Positions 1 through 64,000 of a stretch of DNA of 64,000 nucleotides are shown piece after piece. The DNA lies in the NCBI RefSeq assembly GCF_003337275.1, contig NZ_QPJQ01000008.1:62001-126000 (forward strand), given 5' to 3'. A model generated the notes under the pieces. The model saw only the letters and a list, made by a program, of their open reading frames with translations. It did not search any database and was not told where the DNA came from. Numbering within the stretch: the stretch's first letter is position 1; every line of letters starts with the position of its first letter. The translations under genes and the position numbers were made by a program. The stretch comes from Marinomonas foliarum (GTDB lineage: Bacteria; Pseudomonadota; Gammaproteobacteria; Pseudomonadales; Marinomonadaceae).

Positions 1-2
1 AG

Positions 3-1625
3 TATTTTGGTGTTGATGACGATACGGATTTACGGTCGATTCCATGGAACCGTGGCCGTTACGATATTGCGCAGCTCACCAATCTTTATACTCACAACCA
101 AGCTCGTTTTGACAAAATACTGCTGAGTTTGCAGGAGATCGTTACCGATATTAGCCAAATGAAGGCATTGGCATTCTGTGTTAGCCGTGAGCATGCAAAG
201 TATATGGCGAGCCAATTTGTGCTTAAAGGTATTAAGGCGGATGTGCTGACCAGTGATAACAGCGATGAGCGTCAACAGAAGCAGCAGGCGATTCGTAGCG
301 GACAAATCAATGTGTTGTGTGTCGTGGATATTTTCAATGAAGGGGTCGATATTCCAGAAGTCGATACCTTGCTGTTTTTACGGCCAACGGAAAGTCTCAC
401 CATTTTCTTACAACAGCTTGGCCGTGGTTTGCGCCTAGCTGAAGGAAAGGGATGCTGTACGGTACTAGACTTCGTTGGAAACTCACGACCAGAGTACGAT
501 TTTGCCAATAAATTCAGAGCGTTAATCGGTAGAAGTCCAAAAGCGATCATTGATGAAATCAAACAAGGCTTCCCTCATGCGCCGTTAGGGTGCCGAATTG
601 AGCTGACGAAACGCACCCAAGAGCTGGTCTTGAGTAACATCCGACTAGCAACACTTACTAAAAGCCGTCTGGCGGACATGATTCGCCAATTTCCACAGCA
701 TTCCACACAACCTCTGACACTAGCGAACTTTATTGCTCAGCATCCGCACATTGATTTAAATGAGCTGTATAAACGTGGCAGCTGGGCTGAGCTGGTAGCG
801 AAATCCAAAGATGAAATTAACGAGGGCTCGCGGATCGGTGAAGCCTTTAAAATAGTGCGTAAAGCAATTCATAATCGCATTCTGACCTGTGACGATAATG
901 GTTATTTAAACTTTCTTGCATTGCTTTGTCAGTCTGACTTCAGCGGCATCAGTGCTGACGATCGTCGTACGGTGATGTGCCATTATGACTTCTGGCAAAA
1001 GCCGGGCCCGAATGCTGGCTTTGCATCTTTAGCACAGAGCATCAAACAGCTCAGTCACCTTGGCGTAACGGAGGAGCTGGCCGATGTGATTCGCTGGCAG
1101 CTGGCACGTATCAAGCATGAATTGGTAGATATGAACGAGCTGCCAGAGGTGCCGCTTAAAGTCCATGCTCGCTACGCCCGCGAGCAGATATTAGCGGCAT
1201 TTGGAGCCACCACGTTTGAACGTCAACCGCCTGCACGAGAAGGTGTGTTTGTTATTCAGGATCAAAATATAGAGCTAATGTTTGTCACGCTCGATAAAAA
1301 TGAAAAGCTGTTCTCACCAACTACTATGTACCATGACTACGCCATCAACGAGTCGCTATTTCATTGGCAATCGCAAAACAGCGCAAGGCCGGATCGTGGG
1401 CGTGGTTTGGAATACATCCAGCATCGTGAGATAGGTAAGCGCTTATTCCTATTTGTGCGAGAGCAAAGCAAAGACGAATACGGCCGCACCATGGGTTTCG
1501 TGAGCTACGGGGAAGTGGAATACGTGTCTCACACCGGTTCACAACCGATGAGCATTACATGGCAACTGAAAACACCCATGCCGCACTTCATGTGGCAACA
1601 GGCCGCAAAACTGGCGGTGGGGTAG
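3..1625 (+). CDS. Superfamily 2 helicase with DUF3427-type C-terminus (5' end cut by window)
   Basis: The frame is open from base 3, so the 5' end lies outside the window and about 540 residues are visible. The fragment starts late in the helicase core. The segment VVDIFNEGVDIPEVDTLLF followed by QQLGRGLRLAEGKGCC carries SF2 motifs V and VI, with the arginine-finger region QxxGRGLR. About the last 110 residues (FSPTTMYHDYAIN..., GRGLEYIQHR) resemble DUF3427, a domain found at the C-terminus of large DEAD/DEAH proteins that often carry an N-terminal phospholipase-D-type nuclease. That N-terminal part cannot be checked here. DNA or RNA unwinding in repair or defence is inferred from the family. 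A TTG at 129 is not the true start, because the upstream sequence reads in frame and looks like family sequence. It ends 95 bases before a strong terminator. Confidence 0.85.
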   Translation, partial: YFGVDDDTDLRSIPWNRGRYDIAQLTNLYTHNQARFDKILLSLQEIVTDISQMKALAFCVSREHAKYMASQFVLKGIKADVLTSDNSDERQQKQQAIRSGQINVLCVVDIFNEGVDIPEVDTLLFLRPTESLTIFLQQLGRGLRLAEGKGCCTVLDFVGNSRPEYDFANKFRALIGRSPKAIIDEIKQGFPHAPLGCRIELTKRTQELVLSNIRLATLTKSRLADMIRQFPQHSTQPLTLANFIAQHPHIDLNELYKRGSWAELVAKSKDEINEGSRIGEAFKIVRKAIHNRILTCDDNGYLNFLALLCQSDFSGISADDRRTVMCHYDFWQKPGPNAGFASLAQSIKQLSHLGVTEELADVIRWQLARIKHELVDMNELPEVPLKVHARYAREQILAAFGATTFERQPPAREGVFVIQDQNIELMFVTLDKNEKLFSPTTMYHDYAINESLFHWQSQNSARPDRGRGLEYIQHREIGKRLFLFVREQSKDEYGRTMGFVSYGEVEYVSHTGSQPMSITWQLKTPMPHFMWQQAAKLAVG

Positions 1626-1719
1626 ATTATGTTAGATCACTACAGTGGTTAGCAACTAAGTTGTCCAAGAGGGATACCCATCATTGAAGAACCCCGTTCT
1701 TTCTTGCTCCTTAGATATG

Positions 1720-1745
1720 AAAAAACCGGCCGAAGCCGGTTTTTT
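1720..1745. terminator. Bidirectional intrinsic terminator between helicase gene and yicC
   Basis: A perfect 6-bp stem ACCGGC/GCCGGT with a CGAA loop is flanked by an A-run on the left and a T-run on the right. It sits between two convergent genes and can end transcription from both sides. The rest of 1626-1859 shows no credible gene. Confidence 0.85.
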
Positions 1746-1859
1746 CGCCTTAACTGCCAGCGTAACTGAATCGCTGCGTACAAGGCTGAGTCGTGGAATA
1801 AATTCTAGCATGAATGCTCTTTGATGCAATAAAAAGAGCAATACCGATGCTGGTATACA

Positions 1860-2726
1860 TTACTCAATATTCTGTATCTGTTCCCTCATTTGCTCAATCA
1901 ACACCTTCAATTCCACGGCGCTTTGGGTGGTTTCCACTACGATGGATTTTGACGAAAGGGTGTTGGCTTCGCGGTTGAGTTCTTGCATTAGGAAGTCGAG
2001 TCGGCGGCCGATGGGGCCTTTTTGTTGTAGCTGGCGGCGGACTTCTTTGGTGTGGGTCGCTAGGCGATCCAGTTCTTCGGCCACGTCGGCTTTTTGCGCC
2101 AGTAGGACGATTTCCGCTTCGACGCGCATTGGGTCGAGGTCGACTTTGGCAGCTTCGAGTTTATCCAGTAAGTTTTGCTTTTGCGCCGCGATGATCTCTG
2201 GCAGTTTGGCTTGCACTTCTACAACGATGGCGTCTATGGCATCAAGACGTTGTTCGATAATGTCTTTGAGTTGCGCGCCTTCACGTAGGCGAACTTGGAT
2301 CAGTTCATCGACGCTTGTGTTAAAGAGTTCCACGACCGCTTTTTTGATGATCTCAAAGTCACTGCCTTCTTCGCTCAGGATGCCAGGCCATTTCAGGATG
2401 TCGAGAGGATTGGCAGGGTCCAGATCTTTGAACCATGTGCCAAGCGTTTCTATGGCGTTTGCCAACGCTTGGGCGTTATTTGGGTTGATTGTCAGATTGG
2501 TAGCGGCTTTGTCTACGCCTTGGAAGCGCAGTTGGCATTCTAGTTTGCCGCGGTTGATTTTTTTACGCAGCACGTCACGAAAAGCAAACTCAAGCTCGCG
2601 GAAGTTTTCTGGTAGACGAAAGCTAGGCTCTAGGTAGCGCTGATTCACTGAGCGAACTTCCCAGCTGATGGTTCCCCAATCGTATACGGCTTCTTGGCGT
2701 GAGAAGGCTGTCATGCTTGCTGTCAT
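1860..2726 (-). CDS. yicC: YicC family endoribonuclease
   Basis: A 288-residue protein, the usual length for YicC. The N-terminus MTASMTAFSRQEA and the segment EVRSVNQRYLEP are typical of the family. The C-terminal part (GRRLDFLMQELNREANTL, then VVETTQSAVELKVLIEQMREQIQN) matches the conserved DUF1732 end. YicC is described as an endoribonuclease in enterobacteria and as affecting turnover of small RNAs. It is divergent from rph across 213 bases, the same pairing seen in many gammaproteobacteria, which suggests linked RNA metabolism. Confidence 0.95.
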   Translation of the reverse strand: MTASMTAFSRQEAVYDWGTISWEVRSVNQRYLEPSFRLPENFRELEFAFRDVLRKKINRGKLECQLRFQGVDKAATNLTINPNNAQALANAIETLGTWFKDLDPANPLDILKWPGILSEEGSDFEIIKKAVVELFNTSVDELIQVRLREGAQLKDIIEQRLDAIDAIVVEVQAKLPEIIAAQKQNLLDKLEAAKVDLDPMRVEAEIVLLAQKADVAEELDRLATHTKEVRRQLQQKGPIGRRLDFLMQELNREANTLSSKSIVVETTQSAVELKVLIEQMREQIQNIE

Positions 2727-2896
2727 GTTGAGTACCTAAGTAAAAAATAAATAGAGAGACCTTTGCACGATTACTGTGCTTGCCAGTACTTTGTTAAAAA
2801 TAGAGGCGACATTGTAGCCTAACCAGACTGTGTTCGACAGGTGTGCTCAATGTCATGTTTTCCTGTCGCTGGGGGCGCAATTTTATGTGGGTTCGT

Positions 2897-2902
2897 TATA
2901 AT
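2897..2902 (+). promoter_or_regulatory. Possible -10 box for rph
   Basis: A consensus TATAAT lies 38 bases upstream of the rph start in the yicC-rph divergent region. No convincing -35 is visible at the expected distance, so the assignment is tentative. Confidence 0.3.
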
Positions 2903-2939
2903 TGCGCCTTTATGATGTTTATCGATAGAGAGAGCAAGT

Positions 2940-3659
2940 ATGCGTCCAAGCGGAAGAGAAGCTGATCAATTACGTCCCCTGAAAATCACACGTAATTTTA
3001 CCAAACATGCCGAAGGCTCGGTGCTGATCGAATGTGGCGACACGAAAGTTATTTGTACTGCGACTGTGGTTCATGGCGTGCCGCGTTTTTTGAAAGGCAA
3101 GGGCCAAGGTTGGATCACAGCGGAATACGGTATGTTGCCCCGTTCTACACACAGTCGAGTGGATCGCGAAGCCGCCCGTGGTAAGCAGACTGGCCGTACG
3201 GTTGAAATTCAGCGTTTGATTGGCCGTTCTTTGCGTGCCGCGGTGGATCTTAAAAAATTGGGCGAGAACACGATTACGATTGACTGTGATGTGATTCAAG
3301 CCGACGGCGGCACTCGTACCGCGTCTATCACTGGTGGTTTTGTTGCGTTAGCGGACGCGATGCGTGTCTTGGTTGAGAACAAAAAAATCAAAGCGAATCC
3401 GATCGTATCGCAAATTGCAGCGATTTCTGTGGGCGTTTATAAAGGCGTGCCTGTGTTGGATTTGGACTACCCAGAAGATTCAAACGCTGAAACAGACATG
3501 AACGTTATCATGAACGACAAAGGCGGTTTCATTGAGATCCAAGGCACTGCCGAAGGTGAAGCCTTTAGTGATGAGCAGATGATGGGCATGTTGGCTGTGG
3601 CGCGCAAAGGAATTAATGAAATCATGGAAGCGCAGCGCGCGGCCTTGTTCGACAAATAA
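2940..3659 (+). CDS. rph: Ribonuclease PH
   Basis: A 239-residue phosphorolytic 3'-5' exoribonuclease that trims the 3' ends of tRNA precursors using phosphate. It starts [14 protein letters not shown], as in the family. It contains [12 protein letters not shown] and [19 protein letters not shown] in the core, followed by [18 protein letters not shown], which holds the conserved catalytic acidic residues. Length is normal and no frameshift is seen, unlike the rph-1 allele of E. coli K-12. A terminator follows 60 bases downstream. Confidence 0.97.
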
Positions 3660-3718
3660 AAGTTATCTGAATGATTAATAGGAGGCGATAGATGGTTTCG
3701 TCTTCTAATTGAGAATTT

Positions 3719-3748
3719 TTAAAATCTAGCTTCGGCTAGATTTTTTTT
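3719..3748 (+). terminator. Intrinsic terminator after rph
   Basis: The stem AAAATCTAGC/GCTAGATTTT closes on a UUCG tetraloop and runs into an eight-base T tract. It is the natural end of the rph transcript. Confidence 0.9.
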
Positions 3749-3919
3749 GCCTGTTATATCGCAATATGGTGAGTTTTTTGGTTTGTAACGATTTGCAAAG
3801 CAGCCGTCATAAGGGCGTTTAAAGCTTGAGTCACTCTCAATTCTGCTGCATATTTGTACAATGGTAAATAGGTGATGTTTTAGTCTAATTCCCCTGAATA
3901 GAGCGGAGAATAGCGTTAT

Positions 3920-4711
3920 ATGAAAGGAGCCAATCATTTTTTTATTTCTTGTCTTCTAGGCTACCTATTAATGTCTACTGCGCCTATTTATGGCGAAGAA
4001 ATTGTTTTACACACAATTCACTTACCGCCTCATATTATTGACCCTAACATTATTCCTCCACCGGAAGGGTTGGATGAAGACGCTGTATACGGGTTTGATG
4101 TGGATATATTACGTGCGGCTTATGCAACACAAGGTGTGCTAGTACGAGTCGAACTAACGCCTTGGAAGCGTATTATGCGTGACGTTGAAGAGGGGCTGAT
4201 ACTGGGTGCAGTGTCTTGTCGACGGCTTCCAGTACGTGAAACCTTTGCGTTGTTTTCAGCACCGCTGAGTGATTCTGCTAATGCGTTTGTTACTCGTCGC
4301 GCGTTTCTAGATGATGAAGTACCAACTTTGTCTTTGCTAAATCAATACAGCGTGGCTGCAGTAAATGGTTGGTCTCAGACTGATATTTTGAAAGGGGCCA
4401 ATATTCCGTACTACTCGGCTTCTGGGTTAGACCAAGGCATTAACCTTGTGTTACGCCGCAACCACGATATTTTTATGACGGAGCGCGATAGCGCTATTTT
4501 TGCAGCAAGGCGTATGGGAGTCATTGACCAGCTCAGTTTTTATGACGTTTCAGGGTTAGGCCTTGACCATTATGCCGGTTGTTTTAGTAAGAAGTACCCG
4601 AACGCTGAACAATGGCGCGACCTTTTGAATAAAGGGTTAAAAGAATTGAATGAAAGTGGAGAGAGGGACGCGATATTCGAAAGATATGGTCTTCCGTTTC
4701 TATCACATTAG
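3920..4711 (+). CDS. Periplasmic solute-binding (PBPb/family 3-like) protein paired with a c-di-GMP enzyme
   Basis: A 263-residue secreted protein. Residues 1-25 form a signal peptide (hydrophobic FFISCLLGYLLMSTAPIYG). The remainder resembles the bacterial extracellular solute-binding family 3 fold: YGFDVDILRAAYATQ near the start, then TPWKRIMRDVEEG, and a C-terminal LNKGLKELNESGERDAIFERYG typical of such proteins. No ABC permease lies nearby. The next gene, 18 bases downstream, encodes a membrane GGDEF/EAL protein, so this is more likely a ligand sensor feeding that enzyme than part of a transporter. A cGGAG Shine-Dalgarno sequence lies about 11 bases upstream of the ATG. The ligand is unknown. 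Confidence 0.8.
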   Translation: MKGANHFFISCLLGYLLMSTAPIYGEEIVLHTIHLPPHIIDPNIIPPPEGLDEDAVYGFDVDILRAAYATQGVLVRVELTPWKRIMRDVEEGLILGAVSCRRLPVRETFALFSAPLSDSANAFVTRRAFLDDEVPTLSLLNQYSVAAVNGWSQTDILKGANIPYYSASGLDQGINLVLRRNHDIFMTERDSAIFAARRMGVIDQLSFYDVSGLGLDHYAGCFSKKYPNAEQWRDLLNKGLKELNESGERDAIFERYGLPFLSH

Positions 4712-4729
4712 CGCACAGCATGAGGAATT

Positions 4730-7144
4730 ATGTTACCACTTCGCAAGCGTCTTTCTTATAAACAAGCCAAATGGGCATTGATGCTGATTTTATTGCTCAG
4801 CTTGTCGATGAGCTCTCTGCAAATTTTTGTGGATTGGCAAGACGAGAAAGCCACCATTCAATCCCAAGTTATGTCGACATTGTACATCGCCGAGAATGCG
4901 GCGACGGAAGCGGCGTATTCATTGGATGAGGACTTGGCCAAAAAAGTACTTACTGGGTTGATGCGTTCGGACAGTTTTTATAAAGCGCGTTTGGAAGATG
5001 ATTTGGGCTACGAGCTGGCAAGTGCATATCGTCCCTTACAACCTATGTTTTTACGGGGCTTATCTGGAAAAGTTTTTAGTGGTCTACCACAGGACTTCCG
5101 GCTGACGTTAATGCGCCATGCTCATTTGTCTGTGGGGGCTGTTGTTGTCTCGATCGATAGCGGTGCCGTAACGAATGGCTTCTTGTGCCGTAACTTTCGT
5201 TTACTTGCGACGTCACTAATCTCGGCATTGCTGCTTGGTGCGGCTATGTTTATGTTGTTCTACGTGCAGATCTCTCATCCACTTTCTCGACTTATTGAGC
5301 AGTTAGGCATGCTAGAGAAAGAGGATAACGGCCCTGCACAGCTGCGTTTTACTCAGACGGCTCGTGAAGATGAATTGGGTATTTTAGCGCGAACGATCAC
5401 GGCGCTCTGGCATAAACGCAAGAAGGTCGAAACAGAGTTGGCCAAAAGTGAAGCCTACTTCAGGGCGGTACTGCATCAGTCCAGTGAGTGTATGCTACTG
5501 ACCAACTTAAAAGGGCAAATTCTCGATTGCAACGGTGAAGCCTGTCGATTATTGGCGTATGACAAAGCCACATTATTGACGTTAAAAATTCAACATATCG
5601 ATTTTGACCATACTGCAGAGCGATTGAAAGAGTGGGCCGAAAGGCCTCATGGAGAGGCTCAAGTTTATGAGACTAATTACCGTCGTAGTAATGGTGTCGA
5701 TTTCCCTGTCGAAGTGTGTGGAAATATTATCGTTTTGGACCACGATGCGCATTTTCTGGCGTCTTTTCGTGATATCACACAGCGTAGATTAGACCAAGAG
5801 CAAGTTCAGTTTTTAGCGTATTACGATGCATTAACCAACTTACCTAATCGACGTTTTTTAAATCAAAATATCGAGAAAGTAATCGCCATGGCACAGAGCG
5901 AGGGTCACATTGGTGGTCTGTTGTTTATTGATTTAGACCGCTTTAAAAACGTCAATGATTCCATGGGCCACCATATTGGCGATGCGCTTTTGATTGAAGC
6001 GTCGAAGCGTATTTTATCTTGCTTATCCGACGCAGATATTGCCGTTCGAATGGGCGGTGATGAGTTCGTTGTGATGGTTCCAGTGCTCGCTGATGATTTT
6101 GAAAGAGCACAAAATAGAGTGACTGTGCTTGCAGAGACATTATTGCTGCAGTTGTCTCAATCATTTTGTTTGGAGCAGACGGATTTATTTATCTCTGCGA
6201 GTATTGGTATTAGCTTGTTTCCACAGGATGATGCAAATGGCGCACAAATCTTGCGTTATGCCGATACCGCTATGTATGAAGCAAAAGAGAGTGGTCGCAA
6301 TGCCTTCCGTTTTTATCGGCAAGGTATGCAGCAGCAAGTCACCGAGCGCGCGTTACTTGAAAAGGCGCTACACAGTGCGATTAGCAATGATGAATTTTAC
6401 TTGGTGTACCAACCTCAGGTGAATGAATACGGCCAATTGATCGGCTTTGAGGCGCTGTTACGTTGGTTTAACAAGGAATTGGGTTTGGTTCCGCCAAATC
6501 GCTTTATTCCTGTCGCTGAGGAAATCGGCCTAATATACGATATTGGTAATTGGGTCCTTGAAACCGTTTGCCAACAATTGAAAATATGGCAAACCATGGG
6601 CTTACCGGCAGAATTTAAGGGCGTAGCGGTTAATATCAGCCCTCATCAATTTTCCAAAGAGAACTTTGTAGAGACAGTTCAAGGCGTCATAGAGAATGCT
6701 GACATTGACTCTGGTTTGCTGGATCTAGAAATTACCGAAGGTATGTTGGTCGAAAACATCTCCTCTGTTGCAGAGAAAATGTGGCGCCTTAAAGAGCAGG
6801 GAGTGCGTTTTTCTATTGATGATTTTGGTACTGGTTATTCATCGTTACGTTATCTTCAGCATTTCCCGATTAACCAGTTAAAGGTGGATCAATCTTTTGT
6901 TCGAGACCTTTCCTGTGATCCTAAGAGTCATGTGATTATTAATACTATCGTTTCAATGGCGGCGCATATGAACTTGTCTGTTTTAGCAGAAGGGGTGGAG
7001 AGAGTTATTGAAAAAGAAATCTTGAGCGACATCGGCTGCACAACTTACCAAGGTTACTATTTTTCGATGCCAGTAAAAGAGGACCTCGCCACTGAATATC
7101 TTCGTAGTGCGGTGGTTTTTCCGTTACAAGCAGAAAATGTTTAG
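4730..7144 (+). CDS. Membrane PAS-GGDEF-EAL protein (diguanylate cyclase/phosphodiesterase)
   Basis: An 804-residue protein. Domain order by eye: transmembrane helix 13-35, periplasmic region 36-156, transmembrane helix 157-179, HAMP about 180-232, PAS 240-350, GGDEF 355-530, EAL 550-795. The cyclase motif GGDEF (442-446) is intact. An RxxD product-inhibition site is absent at the usual place (SDAD at 433-436). The phosphodiesterase part has EAL (574-576), DDFGTGYSSL (697-706) and LAEGVE (752-757), so both activities look possible. It makes or breaks cyclic di-GMP at the inner membrane. The short periplasmic domain and the adjacent periplasmic binding protein suggest ligand control. Confidence 0.93.
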   Translation: MLPLRKRLSYKQAKWALMLILLLSLSMSSLQIFVDWQDEKATIQSQVMSTLYIAENAATEAAYSLDEDLAKKVLTGLMRSDSFYKARLEDDLGYELASAYRPLQPMFLRGLSGKVFSGLPQDFRLTLMRHAHLSVGAVVVSIDSGAVTNGFLCRNFRLLATSLISALLLGAAMFMLFYVQISHPLSRLIEQLGMLEKEDNGPAQLRFTQTAREDELGILARTITALWHKRKKVETELAKSEAYFRAVLHQSSECMLLTNLKGQILDCNGEACRLLAYDKATLLTLKIQHIDFDHTAERLKEWAERPHGEAQVYETNYRRSNGVDFPVEVCGNIIVLDHDAHFLASFRDITQRRLDQEQVQFLAYYDALTNLPNRRFLNQNIEKVIAMAQSEGHIGGLLFIDLDRFKNVNDSMGHHIGDALLIEASKRILSCLSDADIAVRMGGDEFVVMVPVLADDFERAQNRVTVLAETLLLQLSQSFCLEQTDLFISASIGISLFPQDDANGAQILRYADTAMYEAKESGRNAFRFYRQGMQQQVTERALLEKALHSAISNDEFYLVYQPQVNEYGQLIGFEALLRWFNKELGLVPPNRFIPVAEEIGLIYDIGNWVLETVCQQLKIWQTMGLPAEFKGVAVNISPHQFSKENFVETVQGVIENADIDSGLLDLEITEGMLVENISSVAEKMWRLKEQGVRFSIDDFGTGYSSLRYLQHFPINQLKVDQSFVRDLSCDPKSHVIINTIVSMAAHMNLSVLAEGVERVIEKEILSDIGCTTYQGYYFSMPVKEDLATEYLRSAVVFPLQAENV

Positions 7145-7268
7145 CACATAGCGTCGAGTCTTCTTATGTTTTTGGCGCTAAATGTCAGTCATTGTGCGCG
7201 TTTTTGCGCCTTACAATAGCTGAGTTCTTTGCCATTATCTGTTCACAATAAAAATAAGGAGAAGCAAG

Positions 7269-7802
7269 GTGAACAAACTGATTGGTGGTGTTCGTGTTTG
7301 TGCTGGTATCGTCGCGGTTATGGCGCTAAGCACAGGAGCGCAAGCGTCAAATGACGACTTAGCAGGCAAGTGGCTTTTGCAAGATGCGGGAAGCACGCAA
7401 GATAAGCTAGACGAAGCGGTTGAAAACGTGGCGCAGGAGATGAATTTCTTTATTCGTGCGTTGGCGCGACCGGTATTGAAAAAACAAACACAGATTTGCC
7501 AGCAGTGGACGCTAGGTTGGCAAACCGAGCAGTTCCAATGGCAATGTGACAGTGCCGAGGTGGATTCAATGCCTCTTGCCGCTCAAGGCGATGTGTTTAA
7601 GCAAGACGAAGAAGGGATTGATATATCGGGTACTTATCAGCGTACAACTGATGCCGTTGTGTTGGTATTGGAATCAGAACGCGGTAAACGCACCAATACT
7701 TGGAAGCAAGTAGGCGATAATGAATTGCTGTTTACGGTTAAGCTAGAATCCGAAAAGCTACCAACACCTTTAACTTGGTCCTTGTCCTATAAAAAAGAGT
7801 AA
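7269..7802 (+). CDS. Unknown exported protein, 177 residues
   Basis: Starts with GTG behind a good AAGGAG-like Shine-Dalgarno. Residues 1-26 are a signal peptide ending in a typical ALSTGAQASN cleavage region. The mature part begins DDLAGKWLLQDAG, contains two cysteines (TQICQQW and WQCDSAE) that could form a disulphide, and ends in beta-strand-like sequence (LLFTVKLE, LTWSLSYKKE). This hints at a small periplasmic beta-barrel or lipocalin-like fold, but no family is recognised. It is a separate unit from the GGDEF/EAL gene (124-base gap) and ends in a strong terminator. Confidence 0.75.
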   Translation: MNKLIGGVRVCAGIVAVMALSTGAQASNDDLAGKWLLQDAGSTQDKLDEAVENVAQEMNFFIRALARPVLKKQTQICQQWTLGWQTEQFQWQCDSAEVDSMPLAAQGDVFKQDEEGIDISGTYQRTTDAVVLVLESERGKRTNTWKQVGDNELLFTVKLESEKLPTPLTWSLSYKKE

Positions 7803-7840
7803 TCCTGTTGCTAAGCTGCTTTTTAAGGCTGTTAATAATA

Positions 7841-7880
7841 AAGCCCCAATAGACGCATATACATCTATTGGGGCTTTTTT
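7841..7880. terminator. Bidirectional terminator between the unknown exported protein gene and ushA
   Basis: A 12-bp perfect stem AAGCCCCAATAG/CTATTGGGGCTT (7841-7852 and 7865-7876) is followed by T residues on the plus strand and preceded by A residues. It separates two convergent genes. Confidence 0.9.
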
Positions 7881-7903
7881 GTAGCTATTATGCTGTTTTT
7901 TGA

Positions 7904-9511
7904 TTAACGCTTCACCGCACCTGTTGGCGCAAACTTCGCGCCATCAAGCGGGTAGTTATTACTAATATATTCCACCAAAACATCGGCATCTACATAACCT
8001 GAGTTAACGTAGTTTGGGTGATCAACGATTTTAGGGTAGCCATCACCGCCTGATGCAGAATAGTTATTCATCGCAATACGGTAGGTTTCCCCAGCTTCTA
8101 ATGCTTTACCGTTGACCATGATGTTGCTCGCTTTGTCATCTTTTAATGTCAAAGACACACCGCTGAACTGAGCAAACGCCCCTGTGCCTGCCTGCTTCGC
8201 AGCCAAAGCAGAAAGGTAATCGGTTAGCTCGTCCGCTGTGAAATCAACATAAGACACCATGTTGCCGAAAGGCTGAACTTTCAACACGCTCTTATAGGTG
8301 ACTATCCCTTTTTCTAGGTTGTCACGAATGCCGCCAGAGTTCATGACGCCAATGTCTGCGTTTACTTTTTGCTTCATCGCGAAGGCAATTAGGTTGCCTA
8401 AATTGGTTTCTTGGCTGCGGACAATGCTGCGCTCGCCAACAAAGTCAGCATTTGAGAAGCCAATTTCGACATTCAACTCTTTCTGACCTTTTTCTTGGAA
8501 AGGCGTTAGCATTTCCAGCATGGTTGGGTCTTGGGCGATTTCTTCTTGGATGAAAACTCGCTCAGATTTACCATCGGCATTGGTGACTTTTTTCTTCAGG
8601 TTAACCGGAATGAGTTCGTATTCAGACCACACAATGGCGCCATTTTTGTAGACAAAGTCGAGGCGGCCAACGTATTTACCCCATTCGTGGGCTTGTAGAA
8701 TTAGTGTGCCGTTCTGCTCGTCAGGTTGAGTCAGAGGGTTTTGAGAATGACCACCAACGATAACATCAATACCAGGAACGGTGCGAGCTAGCGTTACATC
8801 ACCTGGCGCATTGCCACCGTAGTTGCCATCTTTGTAGTGGCCCATGTGAGTTACAGCAACCACTAGATCAGCTTTCTTGCGTAGCTCAGGAATCAGTTTT
8901 TTCGCAACCGTGATAGGCGATTCAATCTTGATGCCACCTAGGAATTCAGGGTTACCCAGTTTAGCGGTATCGTCTGTGGTGAAGCCGACAACCGCGATTT
9001 TAAGATCATCTACTTGGAAAATTTTGTAAGCGTCAAACAAAGGCTTGCCCGTTTGCGCGTCTAAAATGTTCGCAGAAAGGAAAGGGAAACCTGCCCATTC
9101 TTGTTGTTTCTTCAGTACAGAAAGCGGGTTGTCGAATTCGTGGTTACCCAGTGCCATTGCATCGTATTTTAGCATCTTCATGCCACGAAAATCTGGCTCT
9201 GCGTCTTGTAGATCAGACTCTGGAACGCCTGTGTTGATGTCACCACCCGATAGCAAAAGGGAATTGCCATCGTCTAATGATACTTCTTCACGAATGTTGT
9301 CGATCAAGGTCTTGCGAGCGGCCATACCGTATTCGCCCTTACTGTTTTGCCAGAAACGACCGTGATGGTCATTGGTGTGCAAAATGGTGACCCGATATTC
9401 TTTGTCCGCTTGCCAATCTGGCTTTTGAGGTCCCATCATTGAACAGGCCGTTACAGAGAGAGCAACGCCTGTAATGGCAAGATTCGTGATCAAACGCTTG
9501 GTAAATTTCAT
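7904..9511 (-). CDS. ushA: 5'-nucleotidase / UDP-sugar hydrolase, lipoprotein type
   Basis: A 535-residue metallophosphoesterase that degrades extracellular nucleotides so their nucleosides and phosphate can be taken up. Metal-site motifs are LHTNDHHGRFW, GGDINTG, GNHEFDNP, THMGHY and GGHSQN. The block GGDINTGVPESDLQDAEPDF is nearly identical to E. coli UshA as remembered. The C-terminal substrate domain includes GGIRDN and SASGGDGYP. Unlike soluble E. coli UshA, the signal peptide ends in a lipobox (SVTAC, Cys 23), as in Vibrio NutA, so it should be membrane-anchored. It is transcribed alone; its upstream region 9512-9761 also holds the terminator of the gts operon. Confidence 0.95.
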   Translation of the reverse strand: MKFTKRLITNLAITGVALSVTACSMMGPQKPDWQADKEYRVTILHTNDHHGRFWQNSKGEYGMAARKTLIDNIREEVSLDDGNSLLLSGGDINTGVPESDLQDAEPDFRGMKMLKYDAMALGNHEFDNPLSVLKKQQEWAGFPFLSANILDAQTGKPLFDAYKIFQVDDLKIAVVGFTTDDTAKLGNPEFLGGIKIESPITVAKKLIPELRKKADLVVAVTHMGHYKDGNYGGNAPGDVTLARTVPGIDVIVGGHSQNPLTQPDEQNGTLILQAHEWGKYVGRLDFVYKNGAIVWSEYELIPVNLKKKVTNADGKSERVFIQEEIAQDPTMLEMLTPFQEKGQKELNVEIGFSNADFVGERSIVRSQETNLGNLIAFAMKQKVNADIGVMNSGGIRDNLEKGIVTYKSVLKVQPFGNMVSYVDFTADELTDYLSALAAKQAGTGAFAQFSGVSLTLKDDKASNIMVNGKALEAGETYRIAMNNYSASGGDGYPKIVDHPNYVNSGYVDADVLVEYISNNYPLDGAKFAPTGAVKR

Positions 9512-9685
9512 GGATTCGTTCCTTACATGATATTAGTCGGCCGTTCTTCGATTCTGAGTAATCAAATGTCGCTTTGGAGTGACTTCTTTGATTGCAGTTC
9601 TGAAAATGTATCTCATATTTGTGACAAGTTCGAGAGACTGTGCAGTAATTTTGACCATTTGTGCAATATCTTACGCTTTTCAGGT

Positions 9686-9725
9686 AAAAAAAAGCCTGTG
9701 ATAGAGGTTCACTCTTTCACAGGCT
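9686..9725 (-). terminator. Terminator of the gts operon
   Basis: On the minus strand the stem AGCCTGTGA/TCACAGGCT (9693-9701 and 9717-9725) runs into an eight-base T tract. It lies about 40 bases beyond the end of gtsD. The remainder of 9512-9761 is ushA upstream sequence with no gene visible. Confidence 0.9.
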
Positions 9726-9761
9726 CGCTTATAAAAGCTAAAACGTTATAAATAACTACTA

Positions 9762-10871
9762 TCAGACATCAAGACGTTTGCCAGACTCTTGATCAAAAAC
9801 AACCGCTTTAGAGGTATCAAACATCATTTTGATAACTGAACCTGCAGCGGCTGGGTACATAGGGTTAGAACGACAGTTGATTTCAGCATCGTTAACACGA
9901 GTCAAAATCATCGTATCGGCACCCATAGGTTCTGTTACTTCCACTTCTATGTCTGTGGTCGTGACAAATGGCTGGCCTTCTTTGTGTGGCTGCGGTTCAG
10001 TGATCATTTCTGGGCGCAAGCCAAGCAACACGGTTTTACCAACGTAATCTTTTAGTGATTCTGGTTTCGGGAATGGCAGCGCTACGGTTGTGCTGGTGGC
10101 CAGTTCCAACATTGGTGTGCCATCTTGTTCAACGACATTCGCAGGAATGAAGTTCATTGCAGGAGAACCCATGAAGCCCGCAACAAACAAGTTCGCTGGG
10201 TTGTCATAGATTTCTTGTGGCGTACCAAGCTGTTGAACTTGTCCGTCCTTCATTACTGCGATGCGATCGGCCAATGTCATGGCTTCTATCTGATCGTGTG
10301 TTACATAAACGATGGTTGTGCCTAGCTTTTTATGTAGCTTCTTGATCTCTGTGCGCATCTCTACGCGCAGTTTGGCGTCAAGGTTAGACAATGGCTCATC
10401 AAACAAGTAAAGCTGAGGACGACGCGCTAAGGCACGACCCATAGCAACACGCTGACGCTGACCACCAGATAATTGTGCTGGTTTACGGTCAAGTAGGTGA
10501 CTGATTTGCAGCAATTCCGCAACGCGTTGTACTTCCACATCACGCTCTTCTTTTGGTACTTTGCGCATTTCCAAACCGAAAGAGATGTTTTGCTCTACCG
10601 TCATGTTTGGGTACAGGGCGTAAGACTGGAACACCATCGCGATATCACGATCTTTTGGGCTGGTATAAGTCACGTCTTTATCAGCGATCAGAATACGACC
10701 TTCGCTAACGTCTTCAAGGCCTGCAATCGAGTTCATCAGGGTGGATTTACCACAACCAGATGGCCCAACCAAAATCAGGAATTCACCCGTTTTGATGGAA
10801 ATATTGATGCCTTTTAAGATTTCAGTCTCGCCGTAGCGCTTTTTTACATTATCAATGACTAGGTTTGCCAT
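9762..10871 (-). CDS. gtsD: Glucose ABC transporter ATP-binding protein (MalK/UgpC family)
   Basis: A 369-residue ATPase that powers sugar import at the cytoplasmic face. Visible motifs are Walker A GPSGCGKST, Q-loop VFQSYALYP, signature LSGGQRQRVAMGRALARRP, Walker B with D-loop YLFDEPLSNLDAKLR and H-loop VTHDQIEAM. A C-terminal TOBE-like regulatory domain of about 130 residues marks the MalK class. It is the last gene of the gtsABCD operon and is called gltK in Pseudomonas aeruginosa. Paralogue aglK lies 11 kb away in the same island. Confidence 0.93.
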   Translation of the reverse strand: MANLVIDNVKKRYGETEILKGINISIKTGEFLILVGPSGCGKSTLMNSIAGLEDVSEGRILIADKDVTYTSPKDRDIAMVFQSYALYPNMTVEQNISFGLEMRKVPKEERDVEVQRVAELLQISHLLDRKPAQLSGGQRQRVAMGRALARRPQLYLFDEPLSNLDAKLRVEMRTEIKKLHKKLGTTIVYVTHDQIEAMTLADRIAVMKDGQVQQLGTPQEIYDNPANLFVAGFMGSPAMNFIPANVVEQDGTPMLELATSTTVALPFPKPESLKDYVGKTVLLGLRPEMITEPQPHKEGQPFVTTTDIEVEVTEPMGADTMILTRVNDAEINCRSNPMYPAAAGSVIKMMFDTSKAVVFDQESGKRLDV

Positions 10872-10970
10872 GTTATTACTCCGAATTTTTTAGGTCACTC
10901 GTGCTGTGTTAGATAGAAGGCACGAGTGCATTTTGTCTTTATCGTTGTTCGCTAGGTTGCTAAACCACTG

Positions 10971-11855
10971 TTAGCCTTTTACAGCACCAGCCGTTAAGCC
11001 ACGGACGAAGTATTTTCCTGCGAACACGTAAACAGCCAGTGTTGGTAGGGCTGCGATAATAGCGGCGGCCATATCGACGTTGTATTCCTTACCACCGAAG
11101 CTGGTGTTTACCAAATTGTTCAAGGCCACTGTTACTGGCTGAGTATCAAAACCAGAAAAAGCCACACCAAATAAGAAGTCATTCCAAATTTGCGTAAACT
11201 GCCAAATGACGGTTACGACGATAATCGGCGTAGAGACTGGCAAAATAATGCGATAGAAAATAGTAAAAAAGCCAGCACCATCAAGGCGAGCCGCTTTTAC
11301 CAATTCACCTGGAATTGACTGATAAAAGTTACGGAAGAACAAGGTTGTAAAAGCGATACCGTAAACCACATGTACGAAGACTAACCCCGATGTGGTATTA
11401 GCAATTCCCAACCAGCCTAGCGTTTGTGCCATTGGCAACAAAATAACTTGGAATGGAATGAAACAACCAACCAACATGGCGGCAAAGAAGAAATCGCTAC
11501 CACGGAATTTCCATAGGGAAATAACGTAACCGTTTAGTGCACCAACCAAAGTTGAGATAGCTACGGCTGGCAAGACGATTTGAAACGAGTTCATGAAGTA
11601 AGGCGAGATACCGCCACAGCTACCGCCAGTACAGGCACTTGACCAAGCTTTTGACCAAGAATCGAAATTCAAGGAAGCAGGCAAAGACAGCAGTGTTCCA
11701 GTTCGAATCTCTTCAACGTCTTTAAGTGAGGTTAATAACATGACGATAAAAGGCATCAAGTAAAACGCAGCTACGACGATTAATACCGTGTACAAGGCAA
11801 CGCGTAATGCTTTGTCTAGGCCAGATGTTTTACGGCCAACAGCTTTATTACTCAT
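10971..11855 (-). CDS. gtsC: Glucose ABC transporter permease, MalG type
   Basis: About 294 residues with six predicted membrane helices. The EAA-type coupling loop reads VKAARLDGAGFFTIFYRIIL, and the protein ends VRGLTAGAVKG, a typical MalG-type C-terminus. The frame extends 18 codons upstream, but the ATG at 11855 has a GAGGT Shine-Dalgarno and gives the family N-terminus MSNKAVGRKTSG, so it is preferred. This start overlaps the end of gtsB by eight bases, implying translational coupling. Confidence 0.92.
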   Translation of the reverse strand: MSNKAVGRKTSGLDKALRVALYTVLIVVAAFYLMPFIVMLLTSLKDVEEIRTGTLLSLPASLNFDSWSKAWSSACTGGSCGGISPYFMNSFQIVLPAVAISTLVGALNGYVISLWKFRGSDFFFAAMLVGCFIPFQVILLPMAQTLGWLGIANTTSGLVFVHVVYGIAFTTLFFRNFYQSIPGELVKAARLDGAGFFTIFYRIILPVSTPIIVVTVIWQFTQIWNDFLFGVAFSGFDTQPVTVALNNLVNTSFGGKEYNVDMAAAIIAALPTLAVYVFAGKYFVRGLTAGAVKG

Positions 11856-12777
11856 GGCGTTTACCTCGCAACTCAGAATACAAATAAGGAACCAAAATCG
11901 CCAAGACACAACCTAGCATCACCATAGCAGACGCCGAACCTAAGCCGATTTGGCTACGGGTAAAGGTGTAGGTGTACATGAAGTTAGCAGGCAGATCGGA
12001 TGCGTAACCTGGTCCACCATTGGTTAACGCCGCCACCAAGTCGAAACTCTTAATCGCAATGTGCGATAGAACGACCAAGGCACTGAAGAAGACAGGTTTA
12101 AGTGATGGCAAAATAATACGACGGTAAGTCGTAAATGTGCTTGCGCCATCAAGGTGTGCGGCTTTAATAAGATCACCATCTACGCCACGAAGTCCGGCTA
12201 GGAACAACGCCATGACGAAGCCAGAGGCTTGCCAAACGGCCGCGATAACCAAACAGTAAATAACCATGTCTGGATTAATCAACCAATCGAATTTGAAGTT
12301 TTCAAAACCAAAGTCGATCATCATTTTTTCTAGACCGTTGGTTGGGTTAAGTAACCATTTCCAAGCGGTACCTGTGACGATGAAAGAAATCGCCATCGGA
12401 TAAAGATAAATAGTACGGATCGCGCCTTCGGCACGAATCTTTTGATCCAAGAAAATGGCTAAAGTCACGCCAAGGAACAAACAGATAGCAATAAACAAAC
12501 CACCGAAGATCCCAAGGTTGGATAGGGCTACCATCCAGCGGTCGTTGTTGAATAGGCGCTCGTATTGGTCAAAGCCGACAAAATTGTACGACGGCAACAT
12601 ACGAGAACCAGTGAAAGAGAGAACGGCTGTCCAAATCATGTAGCCGTAAATGCACACCAAGGTAACAATTACCGTTGGCGCCATGACGATTTTAGGCATC
12701 CAATCTGCCAGGCTGAGGCGCGCAGGACGTCCTGACTGAGTCGGCCCTGACCCAGTATTGGCGGCTTTAGTGTTCAT
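11848..12777 (-). CDS. gtsB: Glucose ABC transporter permease, MalF type
   Basis: A 309-residue inner-membrane protein with six predicted helices, the first near residues 30-55. The coupling loop is LIKAAHLDGASTFTTYRRII. It pairs with GtsC to form the channel. It is separated from gtsA by 179 bases that hold a strong stem-loop, and overlaps gtsC at its 3' end. Confidence 0.92.
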   Translation of the reverse strand: MNTKAANTGSGPTQSGRPARLSLADWMPKIVMAPTVIVTLVCIYGYMIWTAVLSFTGSRMLPSYNFVGFDQYERLFNNDRWMVALSNLGIFGGLFIAICLFLGVTLAIFLDQKIRAEGAIRTIYLYPMAISFIVTGTAWKWLLNPTNGLEKMMIDFGFENFKFDWLINPDMVIYCLVIAAVWQASGFVMALFLAGLRGVDGDLIKAAHLDGASTFTTYRRIILPSLKPVFFSALVVLSHIAIKSFDLVAALTNGGPGYASDLPANFMYTYTFTRSQIGLGSASAMVMLGCVLAILVPYLYSELRGKRHE

Positions 12778-12895
12778 ATTTGATGCTTCACTATAGAAGA
12801 GAGTGCGATAAAACGACTGCGCTTGATGGAGTGGTATTAAACCTAATTCATCTTTACTCGTGTTGTTTCTGGCATTCTCTAAGAAATATTAAGAA

Positions 12896-12919
12896 GAGGC
12901 TGGTCAGAGGACCAGCCTC
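12896..12919 (-). terminator. Intercistronic stem-loop between gtsA and gtsB (attenuator or mRNA stabiliser)
   Basis: A perfect 10-bp stem GAGGCTGGTC/GACCAGCCTC with a four-base loop sits in the 179-base gap. On the minus strand only a broken T tract follows, so termination would be partial. Such structures after binding-protein genes usually give more binding protein than permease. Confidence 0.7.
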
Positions 12920-12956
12920 GTATGCTTATCTACAAACGATGTTTGCAAACGTGATC

Positions 12957-14204
12957 TTACATACTTGCTTTTACTGCACGTGCTAGCTTGTCTACAGCTT
13001 CTTTAGATGTCATAGACTCATCGTTGAAGAAGTTAGTCACAACGTCAAAGATAGCGCCTTGAACCATAGAGTTTGCAGCCATACCGTGAGCCATACTTGG
13101 CACTAGGTTGCCAGTAGTAGAGCTTGCTAGGAAAGCATCCATAGATGCGTGTGCACAGGTATCAAATTTTTCACGTGGCATGTTCAAACGAACAGGGATA
13201 GAACCCTTATTCAAGTTGAATGTTTCTTGGAATTTAGGCTCAAGAATCAAACGAGCAAGGTCTTTTTGAGCTGCTTGTTTTTCTTTGCCGTCTACTTTAA
13301 ACATAGCAAGAGAGTCTATGTTGAAAGTAAAAGAGCCGCTTGTGCCTGGTGCTGGGTAACAAACGTAATCGATACCCGCTTTTTTGCCCGCTGCAGTGAA
13401 CTCGCCTTTCGCCCAGTCACCCATGATTTGCATTGCTGCATCGCCATTGATAACCATAGAAGTAGCAACGTTCCAATCGCGACCAGAAAAACCTGGGTCA
13501 ACGAACTCACGCATTTGCTTGAAAGTATCAAACACGTCGATCATGTCTTGGCTACGTAGCGTTTTGTCAGACAAACCGATGAAGGCGCTGTTGTAGAATT
13601 TCGCGCCTTTTGCCAAAGCAATTGCTTCGAACAAAGTCGCGTCTTGCCAGTTCTGACCACCATGTGCAAGTGGCGTGAAACCCGCTGCTTTGATTTTTTT
13701 CGCTTCTACGATGAACTGTTCCCATGTTGTAGGGATAGATGCGCCAGATTTACGGAATACTTCTGGGTTTGCCCACATCCAGTTTACGCGGTGAACGTTT
13801 ACTGGTGCTGCAACGTAATTACCGTCGTATTTCATTGTATCGCTAACGACTTGAGGAAGGATAACGTCCCATTCGCCTGCTTCTGCCACATCGTCAAGGT
13901 TTGTTAGGAAACCAAGATCACCCCATTCTTGAATGGTTGGGCCTTTAATTTGAGCAGCGGAAGGTGGGTTGCCAGAAATGGCACGAGATTTTAGAACGGT
14001 CATAGCAGATTCACCACCGCCACCTGCGACTGCGAAGTCTTTCCAAGTGTGGCCAGCGTCTACCATTTCTTCTTTAAGTACATTGATCGCAGCGGCTTCG
14101 CCACCTGATGTCCACCAATGTAGAACTTCTACCTCACCAGCCTGAGCAGTAGCCGCGGCTAGAGAAAGTGCAACTGTGGTTAAACCGAAAGCAATTTTTT
14201 TCAT
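12957..14204 (-). CDS. gtsA: Glucose/mannose ABC transporter periplasmic binding protein
   Basis: A 415-residue protein with a clear signal peptide (MKKIAFGLTTVALSLAAATAQA). The mature start EVEVLHWWTSGGEAAAINVL, then GGGGESAMTVLKSRA, QIKGPTIQEWG and LAHGGQNWQD, closely match Pseudomonas GtsA (GltB) as remembered. It captures glucose, possibly mannose or xylose, in the periplasm and delivers it to GtsBCD. Its position directly downstream of a GltR-GtrS type two-component system is the Pseudomonas arrangement and supports the call. The promoter must lie in 14205-14445, a 241-base gap with no gene. Confidence 0.94.
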   Translation of the reverse strand: MKKIAFGLTTVALSLAAATAQAGEVEVLHWWTSGGEAAAINVLKEEMVDAGHTWKDFAVAGGGGESAMTVLKSRAISGNPPSAAQIKGPTIQEWGDLGFLTNLDDVAEAGEWDVILPQVVSDTMKYDGNYVAAPVNVHRVNWMWANPEVFRKSGASIPTTWEQFIVEAKKIKAAGFTPLAHGGQNWQDATLFEAIALAKGAKFYNSAFIGLSDKTLRSQDMIDVFDTFKQMREFVDPGFSGRDWNVATSMVINGDAAMQIMGDWAKGEFTAAGKKAGIDYVCYPAPGTSGSFTFNIDSLAMFKVDGKEKQAAQKDLARLILEPKFQETFNLNKGSIPVRLNMPREKFDTCAHASMDAFLASSTTGNLVPSMAHGMAANSMVQGAIFDVVTNFFNDESMTSKEAVDKLARAVKASM

Positions 14205-14445
14205 GATAGTAACCTTTGTTATTGTTATTGCGTCTAATCAAAATCATCTAGTGTTTTGATATTGCGTTATTTTTGTATCGACCTCGCTGTCTGAAGACCA
14301 GCTTAAGCGAGTGTTCGAGTTACAGAATTTAGCAAAGGATCTGACAAGGGGGGGTAAAGTAGAGCAACCTATTGTAACAAAGTCTTGCAAGGTTGCTTTT
14401 TATTGCCGACTTTATTGCTATTTTTTTGCACAAAAGTCCGTGAAA

Positions 14446-15912
14446 TCAGTGTCTTGGTAGCCAAAGCTTGGCTTCAAGTCCTTGTTGTATATTATTGTTC
14501 AATGTTACTTCACCGCCATGAGCGCGGGCAATATTTCGTGCAATACTCAGCCCCAATCCCATTCCACCTGGGTGACCGGAGTGATCTGGAGTAAGACGAG
14601 TATAGGGTTGAAAGACTTTGTCAATTTTATCTATTGGAATGCCTGGACCTTGGTCACAAATACGAATACAGACTTCGTCTTCATCATCTTCAATGTACAC
14701 AATGGCGGTTTTTCCGTAATACAGTGCGTTATCAACTAGGTTCCCCAAACAGCGTTTGATTGCGAGAGGTTTACCTATAAATGGGTGCTCCAGTTCACCA
14801 ACAACGGTGAGTTTCACATCGTGTAAATTGGCTGCAGTTTGCATGTCTCGTAACATGCGGGAGATATTTACCTCGATACGATTTTCATGGATATCGGTTT
14901 CTTTCACACTTTGTAGTGCGCCTTTCACCAACATGTCTAGGTCTTCTAAATCGCGAATCATAGCGTCGCGCGTATCGTCTTCGTCGAGCATTTCTGCACG
15001 CAATCGTAGGCGAGTGATTGGGGTTTTTAAATCATGTGATATAGACGCAAATAACCTTTCTCGGTCATTTAAATAACGCTGGATACGACGCTGCATATCA
15101 TTAAAGGCTTTGGCAGTGTTACGAACTTCGACACTGCCCACTTCCTTTATCGGTTTCCAGTCGCCTTGTCCAAAGCGTTCTGCTGCTCGAGCCAAGGTCG
15201 CCAGCGGACGAGTGACACGGCGCAGAATAACAATGCTCAGCAAGAGTACGGTGATGACCGACATCGCCATGGAAAATAAGCGGTCGCCAGTGAGTGCCGA
15301 GTTGCCCTCTAGAAAATACGGGTCTGGCATAAGACTCGCTAAATACAGCCAGTCTTTGTCGTTGATAGGGATTTGAATGACAATAATCGGTGGAGTAAGA
15401 GGTTTTACTAATAAACTATGGTGTCCCCATCGCTCTGGTAAATCCACGAGGCGAGTGTGGTTATTGATGACATGTAAATCGCTCGGGCTGGAAAAGGCAA
15501 TATGAGCATTACGGATACCTAATTGCTTCACCAGTGTCGATTGCACCTCGTTTTTCACAATATTTTTGAGAGGTGAGTCGGGAATGTTGTTGATGAGGAT
15601 TTCTTCTTTGTTGAGGGTAACAAAGAAACGTGTGCCCCCCATGTCTTGTAACTGGTCAATGACAATGTGGCGATAATTGGTTGGTAAGGATTTGAAGTAA
15701 CTGACAGTCGCGGCAATACGAAAGGCCATGTGCTTAGATACTTCACGGACGTTTTGTTCGGTGTCAGATTCGAGTTGGCGTAGCCATATTGTTGAGCTGA
15801 TGAACTGAGCGCTAGCAACTCCTAGCGCCATAATAATCAAGATTTGTCCTGTTAGTGATTGTGACCAGCGCTTAATGCGTGAGCTTGTGCTTTCAGCGTT
15901 GTTATTGGACAT
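14446..15912 (-). CDS. gtrS: Sensor histidine kinase of the glucose uptake operon (GtrS-like)
   Basis: About 488 residues. Transmembrane helix near 22-45, periplasmic sensor to about 210, second helix 212-232, then HAMP. The kinase H-box is ISHDLKTPITRLRLRAEML, followed by N-box NLVDNALYYG, G1 DQGPGIP and G2 GMGLGLSIARNIARAHGG, so it looks fully active. It overlaps the end of the response regulator gene by about 11 bases; a GTG one codon earlier is an alternative start. In Pseudomonas GtrS senses 2-ketogluconate or 6-phosphogluconate and controls gts through GltR. The signal here is not visible. Confidence 0.9.
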   Translation of the reverse strand: MSNNNAESTSSRIKRWSQSLTGQILIIMALGVASAQFISSTIWLRQLESDTEQNVREVSKHMAFRIAATVSYFKSLPTNYRHIVIDQLQDMGGTRFFVTLNKEEILINNIPDSPLKNIVKNEVQSTLVKQLGIRNAHIAFSSPSDLHVINNHTRLVDLPERWGHHSLLVKPLTPPIIVIQIPINDKDWLYLASLMPDPYFLEGNSALTGDRLFSMAMSVITVLLLSIVILRRVTRPLATLARAAERFGQGDWKPIKEVGSVEVRNTAKAFNDMQRRIQRYLNDRERLFASISHDLKTPITRLRLRAEMLDEDDTRDAMIRDLEDLDMLVKGALQSVKETDIHENRIEVNISRMLRDMQTAANLHDVKLTVVGELEHPFIGKPLAIKRCLGNLVDNALYYGKTAIVYIEDDEDEVCIRICDQGPGIPIDKIDKVFQPYTRLTPDHSGHPGGMGLGLSIARNIARAHGGEVTLNNNIQQGLEAKLWLPRH

Positions 15913-16636
15913 CACTGAGAACTTCGACGTTGGCGGTTAGGATGTAGCCTTGACCACGGATAGTTTTTATTAGTTGGGGCTGACGCGCGTCTTCATGCAA
16001 GCGTTGGCGTAAGCGGCTGACATGGACATCAATAAAGCGATCCAATGGCGCGCTGTCGCGTCCGCGGGTATTTTCAGCAATCAGCTCGCGAGTGAGTACC
16101 GCTCCCGGGTGAGTCAAAAACAACATGAGCAAATTATAATCGGCGCCAGATAAGGATTCTTTCTTATCATCAAAGTGCAGTTCCCGTGACAAGGTATCCA
16201 AGGAGAACTGAGCGAACCGATAAAAACGGTGGCTTACGGGCGTTATTTCAACGACTTCGGTGTGTTCCATACGACGCAAAATCGCTTTAATGCGCGCCAG
16301 TAATTCGCGGGGATTAAAAGGTTTTGCTAAGTAATCATCGGCGCCAATTTCTAGGCCAATAATACGATCCATTTCATCAGAGTTGGCGGTCAGCATGATC
16401 ACAGGAACTTGTGAAAGAGCGCGCAAAGAACGACATACAGCAAAGCCATCTTGCCCTGGAAGCATGATGTCTAATATGACAAGGTCTATGTCTTGCTCTG
16501 CGCGAAAATTAGCCAAGAACGCTTCGCCGGAGTCGGCGGTAAGTACGTTAAATTGGTGCTTTTCTAAATATGTTTTGAGCAGGGTGCGGATCTCGTCGTC
16601 ATCGTCTACAACATAGATACATTTTGCGTTGGTCAT
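15902..16636 (-). CDS. gltR: OmpR-family response regulator (GltR-like)
   Basis: A 244-residue protein. The receiver has the acidic cluster VVDDDDE, phosphoacceptor Asp 56 in LVILDIMLPGQDG, and the Lys of AKPFNPREL. The C-terminal winged helix includes LTRELIAENTRGRD and VSRLRQRLHED, with IKTIRGQGYILT at the end. Order gltR-gtrS-gtsABCD matches Pseudomonas. It is divergent from the fructokinase gene across 228 bases, so that region likely carries promoters for both. Confidence 0.92.
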   Translation of the reverse strand: MTNAKCIYVVDDDDEIRTLLKTYLEKHQFNVLTADSGEAFLANFRAEQDIDLVILDIMLPGQDGFAVCRSLRALSQVPVIMLTANSDEMDRIIGLEIGADDYLAKPFNPRELLARIKAILRRMEHTEVVEITPVSHRFYRFAQFSLDTLSRELHFDDKKESLSGADYNLLMLFLTHPGAVLTRELIAENTRGRDSAPLDRFIDVHVSRLRQRLHEDARQPQLIKTIRGQGYILTANVEVLSDVQ

Positions 16637-16759
16637 TCTTTTGCTCGGTGGAAGTGTTTATAGAGACCTGCGAACAGGTTTCATTTTGTGTAAAACCGTC
16701 TGTTAAGTTTCGAGTCTAGCAAGAAAGTGAGAGTGAACCAATTGTTCAAATGACGTGGC

Positions 16760-16796
16760 GACGTTTCGTCAATTAAATAAATTAAATTGATTTAAG
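16760..16796. promoter_or_regulatory. Palindromic elements between gltR and the fructokinase gene
   Basis: GACGTTTCGTC (16760-16770) is a 4-bp palindrome with a 3-base centre. TTAAATTGATTTAA nearby has six-base perfect arms around TG. Both lie in the divergent intergenic region and could bind a regulator. The second is AT-rich and may be chance. Confidence 0.25.
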
Positions 16797-16864
16797 GCTT
16801 TTCCACCTGCATAATTTTTCAACTATCCTTATTTTTACCCACGTATTTAAAAGAGAACACAATA

Positions 16865-17836
16865 ATGACAACAAAAGTGATGGCATTCGGTGAAGCCTTA
16901 ATCGACTTTCTTTCAAATGGAGCAACCAAAGCCGGAGAGCTTGAATCTTTTACGAAGTTTCCTGGCGGTGCTCCAGCGAACGTTGCTGTTGCTGTGGCTC
17001 GCTTAGGTGGCAATAGTCACTTTGTAGGTCAAGTTGGTGATGATGCGTTTGGTCATTTCTTGAAAGCATCCCTTGATGATTATGGGGTAAATACCAGCAA
17101 TATGCTGATGACCAAAGAAGCCAAAACAGCGCTGGCCTTTGTGAGTCTGGACCAAACAGGTGAGCGTAGCTTTGAATTCTACCGAAGCCCTTCCGCTGAT
17201 ATTTTGTTTCGCGAGAAGGATTTTGATGCGGCTTGGTTTGCGGGGGGCAAAGGCGTTTTTCATACTTGTTCCAATACATTAACCGATGCAGATATTACTA
17301 AAGCCACCTTGGTGGGTGTCGGCATGGCGCGTTCTGCCAATTGGATTGTCAGCATTGATGTTAATTTACGTGTGAACCTTTGGCCCAATGGGCAAGTCGA
17401 TACCAAGCGCGTGATTGATTGGATGCAAAGTGGCGATGTGGTGAAAGCTAGCCTTGAAGAACTGGCCGTGCTTGCGGAAGACCCGTTTGCTTTGATCGAG
17501 CAATCACTGGCAGCGGGTGTTACCTTGTTTGTGTTAACCGATGGCGGCAATCCAATCCGCTTCTACACACAGGCACATGGTGTTAGTGAAGTGATTACGC
17601 CGAAAGTCGAGGTAAAAGACACCACTGCTGCGGGAGATGCCTTTGTTGGAGGTTTACTTTATAAGCTGGCTGAGCAAGGTGGAGATCGTGCGGCATTGGC
17701 AGAGCTATCGCAGCAGCAGCTTATCGCCATTGTCCGCTTTGCTGCGGCTTGCGGTGCGGACTCTGTGACCAAATTAGGCGCGTATCCTTCTTTACCCACT
17801 GTGGCAGAAGCTGAAACGCAATTGGCGAAGTTCTAG
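16865..17836 (+). CDS. scrK: PfkB-family fructokinase
   Basis: A 323-residue ribokinase-fold sugar kinase. It has the N-terminal substrate motif FPGGAPANVAVAVARLGG and the C-terminal ATP/anion-hole signature DTTAAGDAFVGGLLY with the catalytic Asp. Placement beside an alpha-glucoside importer and alpha-glucosidase suggests it phosphorylates fructose freed from sucrose. 2-Keto-3-deoxygluconate kinase is an alternative within the same family. In Pseudomonas this divergent position holds glk and edd, so the content of this slot differs. Confidence 0.85.
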   Translation: MTTKVMAFGEALIDFLSNGATKAGELESFTKFPGGAPANVAVAVARLGGNSHFVGQVGDDAFGHFLKASLDDYGVNTSNMLMTKEAKTALAFVSLDQTGERSFEFYRSPSADILFREKDFDAAWFAGGKGVFHTCSNTLTDADITKATLVGVGMARSANWIVSIDVNLRVNLWPNGQVDTKRVIDWMQSGDVVKASLEELAVLAEDPFALIEQSLAAGVTLFVLTDGGNPIRFYTQAHGVSEVITPKVEVKDTTAAGDAFVGGLLYKLAEQGGDRAALAELSQQQLIAIVRFAAACGADSVTKLGAYPSLPTVAEAETQLAKF

Positions 17837-17918
17837 TTTAACCGACATTGATCTAGGTCATTGGCTCATCGTTTAGTTAAACGGTTAAGAAGACGATAAA
17901 ATTGTTTTGTTACCTATG

Positions 17919-17943
17919 AAGCGCAGTTTGTCTGCGCTTTTTT
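17919..17943 (+). terminator. Terminator after the fructokinase gene
   Basis: The stem AAGCGCAG/CTGCGCTT with a five-base loop is followed by a T tract. It separates scrK from the agl operon. Confidence 0.88.
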
Positions 17944-18073
17944 ATGCCTAAATCCTGATCTCAAATTTAGCAAGAATTGAGAATGAAGCACGTATGAAAT
18001 GTTCGATAAATGAGCAATAACTTGCTGAATTCAGAGAGAAAACCCTATATTGTTTGTTTTTTATACAGGTTGG

Positions 18074-18094
18074 TGCGAATAGATTAGATTCGCA
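18074..18094. promoter_or_regulatory. Inverted repeat upstream of aglE, candidate operator
   Basis: TGCGAAT and ATTCGCA form a perfect 7-bp inverted repeat around a 7-base centre, about 200 bases before the aglE start. It lies in a 455-base gap (17837-18291) with no credible gene. It could bind a dimeric regulator, perhaps the LacI-type protein encoded at the end of this cluster. Confidence 0.4.
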
Positions 18095-18294
18095 TTTTCA
18101 TAATATCCAACTAAATTTAGTAATTAATTAAGTCAATATTAAGGATGCTAAGTGCTTGAAGCGCGGGTTTTGTTTGTTAATAATCAAATTCCTTCTTAAT
18201 CCTTATAGAAGACATGTTTAGTGTGTTTCGACCTACGATAATAAAAACAAAGGCGTACTAGGGGAGGATTCCCAGTGTGCCGTAAGGAGCTATG

Positions 18295-19647
18295 ATGAAA
18301 AAGTCTCTATTGTCTGCGGCGGTAGCCCTGACGCTTTCCGCAAATGCTGTGCATGCAGCTGATCTTATGTTTACACCTGGTGAGGACTCTCGCTTTAGCT
18401 GGAGCAGCTATGATGCGTTGAAGTCTACCAAGTTGTCTGGTGAAACCATTTCTGTATTTGGCCCTTGGATGGGTGACGAGAAAGGTAACTTTGAACGTGT
18501 TGTTGCGTATTTTGAACAAGCCACTGGCGCTAAAGTAAATTACGCGGGCTCAGATTCCTTTGAGCAACAAATTGTGATTGATGCCCAAGCGGGCAGTGCA
18601 CCTAATATTTCTGTTTTCCCTCAGCCAGGCCTAGCGGCAGATTTAGCTGCGAAAGGCTTTATAGCGCCACTTAGCGATACCGTAAAAAATGCTGTAGTGA
18701 ACGATTATGCTGCGGGGCAGTCTTGGGTGGACTTAGCGAGCTTTAAAAATCAAAAGGGTAATAAAGAGTTCTTCGGTGTTTTTTACCGTGCTGATTTGAA
18801 GTCTTTGGTTTGGTACTCGCCAGATAACTTCCAAGATGCTGGCTATGATGTGCCTGAAACTATGGAAGACCTAAAGTCACTTACTGAACAGATTGTTGCT
18901 GATGGCGGCACTCCTTGGTGTATCGGACTGGGTTCTGGTGCTGCAACAGGTTGGCCTGCAACAGACTGGGTAGAAGACTTAATGTTGCGTACACAACCTG
19001 CCTCTGTTTATGACAAATGGGTAACCAACGAAATTAAGTTTGATGACCCTCGTGTTGTTGGTGCGATTGAGGAGTTTGGTTGGTTCGCTCGTAATGATGA
19101 CTTTGTGGATGGCGGAGCTGGCGCGGTATCTTCTACTGACTTCCGTGACAGCCCTAAAGGCTTATTCCAATCGCCTCCTAAATGTTACTTGCATCGTCAA
19201 GCGTCTTTCATTCCGGCGTTTTTCCCAGAAGGTACTGAGCTTGGTTTAGACGCTGACTTCTTCTATTTCCCATCGTATGAGTCTAAAGACCTCGGTAATC
19301 CAGTTTTGGGTGCGGGTACTTTGGTAAGTATTACGAATGATTCAAAAGGCGCGCGAGCTTTTATTGACTTCATTCGTTCTCCAATCGCTCATGAATTGTG
19401 GATGGCGCAAACAGGTTTTATTTCGGCTCATTTGAAAGCCAATCCTGAAACCTATGCGAGTGAAACAGCGAAGAAGCAAGGTGAGATCCTGCGTTATGCA
19501 ACCACGTTCCGCTTTGATGCGTCTGACTTGATGCCGGGTAAAATCGGTGCAGGCTCTTTCTGGACTGGAATGGTGGATTACACTGGCGGTAAAGACGCAA
19601 AAGAAGTTGCTAATGATATTCAAAAAACATGGGATGCGTTGAAATAA
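18295..19647 (+). CDS. aglE: Alpha-glucoside ABC transporter binding protein (AglE-like)
   Basis: About 450 residues with signal peptide MKKSLLSAAVALTLSANAVHA. The mature protein has typical family 1 binding-protein features (ISVFGPWMGDEKGNFERVV, AGSAPNISVFPQPG). The order binding protein, two permeases, ATPase and GH13 enzyme matches the rhizobial agl operon apart from gene order at the end. It would capture sucrose, maltose, trehalose or related alpha-glucosides. Two adjacent ATGs exist at 18292 and 18295; the AAGGAG sequence lies two and five bases before them, so 18295 is slightly preferred. A stem-loop follows the gene. Confidence 0.88.
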   Translation: MKKSLLSAAVALTLSANAVHAADLMFTPGEDSRFSWSSYDALKSTKLSGETISVFGPWMGDEKGNFERVVAYFEQATGAKVNYAGSDSFEQQIVIDAQAGSAPNISVFPQPGLAADLAAKGFIAPLSDTVKNAVVNDYAAGQSWVDLASFKNQKGNKEFFGVFYRADLKSLVWYSPDNFQDAGYDVPETMEDLKSLTEQIVADGGTPWCIGLGSGAATGWPATDWVEDLMLRTQPASVYDKWVTNEIKFDDPRVVGAIEEFGWFARNDDFVDGGAGAVSSTDFRDSPKGLFQSPPKCYLHRQASFIPAFFPEGTELGLDADFFYFPSYESKDLGNPVLGAGTLVSITNDSKGARAFIDFIRSPIAHELWMAQTGFISAHLKANPETYASETAKKQGEILRYATTFRFDASDLMPGKIGAGSFWTGMVDYTGGKDAKEVANDIQKTWDALK

Positions 19648-19656
19648 GCTAGCTAA

Positions 19657-19691
19657 AAGCCTCTAAACGAGTGATCGTTTAGAGGCTTTAT
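19657..19691 (+). terminator. Intercistronic terminator-like stem between aglE and aglF
   Basis: The perfect stem AAGCCTCTAAACGA/TCGTTTAGAGGCTT has a four-base loop and a short T-rich tail. It sits in the 111-base gap between aglE and aglF and probably reduces readthrough so that binding protein exceeds permease. Confidence 0.8.
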
Positions 19692-19758
19692 TATTTGTTG
19701 TTCACATTACCAGATGGCCCTTGGGTGATCTGTTTGTTCTAAGTATTTTGGAGTTTAT

Positions 19759-20769
19759 ATGGCTCAGCTCGCTTCCGCGTTAGTGACCATGCTTTTGGGT
19801 GTACTGGGATGTGCTGTGTATTTTTACGGTTCTAATATCCTATTGGATAAAGTGTTTCCGACAAAAAGTGGACCTGCTCAAAAAGTCGCTCGAAATCTGC
19901 GTATTTCCAATACCATTCGTCCTTGGCTGTTTTTAGGCCCAGCGGTATTGTTGCTGACGTTTTACCTATTTTATCCCGTTATCGACTCCATTCGCTTGTC
20001 TTTCTTTGACCGTAGCGGCGACGAGTTTGTTGGTATTTCAAACTACGTGTGGCTATTTGGCAGTGATGAGTTTTTTGAATCCTTCCGTAACAACATGTTG
20101 TGGCTAATTGTTGTGCCCACAGCAGCGACGTTTTTTGGTTTGGTTATCGCCACCATGACAGACCGTATCTGGTGGGGAAATATTGCGAAAAGTCTGATTT
20201 TTATGCCGATGGCTATTTCGTTTATCGGTGCATCGGTTATTTGGAAATTCATCTACGATTTTCGCAGTGGCGGTGATGCTCAAATTGGTTTGCTCAATGC
20301 CGTTGTGGTGTTCTTTGGTGGTGAGCCACAAAATTGGATCACGATTCCTTTCTGGAACAACTTCTTTTTGATGATCATCCTAATTTGGATTCAAACCGGT
20401 TTTGCGATGGTTATTTTGTCTGCTGCGCTACGCGGAATCCCCGATGAGACCATTGAGGCAGCGGTATTAGATGGTGCTAACGGCGTACAGATTTTCTTTA
20501 AAATTATGGTGCCGCAAATTTGGGGAACCATTGCTGTTGTTTGGACGACGATCACCATTTTGGTTCTTAAGGTGTTTGATATCGTGCTGGCGATGACAAA
20601 TGGTCAATGGGATACGCAAGTCTTAGCGAATCAAATGTTTGATTGGATGTTCCGTGGTGGCGGCGATTTTGGTCGTGGCGCTGTGGTTGCTATTGTGATT
20701 ATGGTGTTGGTTATCCCTATTATGATTTGGAATATTAAGCGTGCGAACGCAGAAATGGAGGGGCGTTAA
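19759..20769 (+). CDS. aglF: Alpha-glucoside ABC transporter permease (AglF-like)
   Basis: A 336-residue MalF-type permease. An extra N-terminal helix (residues 5-30) precedes a linker and then the usual six-helix core. The coupling loop reads EAAVLDGANGVQIFFKIMVP. AglF proteins share this longer N-terminus. One base separates its stop from the start of aglG, which implies translational coupling. Confidence 0.9.
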   Translation: MAQLASALVTMLLGVLGCAVYFYGSNILLDKVFPTKSGPAQKVARNLRISNTIRPWLFLGPAVLLLTFYLFYPVIDSIRLSFFDRSGDEFVGISNYVWLFGSDEFFESFRNNMLWLIVVPTAATFFGLVIATMTDRIWWGNIAKSLIFMPMAISFIGASVIWKFIYDFRSGGDAQIGLLNAVVVFFGGEPQNWITIPFWNNFFLMIILIWIQTGFAMVILSAALRGIPDETIEAAVLDGANGVQIFFKIMVPQIWGTIAVVWTTITILVLKVFDIVLAMTNGQWDTQVLANQMFDWMFRGGGDFGRGAVVAIVIMVLVIPIMIWNIKRANAEMEGR

Positions 20770-20770
20770 T

Positions 20771-21913
20771 ATGATTGCATCATCGAAACGTTCCCCGTTG
20801 ACTTACTTGGTACACGCCACTGTGTTGTTTTTGGTGGTGATTTGGACTATCCCAACAGCAGGGTTATTTGTTTCCTCTATCCGTGACAAAGACCAGTTGT
20901 CTGTGTCTGGCTGGTGGACGGCACTATCGACTTCTGAACAGCGTATTGTTGACCGTGCGAATGGTCCGAAAACTCAAACCCAAGAGGGTGATCAGTTCGT
21001 TATTCGCGGTAATTTGTTGACGAACTCATCTGCAGTTATCACGCAGTTTGGTTTTAGCTCATTAGATCCTGAAGCATTTGCCGCGGGAACCTTGGCTGAA
21101 ATGAGGAATGGTCAGACATTACAAGTGATGGCGAATGGTGACTACGCTCTTGCTTCCCCTGCGCAATGGAAGGGATCTCGAGGACAACGAATTTTTTATA
21201 CGGCAGAAGTGCCTCCGCGTTTTACCTTGGACAACTATCGTGAGGTGTTGAGTGCTGAAGGTTTAGGCCAATCGTTCCTAAACTCCTTAACGGTGACGAT
21301 TCCTGCGACGATTATTCCTATTTTAGTGGCGGCGTTTGCTGCGTATGCATTGGCTTGGATGCGTTTTCCAGGCCGAGCGTTATTGGTCGCTGCAGTAGTG
21401 GGCTTGTTGGTAGTGCCACTGCAAATGTCGTTGATTCCTTTGTTAAAAAGCTACAATTTGATTGGTGAATTCTTTGGTGTTGGTTCAAAAACCTATGTAG
21501 GGATTTGGCTGGCGCATACGGGATTTGGTCTGCCTTTAGCGATTTATTTATTACGTAACTATATCGCCGGACTGCCGAGTGAAATCATCGAGTCAGCTCG
21601 TGTGGATGGGGCGTCAGACTTCGATATTTTCCGCAAAATCATTTTGCCCTTGTCATTTCCTGCGTTGGCCTCGTTTGCCATTTTTCAATTTCTTTGGGTA
21701 TGGAACGACTTGCTAATCGCCATGGTTTTCTTGGGAAATAATGAAGAGCATTTGGTCTTAACCGGTCAGCTGCGAGAGCTACTAGGGTCTCGAGGTGGTA
21801 ATTGGGAGATTCTGACGGCGTCGGCGTTTATTACCATTATTGTTCCTTTGTGTGTCTTCTTCAGCTTACAGCGCTATTTAGTGCGCGGTTTGTTGGCAGG
21901 TTCTGTGAAATAA
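20771..21913 (+). CDS. aglG: Alpha-glucoside ABC transporter permease (AglG-like)
   Basis: About 380 residues, long for a MalG-type permease. Between helix 1 and the core lies an insert of roughly 110 residues (about 45-155, including STSEQRIVDRANG) that should face the periplasm and is typical of AglG. The coupling loop is IIESARVDGASDFDIFRKI and the C-terminus is VRGLLAGSVK. An upstream in-frame start at 20741 exists, but ATG 20771 directly follows the aglF stop and has a GGAGGGG Shine-Dalgarno. Confidence 0.9.
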   Translation: MIASSKRSPLTYLVHATVLFLVVIWTIPTAGLFVSSIRDKDQLSVSGWWTALSTSEQRIVDRANGPKTQTQEGDQFVIRGNLLTNSSAVITQFGFSSLDPEAFAAGTLAEMRNGQTLQVMANGDYALASPAQWKGSRGQRIFYTAEVPPRFTLDNYREVLSAEGLGQSFLNSLTVTIPATIIPILVAAFAAYALAWMRFPGRALLVAAVVGLLVVPLQMSLIPLLKSYNLIGEFFGVGSKTYVGIWLAHTGFGLPLAIYLLRNYIAGLPSEIIESARVDGASDFDIFRKIILPLSFPALASFAIFQFLWVWNDLLIAMVFLGNNEEHLVLTGQLRELLGSRGGNWEILTASAFITIIVPLCVFFSLQRYLVRGLLAGSVK

Positions 21914-21984
21914 CACCCGTTGCGCGAGTGAGTTGAGCTTGGCTCCTCACTCAAAGTACGTATTTAGATTGAGGCGATTGAATC

Positions 21985-23079
21985 ATGGCAGATGTAAAGT
22001 TAACCCATGTTAAAAAGATTTATTCCAATAAAGTGGAAGTGTTAAAAGACATCAATTTAGACATTAAAAAAGGCGAGTTTATCGTTTTTGTTGGGCCTTC
22101 AGGCTGCGGCAAGTCAACCTTGTTGCGCATGATCTCTGGTTTGGAAGAAATTTCAGCAGGTACTTTAGAGATAGATGGTCAGGTGGTGAATGATATACCG
22201 CCGGCACTGCGCGGCATTGCGATGGTTTTTCAAAGTTATGCCTTGTATCCGCATATGTCGGTGTACGACAACATGGCGTTCAGTCTACAGATCGCTAAGG
22301 TCGGTAAAGAGAGCATTGACCAGCAGGTGCGTAAAGCGGCTGATATGTTGCAACTCACTCCTTACTTGGATCGATTGCCAAAAGCACTATCCGGTGGACA
22401 GCGTCAGCGTGTGGCGATTGGGCGTGCGATTGTTCGTCGACCTAAAGTATTTTTGTTTGATGAGCCTTTGTCGAACTTGGATGCAGCATTGCGTGTCGCG
22501 ACTCGTATGGAAATTGCTAACTTAAAAGACAGCATGCCGGACTCAACCATGATTTATGTGACCCATGATCAGGTGGAAGCTATGACCTTGGCGGATCGTA
22601 TCGTGTTGTTGTCTGCGGGTAACATTGAACAGGTGGGGTCGCCATTAGACTTGTATGAGCATCCAGCTAATGTCTTTGTTGCTAAGTTTATTGGTTCGCC
22701 AGCAATGAATGTGGTGCCTTGTCGTATCGAGAAAACCGGCGAGCAAACCCAGGTGTCTTTATCTTCTACCGTTATGGTTGAAACTCCCATTATTACTGGC
22801 AGCAGCGAGCAAGCTAAAGCGGCATTCTTTGGCATTCGGCCAGAAGATTTATTGGTTGTAGCGACTGAGGCTGAAGGCTTCTTATCAGGTCAGGTAACGT
22901 TTGTTGAGTCCTTAGGTGAAGCAACTTTACTGTACGTCACTGTTCCAGGCTGTGAAGAAATGGTGATTGCGAAGCAAGCGGGTACCTTGAAAACTCAACG
23001 TGGAGACACTGTCCATCTGTCTGCTTTGCCTGAAAAAATGCATTTATTTGATGATAAAGAAGTGTCTTATCGTCGTTAA
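21985..23079 (+). CDS. aglK: Alpha-glucoside ABC transporter ATPase (AglK-like)
   Basis: A 364-residue MalK-class ATPase. Motifs are Walker A GPSGCGKST, signature LSGGQRQRVAIGRAIVRRP, Walker B VFLFDEPLSNLDAALR and H-loop YVTHDQVEAM. A TOBE-like C-terminal domain of about 130 residues carries FFGIRPEDLLV. It should energise AglFG. It lies 71 bases after aglG and 66 bases before the preferred aglA start. Confidence 0.92.
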   Translation: MADVKLTHVKKIYSNKVEVLKDINLDIKKGEFIVFVGPSGCGKSTLLRMISGLEEISAGTLEIDGQVVNDIPPALRGIAMVFQSYALYPHMSVYDNMAFSLQIAKVGKESIDQQVRKAADMLQLTPYLDRLPKALSGGQRQRVAIGRAIVRRPKVFLFDEPLSNLDAALRVATRMEIANLKDSMPDSTMIYVTHDQVEAMTLADRIVLLSAGNIEQVGSPLDLYEHPANVFVAKFIGSPAMNVVPCRIEKTGEQTQVSLSSTVMVETPIITGSSEQAKAAFFGIRPEDLLVVATEAEGFLSGQVTFVESLGEATLLYVTVPGCEEMVIAKQAGTLKTQRGDTVHLSALPEKMHLFDDKEVSYRR

Positions 23080-23145
23080 TCATTTGAATTCTTTTTATTG
23101 GAGCACTGTGTTGCTCCCTGTTTTAGTTGTTTATGGAGAGCCGTT

Positions 23146-24765
23146 ATGACGACCAGTTTGAATTGGTGGAAAGGTGGAGTGATTTACCAGATTTACCCAC
23201 GTAGCTTTATGGATGCGAATGGCGATGGTATTGGTGATTTAGCGGGTATTACGAGTAAGCTTGATTACGTAGCGTCATTGGGTGTGGATGCAATTTGGTT
23301 GTCGCCTATTTTTACATCGCCAATGAAAGATTTTGGTTACGATGTGTCAGACTATTGTGATATCGATCCTATGTTTGGCACGTTAGCGGATTTTAAAGCC
23401 TTAATTGACCGTTCTCATGAGTTAGGCCTCAAGGTTATGATCGATCAGGTTATTAGTCATTCTGCAGATGCCCACCCTTGGTTTGAAGAAAGTCGACAAG
23501 ATAAAACCAATCCTAAAGCCGATTGGTATGTATGGTCGGACCCAAAACCAGATGGCTCACCACCAAATAACTGGTTATCTATTTTTGGTGGTAGTGCATG
23601 GAAGTGGGACAGTCGTCGTTTGCAGTATTATCTGCATAATTTCTTGGAGTCTCAGCCTGATTTTAATTTCCATAACCCTGATGTACGTAAAGCACATTTA
23701 GATAATATGCGTTTTTGGTTAGATATGGGGGTTGATGGTTTCCGTTTGGATACGGTGAATTTCTATTTCCACAGTGAAGGTTTGGAAGATAATCCTCCTG
23801 TACCCGCTGGTGAGCCAAAAACTATGGGGGCGCCACACGATAATCCTTATACTTACCAACGTCATGTATACGATTTGAGCCGCCCAGAAAATCTCGATTT
23901 TCTAAAAGACATGCGTGCCATGATGGACGAATATCCGGGTACGACAACAGTGGGCGAAATTGGTGACGATTTTCCACTCAAGCGCATGGCGGAATACACT
24001 TCTGGTGGCGACAAGCTACATATGGCGTACACCTTTGATTTTTTGAATAAACCACATACGCCAGACTATATTCGTGATGTGTTGAAAAACATGCAGGAAA
24101 TTGTGGGCGATGGCTGGCCATGTTGGGCGTTGTCAAACCACGATGTAGAGCGTTCTCGTACTCGCTGGGGGGCTAATGAAGATGGTGAAGCCTACCCTTT
24201 GGTTGCTTTAGCGCTTATTTTATCTCTACGTGGTAGTGTGTGTTTGTATCAAGGTGAAGAGTTAGGTTTACCTGAAGCGGATGTGCCGTTTGAACGAATT
24301 CAAGATCCTTATGGCATTCCATTGTGGCCTGTATTTAAAGGCCGTGACGGTTGTCGTACGCCAATGGTGTGGGATAAGTCACTATTAGGTGGTTTTTCTA
24401 CGGTAGAACCTTGGTTACCTGTATCTAAAGAGCAGTTACCTTTGAGCGTGGCTGAGCAGGAAGCGAATCCAGATGCACTATTGCATAAGGTGCGTCAGCT
24501 GATTCATTGGCGCCAACAGCAACCAGCACTGGTTAATGGTGAGTTATCACAGCGTGACGTGAACAATGCTCAATTAGTTGCTTTGGTTCGTGAATATCAA
24601 GGTGAGCGTTTGCTTGTGGTGTTGAATATGACAGGAGAGTCGCAACAAGCGACTGTAGGGGCTGATATCATGACTGAACTACAAGGACATGGCTTTGTGT
24701 CAACGTTGAATGGCCAAACCTTGACGTTACCAGCGTATCAAGCGTTTTTCGCTAAGCTTTCTTAA
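23146..24765 (+). CDS. aglA: GH13 alpha-glucosidase (AglA-like)
   Basis: A 539-residue cytoplasmic enzyme that hydrolyses imported alpha-glucosides to glucose plus the partner sugar. It opens WWKGGVIYQIYPRSFMDANG, the classic GH13 start. Catalytic residues are visible: nucleophile Asp in GVDGFRLDTVN, acid/base Glu in TVGEIGDD, and the transition-state Asp in LSNHDVERSRTRW. No signal peptide is present, fitting hydrolysis after uptake. The frame reaches back to a TTG at 23098, but ATG 23146 has a Shine-Dalgarno and gives the family N-terminus. Oligo-1,6-glucosidase or trehalose-6-phosphate hydrolase are less likely in this context. Confidence 0.9.
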   Translation: MTTSLNWWKGGVIYQIYPRSFMDANGDGIGDLAGITSKLDYVASLGVDAIWLSPIFTSPMKDFGYDVSDYCDIDPMFGTLADFKALIDRSHELGLKVMIDQVISHSADAHPWFEESRQDKTNPKADWYVWSDPKPDGSPPNNWLSIFGGSAWKWDSRRLQYYLHNFLESQPDFNFHNPDVRKAHLDNMRFWLDMGVDGFRLDTVNFYFHSEGLEDNPPVPAGEPKTMGAPHDNPYTYQRHVYDLSRPENLDFLKDMRAMMDEYPGTTTVGEIGDDFPLKRMAEYTSGGDKLHMAYTFDFLNKPHTPDYIRDVLKNMQEIVGDGWPCWALSNHDVERSRTRWGANEDGEAYPLVALALILSLRGSVCLYQGEELGLPEADVPFERIQDPYGIPLWPVFKGRDGCRTPMVWDKSLLGGFSTVEPWLPVSKEQLPLSVAEQEANPDALLHKVRQLIHWRQQQPALVNGELSQRDVNNAQLVALVREYQGERLLVVLNMTGESQQATVGADIMTELQGHGFVSTLNGQTLTLPAYQAFFAKLS

Positions 24766-24800
24766 ACCTCTCTGCTATACGACATTCTGTTTTAGTAACA

Positions 24801-24840
24801 AACAAGCCGATTTTTGGGAGACCTAAATCGGCTTGTTTGT
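24801..24840 (+). terminator. Stem-loop between aglA and the LacI-type gene
   Basis: A 13-bp perfect stem AACAAGCCGATTT/AAATCGGCTTGTT surrounds an 11-base loop. The T tract that follows is interrupted, so it may be a weak terminator or attenuator ahead of the regulator gene. Confidence 0.65.
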
Positions 24841-24871
24841 CGTTGTTATTTTGCAATTATGGACAGTGAGC

Positions 24872-25933
24872 ATGACAAAAAATATAAAAAAGCTGACTTT
24901 AAAAGATGTCGCAGAGCGCCTGAAGGTGTCTACGGCAACTATTTCAAATGCGTTCAATCGCCCAGATCAATTATCGGCTCATTTGCGTGAAAACATTCTG
25001 AGTGAATGTGAAAAAATGGGCTACTTTGGCCCTAATGCCGCTGCTCGAAGCTTGCGAACAGGGCGAACAGGCATTGTTGGTATAGTGCTCTCGGATGACT
25101 TGAGTTATAGCCTAACTGACCCCGTTGCGAATCAGTTTCTGAAGGGCATGGCGGAAGTCTTTGAAGCCAATGAATACAATATGTTACTGCTGTCGTCTGA
25201 CCATGTGGAACAAGATGCACAAAGTCGGATGCAGTCTTCTATGGTGGATGGTTTTATCGTTTACGGCCACAAACCTCAGCAATGTATTAACGCTCCTTGG
25301 TTAATGCCGAATAAAAACATCATTACAGTAGACAGTTTTATTCCAGGTACTACGTCGGTCAACATTGAAAACCACAGTGGTGCTTATCGTGTGGCAAGCC
25401 ATGCGTTGCAGCACAAACCTGAGGCCGTCGCCATTTTAGGATTGAGCTTGTTGGATACAGATCGCGTTTGTCGTATCCGAGAAGATGAGCTATTTGATCG
25501 TGCAGCGTCGATTTCTATTCAGCGCTTGCATGGTTACTTCGAAGCCTTGGAAGAGCATCAATTATCGGTGGCCTCTGAGTATATATGGAATATTCCAGAG
25601 AATAATCATAAGCAGGCGTATCAAGCCGCCCGCGAAGCATTAACCATGGCGAAACGTCCACAGTTGTTACTGTGCATGAGCGACTGTATTGCTATTGCTG
25701 CAGTGCAAGCCGCTTTGCATTTAGGTTTGCGAGTGCCTGAAGATTTACAGGTCGTGGGCTTTGATGGGATTGCGGAAAGTGCCAATATTCACCCTTCGAT
25801 CACCACAATCCACCAGCATACAGTGGAAAAAGGTCGCGTGGCAGCCGAAGTGTTCTTAGGACTTAGAGAGGCCAGGGACGTGGTATTAGAAACCGAATTG
25901 GTCGTCCGTGAGAGCTGCCCCTCGATTATATAG
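24872..25933 (+). CDS. aglR: LacI-family transcriptional regulator of the agl cluster
   Basis: A 353-residue protein with N-terminal helix-turn-helix and hinge LTLKDVAERLKVSTATISNA followed by AARSLRTGRTGIVGIV, then a periplasmic-binding-protein-like sensor domain (VVGFDGIAESANIHPSITTI near the end). ATG 24872 is chosen because it places the DNA-binding domain at the usual distance from the N-terminus; an upstream start at 24833 lies inside the preceding stem-loop. Its place at the end of the agl genes suggests it represses them in response to a sugar. The name aglR is by analogy. Confidence 0.85.
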   Translation: MTKNIKKLTLKDVAERLKVSTATISNAFNRPDQLSAHLRENILSECEKMGYFGPNAAARSLRTGRTGIVGIVLSDDLSYSLTDPVANQFLKGMAEVFEANEYNMLLLSSDHVEQDAQSRMQSSMVDGFIVYGHKPQQCINAPWLMPNKNIITVDSFIPGTTSVNIENHSGAYRVASHALQHKPEAVAILGLSLLDTDRVCRIREDELFDRAASISIQRLHGYFEALEEHQLSVASEYIWNIPENNHKQAYQAAREALTMAKRPQLLLCMSDCIAIAAVQAALHLGLRVPEDLQVVGFDGIAESANIHPSITTIHQHTVEKGRVAAEVFLGLREARDVVLETELVVRESCPSII

Positions 25934-25937
25934 AGCC

Positions 25938-26654
25938 TTACATCCAATAATTTGAAATGTCAGCTTCGGGGTCCATGTGATAAGAAATCTGTGCTTGCAG
26001 TAGTTCCGCCGATGACAAGGCATCTGTGAGTGCGTGATGAGCCTTGTAGCGAGGCAGTTTATAACGTTGTCGACACGCGTCTAAACGCAGCGATGGTCGT
26101 CTGCCAAAGCGCTGCCACCAAGGTTTGAAGGTCGCTTGGCGCTCAATATCCATGGTATCAAGTACCGGAAAGTACAGCGGATAACCGTAGGCTTTCATTG
26201 AGGCTTCGAGTAGAAACTGTCGCTCTATAGAGACGCAATGCACAACAACCACTTGATTTGTTAACGCGATGAGTATCTCGTCTAAAATAGCATTCAAAGA
26301 GGGCGCTCCGGCCAACTCAGCATGGGTTATTTCATGAATCGTTACGGATTCAGCGTTCAATGAATGCTCTGGTTTTGCCATCCAGTATTTCGCACCTTGG
26401 CAGCGAATGATCTTGCTGCTTAGTGGGATCAAACCAAGGCTGATAATCTCGTCTTGGTGTGGGTCAAGCCCTGTTGTTTCCAAGTCCAACGCCAGTAAAG
26501 GCGCGTCTTTCAGAGAAGTGTTGGCAGCAATCATACCAGCTTGGTAATAACGTTTTAATGGGCCTTCAGGTGCTTCTTCAGCCCATTGCGCAAACATTTC
26601 CTGCCAGTCTTGAATCTCTTCTTCTTTTTTATTTTTCAATACGTGTTTTGACAT
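25938..26654 (-). CDS. DnaQ-like 3'-5' exonuclease
   Basis: A 238-residue DEDDh nuclease. ExoI is LLALDLETTGLDPHQDEI (Asp and Glu ligands), ExoII lies in VVVHCVSIERQFL, and ExoIII is HHALTDALSSAELL with His and Asp. An N-terminal extension of about 50 residues precedes the nuclease. It is the second gene after the DUF294 protein; its ATG directly follows that gene's stop. This pairing recurs in Pseudomonas and relatives. The substrate is unknown and a polymerase proofreading role is unlikely. Confidence 0.88.
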   Translation of the reverse strand: MSKHVLKNKKEEEIQDWQEMFAQWAEEAPEGPLKRYYQAGMIAANTSLKDAPLLALDLETTGLDPHQDEIISLGLIPLSSKIIRCQGAKYWMAKPEHSLNAESVTIHEITHAELAGAPSLNAILDEILIALTNQVVVVHCVSIERQFLLEASMKAYGYPLYFPVLDTMDIERQATFKPWWQRFGRRPSLRLDACRQRYKLPRYKAHHALTDALSSAELLQAQISYHMDPEADISNYWM

Positions 26655-28511
26655 TTAACTACGCTTCCCTGCATATCGGAATTTGATGAACTCCTGTTGG
26701 CGAGAAACGATGTGGAATGCATCGCGCAAATGACGCTTTTCAAATGAAGAAAGATGTTCTGGGTTAACGTGATTATTTGGCTCTTCGCCTGCTTCAATCT
26801 GCTCTTTTTGGTTGCGAATTCGTACCATGCCGATCATCTCTAGTGCCAAAGCAAGATCTTTGGCTCGACCACCTGGTAACAAGCCTGCCGCTTCGATGTC
26901 TTCTATTCGCTCCAAGGTGTTGAGTTTGTCGCTCCCGCAGGCAAGGGCGTGTACTCGGACAATGTCGATAATCGGAGCAATGCCTCGTTCTTTTAAGTTG
27001 AAGGTACGTGACTGCTTGCCTTCACCGTCTAAGACAAATTGTCTAAAGAAGCCAAGCGGTGGTTTGCGCTGGTTGGCGTTTCTTGCCATAAAGGTTAAGA
27101 AGCCAGAGTGCTGTTGAGCTTGTTGACGTATGTGTTGGTTCAGCTGTTTGGCGAGAGTTTTGTCTCCATAGATACCGCGTAAATCAAAGAAAATAGACAT
27201 ACGCAACAAGGCTTCCGCTTTGGGTTTTTGTATCCAATCGCTAAAGTATTCTTGCCACACTTTTAACGGCTGACGCCAGCGTGGGTTAGACGCCATGATA
27301 TCGCCAGTACAAAGTGTGTAACCACATTCGTCAAGGTTCCGACATACCCAGTCACTTAATGCTTCAAAGTACTCACCATGGAGCTTCTTATCATATTTAT
27401 CGCTTAAAATAAGAGCGTTGTCTTGGTCTGTTTTAATGGTTTGCTCTTCACGTGCTTGTGAGCCAAGTGCAATAAAGCAATAGGGTACTGGTGGCGGTCC
27501 GTATATCTCTTCTGCCAATTGCAAAAGTCGTTTCACAAAGGCGGTGCCAATATGCGACATGGCATTACCGATCATTTGCGTATTGGCATCTGCGACCACA
27601 AGTTGGGTGAAAGTATGGGTCATTTTTTGACTGATGCTTTTTAAGCCTTCAATGCTGGTTTGCTTATAAATATCACTGATCAGATAGACACTGCCATGGC
27701 TTTCTTTTTGAATGATGTCGCCTGTGCTGACAACGCCAATAGGTCGACCGTTTTTGACGATTGGGATATGGTGAACGTTGCGCTCCATCATTTTTAGCAC
27801 AGCTTCTGATGCATAGTCACCGCTGTCCATGACGATAGGGTCGCGCGTCATTATTTCTGATACCGGAGTGTCGTAAGCCAGACCTTGAGCCACTGCTCGT
27901 GTGCGCAAATCTCGATCTGTAAGTATGCCTATAAGTTCGTCGTTGTCAGTAATTAATAAACTAGAAACACGGTGCTCTGCCATGATTTGAGCGGCGACAC
28001 GAATGTTTGAGTCTATGTGTGTGCTGATCGGAGGTCGTCTTAATAAGCTGACGACAGGGCACGTCATTAAGGAGACATCCGAATTTTGCGCATCCATGGC
28101 AGCACGTAATCTTGCTTCGCGAGCCAGCTGGAAAAAATCAGAAAAATTATCATTTTCTTGATGCAGTTTGAGGAACCAGCGAGCAGGAATACGATACAAA
28201 AGGCTATCTTCAATGGTTCGCATCGCCTGAGAGGATTTACCGCCACGTAAAATAGAGGCGTAACCAAACAGCTCACCTTCGTTCATACGTCGAATTAACT
28301 TTTTCTCTTTGCTGAGAATCTCTATTGCACCGCTACGAATAAAGAACAAGGTGTTGTTCAGTGCACTTTGAGCGATAACCATTTCCCCAGCGCGAACATA
28401 CTGGATCTCTATTTCTTTCGCCATATCATTAAGTTGCGGGTCGTCTGCAATTTCATTGAATGGGGCATGTTGGCAAAGCGCTTCAAGTATTTCTGTTAAT
28501 TCGACGTCCAT
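26655..28511 (-). CDS. cNMP-binding / CBS / DUF294 putative nucleotidyltransferase
   Basis: A 618-residue cytoplasmic protein. Order: cyclic-nucleotide-binding-like domain about 15-125, paired CBS domains about 150-275 (DRDLRTRAV, VSTGDIIQ), DUF294 nucleotidyltransferase-like domain about 300-440 with GSQAREEQTIKTDQDNAL, and a C-terminal DUF294_C domain. It is probably a nucleotide-sensing protein that modifies a partner, as GlnD-type proteins do. It is cotranscribed with the DnaQ-like exonuclease. The target is not known. Confidence 0.9.
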   Translation of the reverse strand: MDVELTEILEALCQHAPFNEIADDPQLNDMAKEIEIQYVRAGEMVIAQSALNNTLFFIRSGAIEILSKEKKLIRRMNEGELFGYASILRGGKSSQAMRTIEDSLLYRIPARWFLKLHQENDNFSDFFQLAREARLRAAMDAQNSDVSLMTCPVVSLLRRPPISTHIDSNIRVAAQIMAEHRVSSLLITDNDELIGILTDRDLRTRAVAQGLAYDTPVSEIMTRDPIVMDSGDYASEAVLKMMERNVHHIPIVKNGRPIGVVSTGDIIQKESHGSVYLISDIYKQTSIEGLKSISQKMTHTFTQLVVADANTQMIGNAMSHIGTAFVKRLLQLAEEIYGPPPVPYCFIALGSQAREEQTIKTDQDNALILSDKYDKKLHGEYFEALSDWVCRNLDECGYTLCTGDIMASNPRWRQPLKVWQEYFSDWIQKPKAEALLRMSIFFDLRGIYGDKTLAKQLNQHIRQQAQQHSGFLTFMARNANQRKPPLGFFRQFVLDGEGKQSRTFNLKERGIAPIIDIVRVHALACGSDKLNTLERIEDIEAAGLLPGGRAKDLALALEMIGMVRIRNQKEQIEAGEEPNNHVNPEHLSSFEKRHLRDAFHIVSRQQEFIKFRYAGKRS

Positions 28512-28538
28512 AATACATTCCTGTTTATTAGAGCCTTT

Positions 28539-29105
28539 TTATTGAAGTAATGGCGAAGCAATGGTCACTGCGCCTAAGATAAGAAACAACAAACAAGCAA
28601 GCTGACGAGTTCGGTCAGCATTTATTCTATCCATGATCCAGTTGCCAGCAAAGACAACAGGCACATTGGCTAACATCATGCCAATAGTGGACCCGAGCAA
28701 TACCATCCAGACACTGCCGTAGTGTGCGCCTAGCAAAACTGTGGCAATTTGAGTTTTGTCACCAATCTCTGCAAGAAAAAATAATACAAAGGTGGCGCCA
28801 AATGCACCGAATTTCAGCATGCTATTATCATCACTGTCGTCTTTGTCTGGAATCAATAGCCATAGACCCACCGCTATAAAGCTTAGACCAACTACCCAGC
28901 TAATGGCACTTTCTGGAATCCATTGTGCGACCTCAACACCAATCCAAGCCGATAATGCATGGTTGAGTAATGTGGCGGCAAGAATACCAAGGACAATAGA
29001 GGATTTAGACGCGAAGCGCGTAGCAAGGAATAGAGCGAGAAGTTGGGTTTTATCTCCCATTTCCGCGAGAGCGACAGTGGAGACTGATGTGAGTAGTGCT
29101 TCCAT
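28539..29105 (-). CDS. mneA: GDT1/TMEM165 (UPF0016) family manganese exporter
   Basis: A 188-residue membrane protein with six predicted helices in two related halves. Each half has the family motif E-x-G-D-K-T-Q: ALAEMGDKTQLLAL near the N-terminus and FLAEIGDKTQIATV in the second half. Bacterial relatives, such as Vibrio MneA, export manganese. Upstream in-frame codons exist, but the ATG at 29105 gives the family N-terminus MEALLTSVSTVALAE and follows an AGGA Shine-Dalgarno. A yybP-ykoY-type leader upstream supports manganese control. Confidence 0.9.
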   Translation of the reverse strand: MEALLTSVSTVALAEMGDKTQLLALFLATRFASKSSIVLGILAATLLNHALSAWIGVEVAQWIPESAISWVVGLSFIAVGLWLLIPDKDDSDDNSMLKFGAFGATFVLFFLAEIGDKTQIATVLLGAHYGSVWMVLLGSTIGMMLANVPVVFAGNWIMDRINADRTRQLACLLFLILGAVTIASPLLQ

Positions 29106-29117
29106 TTGATAGGTCCT

Positions 29118-29159
29118 AGGTGGGCAATAAAACGAAAGACAACAAACCTGAGCCCACCT
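29118..29159 (-). promoter_or_regulatory. Stem-loop next to the mneA Shine-Dalgarno (riboswitch expression platform)
   Basis: On the minus strand AGGTGGGC and GCCCACCT form a perfect 8-bp stem (29152-29159 with 29118-29125). The 3' arm abuts the AGGACC ribosome-binding region. Masking and unmasking of this region by the upstream manganese aptamer would control translation; this is inference. Confidence 0.55.
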
Positions 29160-29170
29160 GAGCCAAGTCA

Positions 29171-29309
29171 TTGTCTTAAGTCTCACCAATCCCAACGATT
29201 TATTATCGAGTCAGGACTTCTTTGCCATGAGCTTGAGGCTCAATTATGTTGACAAAGAATCTTTGCAGTTTGTATGTGCAAAGAAGATTACTCCCCTAAG
29301 AGGACGCAG
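29171..29309 (-). ncRNA. yybP-ykoY manganese riboswitch
   Basis: On the minus strand the leader shows the family landmarks in order. These are GGGGAGTA (29289-29296), a perfect hairpin CTTTGCA/TGCAAAG, the loop motif CAACATA (29245-29251), a small GAGC/GCTC hairpin, and the closing GGTGAGACTT (29178-29187). These two metal-binding loop motifs define yybP-ykoY aptamers, which bind Mn2+ and commonly precede manganese exporter genes. The gene downstream is exactly such an exporter. Confidence 0.8.
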
Positions 29310-29310
29310 A

Positions 29311-29340
29311 GAATATAGCATTTATATTAAAAATACAACG
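29311..29340 (-). promoter_or_regulatory. Candidate promoter of the riboswitch-mneA transcript
   Basis: Reading the minus strand, TTGTAT is followed after 15 bases by TATATT. Transcription would begin just before the riboswitch. The -35 lies in the T tract of the BCCT terminator, so the two units are packed tightly. Confidence 0.4.
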
Positions 29341-29364
29341 CGGTCAGACACTGCTGTCCGCGTT
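29335..29364 (-). terminator. Terminator of the BCCT transporter gene
   Basis: The minus-strand stem AACGCGG/CCGCGTT, extended by partly paired CAG/CTG, is followed by a T-rich tract. It lies just beyond the stop codon of the transporter. Confidence 0.8.
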
Positions 29365-29379
29365 GCTCTGCAATATAAA

Positions 29380-30963
29380 TTATTTGTACAAGTGCATATC
29401 GCTATGTAGACCTTTCCATAGACTTACACACATGACCAACATGAGCAAAGTAAACGGTAGGCCAATGGTAATGGCTGCAGCTTGGATAGCACCAAGTGCT
29501 TCAGAACCACCACCAACAAGCAATGCAATCGCAATGATACCTTCTAGGACCGCCCAGAAAACACGTTGGATCATTGGTGCGTCAGTTTTACCACCAGCGG
29601 TAATACCATCGATAACCAAAGAACCAGAGTCTGAAGAGGTTACGAAGAATACCAACACAAGAATGATACCAACGAAGGAAATCACAGACGTCATTGGTAG
29701 GCTGGCAAACATTTGGAACATAGCTAGAGAAGAATCAGAAATTCCGTTTGCTAATGCACCAATGCCATTTGCAGATTGATCTAGAGCTGATCCGCCAAAA
29801 ATAGACATCCAGACAAGAGAAACAACTGTTGGAACCAATAGAACAGCTACAAGGAACTCACGAACAGTACGACCACGAGAAACGCGCGCGATAAACATAC
29901 CGACAAATGGTGACCAGGAAATCCACCAAGCCCAGTAGAATACAGTCCAACCGTGGTAGAAAGTAGTATCGTCACGGCCAATCCAGTTACTTAATGGAAT
30001 GATGTTTTCAACGTAGTTTAAGAAGTAAGAGCCCATTGCCGCAAAGATAGCGCCAGTGTTACCAACGATCACGATGAAGATTGCTAATACGGCCGCAATG
30101 ATCATGTTCACGTTAGACAGTAGTTTTACACCGCCTTCAAGACCACGAGCTACCGAAATAATGGCAACCGCAGTGACACCTAAGATGACAATAATTTGTG
30201 TCGTTAGCGTATTTGGAATATCAAAAAGGAAGTGAAGGCCACTTGTTGCTTGTAGCGCGCCAAAACCTAGCGAAGTTGCTAGACCAAAGATAGTCGCAAT
30301 AACCGAAATAACATCGATTACGTGACCGATGCCGCCCCAAACTTTCTCACCGAATAATGGGTAAAAAGCAGAACGAATCGTAAGAGGAAGACCTTTGTTA
30401 TATGCAAAGAAAGCCAAAGACAAACCAACTACAGCGTAAATAGCCCATGGGTGAAGGCCCCAGTGGAACATAGTTGCGCCCATTGCTAAATCTCTTGCTT
30501 CCGGTGTGTTGGCTGTGACATCAAAAGGTGTGCCGTACCAACCGGTGTAATAGCCAACAGGCTCAGCCACACTCCAGAACATCAGACCGATACCCATACC
30601 TGCTGCGAACAGCATAGAGAACCATGTGATCGTTGAATGTTCTGCACTTGCTTCGGTGCCACCAAGACGGATTTTACCGAGAGGAAGAAGGATTAGTAGC
30701 AAACAAAAGAGAACGAAAATATTACCTGCAACCATAAAGAACCAATCAAAATTATTGATCGACCAATTCTTTGCACCGGATAAAATGACACTTGCATCAG
30801 CAGGGAACAAGATACTGCCGATGATAAATGCGAAAATGATTACAGCGCTAGTACTAAAGACTGGGTTCAATACATCTAGGCCAAGAAACTGAACGTTATC
30901 TTGTCCCACCTTATACGATGTATTGTATTCTGCCCGACCATTGTCAGGTACTTTGTTAGTCAT
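29380..30963 (-). CDS. BCCT family betaine/choline/carnitine transporter
   Basis: A 527-residue inner-membrane protein with about 12 helices. The family signature region is visible (YWAWWISWSPFVGMFIARVS, then RGRTVREFLVAVLLVP), together with GMGIGLMFWSVAEPVGYY. It imports compatible solutes such as glycine betaine or choline, driven by sodium or protons, and would help a marine cell balance salt. No long C-terminal osmosensory tail is present, so it differs from BetT-type long forms. The Shine-Dalgarno is GGGAGAAG. The upstream region 30964-31281 has long inverted repeats. Confidence 0.92.
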   Translation of the reverse strand: MTNKVPDNGRAEYNTSYKVGQDNVQFLGLDVLNPVFSTSAVIIFAFIIGSILFPADASVILSGAKNWSINNFDWFFMVAGNIFVLFCLLLILLPLGKIRLGGTEASAEHSTITWFSMLFAAGMGIGLMFWSVAEPVGYYTGWYGTPFDVTANTPEARDLAMGATMFHWGLHPWAIYAVVGLSLAFFAYNKGLPLTIRSAFYPLFGEKVWGGIGHVIDVISVIATIFGLATSLGFGALQATSGLHFLFDIPNTLTTQIIVILGVTAVAIISVARGLEGGVKLLSNVNMIIAAVLAIFIVIVGNTGAIFAAMGSYFLNYVENIIPLSNWIGRDDTTFYHGWTVFYWAWWISWSPFVGMFIARVSRGRTVREFLVAVLLVPTVVSLVWMSIFGGSALDQSANGIGALANGISDSSLAMFQMFASLPMTSVISFVGIILVLVFFVTSSDSGSLVIDGITAGGKTDAPMIQRVFWAVLEGIIAIALLVGGGSEALGAIQAAAITIGLPFTLLMLVMCVSLWKGLHSDMHLYK

Positions 30964-31047
30964 AAATCTTCTCCCGAATTAGTGAAAACTTTTCCCGAAT
31001 TTTTTGCTTATATAGCCATGCCATGTGTCAGGGACTCTTGGTACGTT

Positions 31048-31200
31048 ATTTAAACGAAAACCCACATGAATATTTTTTGCACAATACTGCTAATCAACAT
31101 TAAGAGAATTCATAACATCAAATTGTTCTGAACGCGACGTTTTTGGAACCATTTCAACAGTTTCCGTCAGTCTTAGTATCATTTGAGTTTTCGTTTAAAT
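31048..31200. repeat. 14-bp perfect inverted repeat upstream of the BCCT gene
   Basis: ATTTAAACGAAAAC (31048-31061) and its exact reverse complement (31187-31200) lie 125 bases apart in the region that should hold the BCCT promoter. They may be paired operator sites. A direct repeat TCCCGAATT also occurs twice between 30970 and 31000. No gene is visible in 30964-31281. Confidence 0.5.
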
Positions 31201-31282
31201 TTTTGTCTGTTTAAGCCTTTTTCCTGTCAATAAGGACTGACTATTTAAGCTAGCGTAACTCGACGTTAAAGCTTTGAAAGAG

Positions 31283-31318
31283 AACAAAAAAGGCCATCGA
31301 TGATGGCCTTTTTTGTTC
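31283..31318 (-). terminator. Terminator of the rdgB-hemW operon
   Basis: AACAAAAAAGGCCATC and GATGGCCTTTTTTGTT form a long near-perfect stem with A and T runs on each side. It works in either direction and lies about 65 bases after hemW. Confidence 0.9.
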
Positions 31319-31381
31319 TTAACTGGTTAAGAGTTACATCAATATGTTTAGATGTCAAATTATAGTAAACAAATTGACCGG

Positions 31382-32551
31382 CTAAGGAAGGAATAATTCA
31401 AGCAACTCGTTGAGGAATAATTTGCCTTTTTCGGTGGTTTTTATGCTCTGTTTTTTCCACTCATCAGCGTCTAAAAAACCTTGTTTTATTGCTATCTCAC
31501 AGGCTTTGATTAGAGCGTCAGGCACATTTTGATAAGTGAATCGTTCATAATCCTTTAAATCAAAGGTTTCAAACAAGCGCAGACGATTCATCATGAACTC
31601 AAGAGGAAGGTCTTCTTGTTCTATGGCTTCTTTAATGACCAAGGCTTCAGGTAGATTATTTAAGTAATGATTTGGGTGACGGGTCTTTCGTGTACGAAAT
31701 ATTTGACCATTAACCAATGTGATCTTTCCATGAGCGCCCGCGCCAATTCCGATGTAATCACCGAAGCGCCAATAATTCAGGTTGTGCGCTGCACGATGAT
31801 GTTCTTTTGAGTTTGCTGATACCTCGTATTGCGCATAACCATGCTTATTAAGCAGCTCTTGTCCTGCATCTTGAATGCCCCACAAAGTATTGTCTTCAGG
31901 CAGCTTTGGAGGGCGGCGGTAGAACTCGGTGTTTGGTTCAATCGTTAACTGATACCAAGACAAGTGCTCAGGATTCAGTTCGATAGCAAGCGACAGGTCT
32001 TCTAATGCCATTTCAAGGCTTTGATCGGGTAAACCATGCATCAAATCTAGGTTGATATTATCGAAGCCGGCGGCTCTAGACTTATCCACAGCGTGTATCG
32101 CTTCCTCACGGTTGTGGATTCTTCCTAGGGTTTTCAACAGGTTTGGTTGAAAACTTTGAATACCAATTGATAAGCGATTGATGCCGGCTTGGCGAAAATG
32201 ACGAAATTTTTCTTGCTCAAAGGTGCCTGGGTTGGCTTCCATGGTGATTTCAGCATTGTCTGCCCATGTCAGCTTGCCGCGTAGCGCATCCATGAGTCGA
32301 TAATAAAAATCTTCGCTCATTAAGCTTGGCGTACCACCACCAATAAAAGCCGTTTGGATTGGTCGTCCAGCGACATAAGGCAAATCGGCGTCTAGATCGG
32401 CTAGAAGCTGCGCCAAATAAGCGTCTTCTGGAAGCTTGCCATTGGCTTCAAAGCGATCTGCTTGATGGGAGTTGAAGTCACAATATGGGCACTTACGCAC
32501 GCACCAAGGTAAATGTATGTATAAACTTAGCGGTGGTAACTGGGTGCTCAA
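31382..32551 (-). CDS. hemW: HemW-like radical SAM heme chaperone
   Basis: A 389-residue radical SAM protein. The iron-sulphur motif [10 protein letters not shown] has Cys 17, 21 and 24. The position after the third cysteine plus one is Phe, which marks HemW rather than true coproporphyrinogen oxidase HemN, where a fourth Cys occurs. GGGTPSLM and [19 protein letters not shown] are family motifs. HemW inserts heme into respiratory proteins. Its ATG overlaps the rdgB stop by four bases, as in the common rdgB-hemW operon. Confidence 0.94.
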
Positions 32552-33171
32552 AATGGCGTACCTTGCTGTACAGATGGTTGTTTTTGGAAAGCACTAAAAA
32601 GCTGCTTTAAGGCTTTGGCACGATGGCTAATTTGGTTTTTTACTTCTTTTGGCAAGCTGGCGGCACTGCAAGCGCATTCTGGTACGTAAAACAAAGGGTC
32701 ATAACCAAAGCCTTCCTGACCTTCCGTAGAAGTCATAATGCGGCCTTCCCAAACACCATGAAACACCAGCGGAGTAGGGTCGTCTTTGTGACGCATATAA
32801 GCTAGAACACAATGAAAGCGAGCAGTGCGTTCAAGTTCTGCTACACCCTCTAGTTTTTCTAATAACAATGCGTTATTCGCTTCATTATCGCCATGTTCAC
32901 CGGCAAAACGAGCGGAGTAAATTCCCGGTGCACCATCAAGATAGTCGACTTCGATGCCAGAATCATCTGCTAAGGCTGGCAAGCCAGTATGAGCGCAAGC
33001 ATTGCGGGCTTTTAAAATAGCATTCTCGATAAAACTTAAGCCCGTTTCTTCGGCTTCTTCGACGTTAAACTCGCTTTGCGGTTTTACATCAATGCCCATG
33101 TCACCCAGTAACGCATTAAATTCTTTGATTTTACCGGCATTGTTGCTGGCGAGTACGATGGTTTTATTCAC
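32548..33171 (-). CDS. rdgB: RdgB/HAM1 non-canonical purine NTP pyrophosphatase
   Basis: About 207 residues. It removes dITP, ITP and XTP from nucleotide pools. Motifs are [13 protein letters not shown] at the start, [22 protein letters not shown] in the centre and [11 protein letters not shown] near the end, with SHRAKAL at the C-terminus. The frame opens at a TTG at 33198, but a GTG at 33171 has a GAGG Shine-Dalgarno and matches the family start, so it is preferred. It overlaps hemW by four bases. Confidence 0.93.
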
Positions 33172-33254
33172 GGATTTTTCCTCGATGTCGTAAAACAAAG
33201 ACGGCTCTTTCGCCGCCTTGTTGCCATATTTAGTTGCTCGATTTCAATGGCTTA

Positions 33255-33848
33255 TCATGAGCGGCTGATGTGAAATATCGCTGTTTCGCTGAATAAGTTC
33301 GGCATAGATCGAATCCACCAGTGGTCTTTTAGCTGACCATCGACTGCGGCCCAACGTAGCACTTTTATATTTTTCTCTTCACACAGGCGTTCAAAATCTT
33401 GGAAGGTAAAAAAGTGAATGTTTGGCGTGTCGTACCAGTTGTATGGCAAAAAGTCCGATACAGGCATGCGGCCTTTTAATGCCAAATGCATACGGCTACG
33501 CCAATGGCCAAAGTTCGGGAAGGTAATTATGCATTCTTTACCAATACGCAGCATTTCGTCGATCAATAAATCGGGACGACGGAACTGTTGCAAAGCATGG
33601 GTCATTAGAACGAGATCAAAACTTTGATCGTCGAAGTTTTGCAAACCTTCGTCGATATTTTGCTCTAAAACCGGAATGCCTTTTTCAATACAGGTATTCA
33701 AATCGTCATGGCCGATTTCCAAGCCATAGCCGTTTACCTGTTTATTTTGAATCAGGTGATGAAGTAATTCTCCGGGGCCACAAGCCAAATCGAGTACGCG
33801 AATATTAGGCAGTACCCATTCGTCGATTATTTCTAAATCAGAACGCAT
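33255..33848 (-). CDS. metW: MetW, methionine biosynthesis methyltransferase-like protein
   Basis: A 197-residue SAM-dependent methyltransferase-fold protein with the glycine-rich loop VLDLACGPGELLHHL. In gammaproteobacteria MetW partners MetX and is needed for full homoserine acyltransferase activity. The ATG overlaps the metX stop by one base, so the two are translationally coupled. Confidence 0.94.
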   Translation of the reverse strand: MRSDLEIIDEWVLPNIRVLDLACGPGELLHHLIQNKQVNGYGLEIGHDDLNTCIEKGIPVLEQNIDEGLQNFDDQSFDLVLMTHALQQFRRPDLLIDEMLRIGKECIITFPNFGHWRSRMHLALKGRMPVSDFLPYNWYDTPNIHFFTFQDFERLCEEKNIKVLRWAAVDGQLKDHWWIRSMPNLFSETAIFHISRS

Positions 33849-35005
33849 TATTTGACCTCCGTGGTTAAGCGATTGGCAACACGGGTTAAAAAGGTATTCA
33901 ACACGGACATATAGCGCGGAATCGGGAATAAAAAGGCATCGTGACCTTCTGCCGCTTCTATCTTAGCGTAAGACACCTGCTTGCCAGCTTTGACGAGTGC
34001 GTTGACGATTTCTTCACTGCGCTCTGGTGAGAAACGCCAATCGGTAGTGAAGGAGACTAATAAAAATTCGCATTGCGCTCGACTTAATACTGTCGCGAGG
34101 TCGCCATTGGTTTGTGCTGCAGGGTCAAAATAATCCAACGCTTTGGTCATTAACATGTAGGTGTTGGCGTCAAAGCGTTTGGTGAAGGCTTCGCCTTGAT
34201 AGCGTAAGTAGCTTTCTACTTCGAATTCAACACCGTAGTTGTATTGGTAGCTGTCATGACGCATTTGACGGCCAAATTTAGCCCCCATGGCATCGTCAGA
34301 TAAATAGGTGATGTGGCCGAGCATGCGTGCCAAGCCAAGGCCATTGGTTGGCACTGAACTGTTGTCTAGGTAATTTCCATCAAAAAAGTCTGGATCACGG
34401 CGAATAGATTGACGTGCCACTTCGTTGAAGGCGATATTTTGTGTCGATAACTTTGGTGCTGAAGCCACTATCACGGCGGACTGCAAACGCGTTGGAAAGC
34501 GAATACTCCATTCAAGTACCTGCATGCCTCCTAAGCTACCACCAACGATGGCAGCAAAGGTTTGGATACCTAATAAGTTCGCTAAACGAGCTTGGCTTTC
34601 GACCCAATCTTCTACAGTGACAATTGGAAAGCTAGCTTCCCAACGTTGCCCTGTTTCTGGGTTGATGCTGGTTGGGCCTGTTGAGCCACAGCAACCGCCC
34701 AGGTTGTTAAGTGCAATAACAAAAAATTTATTGGTATCAATGGCTTTGCCAGGTCCAATCGCCGAGTCCCACCAGCCTGGTTTTTTGTCAGACATAGCAT
34801 GGTAGCCCGCTGCGTGGTGATCGCCGCTGAGTGCGTGGCAAATCAAAATGGCATTGGAGGCGGCTTTATTCAGCGTTCCATATGTCTCATAGACGAGTTC
34901 GTATGATGACAGTGTTTGCCCACAAGAAAGCGTTAATGGCGTGTCGAATTGCGCAATCTGCGGCGTGACAATACCAATAGAGTCGGCTGGAATGACGTCC
35001 GGCAT
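33848..35005 (-). CDS. metX: Homoserine O-acyltransferase (probably succinyl) MetX
   Basis: A 385-residue alpha/beta hydrolase-fold enzyme for the first committed step of methionine synthesis. The nucleophile elbow is [13 protein letters not shown], and the His and Asp of the triad lie near EGHDAFLFP and TTDWRFSP. Most gammaproteobacterial MetX proteins coupled to metW use succinyl-CoA; the sequence alone does not prove this. The upstream 200 bases show no riboswitch that I recognise. Confidence 0.93.
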
Positions 35006-35142
35006 AGGTTTGTTTGTATCCTAATGAAAGTGCTCGAATTCCCGTGAAGAGACGTGGGAAAGTCCATCAATGAATGATGCCGTACAGTCTAGCGTTTGCG
35101 CCTAGTGTCATCAAGAGGCGGGAGGAGGAAAACATGCGCAGC

Positions 35143-35187
35143 AAAAAACGCTTCTATTGCCTTTTTTTGGAGTATATAGAAGCGTCT
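35143..35187 (-). terminator. Terminator of the chemoreceptor gene
   Basis: On the minus strand ACGCTTCTAT pairs with ATAGAAGCGT across a loop of about 18 bases and a run of T follows. It lies about 20 bases past the receptor's stop codon. Confidence 0.8.
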
Positions 35188-35207
35188 TTAAATATGTGAT
35201 TGACAGG

Positions 35208-37094
35208 TTAAGGGAGGGTGAACACTTGTGTCTTGCTGGCCAGCTGCTCGGAGAGCTGCTGAATCTGTTTGGTTTTGTCCGCCATAATATCGATAGAGTT
35301 TGTATCTTGGTTCAGTTGTTGAGCGATTTGCTCCATTTCAGAGCTCATTTGCACCGCAGTGCTGGCAACGTCTTGGATAGCGTTCGCCATTGAGTCTGTG
35401 GATTTAGACCCAGTCATGGCATTACTCTCGATATCACGCATGGCGTCTTCTGCTTTGCTGCCATTTTCACCGATGACCTTTAAGTTGTTTTGTCCGCTTT
35501 CCATGGTGGTGATTGCTGTTTGGGTTGAATGTTGGATAGTGCTAACAATACCTGTAATTTTTGAGGTGGCATCAACTGTTTTTTCTGCTAATGCTCGCAC
35601 TTCGTCGGCCACGACAGAAAAACCTCGGCCGGCTTCCCCAGCGCGAGCTGCTTCAATGGCTGCGTTTAATGCAAGAAGGTTTGTTTGGCTGGCAAGGTCA
35701 TTGATCATGGCGATAACGCTATCAATATCCTTGGACAAACGGCCTAGCTCGTTCAGCTGTTGGCTGGTTGTATTAACGATCTCTACAGTATCGCTAATAC
35801 TGTTCAATACCATTTTTATGGTGTCCGCACCGGATTTTGCTGACTGATAGGTCTCGCTGGAGTGGTTTTTTAGCGCGTGGGTGGTGTTCGACAATTCTGC
35901 TAAGCGATTTGATATATCGTCTGTGGCCGTTGCTAAAGAGTGGGTGCGCTGGTTTACCAAGTGGTTGCTGCCAGAGATGCTGCTTATGGTGTTATTTAAA
36001 TCCGTCGACATGGAGCTGACATTATCCGTAGTCGACACTACGTCCTTTAGAACATTGCTTAATCCACTGGTCATTTCATTCAGTGACTGGCTTAGTTGGT
36101 CAAATTCGTCATTGCGCTTTGTGTTGACGATTGCTTTGGAGGACATGTCACCTTTTTTAACTTTATTAAGGTCGGAGATAATACCTTGTAGCGTGGTGTT
36201 TACACTGCGTCCAATTGCGATCATCAACAATGCTGCTACCAGAATAATGGCAATACTTACCGTTAGTAAGGTCGCGTTTGCTTGAGAGGAACTTTTTTGC
36301 GCCTCTTCTTCGGCTTCAACTAGTTTGGCTTCAATGAGTTTGTTGGTGGCTAGCTGGCCTTCTGTAAAGTTATTTTTTTGTTGCGTAAATATGTTTTCTG
36401 TCTCTTGAAGAGAGACGTATGCCTGACCATACTGCAAAATTGCTTCACGATAGGCGTTAGCCTTTACGCCATGAGTATCTTGAAAACCAAAGTTTTCGAT
36501 TCGGTTGTCTAATCGAGTGAAGCTGGTGCTAAATTCTTCTAAATTATCCTCTGTAGGATCAGATAAATAATTGGCTTCCGCTTTTCGAACGTTGGTGAAC
36601 TCGCGTTTTAATAAACTGAGCTTTTGAATGTCTTCACTGATTTCTGTCCCCATACTATCAATGCTGCCACGTAAGCCAGAAGAAGAGTTAAAACCAATGA
36701 TGTTACGTTCGTTGATAAGGGCTACGAGCGATTGGCTGTAGAGATTGATGTGCTCTAAGCTCTCCTCAAGCGCGTTTTTTAGATCTTGGCCATTGGCTTT
36801 CTCGATGCTGGCGGTAATGGTGTTTGCATTTTGCTCTATCTGTTGGTGTGTTGTTGCCAGATATTCTTGAACGGTTTCAACCGAAACCGATCTTAATCGG
36901 TCCGCGATGTCTAGCATTTGAATGCTGAGGTTGTCGTTAGACGCTTGTATCTTGGAAAGGGATCTCAGCTCATTATTGGCTTTTTGTTGAGAAGACAGTC
37001 CGCCAATAGCCACAAAAGTGACAATGACGAGACCTAAAATTGCAGTGATCAATAGTATTAACAACTTCGTTTTAAAGGATAGGTTTAACAGCAT
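35208..37094 (-). CDS. Methyl-accepting chemotaxis protein
   Basis: A 628-residue chemoreceptor. Transmembrane helix 9-31, a long helical periplasmic domain to about 270, helix 272-292, HAMP about 295-345, then the signalling domain. The hairpin tip [20 protein letters not shown], continuing [15 protein letters not shown], is intact. It signals to CheA/CheW. The periplasmic part is helical-bundle-like; the ligand is unknown. No chemotaxis genes are nearby. Confidence 0.93.
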
Positions 37095-37284
37095 AATTAA
37101 TGACCTTCCAGCTCGTCAGTTTATAGAAATAACATGCATATAATAAATGCATAGGCTGTTTGGCTATGCAATCATCGTGCTAAAAAGTTTAAGAGGTGAG
37201 TGCGCTTAGGTTAGGGTCAAATAATTAGTCGATTTTGTTTAAAAAATGCTTTTAATTGGTGCAGGATCTAGGGAGATGAAAATA

Positions 37285-37310
37285 TAAAAAGCCCTGTTTT
37301 GAGCAGGGCT
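37285..37310 (-). terminator. Terminator after rsmD
   Basis: The minus-strand stem AGCCCTG/CAGGGCT with a seven-base loop is followed by a short T tract. It ends the M16-rsmD operon. The gap 37095-37327 contains nothing else recognised apart from the chemoreceptor's upstream region. Confidence 0.85.
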
Positions 37311-37327
37311 AATAATAGTTAGGTCAA

Positions 37328-37927
37328 TTATTTAGTAATGCTAAACAATCGGTAGACAAGTTGTCCGGCGGTTTTCTCTTTTATCAAAGACCAATGCGCT
37401 GGTAATTCCGGTAGCAGTGCTTCTTTTTCCATTTCTATGTACACCAACGCACGGTCCGCCAGCCAGCCTTTTTCAAGTAAGGGGATAATTTGCGCTAGCC
37501 AGCCTTTACGAAATGGCGGGTCTAAAAATACTATGTCCATAGGCTGTGGGGTTGCCGTGTCGAGAAATACGGCGGTGTTTTGTGCTGTCACGCTCGCATT
37601 GGTGGCACCTAAGGTGGCTAGATTTTGCGTCATTTGTTGGGTGACAACTCGGGAGTTATCGACGAAAGTTAGATGTTTTGCTCCCCGTGATAAGGCTTCT
37701 AGCCCAAGCGCACCTGAACCACAAAAAAAATCGGCACAAACAGCGCCCGGAATCTCATGGTTGATCCAGTTGAAGAGAGTTTCTCTGACTCTGTCGGGAG
37801 TGGGGCGCAGCCCTTCGATGTTTGGAATTGGCAGTTGGCGTGAGCGCCATTCACCAGCAATAATTCGCAACTTGGCGGCTTTCGCTTGGCTTTTACTTGA
37901 CGCGTTATTTAGTGGTTTTTTTTTCAT
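37328..37927 (-). CDS. rsmD: 16S rRNA m2G966 methyltransferase RsmD
   Basis: A 199-residue methyltransferase. RIIAGEWRSRQL and LRPTPDRVRETLFNW are family hallmarks, the SAM loop is ADFFCGSGALGLEALSRGA, and the catalytic motif is DIVFLDPPF. It overlaps the end of the M16-like gene by four bases. This position beside ftsY is the usual one in Pseudomonas-type genomes. Confidence 0.95.
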   Translation of the reverse strand: MKKKPLNNASSKSQAKAAKLRIIAGEWRSRQLPIPNIEGLRPTPDRVRETLFNWINHEIPGAVCADFFCGSGALGLEALSRGAKHLTFVDNSRVVTQQMTQNLATLGATNASVTAQNTAVFLDTATPQPMDIVFLDPPFRKGWLAQIIPLLEKGWLADRALVYIEMEKEALLPELPAHWSLIKEKTAGQLVYRLFSITK

Positions 37928-39240
37928 TGGTAAACCTGAATCTCTTGGTAAGAGGATGATATTAATAGCTGAGTGATAGCCACTTGATAATCTTCTGCGC
38001 TGAAGCTATCGACCGCCTCTTGGTAGTTATTGGCGAATTGCTCTAGAGTCAGTTGGCTGTCTACGTGGGTGATTTGTGTGGCGATGTAGCTCCACCATGT
38101 GGGTGATAACGCTTGTGTTTCGAGTTGCGTTTTAAAGGTATCTAGTAAGGTCTGAAACCTTTTCTCACTTTTGATGGAGGGCACTTGTTCGGTAAACACG
38201 AGGCTTTTTGCATCAATTAATTGGTCCATTTCTTCGTTCGATACTGTAGGTGCAATGATAGGGTTATTACTGTATTGAATGCTCCACCATGCCCAAGGAT
38301 TGGTTGGGGAAAGGGTGAGGGCAAGTTGAACAAAGTCTATATGTTGTTGCTGATTTAGTGTGGCAACTAGGTCTGCTCCCCAAATCTGTAAGCTAATCCA
38401 TTCCTTTATCGTGGCTACTGGCTTTAATGCAATGGCACTGCGAGTCTGCCAAAGCTCACCTTGGTTCTGTTGAATGATGGTGCTGAGTGGTTCGTGTTGG
38501 ATTTGCTCTGCTGGATTCTTGGCTATTTGAAAGTCTTGGCTGATCTCGTTCAGTGCTGTTTGAAGGCTTTTCTGTGCTTCAAGCGTTAGATCTCCGACTA
38601 TATAAATGGCAACGGCCGCGTTTTTTAAACTCTGGTAGTAATCGATAATGCGTTCTAGCGATGCTGGTGTACGGTTTCTACTGATTTGTTCTGCCGCACT
38701 GTCAAAGAATAAGGCATCTTCAAGCTCGTGCTGTGCATCTGGTGACAAAGGCCTCTGAGCTTGCCAATTGTCAAAAGTACGACGTTTGAAATCTGGGCTC
38801 TTTAGCCATTTGGTGACTAATGATAATGAGGGCAGTAAATAATCGGTTTCATTGTTTAAAGTTAAGCCAATGACTTGGTTTTCATGGTCATAATAGCTGT
38901 TTGCACTGGCTGCCAATGGTGCAAGTCTTTGGTTAATTGAGGCGGTACTTAATGGAAGAGAGTCGCTCATCAACATGGCCAGTGTTGTTTCTATCAATAC
39001 GGTATTGGTGGTGACGGAACGAAAAGCAAAGCGAAGCTCTACTTTATTGCTGTTTTCCCACGTCTCTTGCTTGAGCCACACCACAGGAACGCCTGATGAG
39101 GTTGTCCAGGTTTCTAACTTAGGTGTAGGAAGTGTGCTACTGGTCGCGGTTAAATTGAGCAACCAAATTGCCAGTGTGCAGAACAGCATAATGGCCGCTA
39201 AAACAGGTCGACTAAAGAGAGGTTTGTTACTGTCAGACAT
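37924..39240 (-). CDS. M16 peptidase-like protein lacking the zinc motif
   Basis: A 438-residue protein with an N-terminal membrane anchor (about residues 13-32) and an M16-like periplasmic domain (SSGVPVVWLKQE, VELRFAFRSV). The inverted zinc motif HxxEH expected about 40 residues later is missing; the region reads ETTLAMLMSDSLP. In Pseudomonas two M16 genes lie between rsmD and ftsY, one active and one without the motif. Here only this one is present, so it would need a partner elsewhere or has a non-catalytic role. The assignment rests on position and weak similarity. Confidence 0.75.
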   Translation of the reverse strand: MSDSNKPLFSRPVLAAIMLFCTLAIWLLNLTATSSTLPTPKLETWTTSSGVPVVWLKQETWENSNKVELRFAFRSVTTNTVLIETTLAMLMSDSLPLSTASINQRLAPLAASANSYYDHENQVIGLTLNNETDYLLPSLSLVTKWLKSPDFKRRTFDNWQAQRPLSPDAQHELEDALFFDSAAEQISRNRTPASLERIIDYYQSLKNAAVAIYIVGDLTLEAQKSLQTALNEISQDFQIAKNPAEQIQHEPLSTIIQQNQGELWQTRSAIALKPVATIKEWISLQIWGADLVATLNQQQHIDFVQLALTLSPTNPWAWWSIQYSNNPIIAPTVSNEEMDQLIDAKSLVFTEQVPSIKSEKRFQTLLDTFKTQLETQALSPTWWSYIATQITHVDSQLTLEQFANNYQEAVDSFSAEDYQVAITQLLISSSYQEIQVYQ

Positions 39241-39401
39241 AATTAACCTTGAATCGGTATGTGTTAGTGTGAAACTAGGCCTGTTTGCACACTAAAATGA
39301 TGTTAAAATAGTCGTTTTAGTGCTTATCTGCGTGGCACAATGTCCAATCATAGCATTTCACTGATGTTAACTGCATCAGTCAAAATAAAGAGACCGATTT
39401 A

Positions 39402-40622
39402 ATGGAAGTTGTTAATCAAATCATTGTTTTTTTTACACCGTATTTTGGTGAATATGCGCGTTATGTTCCTATTGCGATTGGAACGCTATTAGCCATTATA
39501 GCCTTTATTATTCGCCGCCGGTTTGTGAATAAAATGAATGCAGATATTAAAGCGGCTAAGAAAAAGGATATAGATGCATCTGAAGCTAAAGATGGCACTA
39601 CAAGCACGCCGGAAACAATTGATGTGGATTCCTCTTCAATTGAAGAAATAAGTGATCATAGCCCTATTGAAAGTCTGCCTGTTGAAGAACCGGCGCCAGC
39701 GTTATCTTGGTCTCAGCGTATTAAGTCTGGATTATCTCGTACACGAAGCGGTTTAGGTAATGGTTTGTCTTCGGTTGTCCGTGGACATAAAAAAGTAGAT
39801 GCAGACGTTTTAGAGGAATTAGAAACTCAGCTATTAATGGCGGATGTTGGTATTGATGCAACACAGGCCTTAATGACTGGTTTAACAGAGAAGCTGAACC
39901 GTAAAGAGTTAAAAGATTCTGATGCCTTGTTGAATCAATTGAAAGCCGATATGCAGGGTATTCTTGCTGTCTCTGAACAAGAGCTAGAGCCAGCTAACCA
40001 AGAAGGCCCTTTTGTTATCTTGATGGTTGGCGTAAATGGCGTAGGCAAAACGACGACTATTGGCAAACTAGCGAAAAAATATCAGGCAGAAGGTAAAAGT
40101 GTTATGTTGGCGGCGGGCGATACTTTCCGTGCAGCCGCAGTTGAACAGTTGCAAGTGTGGGGCGAGCGCAATAATGTACCTGTTGTGGCGCAACATAGTG
40201 GCGCGGATTCCGCTTCAGTCATTTACGATGCTATTGAATCTGCTAAAGCCAAAGGTATTGATGTTGTGATTGCTGATACGGCGGGCCGTTTGCAAAACAA
40301 AGCAAACCTAATGAACGAGCTGTCTAAAGTCGTTCGTGTCATGAAAAAACTAGATGTACATGCGCCTCATGAGGTGATGCTTGTACTTGACGCGGGGACA
40401 GGTCAAAACGCAATTAGTCAGGCGAAGTTGTTCTCTGAAGCGGTTGGTGTGAGCGGTATCACATTAACTAAGCTAGACGGTACGGCAAAAGGCGGAATTA
40501 TTTTTGCGATCTCTAAACAGTTTGCTCTGCCAATACGCTACATTGGCGTGGGCGAGCAAGCGGATGACTTGCGTCCTTTTGTTGCGCAAGAATTCATTGA
40601 TGCCTTGTTTGATGGCGAATAG
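39402..40622 (+). CDS. ftsY: Signal recognition particle receptor FtsY
   Basis: A 406-residue GTPase that docks SRP-ribosome complexes at the membrane. It starts with a hydrophobic segment (residues 15-38) followed by an acidic linker to about residue 105, then the NG domain. GTPase motifs are VGVNGVGKTTTIGKLA, AAGDTFRAAAVEQL, IADTAGRLQN and TKLDGTAKGG. The N-terminal helix is more hydrophobic than in E. coli FtsY, suggesting firmer membrane attachment. It heads the conserved ftsY-ftsE-ftsX-rpoH group. Confidence 0.96.
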   Translation: MEVVNQIIVFFTPYFGEYARYVPIAIGTLLAIIAFIIRRRFVNKMNADIKAAKKKDIDASEAKDGTTSTPETIDVDSSSIEEISDHSPIESLPVEEPAPALSWSQRIKSGLSRTRSGLGNGLSSVVRGHKKVDADVLEELETQLLMADVGIDATQALMTGLTEKLNRKELKDSDALLNQLKADMQGILAVSEQELEPANQEGPFVILMVGVNGVGKTTTIGKLAKKYQAEGKSVMLAAGDTFRAAAVEQLQVWGERNNVPVVAQHSGADSASVIYDAIESAKAKGIDVVIADTAGRLQNKANLMNELSKVVRVMKKLDVHAPHEVMLVLDAGTGQNAISQAKLFSEAVGVSGITLTKLDGTAKGGIIFAISKQFALPIRYIGVGEQADDLRPFVAQEFIDALFDGE

Positions 40623-40662
40623 AAAAACATTCAACCTTTTTAGTTAAGGATAGTGGATAAAC

Positions 40663-41334
40663 GTGGAAATTGAATTTCAACGGGTGGGTAAAAAGTACGA
40701 GAGTGGTCAAGAAGCATTGTCACAAGTGAGTTTTCATTTGCGACAGGGCGAAATGGCTTTTCTTACTGGGCATTCTGGTGCAGGTAAAAGTACCTTAATG
40801 AAACTCATGATGATGATTGAACGTCAAACCTCTGGCCAAATTTTGGTTGATGGGGTTGATCTGCGTACCTTAAGCCGACGAGCCGTGCCTCACCATAGAC
40901 GTCGTGTCGGTGTGGTTTTTCAAAATCACCAGTTGTTATTAGATCGAAGCGTATTCCATAACGTAGCCCTGCCCCTACAAGTGAGCGGTGCTGACCCGGC
41001 GCAGATTGCTAAACGTGTTAGAGCAGCGTTGGACAAAGTCGGCTTATTAGACAAAGAAAAATATAACCCTATGGCATTGTCTGGTGGTGAACAGCAACGT
41101 GTTGGTATTGCCAGAGCGGTAGTGAACAAACCTCAATTACTGTTAGCGGATGAGCCAACGGGTAACTTAGACCCTAAGTTGTCCGCTGAAATTATGAATC
41201 TATTCCAAGAGTTTAATCGTGTTGGCGTGACAGTCCTTGTGGCAAGTCACGATCTTGCGTTGGTGGCACGTATGCGACATCGAGTCTTGACGTTAAATCA
41301 AGGTCGAATGGTTAACGATGGAGGGTTTGGCTAA
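40663..41334 (+). CDS. ftsE: Cell division ATPase FtsE
   Basis: A 223-residue ABC ATPase with Walker A GHSGAGKST, signature LSGGEQQRVGIARAVV and Walker B LLLADEPTGNLD. With FtsX it regulates peptidoglycan hydrolysis at the septum. It begins with GTG behind a TAAGGA Shine-Dalgarno, and its stop directly abuts the ftsX ATG. Confidence 0.95.
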   Translation: MEIEFQRVGKKYESGQEALSQVSFHLRQGEMAFLTGHSGAGKSTLMKLMMMIERQTSGQILVDGVDLRTLSRRAVPHHRRRVGVVFQNHQLLLDRSVFHNVALPLQVSGADPAQIAKRVRAALDKVGLLDKEKYNPMALSGGEQQRVGIARAVVNKPQLLLADEPTGNLDPKLSAEIMNLFQEFNRVGVTVLVASHDLALVARMRHRVLTLNQGRMVNDGGFG

Positions 41335-42342
41335 ATGGCACAAAAGCCGAATCAGCGAGGCGCCACTCGAGAGTCCATTAAAGCGACGAAACATAATTGG
41401 CCGACACGGACTACGTTTAGTCCCAATAAGTACTTTCGTCAGCACCAAGCAACGCTAGCAGAAAGCTTCATGCGTTTGATCAGCTATCCTTTGGCGAGCG
41501 TCATGACAGTGATGGTGATTGCTATCGCATTGTCATTACCCGGTGGTTTGTATGTTTTATTGAAAAACGTGCAGTCGGTGACTGATCAATGGGAACAGCA
41601 GTCTGTTATTACTCTGTATCTTTTCCCTAATATGGAAGACACTCAGGCTTTGGCATTATCCCATCGTTTATCTGCACAAGATGACATCGCATCGGTGGAA
41701 TATATTTCTAAGGAAGAAGGGCTAAGGTATTTTGAGCAATCCAGTGGTTATGAGCAGATTATGTCTGCACTTCCAGAGAACCCGTTGCCGATCGTTTTAC
41801 GAGTGATTCCTAAGCAAGCAGTGGACATTACGACTTTGTCGAGCTTGCAAGCCCTACGCGATACATTGGCCGCTGAAAAAGAAGTGGATCATGCAGAATT
41901 AGATGCACAATGGTTACAGCGTCTTGCGAATATACTGAGTTTTGGCCAGCGTTTTGTGTATGCCTTATCCGTATTGTTGGTAGTTGCTGTATTACTTATC
42001 GTGGGAAATACCATTCGCATGGCGGTAGAAAGTCGTCGAGACGAAGTGTTGGTGATGAAGTTGGTAGGCGCTACAGATGCGTACATTCGTAGGCCCTTTT
42101 TATACATGGGGTTTTGGTTCGGTGTATTAGGCGGTTTTTTTGCAAGCCTATGTATTCTCTTGCTTAGCTGGTGGGTAAGTGCGCCAGCGGAGCGATTGAT
42201 TGATCTTTATCAGAGTGGTTTTGATCTTCAGTCTTTTAATGCAGATGAGATTGTTTTATGTTTAACTATCAGCGCGTTTGTTGGAGTATTCGGCGCGTGG
42301 ATTGCCGTTAACCGACATATCGCAAATATTGAACTGCAGTGA
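41335..42342 (+). CDS. ftsX: Cell division protein FtsX
   Basis: A 335-residue membrane protein with four predicted helices and a large periplasmic loop after the first (about residues 70-205), which in E. coli contacts EnvC. The cytoplasmic N-terminus of about 50 residues is basic. It ends GAWIAVNRHIANIEL, typical of FtsX. It follows ftsE without a gap. Confidence 0.95.
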   Translation: MAQKPNQRGATRESIKATKHNWPTRTTFSPNKYFRQHQATLAESFMRLISYPLASVMTVMVIAIALSLPGGLYVLLKNVQSVTDQWEQQSVITLYLFPNMEDTQALALSHRLSAQDDIASVEYISKEEGLRYFEQSSGYEQIMSALPENPLPIVLRVIPKQAVDITTLSSLQALRDTLAAEKEVDHAELDAQWLQRLANILSFGQRFVYALSVLLVVAVLLIVGNTIRMAVESRRDEVLVMKLVGATDAYIRRPFLYMGFWFGVLGGFFASLCILLLSWWVSAPAERLIDLYQSGFDLQSFNADEIVLCLTISAFVGVFGAWIAVNRHIANIELQ

Positions 42343-42471
42343 CGATGAAAGGCTAGAATCAGTCTAAAGATAATAGCCATGGTTTATTCACATTTATGTC
42401 ACACACAGGCAGAATTTACTTGTTAGTATTTTGTCATACACAGTATGAACAACTAGAAGGTGGAAACAGAG

Positions 42472-43338
42472 ATGGGTAAAGCTCTCCAACCTACAGACAT
42501 GATGATTCCAGGTCAAAACCTTGAATCTTATATGCAAGCAGTCGGACGAATTCCGATTCTTACGGCAGACGAAGAAAAAGCGTTAGCTGAGCGTCTTTAT
42601 TATAAAGAAGATCTTGAAGCGGCACGTACATTGGTTATGTCGCACTTGAGATTTGTTGTGCATATTGCAAAAAGTTACTCAGGATACGGTTTAGCCCAAG
42701 GCGACCTTATTCAAGAAGGCAATGTTGGCCTGATGAAAGCAGTAAAACGATTTAACCCTGAAGTGGGTGTGCGTCTTGTGTCTTTTGCTGTGCACTGGAT
42801 CAAAGCTGAAATTCATGAGTTTATTCTGAAAAACTGGCGTATTGTGAAAGTCGCGACAACGAAAGCGCAACGTAAGATGTTTTTTAATCTGCGCAGTGCG
42901 AAAAAGAGCCTGTCTTGGTTCAGTAACTCCGAAGTTGAGTCAGTTGCTAGTGATCTTGGTGTCACGCCGGAAGTGGTTCGCCAAATGGAAGGGCGTTTAA
43001 GCGCGTCTGATATGGCATTTGATGCTTCTGCTGATGACGATGATGACAGTGCTTTCCAAGCGCCTTCTCAGTATTTAGAGGATCATCGATCCGACCCTGC
43101 AACCTTGCTTGAAAACGGTAACTGGGAAGAAGACTCTAACCAGCGTTTAGAAGTTGCAATGTCAGACCTTGATGAGCGTAGCCGAAATATTCTAGTACAG
43201 CGTTGGTTATCTGATGCGAAATCGACATTGCATGAACTGGCAGATGAATACGGTGTGTCTGCAGAGCGTATTCGACAGCTCGAAAAAAATGCGATGAAGA
43301 AAATACGTCTTGCTATGGGTGATGGTCAATTTGACTGA
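42472..43338 (+). CDS. rpoH: Heat-shock sigma factor RpoH (sigma 32)
   Basis: About 288 residues. Region 2 includes [32 protein letters not shown] and [17 protein letters not shown]. The RpoH box QRKMFFNLR is at residues 133-141 and region 4 ends [18 protein letters not shown]. It directs RNA polymerase to heat-shock promoters. ATG 42472 follows an AAGG sequence; an upstream GTG at 42460 is possible. Whether the 5' region acts as an RNA thermometer cannot be judged by eye. Confidence 0.96.
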
Positions 43339-43366
43339 TCGTTAACTTTAGTAAACGGTAAGAAGA

Positions 43367-43391
43367 AGCCCTCTATATGAGGGCTTTTTTT
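43367..43391. terminator. Terminator between rpoH and tonB
   Basis: The stem GCCCTC/GAGGGC (43368-43373, 43379-43384) with a five-base loop precedes seven T residues. It separates convergent genes. Confidence 0.9.
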
Positions 43392-43423
43392 GTGCCTAAT
43401 GTTTTTAATATATTGGTTTATGT

Positions 43424-44284
43424 TTATCGGCTTTGCAGTTGGTTGCCAGGTACAAATCGCCAAGTGCGGATGATTTCTAGCTTATCTACTTCTTTTTTTA
43501 ATTCGCTTGGGAAGGCTTGAAAGGGTTCGGCAAGGCGAACAATACGCATTGCAGCGTCGTCTAAGACTCTAATTCCAGAGGACTGTAGCACTTCTATATC
43601 ATCGACGTAACCACTGGGCTGGATGATCACAGCAAGGCGTAGTTCGCCATATAGGTGATTACGCTTGGCTTCTTCTGGGTAGTGAATATTTCCTATCCGC
43701 TCTATTTTACGGCGCCAGTCATCCAAATATTGGGCATCAACTGCTGCTTTTGCTGACACTGAAGTCAGTCGTCGAATCCTTGGGCGTTTCGCATAGGATT
43801 GCCTTTGTTGATCGAGCAGTGCTTCTAGAGTCGCAATATCGTTGGATATGTGGCTGGGTATTTGCGTTTCACCACGAAACTGCTCTTCGAGTGTTTTAGC
43901 TGCCTCATCTGGCTCGTTGATGATCTCAAAAACGGCTTCTTGATTTTGTGTCGCCAGCAAGCTGGGTTCATCTATGGGTCTTTGGGAAGCGAGTTGAGGT
44001 TGAACCGGAGGCGAAATTTCTTGGATAGTATCAGATAAAAATTGTGCGTTTTCTGTGGTGGTTAGCTTCTGTTTGCGAAGCTCCGTTCCGCTTGCTTGTT
44101 GATTGGCTTGTGCGATGAAGTCCGCTTCATTGGGCGCTTTTGTAGTGTGTTGAACAAGCGTTACCTCCAGTGTTTTGGGTTTTGGTGAAGGCAGCTCGAA
44201 ATCGAAGCCAATAATCATCACCATTAGCACATGAAGGCTAATGGCAATGAAGAGCGCGATAGAAAATTTATCAATTACTCGCAT
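43424..44284 (-). CDS. tonB: TonB-family energy transducer
   Basis: A 286-residue protein. The N-terminal anchor (residues 7-29) has the short cytoplasmic stretch and hydrophobic helix of TonB. The middle is a proline-poor, Gln/Glu-rich periplasmic spacer. The C-terminus carries the TonB domain (GELRLAVIIQPSGYVDDIEV then SGIRVLDDAAMRIVRLA). It lies six bases after gshB. The same gshB-tonB arrangement in Pseudomonas holds TonB3, linked to type IV pili, so a role other than iron uptake is possible. No exbB or exbD is nearby. Confidence 0.85.
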   Translation of the reverse strand: MRVIDKFSIALFIAISLHVLMVMIIGFDFELPSPKPKTLEVTLVQHTTKAPNEADFIAQANQQASGTELRKQKLTTTENAQFLSDTIQEISPPVQPQLASQRPIDEPSLLATQNQEAVFEIINEPDEAAKTLEEQFRGETQIPSHISNDIATLEALLDQQRQSYAKRPRIRRLTSVSAKAAVDAQYLDDWRRKIERIGNIHYPEEAKRNHLYGELRLAVIIQPSGYVDDIEVLQSSGIRVLDDAAMRIVRLAEPFQAFPSELKKEVDKLEIIRTWRFVPGNQLQSR

Positions 44285-44290
44285 CGGCTA

Positions 44291-45238
44291 TTACGGGAGA
44301 CGTTTCTCAATGGCTTCGATTAATGTCATTGCGATATTGAGATCGAATTGTGAGTCTAATTCACGCACGCAAGTTGGACTGGTGACATTGATTTCAGTGA
44401 GATAATCGCCGATAACATCTAAGCCAACAAACATTAAATTCTTTTCTTTTAAAGAAGGAATCACTTGTTCACAAATCCAGCGATCTCTGTCACTGAGTGG
44501 GCGGCCTTCACCACGACCACCTGCGGCTAAATTACCACGTGTCTCACCGGATGCAGGGATACGGGCCAGAGTGTAAGGTACTGGTACGCCATCAACGACT
44601 AAAATGCGTTTATCCCCCTGTTTGATTTCTGGGATAAATTTTTGCGCCATGATTTGTTCTGTACCCATGTTAGTCAATGTTTCGATAATGACGCTGACGT
44701 TGGAGTCGTCTGGTTTAAGGCGGAAGATAGAGGTGCCTCCCATACCATCTAAAGGCTTGAAAATGACGTCGCCATGTTCTTTATGGAAGTCTTTCAGTAA
44801 ATCTGTGCGACGTGTTACAAGCACCGTTGGACAGCATTGCGGAAATTGTGTCGCGAACAGTTTTTCATTGCAGTCGCGTAGGCTTTTTGGATCGTTTACC
44901 ACCATAGCGCCATCACGTTCTGCTTGTTCTAAAATCATGGTGCTGTAAACAAATTCACTGTCAAACGGTGGGTCTTTACGCATCAAGATAACGTCTAATT
45001 CACCAAGTGCCATTTTGCTTTCATTGCCTAGGTCATAAAAATGCTCAGGGTCTTTGTATACATTGAGCGGACGAGTCATGGCATAGGCTTTACCATTGTC
45101 TAGAAATAAGTCCTTTTGCTCCATGTATATAAGCTGCCAACCTTTGTCTGCAGCGGCCCATAGCATGGCGAGTGAGGTGTCTTTTTTGTAGTTGATGGAT
45201 GCGATTGGATCCATAACAATGCCGAGCTTAATAGTCAT
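44291..45238 (-). CDS. gshB: Glutathione synthetase
   Basis: A 315-residue ATP-grasp enzyme that joins glycine to gamma-glutamylcysteine. It begins IKLGIVMDPIASINYKKDTS and has FKPLDGMGGTSIFRL (ATP-binding loop), GETRGNLAAGGRGEGRPLS (grasp loop) and VGLDVIGDYLTEINVTSPT (metal-binding Glu/Asn). Length is normal. It is followed by tonB in the same transcript. Confidence 0.96.
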   Translation of the reverse strand: MTIKLGIVMDPIASINYKKDTSLAMLWAAADKGWQLIYMEQKDLFLDNGKAYAMTRPLNVYKDPEHFYDLGNESKMALGELDVILMRKDPPFDSEFVYSTMILEQAERDGAMVVNDPKSLRDCNEKLFATQFPQCCPTVLVTRRTDLLKDFHKEHGDVIFKPLDGMGGTSIFRLKPDDSNVSVIIETLTNMGTEQIMAQKFIPEIKQGDKRILVVDGVPVPYTLARIPASGETRGNLAAGGRGEGRPLSDRDRWICEQVIPSLKEKNLMFVGLDVIGDYLTEINVTSPTCVRELDSQFDLNIAMTLIEAIEKRLP

Positions 45239-45441
45239 AGGGGTAGTTCCTAAAGCGAAAGCGACGTTTTAGCGCTTTGATAAAACGATTAATAGGTGTT
45301 GATGCTATAGAAATATGGGGACGCTGAGAAGAAAAAACACCCATGATTTTCATATAGTTGATTTGAGAAATAAAAATCGGGCGTATTACGAATGATTAAG
45401 GTCTGAATTAATCGTCATCTAGGACTTGAAGCCATATAGCA

Positions 45442-45469
45442 ACAGAGTCTTTGAACGCAAAGACTCTGT
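45442..45469. terminator. Stem-loop downstream of the TolC-like gene
   Basis: ACAGAGTCTTT/AAAGACTCTGT forms an 11-bp perfect stem with a six-base loop. No strong T tract follows on either strand, so it may be a weak terminator. The rest of 45239-45485 has no gene. Confidence 0.55.
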
Positions 45470-45485
45470 ATTAACTGGCCTGTTG

Positions 45486-46994
45486 TTACCAACTACTGCC
45501 TTTTTCACCTGCATCAAGGAAAAGTTCACTCTCTGTTGGCACTTCTTCGTTGTTGGTGGGTGGTGTACGTTGAGAGTTGACTGACGCTTTTTTTGTCAGT
45601 GCGTTCTCCGCAGCTTGCAATTCTTCAGTAGCTGTTGGTGGAATCTTTGCTGGCACTTTGGCTGCTTCAAAAGAGTCATTAAATCCAAGTACCTGCGGGC
45701 GATAAATACGGAACGCGCGCATTAGCTCGCCTTTTGCATTAAACAGCCTGAATTCAGAGAAAAGCTGATCGTAGTCTGCATTCACGTAATCTTGACGAGC
45801 TTGAAACAGTTCATTTTCGCTATCCAACACATCCAGCAATGTACGTCGGCCTAAACGGAATTGCTTTTCATAGGCAATTTGAGACTCTTTCGTGGCAATA
45901 ACATATTGACGAATATGTTCTTTTTGCCCTGTTGTTGCTTCAAAAGCTGCCCATGCTAAGCGTACCGTTAATTCAGTATCTCTGATTGTTTTTCGTCGTA
46001 TTTCAGTGGCTTGTATATTTTGTTGAGATGCCACTTCGGCTTGGCGTTTTTGTGTGCTGCCACTGTAAAGGTTGTAATTTAGACGAACCATTGCAAGTAG
46101 GTCTTCGCTTGGGCCTTCATCACCATCAATATTGTTATTCCATGTTCGCTCTAGAACAAAGCTAACAGTCGGGTATTTTCCTGCATCGGTGACTTTCTGT
46201 GCACTCTCTGTTGCGGCTACGTCCCAACGAGCCCCTTCAATTGCAGGGTTTCTCTTAAGGGAGTCGTTAAGTGCTGAGTCAAGATCTTTTGGCAGTAGGT
46301 CCTGGTCTGGAACTGGGTAAATAAGTTCTTTGGGTGGCATTTCGCTCACGATGTTGTTGTAGTTACTTTCTGCGTCTTTTAAGTTGTTAACCGCGGCGAA
46401 ATAATTTGCATGCGCTTTCGATAGTCGTGCGGTGATTTGACTGAGATCAGATTGCCGCCCTATGCCCGAATCACTTTTAAGCTTGATCTGGCCATAAATG
46501 CGTTGGTGGGTCTCAAGATTCAGTTCTGCCAAATTCACCAGCTCTCGATAACGTAAAATGTTGGCATAAACTTGAGCAACTTCAAGTGCAGTATTTTCGA
46601 CCGAAATGAGAGCGCTCCAGCGATCAGCTTCGGCTTCGCTGCTTAAACGCTCTATTTCATTTACGGTAGAAAAACCATTAAAAAGAGGCTGATTCAAAGA
46701 CAGTGTTAACTCTCGACGGGCAAGATCAATGTCAGCAGAGTTGGGGTTGTCGTCGGCGTAGGTAGTTTCATGTCCTATGCCTGCTGAAAGGTCGACACTT
46801 GGGTAATAGCCCGAACGTCGAGCAATGTCTGCACTTTCTTGCGATTCTCTATATTTTGCTACAGCTTGTCGTACTGATGGGCTATTTTCTATTGCTGTGT
46901 AAGTGGCTTCTTCAAGGGATATAGCGTGCGATATTGCAGGTACAAAAGCAGCTCCAATATAAACCGTGCAAGTTAACACTATTCGGTAAAACAT
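45486..46994 (-). CDS. TolC-family outer-membrane efflux/type I secretion protein
   Basis: A 502-residue protein with signal peptide ending near VPAISHA. Two outer-membrane-efflux repeats of helical and strand segments follow (QSADIARRSGYYPSVDLSAG; RRNPAIEGARWDVAATES). The motif LGRRTLLDVLDSENELFQAR near residue 380 is typical of type I secretion partners such as LapE/AggA. A C-terminal tail of about 70 residues is polar. It is transcribed alone with no ABC or adaptor genes nearby, so the partner is elsewhere. Confidence 0.9.
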   Translation of the reverse strand: MFYRIVLTCTVYIGAAFVPAISHAISLEEATYTAIENSPSVRQAVAKYRESQESADIARRSGYYPSVDLSAGIGHETTYADDNPNSADIDLARRELTLSLNQPLFNGFSTVNEIERLSSEAEADRWSALISVENTALEVAQVYANILRYRELVNLAELNLETHQRIYGQIKLKSDSGIGRQSDLSQITARLSKAHANYFAAVNNLKDAESNYNNIVSEMPPKELIYPVPDQDLLPKDLDSALNDSLKRNPAIEGARWDVAATESAQKVTDAGKYPTVSFVLERTWNNNIDGDEGPSEDLLAMVRLNYNLYSGSTQKRQAEVASQQNIQATEIRRKTIRDTELTVRLAWAAFEATTGQKEHIRQYVIATKESQIAYEKQFRLGRRTLLDVLDSENELFQARQDYVNADYDQLFSEFRLFNAKGELMRAFRIYRPQVLGFNDSFEAAKVPAKIPPTATEELQAAENALTKKASVNSQRTPPTNNEEVPTESELFLDAGEKGSSW

Positions 46995-47080
46995 GTGATT
47001 CTCTGTCCTTTATAATTCCTATTGGGATGATAAATCCATTTATTTTATGAATATGTTGCTATTCTGTTATGATGAGTAGA

Positions 47081-47812
47081 TTAGATATCTCCCCATAGCG
47101 TGTTGATTACACTGAGCGCAACAATTGGCGCAGTTTCAGTTCTTAGTACTCTAGGTCCCAGCGAAATAGCATTAAACCCAGAATTTTCAGACAGTTGCAC
47201 TTCTTTTTCACTAAGGCCACCTTCTGGCCCAATCAATAACGCGATACGATTATTGATTGGCTTTTCGAATTGTCGAATGGGTTTAGCGCTATGGTGATGC
47301 AATGTTAGCTTTAACATTTCATTACAATTTAAAATCCACTCAGTTAATTCTATTGGTGGATACACAACAGGTACAATACCACGACCGCATTGTTCAGCTG
47401 CACTTGTTGCGACTTGCTGCCAATGTTGTTGGCGCTTTTCTGCACGGTTGTCTTGTAGTTTCACTTCGCAACGTTGACTAAAAAGTGGTTGGATAGCAAA
47501 TACGCCAGCTTCGACGGCTTTTTGAATAGCGTAATCCATACGTTCGCCTCTAGACAATGTTTGCCCAACGGTGACTTGGATTGGCGATTCGTTTTCAAGC
47601 ATTTCAAAATCGGCTACCTGGATACTGGCTGAGCGTTTTTCGACATCACTTAACATCGCATTATATTGACCACCTTTACCATTAAACACGCGAATAGGGT
47701 GGCCTGATTTGAGGCGCAGAACCTTGCAGAGGTGCTGGAAGGATGAGTCAGGTAAGACAAGGCTAGTATTCTCGCTGAGTTCTGTATCGATAAAAATTCG
47801 TGGAATACGCAT
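47081..47812 (-). CDS. rsmE: 16S rRNA m3U1498 methyltransferase RsmE
   Basis: A 243-residue SPOUT-class methyltransferase. The N-terminal PUA-like part starts RIPRIFIDTEL. The knotted C-terminal half shows ALLIGPEGGLSEKEV and SLGPRVLRTETAPIVAL, both diagnostic. It lies 105 bases downstream of metK. Confidence 0.95.
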   Translation of the reverse strand: MRIPRIFIDTELSENTSLVLPDSSFQHLCKVLRLKSGHPIRVFNGKGGQYNAMLSDVEKRSASIQVADFEMLENESPIQVTVGQTLSRGERMDYAIQKAVEAGVFAIQPLFSQRCEVKLQDNRAEKRQQHWQQVATSAAEQCGRGIVPVVYPPIELTEWILNCNEMLKLTLHHHSAKPIRQFEKPINNRIALLIGPEGGLSEKEVQLSENSGFNAISLGPRVLRTETAPIVALSVINTLWGDI

Positions 47813-47917
47813 ACGTGTCTTATGTTCCCTAATGCTTGAGGACGTAGAAATAAAAAAGCCTTCGTCTGTTTTCTAAAAGAAAGGCAGAAGAAGGCTTTAT
47901 AACGGAAATTGAGAAAA

Positions 47918-49081
47918 TTATAAACCAGCAGCTTTGCGTAATGCGTCTGCTTTGTCCGTTTTTTCCCAAGTGAAATTTTCACCTTCACGACCAAAGTGAC
48001 CGTAAGCCGCTGTTGGCAGGTAGATCGGGCGTTTCAAATCGAGCATTTTGATAAGGCCTGCTGGACGTAATTCGAAGTGCTCACGAACCAATTGTGAAAT
48101 CACGGCATCACTTACTTTGCCAGTACCAAACGTATTGATACTAATGGATGTTGGCTCAGCCACGCCGATGGCGTAAGAAATTTGAATCTCACATTTATCA
48201 GCAAGTCCTGCTGCAACGATGTTTTTTGCTACATAGCGACCAGCGTAAGCAGCAGAACGGTCAACTTTAGAAGGATCCTTACCAGAGAAAGCGCCACCAC
48301 CGTGACGAGCCATACCGCCGTAAGTATCAACGATGATTTTACGACCTGTTAGACCGCAATCGCCAACTGGACCGCCAATGATGAACTGACCTGTTGGGTT
48401 GATGAAGTATTTGGTGTCTTTGGATAGCCATTCAGCAGGAAGAACAGGTTTGATGATTTCTTCCATGACGGCTTCACGAAGATCCGCTTGCTTAACAGAT
48501 GCGCTGTGTTGTGTCGAAAGAACAACCGCATCGATTGCGCAGGGCTTGCCATTTTCATCGTAACGGAAAGTGACTTGGCTTTTCGCATCTGGGCGAAGGA
48601 AGTCTAGGGTGCCGTTTTTACGAACCTCAGCTTGGCGTTGAACCAAACGATGTGCGTAGGTGATTGGGGCAGGCATTAGCACGTCAGTTTCGTTCGTTGC
48701 AAAACCAAACATCAAACCTTGGTCGCCAGCCCCCAGCTCTTTTTCACTGGCTTCATCAACACCTACCGCGATATCGGCAGATTGTTTACCAATGGCGTTC
48801 ATTACGGCACAAGATTCCCAGTCGAAACCCATGTCTGAACTGTTGTAGCCGATTTCACGGATAACACCGCGAGCGATTTCTTCGATGTCGACCCATGCGT
48901 TGGTACGAACTTCACCTGCAACCAAGACCATGCCGGTTTTAACGAGAGTTTCGCAGGCAACACGTGCTTCAGGGTCTTCTGCCAAAATGGCATCAAGGAT
49001 GGCGTCGGAGACTTGGTCGGCGATTTTATCTGGATGGCCTTCAGAAACGGATTCTGAGGTAAATAAAGAATATTCTGACAT
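47918..49081 (-). CDS. metK: S-adenosylmethionine synthetase
   Basis: A 387-residue enzyme making SAM from methionine and [23 protein letters not shown] at the start, [12 protein letters not shown] in the middle and [19 protein letters not shown] later are the MetK signatures. Length is normal. The Shine-Dalgarno AGAGG lies about ten bases before the ATG and is complementary to an upstream leader element. The 100-base leader has an apparent terminator before the gene. Confidence 0.97.
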
Positions 49082-49091
49082 ATTGAGTTTT

Positions 49092-49190
49092 CCTCTTTAG
49101 CTGAGTTAGTCGCTAAACAGGCATAAAAAAACCTGTTCGGCATCAAAAGTGCTAAACAGGTTCTTGCGTATCTGTTTAGCTGAGTTTATA
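49092..49190 (-). promoter_or_regulatory. metK leader with alternative hairpins (candidate attenuator)
   Basis: Reading the minus strand: element A GCTAAACAG (49172-49180), element B CTGTTTAGC inside AACCTGTTTAGC (49151-49162), 3' terminator arm AACAGGTT (49130-49137) followed by seven T, element C CCTGTTTAGC (49112-49121), and element D GCTAAAGAGG (49092-49101), which includes the Shine-Dalgarno. A:B pairs perfectly over 9 bp and excludes the B:terminator-arm stem. C:D pairs 9 of 10 and would mask ribosome binding. This is the architecture of an attenuator or riboswitch, but I recognise no known SAM aptamer. A possible TATAAA -10 at 49185-49190 would put the RNA start inside element A, which would weaken the A:B model. 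Confidence 0.5.
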
Positions 49191-49306
49191 TAGCGCCCGC
49201 AAGCCGAGACAAATCGACGCTGTATTAGTAGGGCGAATCATGAACTAGCATTGTTTAAATATCAACCCAGTATGTGGATTTTAATGAGGCAAAAGGTGGT
49301 TTTTTT

Positions 49307-49374
49307 GTTACGATGGTGCAGATTTCTAAGTGATTTCATTTTCTTTGCCCAGTGTTTGGGCGTTACGATGGTGC
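49307..49374. repeat. 13-bp direct repeat between metK and tkt
   Basis: GTTACGATGGTGC occurs at 49307-49319 and 49362-49374, 55 bases start to start, near five turns of DNA. A GCCCA/TGGGC hairpin lies just before the second copy. They may be operator sites for tkt or metK. The remainder of 49191-49450 shows no gene. Confidence 0.35.
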
Positions 49375-49450
49375 CAACCTTGTATCGTGGTTCTATCCCG
49401 TAGAGAATGTTACTTCTATTGTTCGTTAAGCTATCAGGAGTGGAATAACC

Positions 49451-51451
49451 ATGCCGTCTCGTAAACAACTTGCTAACGCCATACGTGCATTGAGTATGGA
49501 TGCCGTACAAAAAGCTAACTCTGGTCACCCCGGTGCACCAATGGGTATGGCGGATATCGCTGAAGTGCTATGGAATGATTTTTTAAAGCACAACCCAAAC
49601 AATTCAAAATGGGTTGATCGCGACCGCTTTGTGTTGTCAAACGGCCATGGCTCTATGCTGATTTATTCTTTATTGCACCTATCTGGTTATAAATTGGCAA
49701 TTGAAGACTTAAAACAGTTTCGTCAACTTCACTCTAAAACACCGGGTCACCCAGAATATGGATATACCGATGGCGTAGAAACCACAACGGGACCATTGGG
49801 CGCGGGTATTAGTAACGCCGTCGGTATGGCGCTTGCTGAGAAAACCTTAGCTGCGCAGTTTAACCGCGAAGGGCATACTGTCGTCGACCACAACACCTAT
49901 TGCTTCCTTGGTGACGGTTGTTTGATGGAAGGTATTTCTCACGAGTCGGCTTCTCTTGCTGGAACGCTAGGTTTGGGTAAATTGGTTGCGTTTTGGGATG
50001 ACAACGGTATTTCTATCGATGGTCATGTTGAAGGTTGGTTTACTGATAATACACCGCAGCGTTTCGAAGCGTACGGCTGGCATGTTATTGCTGATGTAGA
50101 TGGACATGATCCAGAAGCGATCAAAGCGGCGATTGAAGCGGCAAAAGCTGAAACAACTAAGCCAACGTTGATTTGCTGCAAAACCATTATTGGTTTTGGT
50201 TCGCCAAATAAATCTGGTAGTCATGATTGCCACGGCGCGCCACTAGGCGATGCAGAAATTGCGGCTGCACGTGAATTCCTTGGTTGGCCGCATGCTCCGT
50301 TCGAGGTTCCTGCTGATGTTTACTCTGGTTGGGATGCGAAAGAAGCGGGCTCTGCTCGTGAAGCTCAGTGGAATGCACAATTTGAAGCGTACAAAGCAGC
50401 TTACCCAGAATTGGCGGCTGAATTTGAACGTCGTGTGATTAAGGGTGAATTGCCTGCAGACTTCGAAGCGAAAGCACAAGCTTTCATTCAAGAAAGCCAA
50501 GACAAAGGTGAAAGCATCGCGAGCCGTAAAGCATCTCAGAATTCGATTGGTTTCTTTGGTGCTATGTTGCCAGAGTTGCTAGGTGGCTCTGCGGATCTTG
50601 CTGGTTCTAACTTGACGTTATGGTCTGGTTCAAAAGGTATTCAAGACGATCCAGCAGGCAACTATGTTTTCTATGGTGTTCGTGAGTTTGGTATGAGCGG
50701 TATCATGAATGGTGCTTCTTTGCATGGTGGTTTTATTAACTACGGTGCGACCTTTATGATGTTTATGGAATATGCCCGTAACGCGGTTCGTATGTCTGCT
50801 TTGATGGGCATTCAAAACGTATTTGTTTACACGCACGATTCTATTGGTCAAGGCGAAGACGGTCCAACGCATCAACCTATTGAGCAGTTAGCGAATTTGC
50901 GTATGACGCCAAATATGTCTGTATGGCGTCCATGTGATGCCGCGGAAACAGCGATTGCTTGGAAAGCGGGTATTGAACGTCGTACTGGCCCAACGTCTTT
51001 GGTATTCTCTCGCCAAGGTTTGCCTGCGCAAGCACGTGATGCACAGCAATTAGCTAACGCAGCGAAAGGTGGCTATGTGCTGAAAGATTGCACTGGTACA
51101 CCTGATCTTATCTTGATCGCTACAGGTTCTGAAGTAGGCCTAGCAATGGACTCTGCTGAAGCACTTACAGCGAAAGGCAAGAATGTGCGTGTGGTTTCTA
51201 TGCCATCCACTGATGTCTTTGATGCCCAAGACGCCGCGTACAAAGAATCTGTATTGCCAAGTAGCGTGACTAAGCGCGTTTCTATCGAAGCGGCCCATAC
51301 AGATTACTGGTACAAATACGTTGGTTTCGACGGCGCTATGGTGGGGATGACGACGTTTGGTGAGTCGGCTCCTGGTGGTGATCTTATGAAACACTTCGGC
51401 TTTACAGTAGACAATGTGGTTGCGACTGCTGAGAAAATTCTAGCTGCGTAA
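49451..51451 (+). CDS. tkt: Transketolase
   Basis: A 666-residue thiamine-diphosphate enzyme of the pentose phosphate pathway. [20 protein letters not shown] opens the protein. [18 protein letters not shown] and [18 protein letters not shown] (ThDP/Mg site) are clear, as is the pyrimidine-domain segment [19 protein letters not shown]. It heads a run with epd, pgk and fba, as in Pseudomonas, linking pentose phosphates to lower glycolysis and to vitamin B6 precursor synthesis through Epd. Confidence 0.97.
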
Positions 51452-51470
51452 TCTGGTGCTTGATAAGAAA

Positions 51471-51498
51471 AGAGGTATACGTTTGTATGCCTCTTTTT
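51471..51498 (+). terminator. Terminator between tkt and epd
   Basis: AGAGGTATAC/GTATGCCTCT forms a 10-bp stem (one G-T pair) with loop GTTT, followed by T residues. It may end most tkt transcripts, so epd probably also has its own promoter. Confidence 0.8.
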
Positions 51499-51561
51499 CC
51501 TTTTATTAAGGCGGAAGGTGATGGTTTTTGATCACTTTCTTTGCGATGAAGTAGTAGGAAT

Positions 51562-52593
51562 ATGTTGCGAGTCGCTATAAATGGTTATGGTCGTATCGGA
51601 CGTTCGATATTGCGAGCGTTGTATGAAAACGGCTACCGCGATCACATTCAAGTGGTTGCTATTAATGAATTGTCCGATATTGAGACAATCAGTTATCTTA
51701 CTCGCTATGACACCACTCATGGCCGTTTCCCTAAGCCTGTTTCGACCCAAGGCAATGCCTTGTTGATCGGTGACGATAGTATTTTATGTTTTTCTTGTGC
51801 TACTCCTGATGAGTTGGATTGGTCGTCTCTTGAACTGGATATGGTGCTGGAGTGTTCGGGCAGTTTTTCTAGTCGAGAAGGTGCGCAAGCCTATCTGAAT
51901 GCCGGTGTTCCCAGAATGTTGCTATCCCAGCCTGCTGCGGCTGATGTGGATGCGACTATTGTGTATGGTTTTAATCATCAGGACATTCAGGCAAATCAAA
52001 ACATTGTGTCAGCGGCATCTTGTACGACGAATTGTTTGATTCCGGTTTTGGATGTGGTGAAGCAGTTTGCGGGTGTGGCGCATGGCATGACGCAAACAAT
52101 CCACTCGGCGATGAATGATCAGCCTGTGATTGATGGCTATCACACCAAGGATTTACGTCTTACCCGTGCAGCGTTGAGCTCTATTATTCCAGTTGATACC
52201 GGTTTAGCGAAAGGTATTACACGGATGATGCCAGAACTTGACGGAAAGTTGGGTTGTAATGCAGTGCGTGTGCCAACATTAAATGTCTCTGTAATTGATT
52301 TGGTATTGCGTACAGAGCGGGATGTAACAGTAGAACAAATAAATACCCAGTTAGAACAAGCGGCAAGCTCAAAATACGCTGGATTAATGGGGTTTACCAA
52401 AGAAGCGCATGCGTCTGTGGATTTTAATCATGATCCACGTTCTGTAATTATCGATAGTACACAAACCCAAGTAATTGATCAGAGAATGGTGAAGTTACTG
52501 TGTTGGTTTGATAATGAATGGGGCTACGCTAACCGTATGTTGGACGTGGCTAAGCATTGGGCAGGTGTGATTGAACAATCAAATTTGGATTGA
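51562..52593 (+). CDS. epd: D-erythrose-4-phosphate dehydrogenase (GAPDH-like)
   Basis: A 343-residue dehydrogenase. VAINGYGRIGRSILRALYENG binds NAD. The catalytic Cys lies in SAASCTTNCLIPV. The active-site region reads TIHSAMNDQPVIDGY where GAPDH would have a different loop, so Epd is favoured over a glycolytic GAPDH. Epd makes 4-phosphoerythronate for pyridoxal phosphate synthesis. The order epd-pgk-fba is the E. coli one. A GAPDH role cannot be fully excluded. Confidence 0.88.
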   Translation: MLRVAINGYGRIGRSILRALYENGYRDHIQVVAINELSDIETISYLTRYDTTHGRFPKPVSTQGNALLIGDDSILCFSCATPDELDWSSLELDMVLECSGSFSSREGAQAYLNAGVPRMLLSQPAAADVDATIVYGFNHQDIQANQNIVSAASCTTNCLIPVLDVVKQFAGVAHGMTQTIHSAMNDQPVIDGYHTKDLRLTRAALSSIIPVDTGLAKGITRMMPELDGKLGCNAVRVPTLNVSVIDLVLRTERDVTVEQINTQLEQAASSKYAGLMGFTKEAHASVDFNHDPRSVIIDSTQTQVIDQRMVKLLCWFDNEWGYANRMLDVAKHWAGVIEQSNLD

Positions 52594-52627
52594 GACATCA
52601 GAAGTTTAAACGACGAGGACATCGTAC

Positions 52628-53791
52628 ATGACTGTAATTAATATGAAAGACGTGGATCTGACGAACAAAAGAGTATTGATCCGTGAAGATCTTAACGTAC
52701 CTGTTAAAGATGGCAAAGTGACGAGTGATGCACGTATTCGCGCAGCCTTGCCAACTATTAAGTTGGCGTTAGCCGCTGGCGCTAAAGTGATGGTGATGTC
52801 ACACCTTGGTCGTCCAACAGAAGGGCAGTACGAAGAAGAATTTTCTCTTCAACCTGTAGCGACACATCTTGCTAGTTTGCTAGGGCAAGATGTGCCATTA
52901 GCCAAAGACTGGTTGGATGGCGTTGAGGTTGAATCTGGTCAACTTGTTTTGGTTGAAAACGTGCGTTTTAACCTTGGCGAGAAAAAAGATGACGAAACCT
53001 TGTCTAAAAAAATGGCGGCTTTGTGTGATGTGTTCGTAATGGACGCATTTGGAACGGCTCACCGTGCTCACGCATCAACTCACGGCGTTGCCAAATACGC
53101 GCCTGTGGCTTGTGCTGGCCCATTATTAGCTGCAGAGTTAGAGGCATTAGGTAAAGCGCTTGATAATCCAGCACGTCCTTTGGTTGCTGTGGTTGGTGGT
53201 TCAAAAGTATCGACTAAATTAACGGTATTAGAGTCCTTATCTAAAGTCTGCGATCAGCTGATCGTGGGTGGTGGTATTTCCAATACATTTGTTGCTGCTC
53301 GAGGCTACAATGTAGGTAAGTCATTGCATGAAAAAGATTTAATTCCTCAAGCTCAAAAGCTAATGGCTGACTTAGATATTCCTGAGTTGACAGATGTTCG
53401 TGTGGGCACAGAGTTTTCAGAAACGGCGGTTGCAACGATTAAGCCTGTTGACCAGGTAGCTGATAACGAGGAAATCATGGACTTAGGTCCGGATTCCGCT
53501 CAAGTGCTTGCTGATATTCTAAAAAATGCTAAAACCATTCTATGGAATGGCCCGTGTGGTGTGTTTGAGTTTGATAATTTTTCTAAGGGCACAGAGGTTG
53601 TTGCTCAAGCCATTGCTGATAGCGATGCCTTCTCTGTTGCTGGTGGCGGAGATACATTAGCGGCGATTGATAAGTACGGTCTGGCAGACAAGATTTCTTA
53701 TATTTCAACCGGTGGTGGGGCGTTTTTAGAATTTGTTGAAGGAAAAGTGCTTCCAGCGGTTGCGATGTTGGAATCACGCGCGCAAAATTAG
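52628..53791 (+). CDS. pgk: Phosphoglycerate kinase
   Basis: A 387-residue glycolytic and gluconeogenic kinase. [30 protein letters not shown] and [15 protein letters not shown] are in the N-lobe. [21 protein letters not shown] and AGGGDTLAA form the nucleotide-binding C-lobe. It lies 34 bases after epd. Confidence 0.97.
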
Positions 53792-54015
53792 TATCAAAGA
53801 ATGACAAAGATTGTTCTAAAACACTTTATAAGAAATAAAAAGGCGTAAAGCCTGTTTCGTTAGCACCGGTGTAAGCTTAATGTGAGTTGTGCTGAAAGCG
53901 GTGTTGATGAAAAACAAAACTAGAGAGTGACCTACTCAGCGAAAGCCGAGTATGACAATAACGATAAGGCGTAAGCCACATAGCTTGTGATGAACAATGC
54001 TATGACTACAAATAA

Positions 54016-54031
54016 TGTGAGTTAACTAACA
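54016..54031. promoter_or_regulatory. Possible CRP-type site upstream of fba
   Basis: TGTGA-N6-TAACA matches the CRP/Vfr consensus TGTGA-N6-TCACA with one change, 58 bases before the fba start. The 297-base gap 53792-54088 otherwise holds only a repeated TAATGTGAGTT (53878 and 54013) and no gene. Confidence 0.3.
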
Positions 54032-54088
54032 CCGTAACTCCAAACGTTATAAATACAATATAAGACAAATTGTCAGAGGAAAGCTTTT

Positions 54089-55156
54089 ATGCCTTTAATT
54101 AGTATGCGTCAACTGCTCGATCATGCAGCGGAACACAGCTATGGTTTGCCAGCGTTCAATGTGAATAACATGGAACAAGTTAAGGCGATCATGGAAGCGG
54201 CTCACGAAGTGAACTCGCCAGTTATCATGCAAGCATCAGCTGGTGCTCGTAAGTACGCTGGCTCACACTTTTTACGTCACTTGATTGCGGCTGCCATTGA
54301 AGATTATCCACATATCCCTGTTGTTATGCATCAGGACCATGGTACGTCTCCTGCTATTTGCCAACGTTCTATACAGCTTGGCTTTTCGTCTGTGATGATG
54401 GACGGCTCTTTGATGGCTGATGGTAAAACGCCAGCAAGTTATGATTACAACGTAGACGTAACCCGTCGTACGGTTGAGTTCGCTCATGCTTGTGGCGTAT
54501 CTGTGGAAGGCGAGCTTGGTGTATTGGGCTCTCTAGAGACAGGCCAAGCGGGTGAAGAAGATGGCGTGGGCGCAGAAGGTATTCTTTCTCACGATCAAAT
54601 GCTGACGGATCCACAAGAAGCTGTAGATTTTGTTAATGCGACAGGTATTGACGCATTGGCAGTAGCGATTGGTACAAGCCATGGTGCTTACAAATTTACG
54701 CGTCCGCCTACTGGCGATATTCTTGACATTGAACGTATTGCGAAAATCGTAGAACTACTACCAAACACGCATATCGTATTGCACGGCTCGTCTTCTGTTC
54801 CTCAGGATTGGTTGTCTATCATCAACGAGTTCGGTGGTGAAATTCCAGAAACTTACGGCGTGCCAGTAGATGAAATCGTTAAGGCGATTCGTTACGGAGT
54901 TCGTAAAGTGAATATCGATACGGATTTACGTTTGGCTGCAACAGGCGCGATTCGTCGTAGTTTGGCTGAACACAAAGGTAACTTTGATCCACGTAAATAC
55001 TTAACAGAAAGTATTAAAGCGATGAAGGCAGTTTGTATCGACCGCTATGAAGCGTTTGGTTGTGCTGGTCAGGCTTCTCGTATCCACACGATGGATCTTG
55101 AAGAAATGGCTGTGCGTTACGAGCGTGGCGAATACGCTAACGGTCGTGTTTTTTAA
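54089..55156 (+). CDS. fba: Class II fructose-bisphosphate aldolase
   Basis: A 355-residue zinc aldolase. Metal-binding motifs are VMHQDHG (His pair region), [19 protein letters not shown], and the later [11 protein letters not shown] and VLHGSSSVP. The signature [20 protein letters not shown] is clear. It closes the epd-pgk-fba set but is separated from pgk by 297 bases, so it likely has its own promoter. Confidence 0.96.
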
Positions 55157-55238
55157 ACGCTGTAGCTCCTAAAAATGGCGAGCAAGTGGGGCTAGGGAAA
55201 TATTTTTTAAGTTTTTTACTAAAAATATAAAAAAACTA

Positions 55239-55266
55239 TTGACCGAAAAACTCAATTACCTATAAT
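55239..55266 (+). promoter_or_regulatory. Sigma-70 promoter of tRNA-Leu
   Basis: TTGACC (55239-55244), a 16-base spacer, then perfect TATAAT (55261-55266). The following GC-rich GCTCGCC resembles the discriminator of stable-RNA promoters under stringent control. Confidence 0.85.
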
Positions 55267-55280
55267 GCTCGCCATTCCTT

Positions 55281-55365
55281 GCGGGAGTGGTGGAATTGGT
55301 AGACACGCTGGATTTAGGTTCCAGTGCTTCACGGCGTGAGAGTTCGAGTCTCTCCTTCCGCACCA
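55281..55365 (+). tRNA. tRNA-Leu, anticodon UAG
   Basis: An 85-base gene with acceptor stem GCGGGAG/CTTCCGC (one G-T pair). It has a D-arm with AATTGGTAGACACG, the anticodon TAG in GATTTAGGTT (55315-55317), a long variable arm (class II), the T-loop AGTTCGAGTC and an encoded CCA end. It strongly resembles E. coli leuW. It is a single tRNA with its own promoter and terminator. Confidence 0.96.
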
Positions 55366-55370
55366 AATTT

Positions 55371-55401
55371 AAAAAAAGCTGACTTTATGTCGGCTTTTTT
55401 T
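55371..55401 (+). terminator. Terminator after tRNA-Leu
   Basis: AAAAAAGCTGAC/GTCGGCTTTTTT with a five-base loop and a T tract lies immediately after the tRNA. Confidence 0.9.
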
Positions 55402-55558
55402 ATGTCTGAAATTTGTACTAGCCTGTCATGTTCCTACTTTTGGTTACTCTTTCTGCCATTTTTGGGTGTCTGTCGGTATTTTCTTGTTCCTGTTGTCACG
55501 AAAGTTCGTTAATTTAGTTAGAATAAATCTTTCTGCGGATGGTATATCAGGTTTGATA

Positions 55559-56662
55559 ATGCATAGGCTTCGTATTTTTGTCGTATTCCTTTTTCTTGGA
55601 TGTGCTTGCCTGACAGCGCAAGCTGCAAATATGGCGTTAAATATTATGGACAGCCATGATTATTATCAGATGAGCCCGAGGCAAGGCCCTTTAGCCGAAC
55701 AGTTTACAACCATTATTAATTCTCCCCCTAGTCCAGTCCGAATAACGCAAAAAAGTGCGGTACGTATTGCGTTGTTTCTATTTGGGGATGAAGACTCTAT
55801 TGAAAATAGAGCGCTTCAGGTTGCGCTCAGAAAACGTATGCGAGAATTGGGCATTGATTATCGGTTGGATGTTTATCTAGATCGTACGGAAAGTGAAACA
55901 GATTTTTCGGCGTACCTTAAAATAGCTGCGACGCCTCCCGATTATATTGTGATGACGAAGCTTGGCTTTGTTCAGCGACGTTTTTTAGAGCGTTTTCTAC
56001 GAACGGGGAAGAGCAAAGTTATTTTGTATGATTTTGCCTCGCCGCTAACCCATTGGATGAATAATCCCCCACTAATGTATATCGGTTTTGATCAGAAAAG
56101 AGCAACAACTAGATTAGCAAGCTATCTTGATCGCCAATTGCCTCCAGAAACCACCATTTCAGCTTTGGTATTACCAGCCAGTTACCTTGGTCATTCACGT
56201 TGTGATTTATTTTTAGATGAAATGCTGAAGTACAACCGACAAGTTAGCCGTATCCGTGTCGTTGCAGATGATAAGGTGCAAGCGTTTAAGGCAGCGAAAG
56301 TATTCTTAAAAGAGACACCGACAGATTTTATTTTTAGTTGCTCTCAACATATATCTGAGGGCGTTGTTGCGGCTTTGGAAGAAGACTCTCCTGGCTTGAA
56401 GACGCAAACCAATGCGTGGGGATTGTCTCCTAATGGGATTGCGGATTTAGTCAACCGGAACGTCAAAGTGAGTGTTCTGTTTATGAAGGATGATTTATCC
56501 ATTGCTGTTGCTGAGGCCATTAAGCTTGATCTCGAAGGAAAGAACATGCCAGCTCTCTATGTTGGGAATTCAACCCTAATGCCTGCTGAATTAGACTCAG
56601 AGAGTTTACGTTTGATGGTTCAGCAAGCTTATCAATATTCGGTGGAATTATGGCAGCAGTAA
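55559..56662 (+). CDS. LuxP-like periplasmic binding protein with altered ligand pocket
   Basis: A 367-residue protein from ATG 55559; earlier in-frame codons to 55466 precede the signal peptide and are unlikely. Residues 1-22 are a signal peptide (FVVFLFLGCACLTAQA); Cys 15 is not in a good lipobox. The rest aligns by eye along its length with Vibrio LuxP: SPLTHWMNNPPLMYIGFDQK, DFIFSCSQHISEG, TNAWG, FMKDDLSIAVAEAIKLDLEG. Of remembered AI-2 contacts, Ser 80, Arg 214 and Trp 287 are kept. Q77, N159, T266, D267 and R310 of LuxP correspond to Glu 78, Asp 158, Gln 263, His 264 and Phe 308. It probably binds a different ligand. It overlaps the next gene by 13 bases. Confidence 0.82.
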   Translation: MHRLRIFVVFLFLGCACLTAQAANMALNIMDSHDYYQMSPRQGPLAEQFTTIINSPPSPVRITQKSAVRIALFLFGDEDSIENRALQVALRKRMRELGIDYRLDVYLDRTESETDFSAYLKIAATPPDYIVMTKLGFVQRRFLERFLRTGKSKVILYDFASPLTHWMNNPPLMYIGFDQKRATTRLASYLDRQLPPETTISALVLPASYLGHSRCDLFLDEMLKYNRQVSRIRVVADDKVQAFKAAKVFLKETPTDFIFSCSQHISEGVVAALEEDSPGLKTQTNAWGLSPNGIADLVNRNVKVSVLFMKDDLSIAVAEAIKLDLEGKNMPALYVGNSTLMPAELDSESLRLMVQQAYQYSVELWQQ

Positions 56663-59247
56663 CGGAGAGTTTACAGCGTCGATTACAGCAAAAATCGCTC
56701 TTGTTGATGGGCGCGATTTTTTTGGTCGTCGCATTATTAAGTGTCTTTTTTATTGAAACATTGACTCAAGCTGCGAAAGACAAAAACTTGGTGCTAAAGC
56801 ACCAAGTGGCTGAGCAAGCTTTTAATGCGTATTTAGCACGCGCTGAAGATGAGATGAAGTTTATTGGGCAAGACCTTTCTTCGAGTGACTATATTGCTGG
56901 GCGTGAGTTGGACTTATTATTCAGTCATCATGAAGTGTTGTTTTTCGGAGGTTTAGACTTTTTCTATATCGAATGGGCCAATGGTAACTCTTCCATGGAT
57001 CCAAGAGCTCGTCTGTTTACTAAGACGGACTTTAAAGCAGTCATTGGGGCAGGGCTGTTAAATCGGTGGGCATCTGTTAAGACAGACGATGGTGCATCCT
57101 TGCTGATGCTGAAAACGAAATTGTTATCGGCTGAGAAGGACAGTACTGGCTTTCTGTATGGCTTTATTTCATTAAATGACAATTTGACCTTAGCAAATGA
57201 GCTGTTGGAAAGCGCAGGTGTGAGTGCCGTTCGTATTTACGATGTGTCACATAACCGTGTTTTATTGGAAGAGCGTAAAGCGGGAGTGAATTTATCCAAT
57301 AATACATTGCGTGCGAGTTTGCCTTTAGTTTCACCTATTCAGGCAAATCTACAGTTGGATGTGATAGAAGCGCATTCCATTTCCTCTGCCATTTTTACGA
57401 ATGCTTTGCCGCTAATCCTATCTGTGGGTGTTGTTTTGTTGGTGTTTTATTTTTTGCTTGCTCGACAGATGAAAATATTAATCTTTCAGCCTATCGAAAC
57501 GGTAGTATATAAACATCAAGAAGAGCTTATTCCCTACATTGAGTTGCAGCCTATCCAACGTCAAAATCGTCAGCTTATGGCTGAGATTCAAGCGAAAAAT
57601 AAGCGTTTTCTTTTGCTATCAGACTCGATAAACAGTGCTGTTATCTTCTGCAATGAGGTTGCAGAAGTTGAGTTGATTAATAGCGAAGCCCGTCATGTTT
57701 TTCCTGATTCAGTCAAAGCCCGAACGCTTTTTGACTTTATGCCTATTGCCAGCCATCGATCTATTCAAGATGCATTGAAGGGTAATATCGGTATTACCTT
57801 TGATTTGACTATGAATGATTTAGGTCGGATATATCAATGGCAGGCTTATACATTTAGAAATGAAAATGACTACCGTGGTTTGCTATTGGTAGGGAAAAAT
57901 ATTACTCGAGAAACTAGCCTTACTTGGCAGTTAGAACAATTACATCCATTGTCATCTCTGGTAGAGAAAAAAGTAGATACGGATGCCATATTGAATGAAT
58001 TAAACTACCTTTCTACATTACCAGATCATATTGAATCAAGCCATTTACAAGGATGGATGACCTTGCTGTTGTCTGTTTTAGATGACATTAGTCAGCAAGA
58101 AACGGATGTCTCCTACCTTCCTCTTGGGGATATCTTTCGACAGGAAAGCGATAGAGTGATGGCAGCCATGGGCATGGAAGCTACGCGGGCGGTGGTTGAC
58201 TGTTCTGTTGAGTCTGGTAGCAAAGTCGTGGCGATAGGAAAGCATTTTCGTGGGTTGGTTCGTACGTTACTCATGATGGTTATGTCGAATGATATGGCCG
58301 AACGACGTTTAAGTATTCGATTTATCAGCGATATGGAGCTAGAGATCATCGCAATGAACGATATGGCTTTTCGGCCATTGTTTTTTTGGATGATTAAAAT
58401 GTTGTCTGAAAGTCTTGGTGGACAGAAACAAACACTTCAAAATAACGCTTTGCAGCTAAATTTAATGATGGAGGTTAACCACTCAGCAGAGGAAACTTTA
58501 TCGTTAAAACCAAACCAAGTTATCGCTTGGGTCGCCAATGATTATCCTTACGCTTCTAATATCACTGAGGCGTTACAAAGGTTTGGCTTGGAGGTGGAGG
58601 TGTATGCTTCTTCAGATAGCTTTTTTACTCAGTCCAGTGTTTTAACGAAGTTTGATGCGGTATTGATAGGTTGTGATAAAGACGTCCAATCTCAAATTGA
58701 TATGACATTGGCTCTCAAGCTGAAACATAAACGAGACCATCTTCCCGTTATTTGGCTGAATAGCCGATTCCCTTTACATATTGATGATAGTGTTTATACC
58801 TTGCAAGGTTGTTTCTTCGATTACAATTTGTATCAAGTGCTACTTAAGGCATGCGAAGAAGACGGGATCTCCATTGCACATTATAACGAAGAAGAAGTGT
58901 GTTGGGTGATGGTCGGTGGCAGCCGAGTCACCAAGGCTATTTGGTACAATGAACTGGATCAATGCACTATTGCCACGCAATGGCTGGCAGATTTGGTTGA
59001 TTATGATGTGGTGTTATCGTATCAGCCTAATGCCATTATCGTGTTGTTGGAGCCCCAGCCATCGGCTGTCATTTTAGCTGCACAGGCTGCTTTTCCTAAT
59101 GTGCGCTTCTATGCTGTACAAAAGTGGCTGGAAATGCCGGATAATGTGGTTGTGTTTGATTTGGTTTCACCTAACTCTGGTGAGAAAATACGGTTTTTTG
59201 CAAAAGATGTTATGCAACACAATACAAATTCTAGGAGTAATGAATGA
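56650..59247 (+). CDS. LuxQ-like membrane sensor with degenerate kinase and receiver domains
   Basis: An 865-residue protein. Transmembrane helices at 17-38 and 251-271 enclose a periplasmic region resembling LuxQ's tandem-PAS sensor (LLNRWASVKTDDGASLLMLK; TGFLYGFISLNDNLTLAN). A cytoplasmic PAS lies at about 318-420. Residues 430-610 have the position and faint shape of a histidine kinase, but no H-box (His-Glu/Asp-x-x-x-Pro) and no DxGxG or GxGxG nucleotide loops. Residues 622-735 and 748-850 look like two receiver folds; the first lacks the Asp (FDAVLIGCDKD), acidic pair and Lys. It is likely a pseudokinase relay. It overlaps the LuxP-like gene upstream and mtnN downstream. Confidence 0.75.
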   Translation: MAAVTESLQRRLQQKSLLLMGAIFLVVALLSVFFIETLTQAAKDKNLVLKHQVAEQAFNAYLARAEDEMKFIGQDLSSSDYIAGRELDLLFSHHEVLFFGGLDFFYIEWANGNSSMDPRARLFTKTDFKAVIGAGLLNRWASVKTDDGASLLMLKTKLLSAEKDSTGFLYGFISLNDNLTLANELLESAGVSAVRIYDVSHNRVLLEERKAGVNLSNNTLRASLPLVSPIQANLQLDVIEAHSISSAIFTNALPLILSVGVVLLVFYFLLARQMKILIFQPIETVVYKHQEELIPYIELQPIQRQNRQLMAEIQAKNKRFLLLSDSINSAVIFCNEVAEVELINSEARHVFPDSVKARTLFDFMPIASHRSIQDALKGNIGITFDLTMNDLGRIYQWQAYTFRNENDYRGLLLVGKNITRETSLTWQLEQLHPLSSLVEKKVDTDAILNELNYLSTLPDHIESSHLQGWMTLLLSVLDDISQQETDVSYLPLGDIFRQESDRVMAAMGMEATRAVVDCSVESGSKVVAIGKHFRGLVRTLLMMVMSNDMAERRLSIRFISDMELEIIAMNDMAFRPLFFWMIKMLSESLGGQKQTLQNNALQLNLMMEVNHSAEETLSLKPNQVIAWVANDYPYASNITEALQRFGLEVEVYASSDSFFTQSSVLTKFDAVLIGCDKDVQSQIDMTLALKLKHKRDHLPVIWLNSRFPLHIDDSVYTLQGCFFDYNLYQVLLKACEEDGISIAHYNEEEVCWVMVGGSRVTKAIWYNELDQCTIATQWLADLVDYDVVLSYQPNAIIVLLEPQPSAVILAAQAAFPNVRFYAVQKWLEMPDNVVVFDLVSPNSGEKIRFFAKDVMQHNTNSRSNE

Positions 59248-59939
59248 GCGTAATTGGATTAATCGGCGCCATGGATGAAGAAGTCGCAGTCATCAAAGCT
59301 TGGATGACAGACCTTCGAGAGCAGTCTATTGCTGGGTGTGATTTTTTTATCGGCCACTTTGAAGGTAAAGACGTTGTTTTGCTTAAATCTGGTATTGGTA
59401 AAGTAAACGCCGCTGTGTCTACTACATTGCTATTGTCTGAGTTTAATCCTGAATATGTGATTAATATTGGTTCTGCAGGAGGCTTCGATCCTGAACTACA
59501 GGTTGGCGATGTGGTGATTTCAGATCAGGTTGTCCACCATGATGTGGATGTGACCGCCTTTGGTTATGTTATGGGGCAAGTTCCCAATATGCCAGCGACT
59601 TACCCAGCCGATGTGGCTTTAATTAACAAAGCTAAGAGCGCCTTGCAAACAGTGACTCAGGTTCAAGCTAAAGTGGGTTTGATCGGCACTGGGGATAGCT
59701 TCATGAATGATCCGGTTCGTGTTGAAGCTGTGCGTGCAACATTTCCAGCCCTTGTTGCTGTTGAGATGGAAGCTGCGGCTGTTGCTCAAGTGTGTTTCAA
59801 ATTTGGAACGCCGTTCGTGGTAGTTCGTTCTTTATCTGATATCGCAGGAAAAGAATCACCTAAGAGTTTTGAGGAGTATCTAAAAGTAGCTGCTGAGAAT
59901 TCTTCTTTGATGATTCAACAAATGCTTAAAGGCGATTAG
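59244..59939 (+). CDS. mtnN: MTA/SAH nucleosidase (Pfs)
   Basis: A 231-residue enzyme that cleaves methylthioadenosine and S-adenosylhomocysteine, releasing adenine. Products feed methionine salvage and, with LuxS, AI-2 synthesis. IGLIGAMDEEVAVI has catalytic Glu 12, NIGSAGGFDP forms the nucleoside site, VEMEAAAVAQVC holds Glu 174 and Glu 176, and RSLSDIAG holds Asp 199. All are intact. Its ATG overlaps the stop of the LuxQ-like gene by four bases, so translation is coupled. Confidence 0.96.
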   Translation: MSVIGLIGAMDEEVAVIKAWMTDLREQSIAGCDFFIGHFEGKDVVLLKSGIGKVNAAVSTTLLLSEFNPEYVINIGSAGGFDPELQVGDVVISDQVVHHDVDVTAFGYVMGQVPNMPATYPADVALINKAKSALQTVTQVQAKVGLIGTGDSFMNDPVRVEAVRATFPALVAVEMEAAAVAQVCFKFGTPFVVVRSLSDIAGKESPKSFEEYLKVAAENSSLMIQQMLKGD

Positions 59940-59943
59940 TACA

Positions 59944-60930
59944 ATGAGATCGAAGGGTCGCATTGCGGCTTATTTAGTTGCATGCTGTCCCTTCTATTTA
60001 CTGGCTACAGATGAAGTGGCTAAAGCTGCGGAGACTCAGCCTGTAGATCAGCAGACGTCCGACGAAACTGAAATACCATGGTGGTTTAGTTCACATGAAA
60101 CAGTGTCAAATACGATCGGTAATTGGTCGACTAATATAGATTCTTTTTTGTCTGGTGAACCAAGCCTGCAGCATAATGATAGTTATGTGGAGATTCGATT
60201 TGGTTCAGTCTTAGAAAAGGATGAAAGCTCAGGTTTTTTTGATTTTAGTGCCAAATTAAGATTACCAAATACTCAAGATAGATTGCGTCTTGTCGTCGAG
60301 TCTGAGAGTGACTCTTTAGCTCCGGAAAGCCTACGAGGCGAATCTTCTCAGCAAGACAATGTAGTCAGTTCAGCCTTAAAAAACAGTATTTCTGCCGCTG
60401 TACGTTACATAAAAGAAGATATCGGCTTAGATGTTGACGCAGGGATAAAGGTGGATTTCCCTCTAGACCCTTTTTTGCGTTTTCGTTTAACGCAGGGAGA
60501 AGCAATTGGTTCGTTTGAATGGTGGCAGAAGCAAGAGGCGTTTGCCTATTATTCTAAAGGAGTGGGTGCGCGTTATGGTATTGGTGTTGGCTACGCTACT
60601 AGTCCGACACTGAACTTCGGAATGGATTTTGGTACCACTTGGTTAGATAAAGAAGGGCTTTTTTATGTACGAGAAAACTTTTCGATACAACATCGCGTGA
60701 ATGACAAAAATCGCTTGGGTTACCAATTGAGCTTCTTGCAATCTGGCGAACATAGTATTGAGCCGGATAGCTATTTATATAATGTTCAATACGAAAGGTT
60801 GCTTTATAAAGATTGGTTAATTGGACAAATCAAACCGCAAATGACTTATGAGGCCGAAGACGATTATGATGGCGTTTTTTCATTAACCTTGTCGCTGGCT
60901 ATTCTACTAGGGCCTGAGTATTTGCATTAG
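59944..60930 (+). CDS. Unknown exported protein in the LuxPQ-like operon
   Basis: A 328-residue protein starting four bases after mtnN. Residues 1-30 are signal-like (IAAYLVACCPFYLLATDEVA), though less hydrophobic than usual. Beyond residue 85 many alternating strands occur (YVEIRFGSVLE, FFDFSAKLRLP, GARYGIGVGYAT, LNFGMDFGTTW, NRLGYQLSFLQ, LYNVQYERLLY), ending LTLSLAILLGPEYLH. This suggests an outer-membrane beta barrel. No family is recognised. Cotranscription with the LuxP/LuxQ-like pair and mtnN is inferred from spacing. Confidence 0.7.
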   Translation: MRSKGRIAAYLVACCPFYLLATDEVAKAAETQPVDQQTSDETEIPWWFSSHETVSNTIGNWSTNIDSFLSGEPSLQHNDSYVEIRFGSVLEKDESSGFFDFSAKLRLPNTQDRLRLVVESESDSLAPESLRGESSQQDNVVSSALKNSISAAVRYIKEDIGLDVDAGIKVDFPLDPFLRFRLTQGEAIGSFEWWQKQEAFAYYSKGVGARYGIGVGYATSPTLNFGMDFGTTWLDKEGLFYVRENFSIQHRVNDKNRLGYQLSFLQSGEHSIEPDSYLYNVQYERLLYKDWLIGQIKPQMTYEAEDDYDGVFSLTLSLAILLGPEYLH

Positions 60931-61043
60931 TTGCTGAGTCAAATGTCGAATTTTCTTGCGTGCTATTAGATTTGCATTCCTGTAACTCGTATAATGCCGC
61001 GCTCTACGATAATTAGTACTTACCGCTTCCAAGAGAGTCAGCT

Positions 61044-62147
61044 ATGAGACCGGATCAAATTCAACCAGAAATGTACCAAGAACAGCTGCAAAAAAAGCAG
61101 TCTGATCTCGCTTCTTTAATGGCAGCCTTGTCATTGCCCGAGCTGGAGGTCTATGAAAGTGCATCTTCTCATTATCGTATGAGAGCTGAATTTCGTATTT
61201 GGCACGATGGCGATGACCTGTTTTATGCCATGTTTGACTCAGCTGACCCAAGAACTCCTATTCGTACCGATCAATTTTTGGCGGCATCGAGCCTTATTAA
61301 TGAACTTATGCCAAAGCTTCTGGATGCGGTTCGCGATATTCCAGTTTTGCGATACAAATTATTCCAAGTGGATTTTTTAACCACGACAACGGGCGAAGCG
61401 CTAATTAGTTTGCTTTACCATAAGCCAATTGATGACGAGTGGAATCTTGCCGCTCAGCAGCTCAATAAATTATTTCCTGCGTGTCACTTTATTGGTCGTA
61501 GTCGTAAGAAAAAGCAAATTTTGACTCGTGACTTTGTAATGGAAACACTCACAGTTGGCGGGCAAAAGTTTCACTATCAACAAGTGGAAAATAGCTTTAC
61601 ACAGCCGAATGCTGGTATTAATGAAAAAATGTTAGAGTGGGCTTTGGATGTGACCAAAGATGCATCGGGTGACTTGCTAGAGATGTATTGTGGTAATGGC
61701 AATTTTTCTATTCCTCTGGCACGCCAGTTTACGCGAGTGGTCGCGACAGAAATATCTAAGGTCTCGGTAAACTCTGCGCAGCTGAATATCGCAATTAACG
61801 GTATGGATAATGTTCAAGTGGTTAAAATGGCTAGTGAAGATGTTTCTGCAGCCTTGAATGGTGACGCCGAATTGCCTAAAAGCTTACTTCAGGCTGGCGT
61901 GAGTGAGTTATCACCCTCTGTTGTGTTAGTTGACCCACCTCGTGCAGGTCTAGATGATGCGACGGTAGAGCTCATACGTAAAATAGATTCTATTCTGTAT
62001 ATCTCCTGTAACCCTGAGACGCTCAAAGCAAATTTAGAAGCATTATCAAGTACTCATGATGTGGTTCGATATGCGATGTTTGATCAGTTTCCTTATACGC
62101 ATCATGTGGAAACTGGCATTTACTTGGAGCGTAAGACTAATTCCTAA
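61044..62147 (+). CDS. trmA: tRNA m5U54 methyltransferase TrmA
   Basis: A 367-residue enzyme that methylates U54 of the tRNA T-loop. The SAM motif is EMYCGNGNFSIPLA, followed by VLVDPPRAGLDDATV, with the catalytic Cys in YISCNPETLKANLEAL. There is no TRAM domain or Fe-S cluster, consistent with TrmA rather than RlmD. It has its own promoter region (60931-61043). Confidence 0.95.
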   Translation: MRPDQIQPEMYQEQLQKKQSDLASLMAALSLPELEVYESASSHYRMRAEFRIWHDGDDLFYAMFDSADPRTPIRTDQFLAASSLINELMPKLLDAVRDIPVLRYKLFQVDFLTTTTGEALISLLYHKPIDDEWNLAAQQLNKLFPACHFIGRSRKKKQILTRDFVMETLTVGGQKFHYQQVENSFTQPNAGINEKMLEWALDVTKDASGDLLEMYCGNGNFSIPLARQFTRVVATEISKVSVNSAQLNIAINGMDNVQVVKMASEDVSAALNGDAELPKSLLQAGVSELSPSVVLVDPPRAGLDDATVELIRKIDSILYISCNPETLKANLEALSSTHDVVRYAMFDQFPYTHHVETGIYLERKTNS

Positions 62148-62150
62148 AAT

Positions 62151-62184
62151 AAAAAAAAAGAGGCAGTGAGGCCTCTTTTTTTTA
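62151..62184 (+). terminator. Terminator after trmA
   Basis: AGAGGC/GCCTCT (62159-62164, 62171-62176) with flanking A and T runs forms a strong intrinsic terminator. Confidence 0.9.
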
Positions 62185-62367
62185 TATTGAGACAGTGTGA
62201 CTCACATTTTTTGAAGACGTTTAGATTGTATTAGTATCAATATTTTGTATGAGTTTCACTCTTATCATAATGAAAGACATTCTTGTATCTTGAATACGAC
62301 AAAGAATGTTCTGTGGTAACATATGCGCATACATTTCCCCCACCATAATAGAGAAGTCGAACGAGCC

Positions 62368-63597
62368 ATGAGCAACAACTCACTAGACAAAGGCAAAATC
62401 AAAATTTTGTTATTAGAAGGCGTTCATCAATCTGCATTGGACGCATTGCATGACGCTGGTTACACCAACATTGAATATCATAAGACAGCATTAGCGGAAG
62501 ATGAGCTCATCGAAAAGATCTCAGAAGCGCACTTCATTGGTATTCGCTCTCGCACTCAGTTGACTGAAAAAGTTTTAGCGCATGCTAATAAGCTGGTTGC
62601 TATTGGTTGTTTCTGCATCGGTACAAATCAAGTTGATTTAGATGCGGCAAGCGAAAAAGGCATTGTGGTATTTAATGCGCCTTACTCTAATACTCGTAGT
62701 GTTGCTGAGTTGGTGTTGGGTCAATTAATTCTATTACTTCGCGGCATTCCTGCGAAAAACGCAGCATGTCATCGCGGCGGTTGGATTAAGTCTGCTGTAG
62801 GGTCTTTCGAAACTCGTGGTAAGCGTTTAGGCATTATTGGTTACGGAAGTATCGGTACTCAATTGAGTGTTTTGGCGGAATCTTTAGGCATGGAAGTATG
62901 CTTTTACGATATCGTTACCAAGCTACCTTTGGGTAATGCACGTCAAATTAAAAGTCTGAAAGAATTGCTTTCAACAAGTGACATTATCAGCTTGCATGTG
63001 CCAGAAACGAGTTCCACTAAGATGATGATTGGTGCGAAAGAAGTGTCACAGATGAAGCAAGGCTCTATCTTTGTTAATGCTTCTCGCGGCACAGTAGCTG
63101 ATCTAGACGCAGTGGCAGAAGCGATTAAAACGGGTGCTTTGGGTGGTGCGGCAGTCGATGTGTTCCCTGTTGAGCCCAAAGGCAATGACGAAGAATTTGT
63201 TTCTCCGCTTCGGGGTTTGGACAATGTGATACTAACGCCTCATATCGGTGGTAGCACAATGGAAGCGCAAGAGAACATTGGTATTGAAGTAGCTGATAAG
63301 CTGGTTAAATACTCTGACGTTGGTACGACAACCGCAGCGGTTAACTTCCCTGAAGTGGCGCTACCAGCTCAGGCTAATAATCATCGTATTCTTCATATTC
63401 ATGAAAACCGCCCAGGTGTGCTTTCTAAGATCAATGCGATCTTCTCTGAGAACAACATCAATATCACAGGTCAGTACCTTCGTACCACGGAGAAACTTGG
63501 CTACATGGTAATGGACGTAGATGCAGAAGAAGGCGAATTAGCGCTTGAGAAAGTGAAAGAAGTCGAAGGAACCGTTAAAGCACGCGTTTTGTTTTAA
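62368..63597 (+). CDS. serA: D-3-phosphoglycerate dehydrogenase
   Basis: A 409-residue enzyme opening serine synthesis. FIGIRSRTQLTEKVL and AIGCFCIGTNQVDLDAAS are in the substrate domain. LGIIGYGSIGTQLSVLAESL binds NAD, and catalytic His lies in LTPHIGGSTMEAQENIG. A C-terminal ACT domain (HIHENRPGVLSKINAIFSEN) suggests serine feedback. The frame extends to ATG 62323, but ATG 62368 gives the E. coli-like N-terminus and nearly identical length, so it is preferred. A weak Shine-Dalgarno makes this less than certain. Confidence 0.95.
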   Translation: MSNNSLDKGKIKILLLEGVHQSALDALHDAGYTNIEYHKTALAEDELIEKISEAHFIGIRSRTQLTEKVLAHANKLVAIGCFCIGTNQVDLDAASEKGIVVFNAPYSNTRSVAELVLGQLILLLRGIPAKNAACHRGGWIKSAVGSFETRGKRLGIIGYGSIGTQLSVLAESLGMEVCFYDIVTKLPLGNARQIKSLKELLSTSDIISLHVPETSSTKMMIGAKEVSQMKQGSIFVNASRGTVADLDAVAEAIKTGALGGAAVDVFPVEPKGNDEEFVSPLRGLDNVILTPHIGGSTMEAQENIGIEVADKLVKYSDVGTTTAAVNFPEVALPAQANNHRILHIHENRPGVLSKINAIFSENNINITGQYLRTTEKLGYMVMDVDAEEGELALEKVKEVEGTVKARVLF

Positions 63598-63619
63598 GCT
63601 TTTACTTTGTATTCTTAAT

Positions 63620-63649
63620 AAAAAATCCAGCTACGGCTGGATTTTTTGT
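63620..63649 (+). terminator. Terminator after serA
   Basis: AAAATCCAGC/GCTGGATTTT with a TACG tetraloop is followed by T residues. The flanking A run lets it also serve the minus-strand gene ending at 63692. Confidence 0.9.
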
Positions 63650-63691
63650 TTCTGTGACTTTTCATTTTGGATGAGAATTCAGCCTTGGGAG

Positions 63692-64000
63692 TTAGCTAAT
63701 TCCTAAGGTTGTCGTGATGTCTTGAATCTTCTGTTTGATGTTGTTTGTCACGCCTGTCATAAATTCTTCCGATTCGTTTGCTTGCTCTCTGACTTTTACC
63801 ACAGCACTATTTAGCTTATTCATGCCCAATTTTTGCTCCGCAGCATAGCCTGTTGCCTTTTTCGCCAAGTGACTCGATTGTTTAGACTTTTCGAGAATAT
63901 CTTGAGCGGACTGTCCAAGCGCGTGGGTTAAGTCTATTTGCTCGATCGAAGCCGTTTCAATCAGTTCGATATTCTGGGTAAGTTTATCTGTCGCCGATGT
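63692..64000 (-). CDS. C-terminal fragment of an unidentified coiled-coil protein (cut by window end)
   Basis: Translating the minus strand from base 64000 gives 102 residues and a TAA at 63692-63694. It includes IELIETASIEQIDLTHALG, ILEKSKQSSHLAKKATGYAA and NIKQKIQDITTTLGIS. Heptad-like spacing and many Gln, Lys and Glu residues suggest a coiled coil like the tail of a chemoreceptor or other signalling protein. The conserved receptor tip is not in view. Too little is visible for a function. Confidence 0.6.
   Translation of the reverse strand, partial: TSATDKLTQNIELIETASIEQIDLTHALGQSAQDILEKSKQSSHLAKKATGYAAEQKLGMNKLNSAVVKVREQANESEEFMTGVTNNIKQKIQDITTTLGIS

Follow-up and report, generated by a model that had tools for sequence, protein, structure and literature searches.

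The genes P, Q, pfs and omp form a tightly packed unit in Marinomonas foliarum which is real, genus-wide and under constraint, and its first two products probably constitute a pseudokinase sensor of LuxPQ descent that signals by protein binding in the manner of RetS and DivL. The following features were located in the window, the whole analyzed stretch of 64,000 nucleotides.

55239-55266, sigma-70-like promoter match in front of tRNA-Leu, the best of the region (promoter scan, weak evidence)
55281..55365, + strand, tRNA-Leu, 5' of the unit (ARAGORN)
55559..56662, + strand, P, LuxP-like binding protein of the periplasm that lacks the known AI-2 contacts
56650..59247, + strand, Q, membrane protein of LuxQ descent without recognisable kinase chemistry
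59244..59939, + strand, pfs, MTA/SAH nucleosidase, sole full-length copy in the genome
59944..60930, + strand, omp, exported and possibly beta-barrel protein of a widespread family, ending the unit

A first-pass annotation of this DNA had described the four genes, pfs included, as one tight unit, and this arrangement was confirmed. P and Q overlap by 13 bases, Q and pfs overlap by 4 bases, and pfs is separated from omp by 4 bases. Similar spacing recurred across the genus. P and Q overlapped in 42 of 47 loci and were separated by at most 30 bases in 44 of 47, while Q-pfs distances of at most 30 bases were found in 46 of 47 loci and pfs-omp distances of at most 30 bases in 44 of 44; starts were set mechanically at the first start codon of each frame and single overlaps are uncertain by some codons. 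The unit is flanked by fba and tRNA-Leu upstream and by trmA downstream. The median gap was 362.5 bases between fba and P and 90.5 bases between omp and trmA, the latter being at most 30 bases in 6 of 44 loci. The recurrence of tight spacing across the genus is more than chance, and spacing so much tighter inside the unit than outside suggests translational coupling. The promoter scan was uninformative: four sigma-70-like sites were observed against a mean of 12.7 in shuffled sequences, which is fewer than chance, and none of them lay immediately 5' of pfs.

The gene-neighbourhood survey indicated that this organization is conserved beyond the strain. P and Q were each present in 48 of 48 Marinomonas genomes, and the direct order P-Q-pfs was found in 47 of them (the window and 46 of 47 fetched stretches). 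The exception was M. pontica (G026), in which the contig stops within Q and further pieces of Q adjoin pfs on a second contig. At this locus (L032 4103-6067), Q is split over several frames on the two contigs, which may reflect a sequencing error or a fresh pseudogene. The omp gene followed pfs in 44 of 47 testable genomes, and no blastp match to omp was obtained at the locus in both M. spartinae genomes and in strain MED121. In nearly all stretches, pgk, fba, trmA and serA also belonged to the conserved gene order.

Whole Q was not found outside the genus in an even sample of the order comprising 390 genomes in all; partial matches occurred in 13 of 372 non-genus genomes and spanned at most 210 of 859 positions. 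A GTDB scan with two peptide patterns of Q returned 38 loci, all from Marinomonas and the nearest from M. alcarazii (87%), in a collection that may omit records near the window. Given the sampling and the two patterns, rare or diverged relatives of Q may occur elsewhere. Within the genus, the lowest blastp identities to the window were 24% (P) and 26% (Q), against at least 70% for pfs and at least 92% for fba throughout. The dN/dS ratios of six pairs were 0.042-0.100 for P and 0.066-0.105 for Q; two more divergent pairs had saturated dS and gave no ratio. When Q was divided into domains, 41 of 42 pair-by-domain values were at most 0.155, the pseudo-domains included, and the remaining value of 0.531 rested on a dS of 0.07. 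Low dN/dS combined with falling identity indicates that P and Q are under constraint yet fast-evolving at the sequence level.

Kinship of P and Q with LuxP and LuxQ, as proposed in the first-pass annotation, agreed with the profile searches. P matched LuxP chains over residues 34-361 (phmmer, E 8.6e-34), which identifies it as a homologue of LuxP-type periplasmic binding proteins, and it scored 33.3 bits against Pfam Peripla_BP_4, just below the cut-off of 35.1. In the phylogenetic analysis, a branch supported at 100/100 set the operon P proteins apart; the tree program warns of long branches within the group.

The further claim that P senses AI-2 was not supported by its binding pocket. AI-2 is hydrogen-bonded in LuxP by Q77, S79, W82, N159, R215, T266 and R310 (PMC9687752). 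Numbering was anchored on V. fluvialis LuxP, in which the seven residues stand at identical numbers. Q77, W82 and T266 were kept in none of the 48 operon P proteins and R310 in one, whereas each of these four residues was kept in all 20 canonical LuxPs (four Vibrio proteins, those of 15 loci in non-Marinomonas genera of the order, and the second copy of MED121). All seven contacts were present in 19 of the canonical proteins and six in the remaining one (R215C), while no operon P kept more than three. Arg215 was retained in 39, Ser79 in 22 and Asn159 in 12 of the 48 operon P proteins, and Trp289 in all of them; with this partial retention a sugar-like ligand may still be bound. Two cysteine codons mark the altered site.

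56201..56203, + strand, Cys215 codon of P (LuxP position 216), Cys in 48/48 operon P and Gly in 20/20 canonical LuxPs
56339..56341, + strand, Cys261 codon of P (LuxP position 264), Cys in 48/48 operon P and in 15/20 canonical LuxPs

These were the sole cysteines after residue 45 in 46 of the 48 operon P proteins; a third cysteine in the other two probably stems from frames starting further upstream. Since LuxP residues 215 and 266 contact the same small ligand, a Cys215-Cys261 disulfide at the binding site is plausible. Because Q77, W82 and T266 have gone from all operon P proteins, stand in all canonical ones and are accompanied by invariant cysteines in the operon proteins instead, AI-2 sensing by P is unlikely.

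For Q, profile-profile comparison with five LuxQ-type kinases gave a probability of 99% (E 6.7e-18). The Pfam LuxQ-periplasm score of 17.3 bits was under the cut-off of 25.7, and a search of the genome (G000) with this Pfam model found nothing at E 0.001. We regard this as a limit of sensitivity, since the domain was found by fold search, and Q thus carries a LuxQ periplasmic domain. The following parts of Q were distinguished.

56785..57384, + strand, Q residues 46-245, periplasmic domain with LuxQ fold
57547..57903, + strand, Q residues 300-418, PAS domain on the cytoplasmic side, better conserved than any other part of Q (match to LuxQ by hhalign 96.5%, E 8.6e-10)
57904..58485, + strand, Q residues 419-612, pseudo-DHp and pseudo-CA, with no conserved His, no G1/G2 box and the ATP-lid place missing
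58486..58884, + strand, Q residues 613-745, pseudo-receiver 1, acceptor Asp place occupied by Gly (43/47) or Ala (4/47)
58885..59244, + strand, Q residues 746-865, pseudo-receiver 2, with an invariant Gly-Gly (756-757) closing the first strand

The earlier observation that Q has no recognisable catalytic centre held in the Q proteins scanned. Neither HisKA with a phospho-acceptor His nor HATPase_c with G boxes was detected by motif or Pfam searches in any of 36 Q proteins, while both control LuxQs of Vibrio were positive (2/2), and Response_reg (Pfam) matched none of the same 36. In the second receiver-like domain, Gly-Gly stands in 47 of 47 Q where receivers would have their acidic pair. Asp631 (beside Asn630), one of the acidic pair in the first receiver-like domain, was kept in 42 of 47 Q. 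In the second such domain, residue 801 probably occupies the acceptor position; 29 of the 47 Q have Glu there and 13 have Asp. The second receiver-like domain may therefore preserve some residual chemistry.

The predicted fold of Q comprises a histidine-kinase-like part and two receiver-like domains, and on this predicted model Q is a pseudo-histidine kinase, i.e. a kinase fold without catalytic motifs; the full model has a pTM of 0.43. The profile match of residues 415-865 to LuxQ was weak (26% probability, E 7e-4), and the case for a kinase origin of this part therefore rests mainly on the predicted fold. Foldseek with the tandem Rossmann part also returned sugar isomerases and related proteins (E 3.6e-4 and weaker), and phmmer of Q against PDB gave no match below E 0.13. 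Weak NCBIfam matches of Q to PnpS and a sortase-linked regulator were rejected and taken as resemblance in PAS and receiver. Pfam and motif counts refer to 36 Q, site counts to 47 Q and P counts to 48 proteins; alignments A1 and A2 covered 36 and 35 of the 48 genomes, respectively. The fragmented Q of G026 (L032) was left out of the Q alignments, L137 (same locus) out of structure alignment A3, and the second LuxP pair of MED121 (L075) out of the operon counts.

The third gene encodes an MTA/SAH nucleosidase at the equivalog level (TIGR01704, 306.8 bits, cut-off 73.8). What we take to be its catalytic residues were conserved: Glu12 in 46 of 47 sequences (Asp in one), Glu176 in 47 of 47 and Asp199 in 47 of 47. 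The operon pfs was the only full-length copy in all 48 genomes, with additional weak partial matches (21-27%) in G022 and G042. The omp product matched Pfam OMP_b-brl weakly and below cut-off (E 0.0014), and a profile search against PDB sequences gave no match for it. Outside the genus, 77 of the 280 genomes searched in the order carried a member of its family (90 of 293 in total).

The gene luxS was detected in 47 of the 48 genus genomes and was absent only from MED121 (G035), which still keeps P-Q-pfs. A Marinomonas isolate releases 692 nM DPD (PMC6685064). The presence of luxS together with this release points to a genus that makes AI-2, yet carries an operon LuxP that lacks the known means of binding it. 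MED121 also encodes a second LuxP in which the seven AI-2 contacts are complete, beside a LuxQ-type protein with HisKA and HATPase_c (L075 2838-5902), and this pair is a possible listener.

P and Q would thus be a receptor pair of LuxP-LuxQ descent in which Q, by sequence and predicted fold, retains the LuxQ periplasmic domain, the membrane anchor and the cytoplasmic PAS. P would dock on Q in the periplasm and report a state other than borated AI-2, be it a different ligand or the redox state of the two cysteines. The signal would pass in Q from the PAS to the pseudo-DHp coiled coil, and the output would be the binding of a partner without phosphoryl transfer, most likely another sensor kinase or a response regulator. 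Co-transcription with pfs would couple the level of P-Q to the activated-methyl cycle, and a direct effect of P-Q on Pfs is possible. A bolder version appears rather unlikely to us. There LuxP-LuxQ would have been rebuilt in one genus as a redox or metabolite sensor, with the Cys215-Cys261 disulfide in place of the AI-2 pocket, an inert kinase scaffold, pseudo-receivers binding a partner and the pair wired through operon coupling to Pfs, the sole enzyme feeding AI-2 synthesis, perhaps with direct control of Pfs. If true, it would provide a line from periplasm to cytoplasm without a phosphorylation step of its own.

Ordinary LuxPQ quorum sensing, in which P binds the AI-2 made by Pfs and LuxS and Q serves as kinase/phosphatase in a phosphorelay, would fit the kinship of both proteins, the widespread luxS and the DPD-releasing isolate, and a survey of 2024 places M. 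mediterranea among the AI-2 listeners on the basis of LuxP homology (PMC11069264). It is nevertheless very unlikely, as the pocket residues have been lost from every operon P, kinase and receiver motifs and domains from every Q scanned, and the sole luxS-less genome retains P-Q-pfs. That Q keeps a residual enzymatic output is quite unlikely as well. It would agree with the acidic nature of residue 801, the probable acceptor position in the second receiver-like domain (42/47), and with the annotation of a PAS protein of MED121 in 2008, which ascribes AAA-ATPase and DNA-binding domains to this protein (PMC2561040). However, the Pfam scan of 36 Q, MED121 included, detected no AAA, helix-turn-helix or other catalytic family, and the predicted fold is kinase-like with two receiver-like domains. 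Loss of catalytic motifs, fast divergence and the fragmented Q of G026 could also be taken to mean that P and Q are decaying remnants, retained only through their position ahead of pfs in a shared transcript. This is hardly credible, because the frames are full-length in 47 of 48 genomes, the Trp, Gly-Gly and Cys sites are invariant and dN/dS is low inside the pseudo-domains too; decay was rejected on dN/dS.

A real possibility, which we hold more tentatively than the pseudokinase sensor itself, is that P-Q works as an independent sensor whose linkage to pfs has no regulatory meaning, the housekeeping genes pfs and omp merely sharing its promoter and a conserved block of the chromosome. It can be compatible with the pseudokinase reading, which concerns what P-Q is. 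It agrees with the synteny over pgk, fba, trmA and serA, with the wide occurrence of the omp family, with a sole pfs copy that has kept its active-site residues, and with the absence of any pfs match next to the LuxP pairs at all 15 non-genus loci fetched. Spacing far tighter inside the unit than outside argues against it. Distance correlations were unspecific: among 42 loci with all seven genes, the window not being one of them, the highest partial values were Q-omp 0.46, P-trmA 0.45 and fba-pfs 0.42, and P-Q reached 0.19, a value below that of P-trmA which speaks against the receptor-pair reading. One top correlation lies inside the unit and two reach outside, supporting no particular joint function. 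A joint function of all four genes is favoured by the spacing but is unproven, because the conserved order includes the unrelated pgk, fba, trmA and serA, the omp family is common, three Marinomonas genomes have no omp at the locus and the correlations are unspecific.

The unit had been called undescribed, which was correct in part. For MED121, Rezzonico and Duffy printed in 2008 an arrangement in which a PAS protein moderately homologous to LuxQ stands between LuxP and pfs (PMC2561040), and it is the same locus in one strain (L073). In its available text, that paper reports neither a lost pocket nor a dead kinase and gives MED121, Marinomonas and other Oceanospirillales as luxS-negative, whereas luxS is now found in 47 of 48 genus genomes. 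No print on the lost P pocket or the dead Q kinase was found in the texts available from open-licence PMC. The 2024 survey lists a Marinomonas as an AI-2 listener (PMC11069264). As far as its available text goes, another survey picked LuxP by domain and name, and three random picks of 267 bound AI-2, with no Marinomonas named (PMC12268683). Calling LuxP homologues AI-2 receptors is unsafe for Marinomonas, since a genus-wide LuxP lacks the known AI-2 contacts and its LuxQ lacks kinase motifs. If P-Q works, it represents a natural experiment in how a phosphorelay receptor becomes a sensor that acts by binding alone, and it can be compared across dozens of divergent orthologues and with canonical relatives that have stayed intact.

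Compared with Vibrio LuxP-LuxQ, the Marinomonas pair shares the order P then Q, LuxP homology, the LuxQ periplasmic fold, PAS and the kinase/receiver layout. It differs in that P has no AI-2 contacts, Q has no recognisable kinase chemistry and pfs lies downstream; moreover, Vibrio LuxQ has one receiver and Marinomonas Q one more receiver-like domain. Three of the four Vibrio loci were unannotated, with luxP and luxQ taken from frames and motif, and two of the four LuxQs were scanned. A locus from another genus of the order (L197, G147) likewise encodes a LuxP and a hybrid kinase with the same domain order and two C-terminal receivers, but its catalytic domains are recognised by Pfam, its pocket is kept save for R215C and no pfs match adjoins it. 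RetS and DivL are not known to have LuxP-LuxQ input domains; RetS binds GacS, and DivL acts with DivK and CckA. PDB entry 7n0e names the binding of RetS to GacS in its title. Unlike both, Marinomonas Q also lacks the ATP-lid place and has altered receivers. The pseudo-receivers of CikA and ShkA reside in autophosphorylating kinases, whereas the kinase of Marinomonas Q itself looks dead.

Among non-genus genomes of the order, 17 had a P match; 14 were fetched, giving 15 loci, the other three being G086, G151 and G397 (weak). No pfs match stood beside LuxP at any of these 15 loci. Ten LuxP-adjoining partners were scanned with Pfam, nine from the order and one from the second MED121 copy: seven contained HATPase_c, two GGDEF-EAL and one no output domain, and the LuxQ periplasmic domain was over cut-off in six of ten. 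The variety of outputs suggests that the LuxP/LuxQ input module was re-used, with Marinomonas representing an apparently inert output.

In other genera of the order, a LuxP with all seven contacts lies beside a LuxQ-periplasm-PAS-GGDEF-EAL protein (L199 5467-9626, - strand; L202 3004-7184, + strand), where AI-2 input is perhaps wired straight to c-di-GMP enzymes. At L210 (6409-9575, - strand), a LuxP with all seven contacts adjoins a 591 aa protein with LuxQ-periplasm and PAS-PAS and no Pfam output domain. More distant LuxP-like proteins were observed at L080 (8070-11999), with another Peripla_BP_4 protein and a HAMP-GGDEF protein as neighbours, and at L083 (1-4153), where the long frame encodes HAMP-GGDEF and part of EAL. 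At loci of this type, a second frame matches or exceeds the LuxP-like one in size, and a long frame is also present. Similar frames were present at L079, L081, L082 and L084-L086, the long frame being cut by the stretch end in several. In G016, LuxQ-periplasm was over cut-off at a second locus (L090 373-3519), in a long frame with a GGDEF-like stretch, standing behind a frame that resembles another kind of binding protein.

Upstream in the window, pgk (52628-53791) was compared with the stretches L031-L078, and identity to the window copy was bimodal among the 45 genomes with long matches: 90-99% in 10 and 72-79% in 35, with no values in between. The pgk identities were out of step with those of the neighbour genes (97% at L042, 78% at L041), a pattern which suggests gene replacement at this locus.
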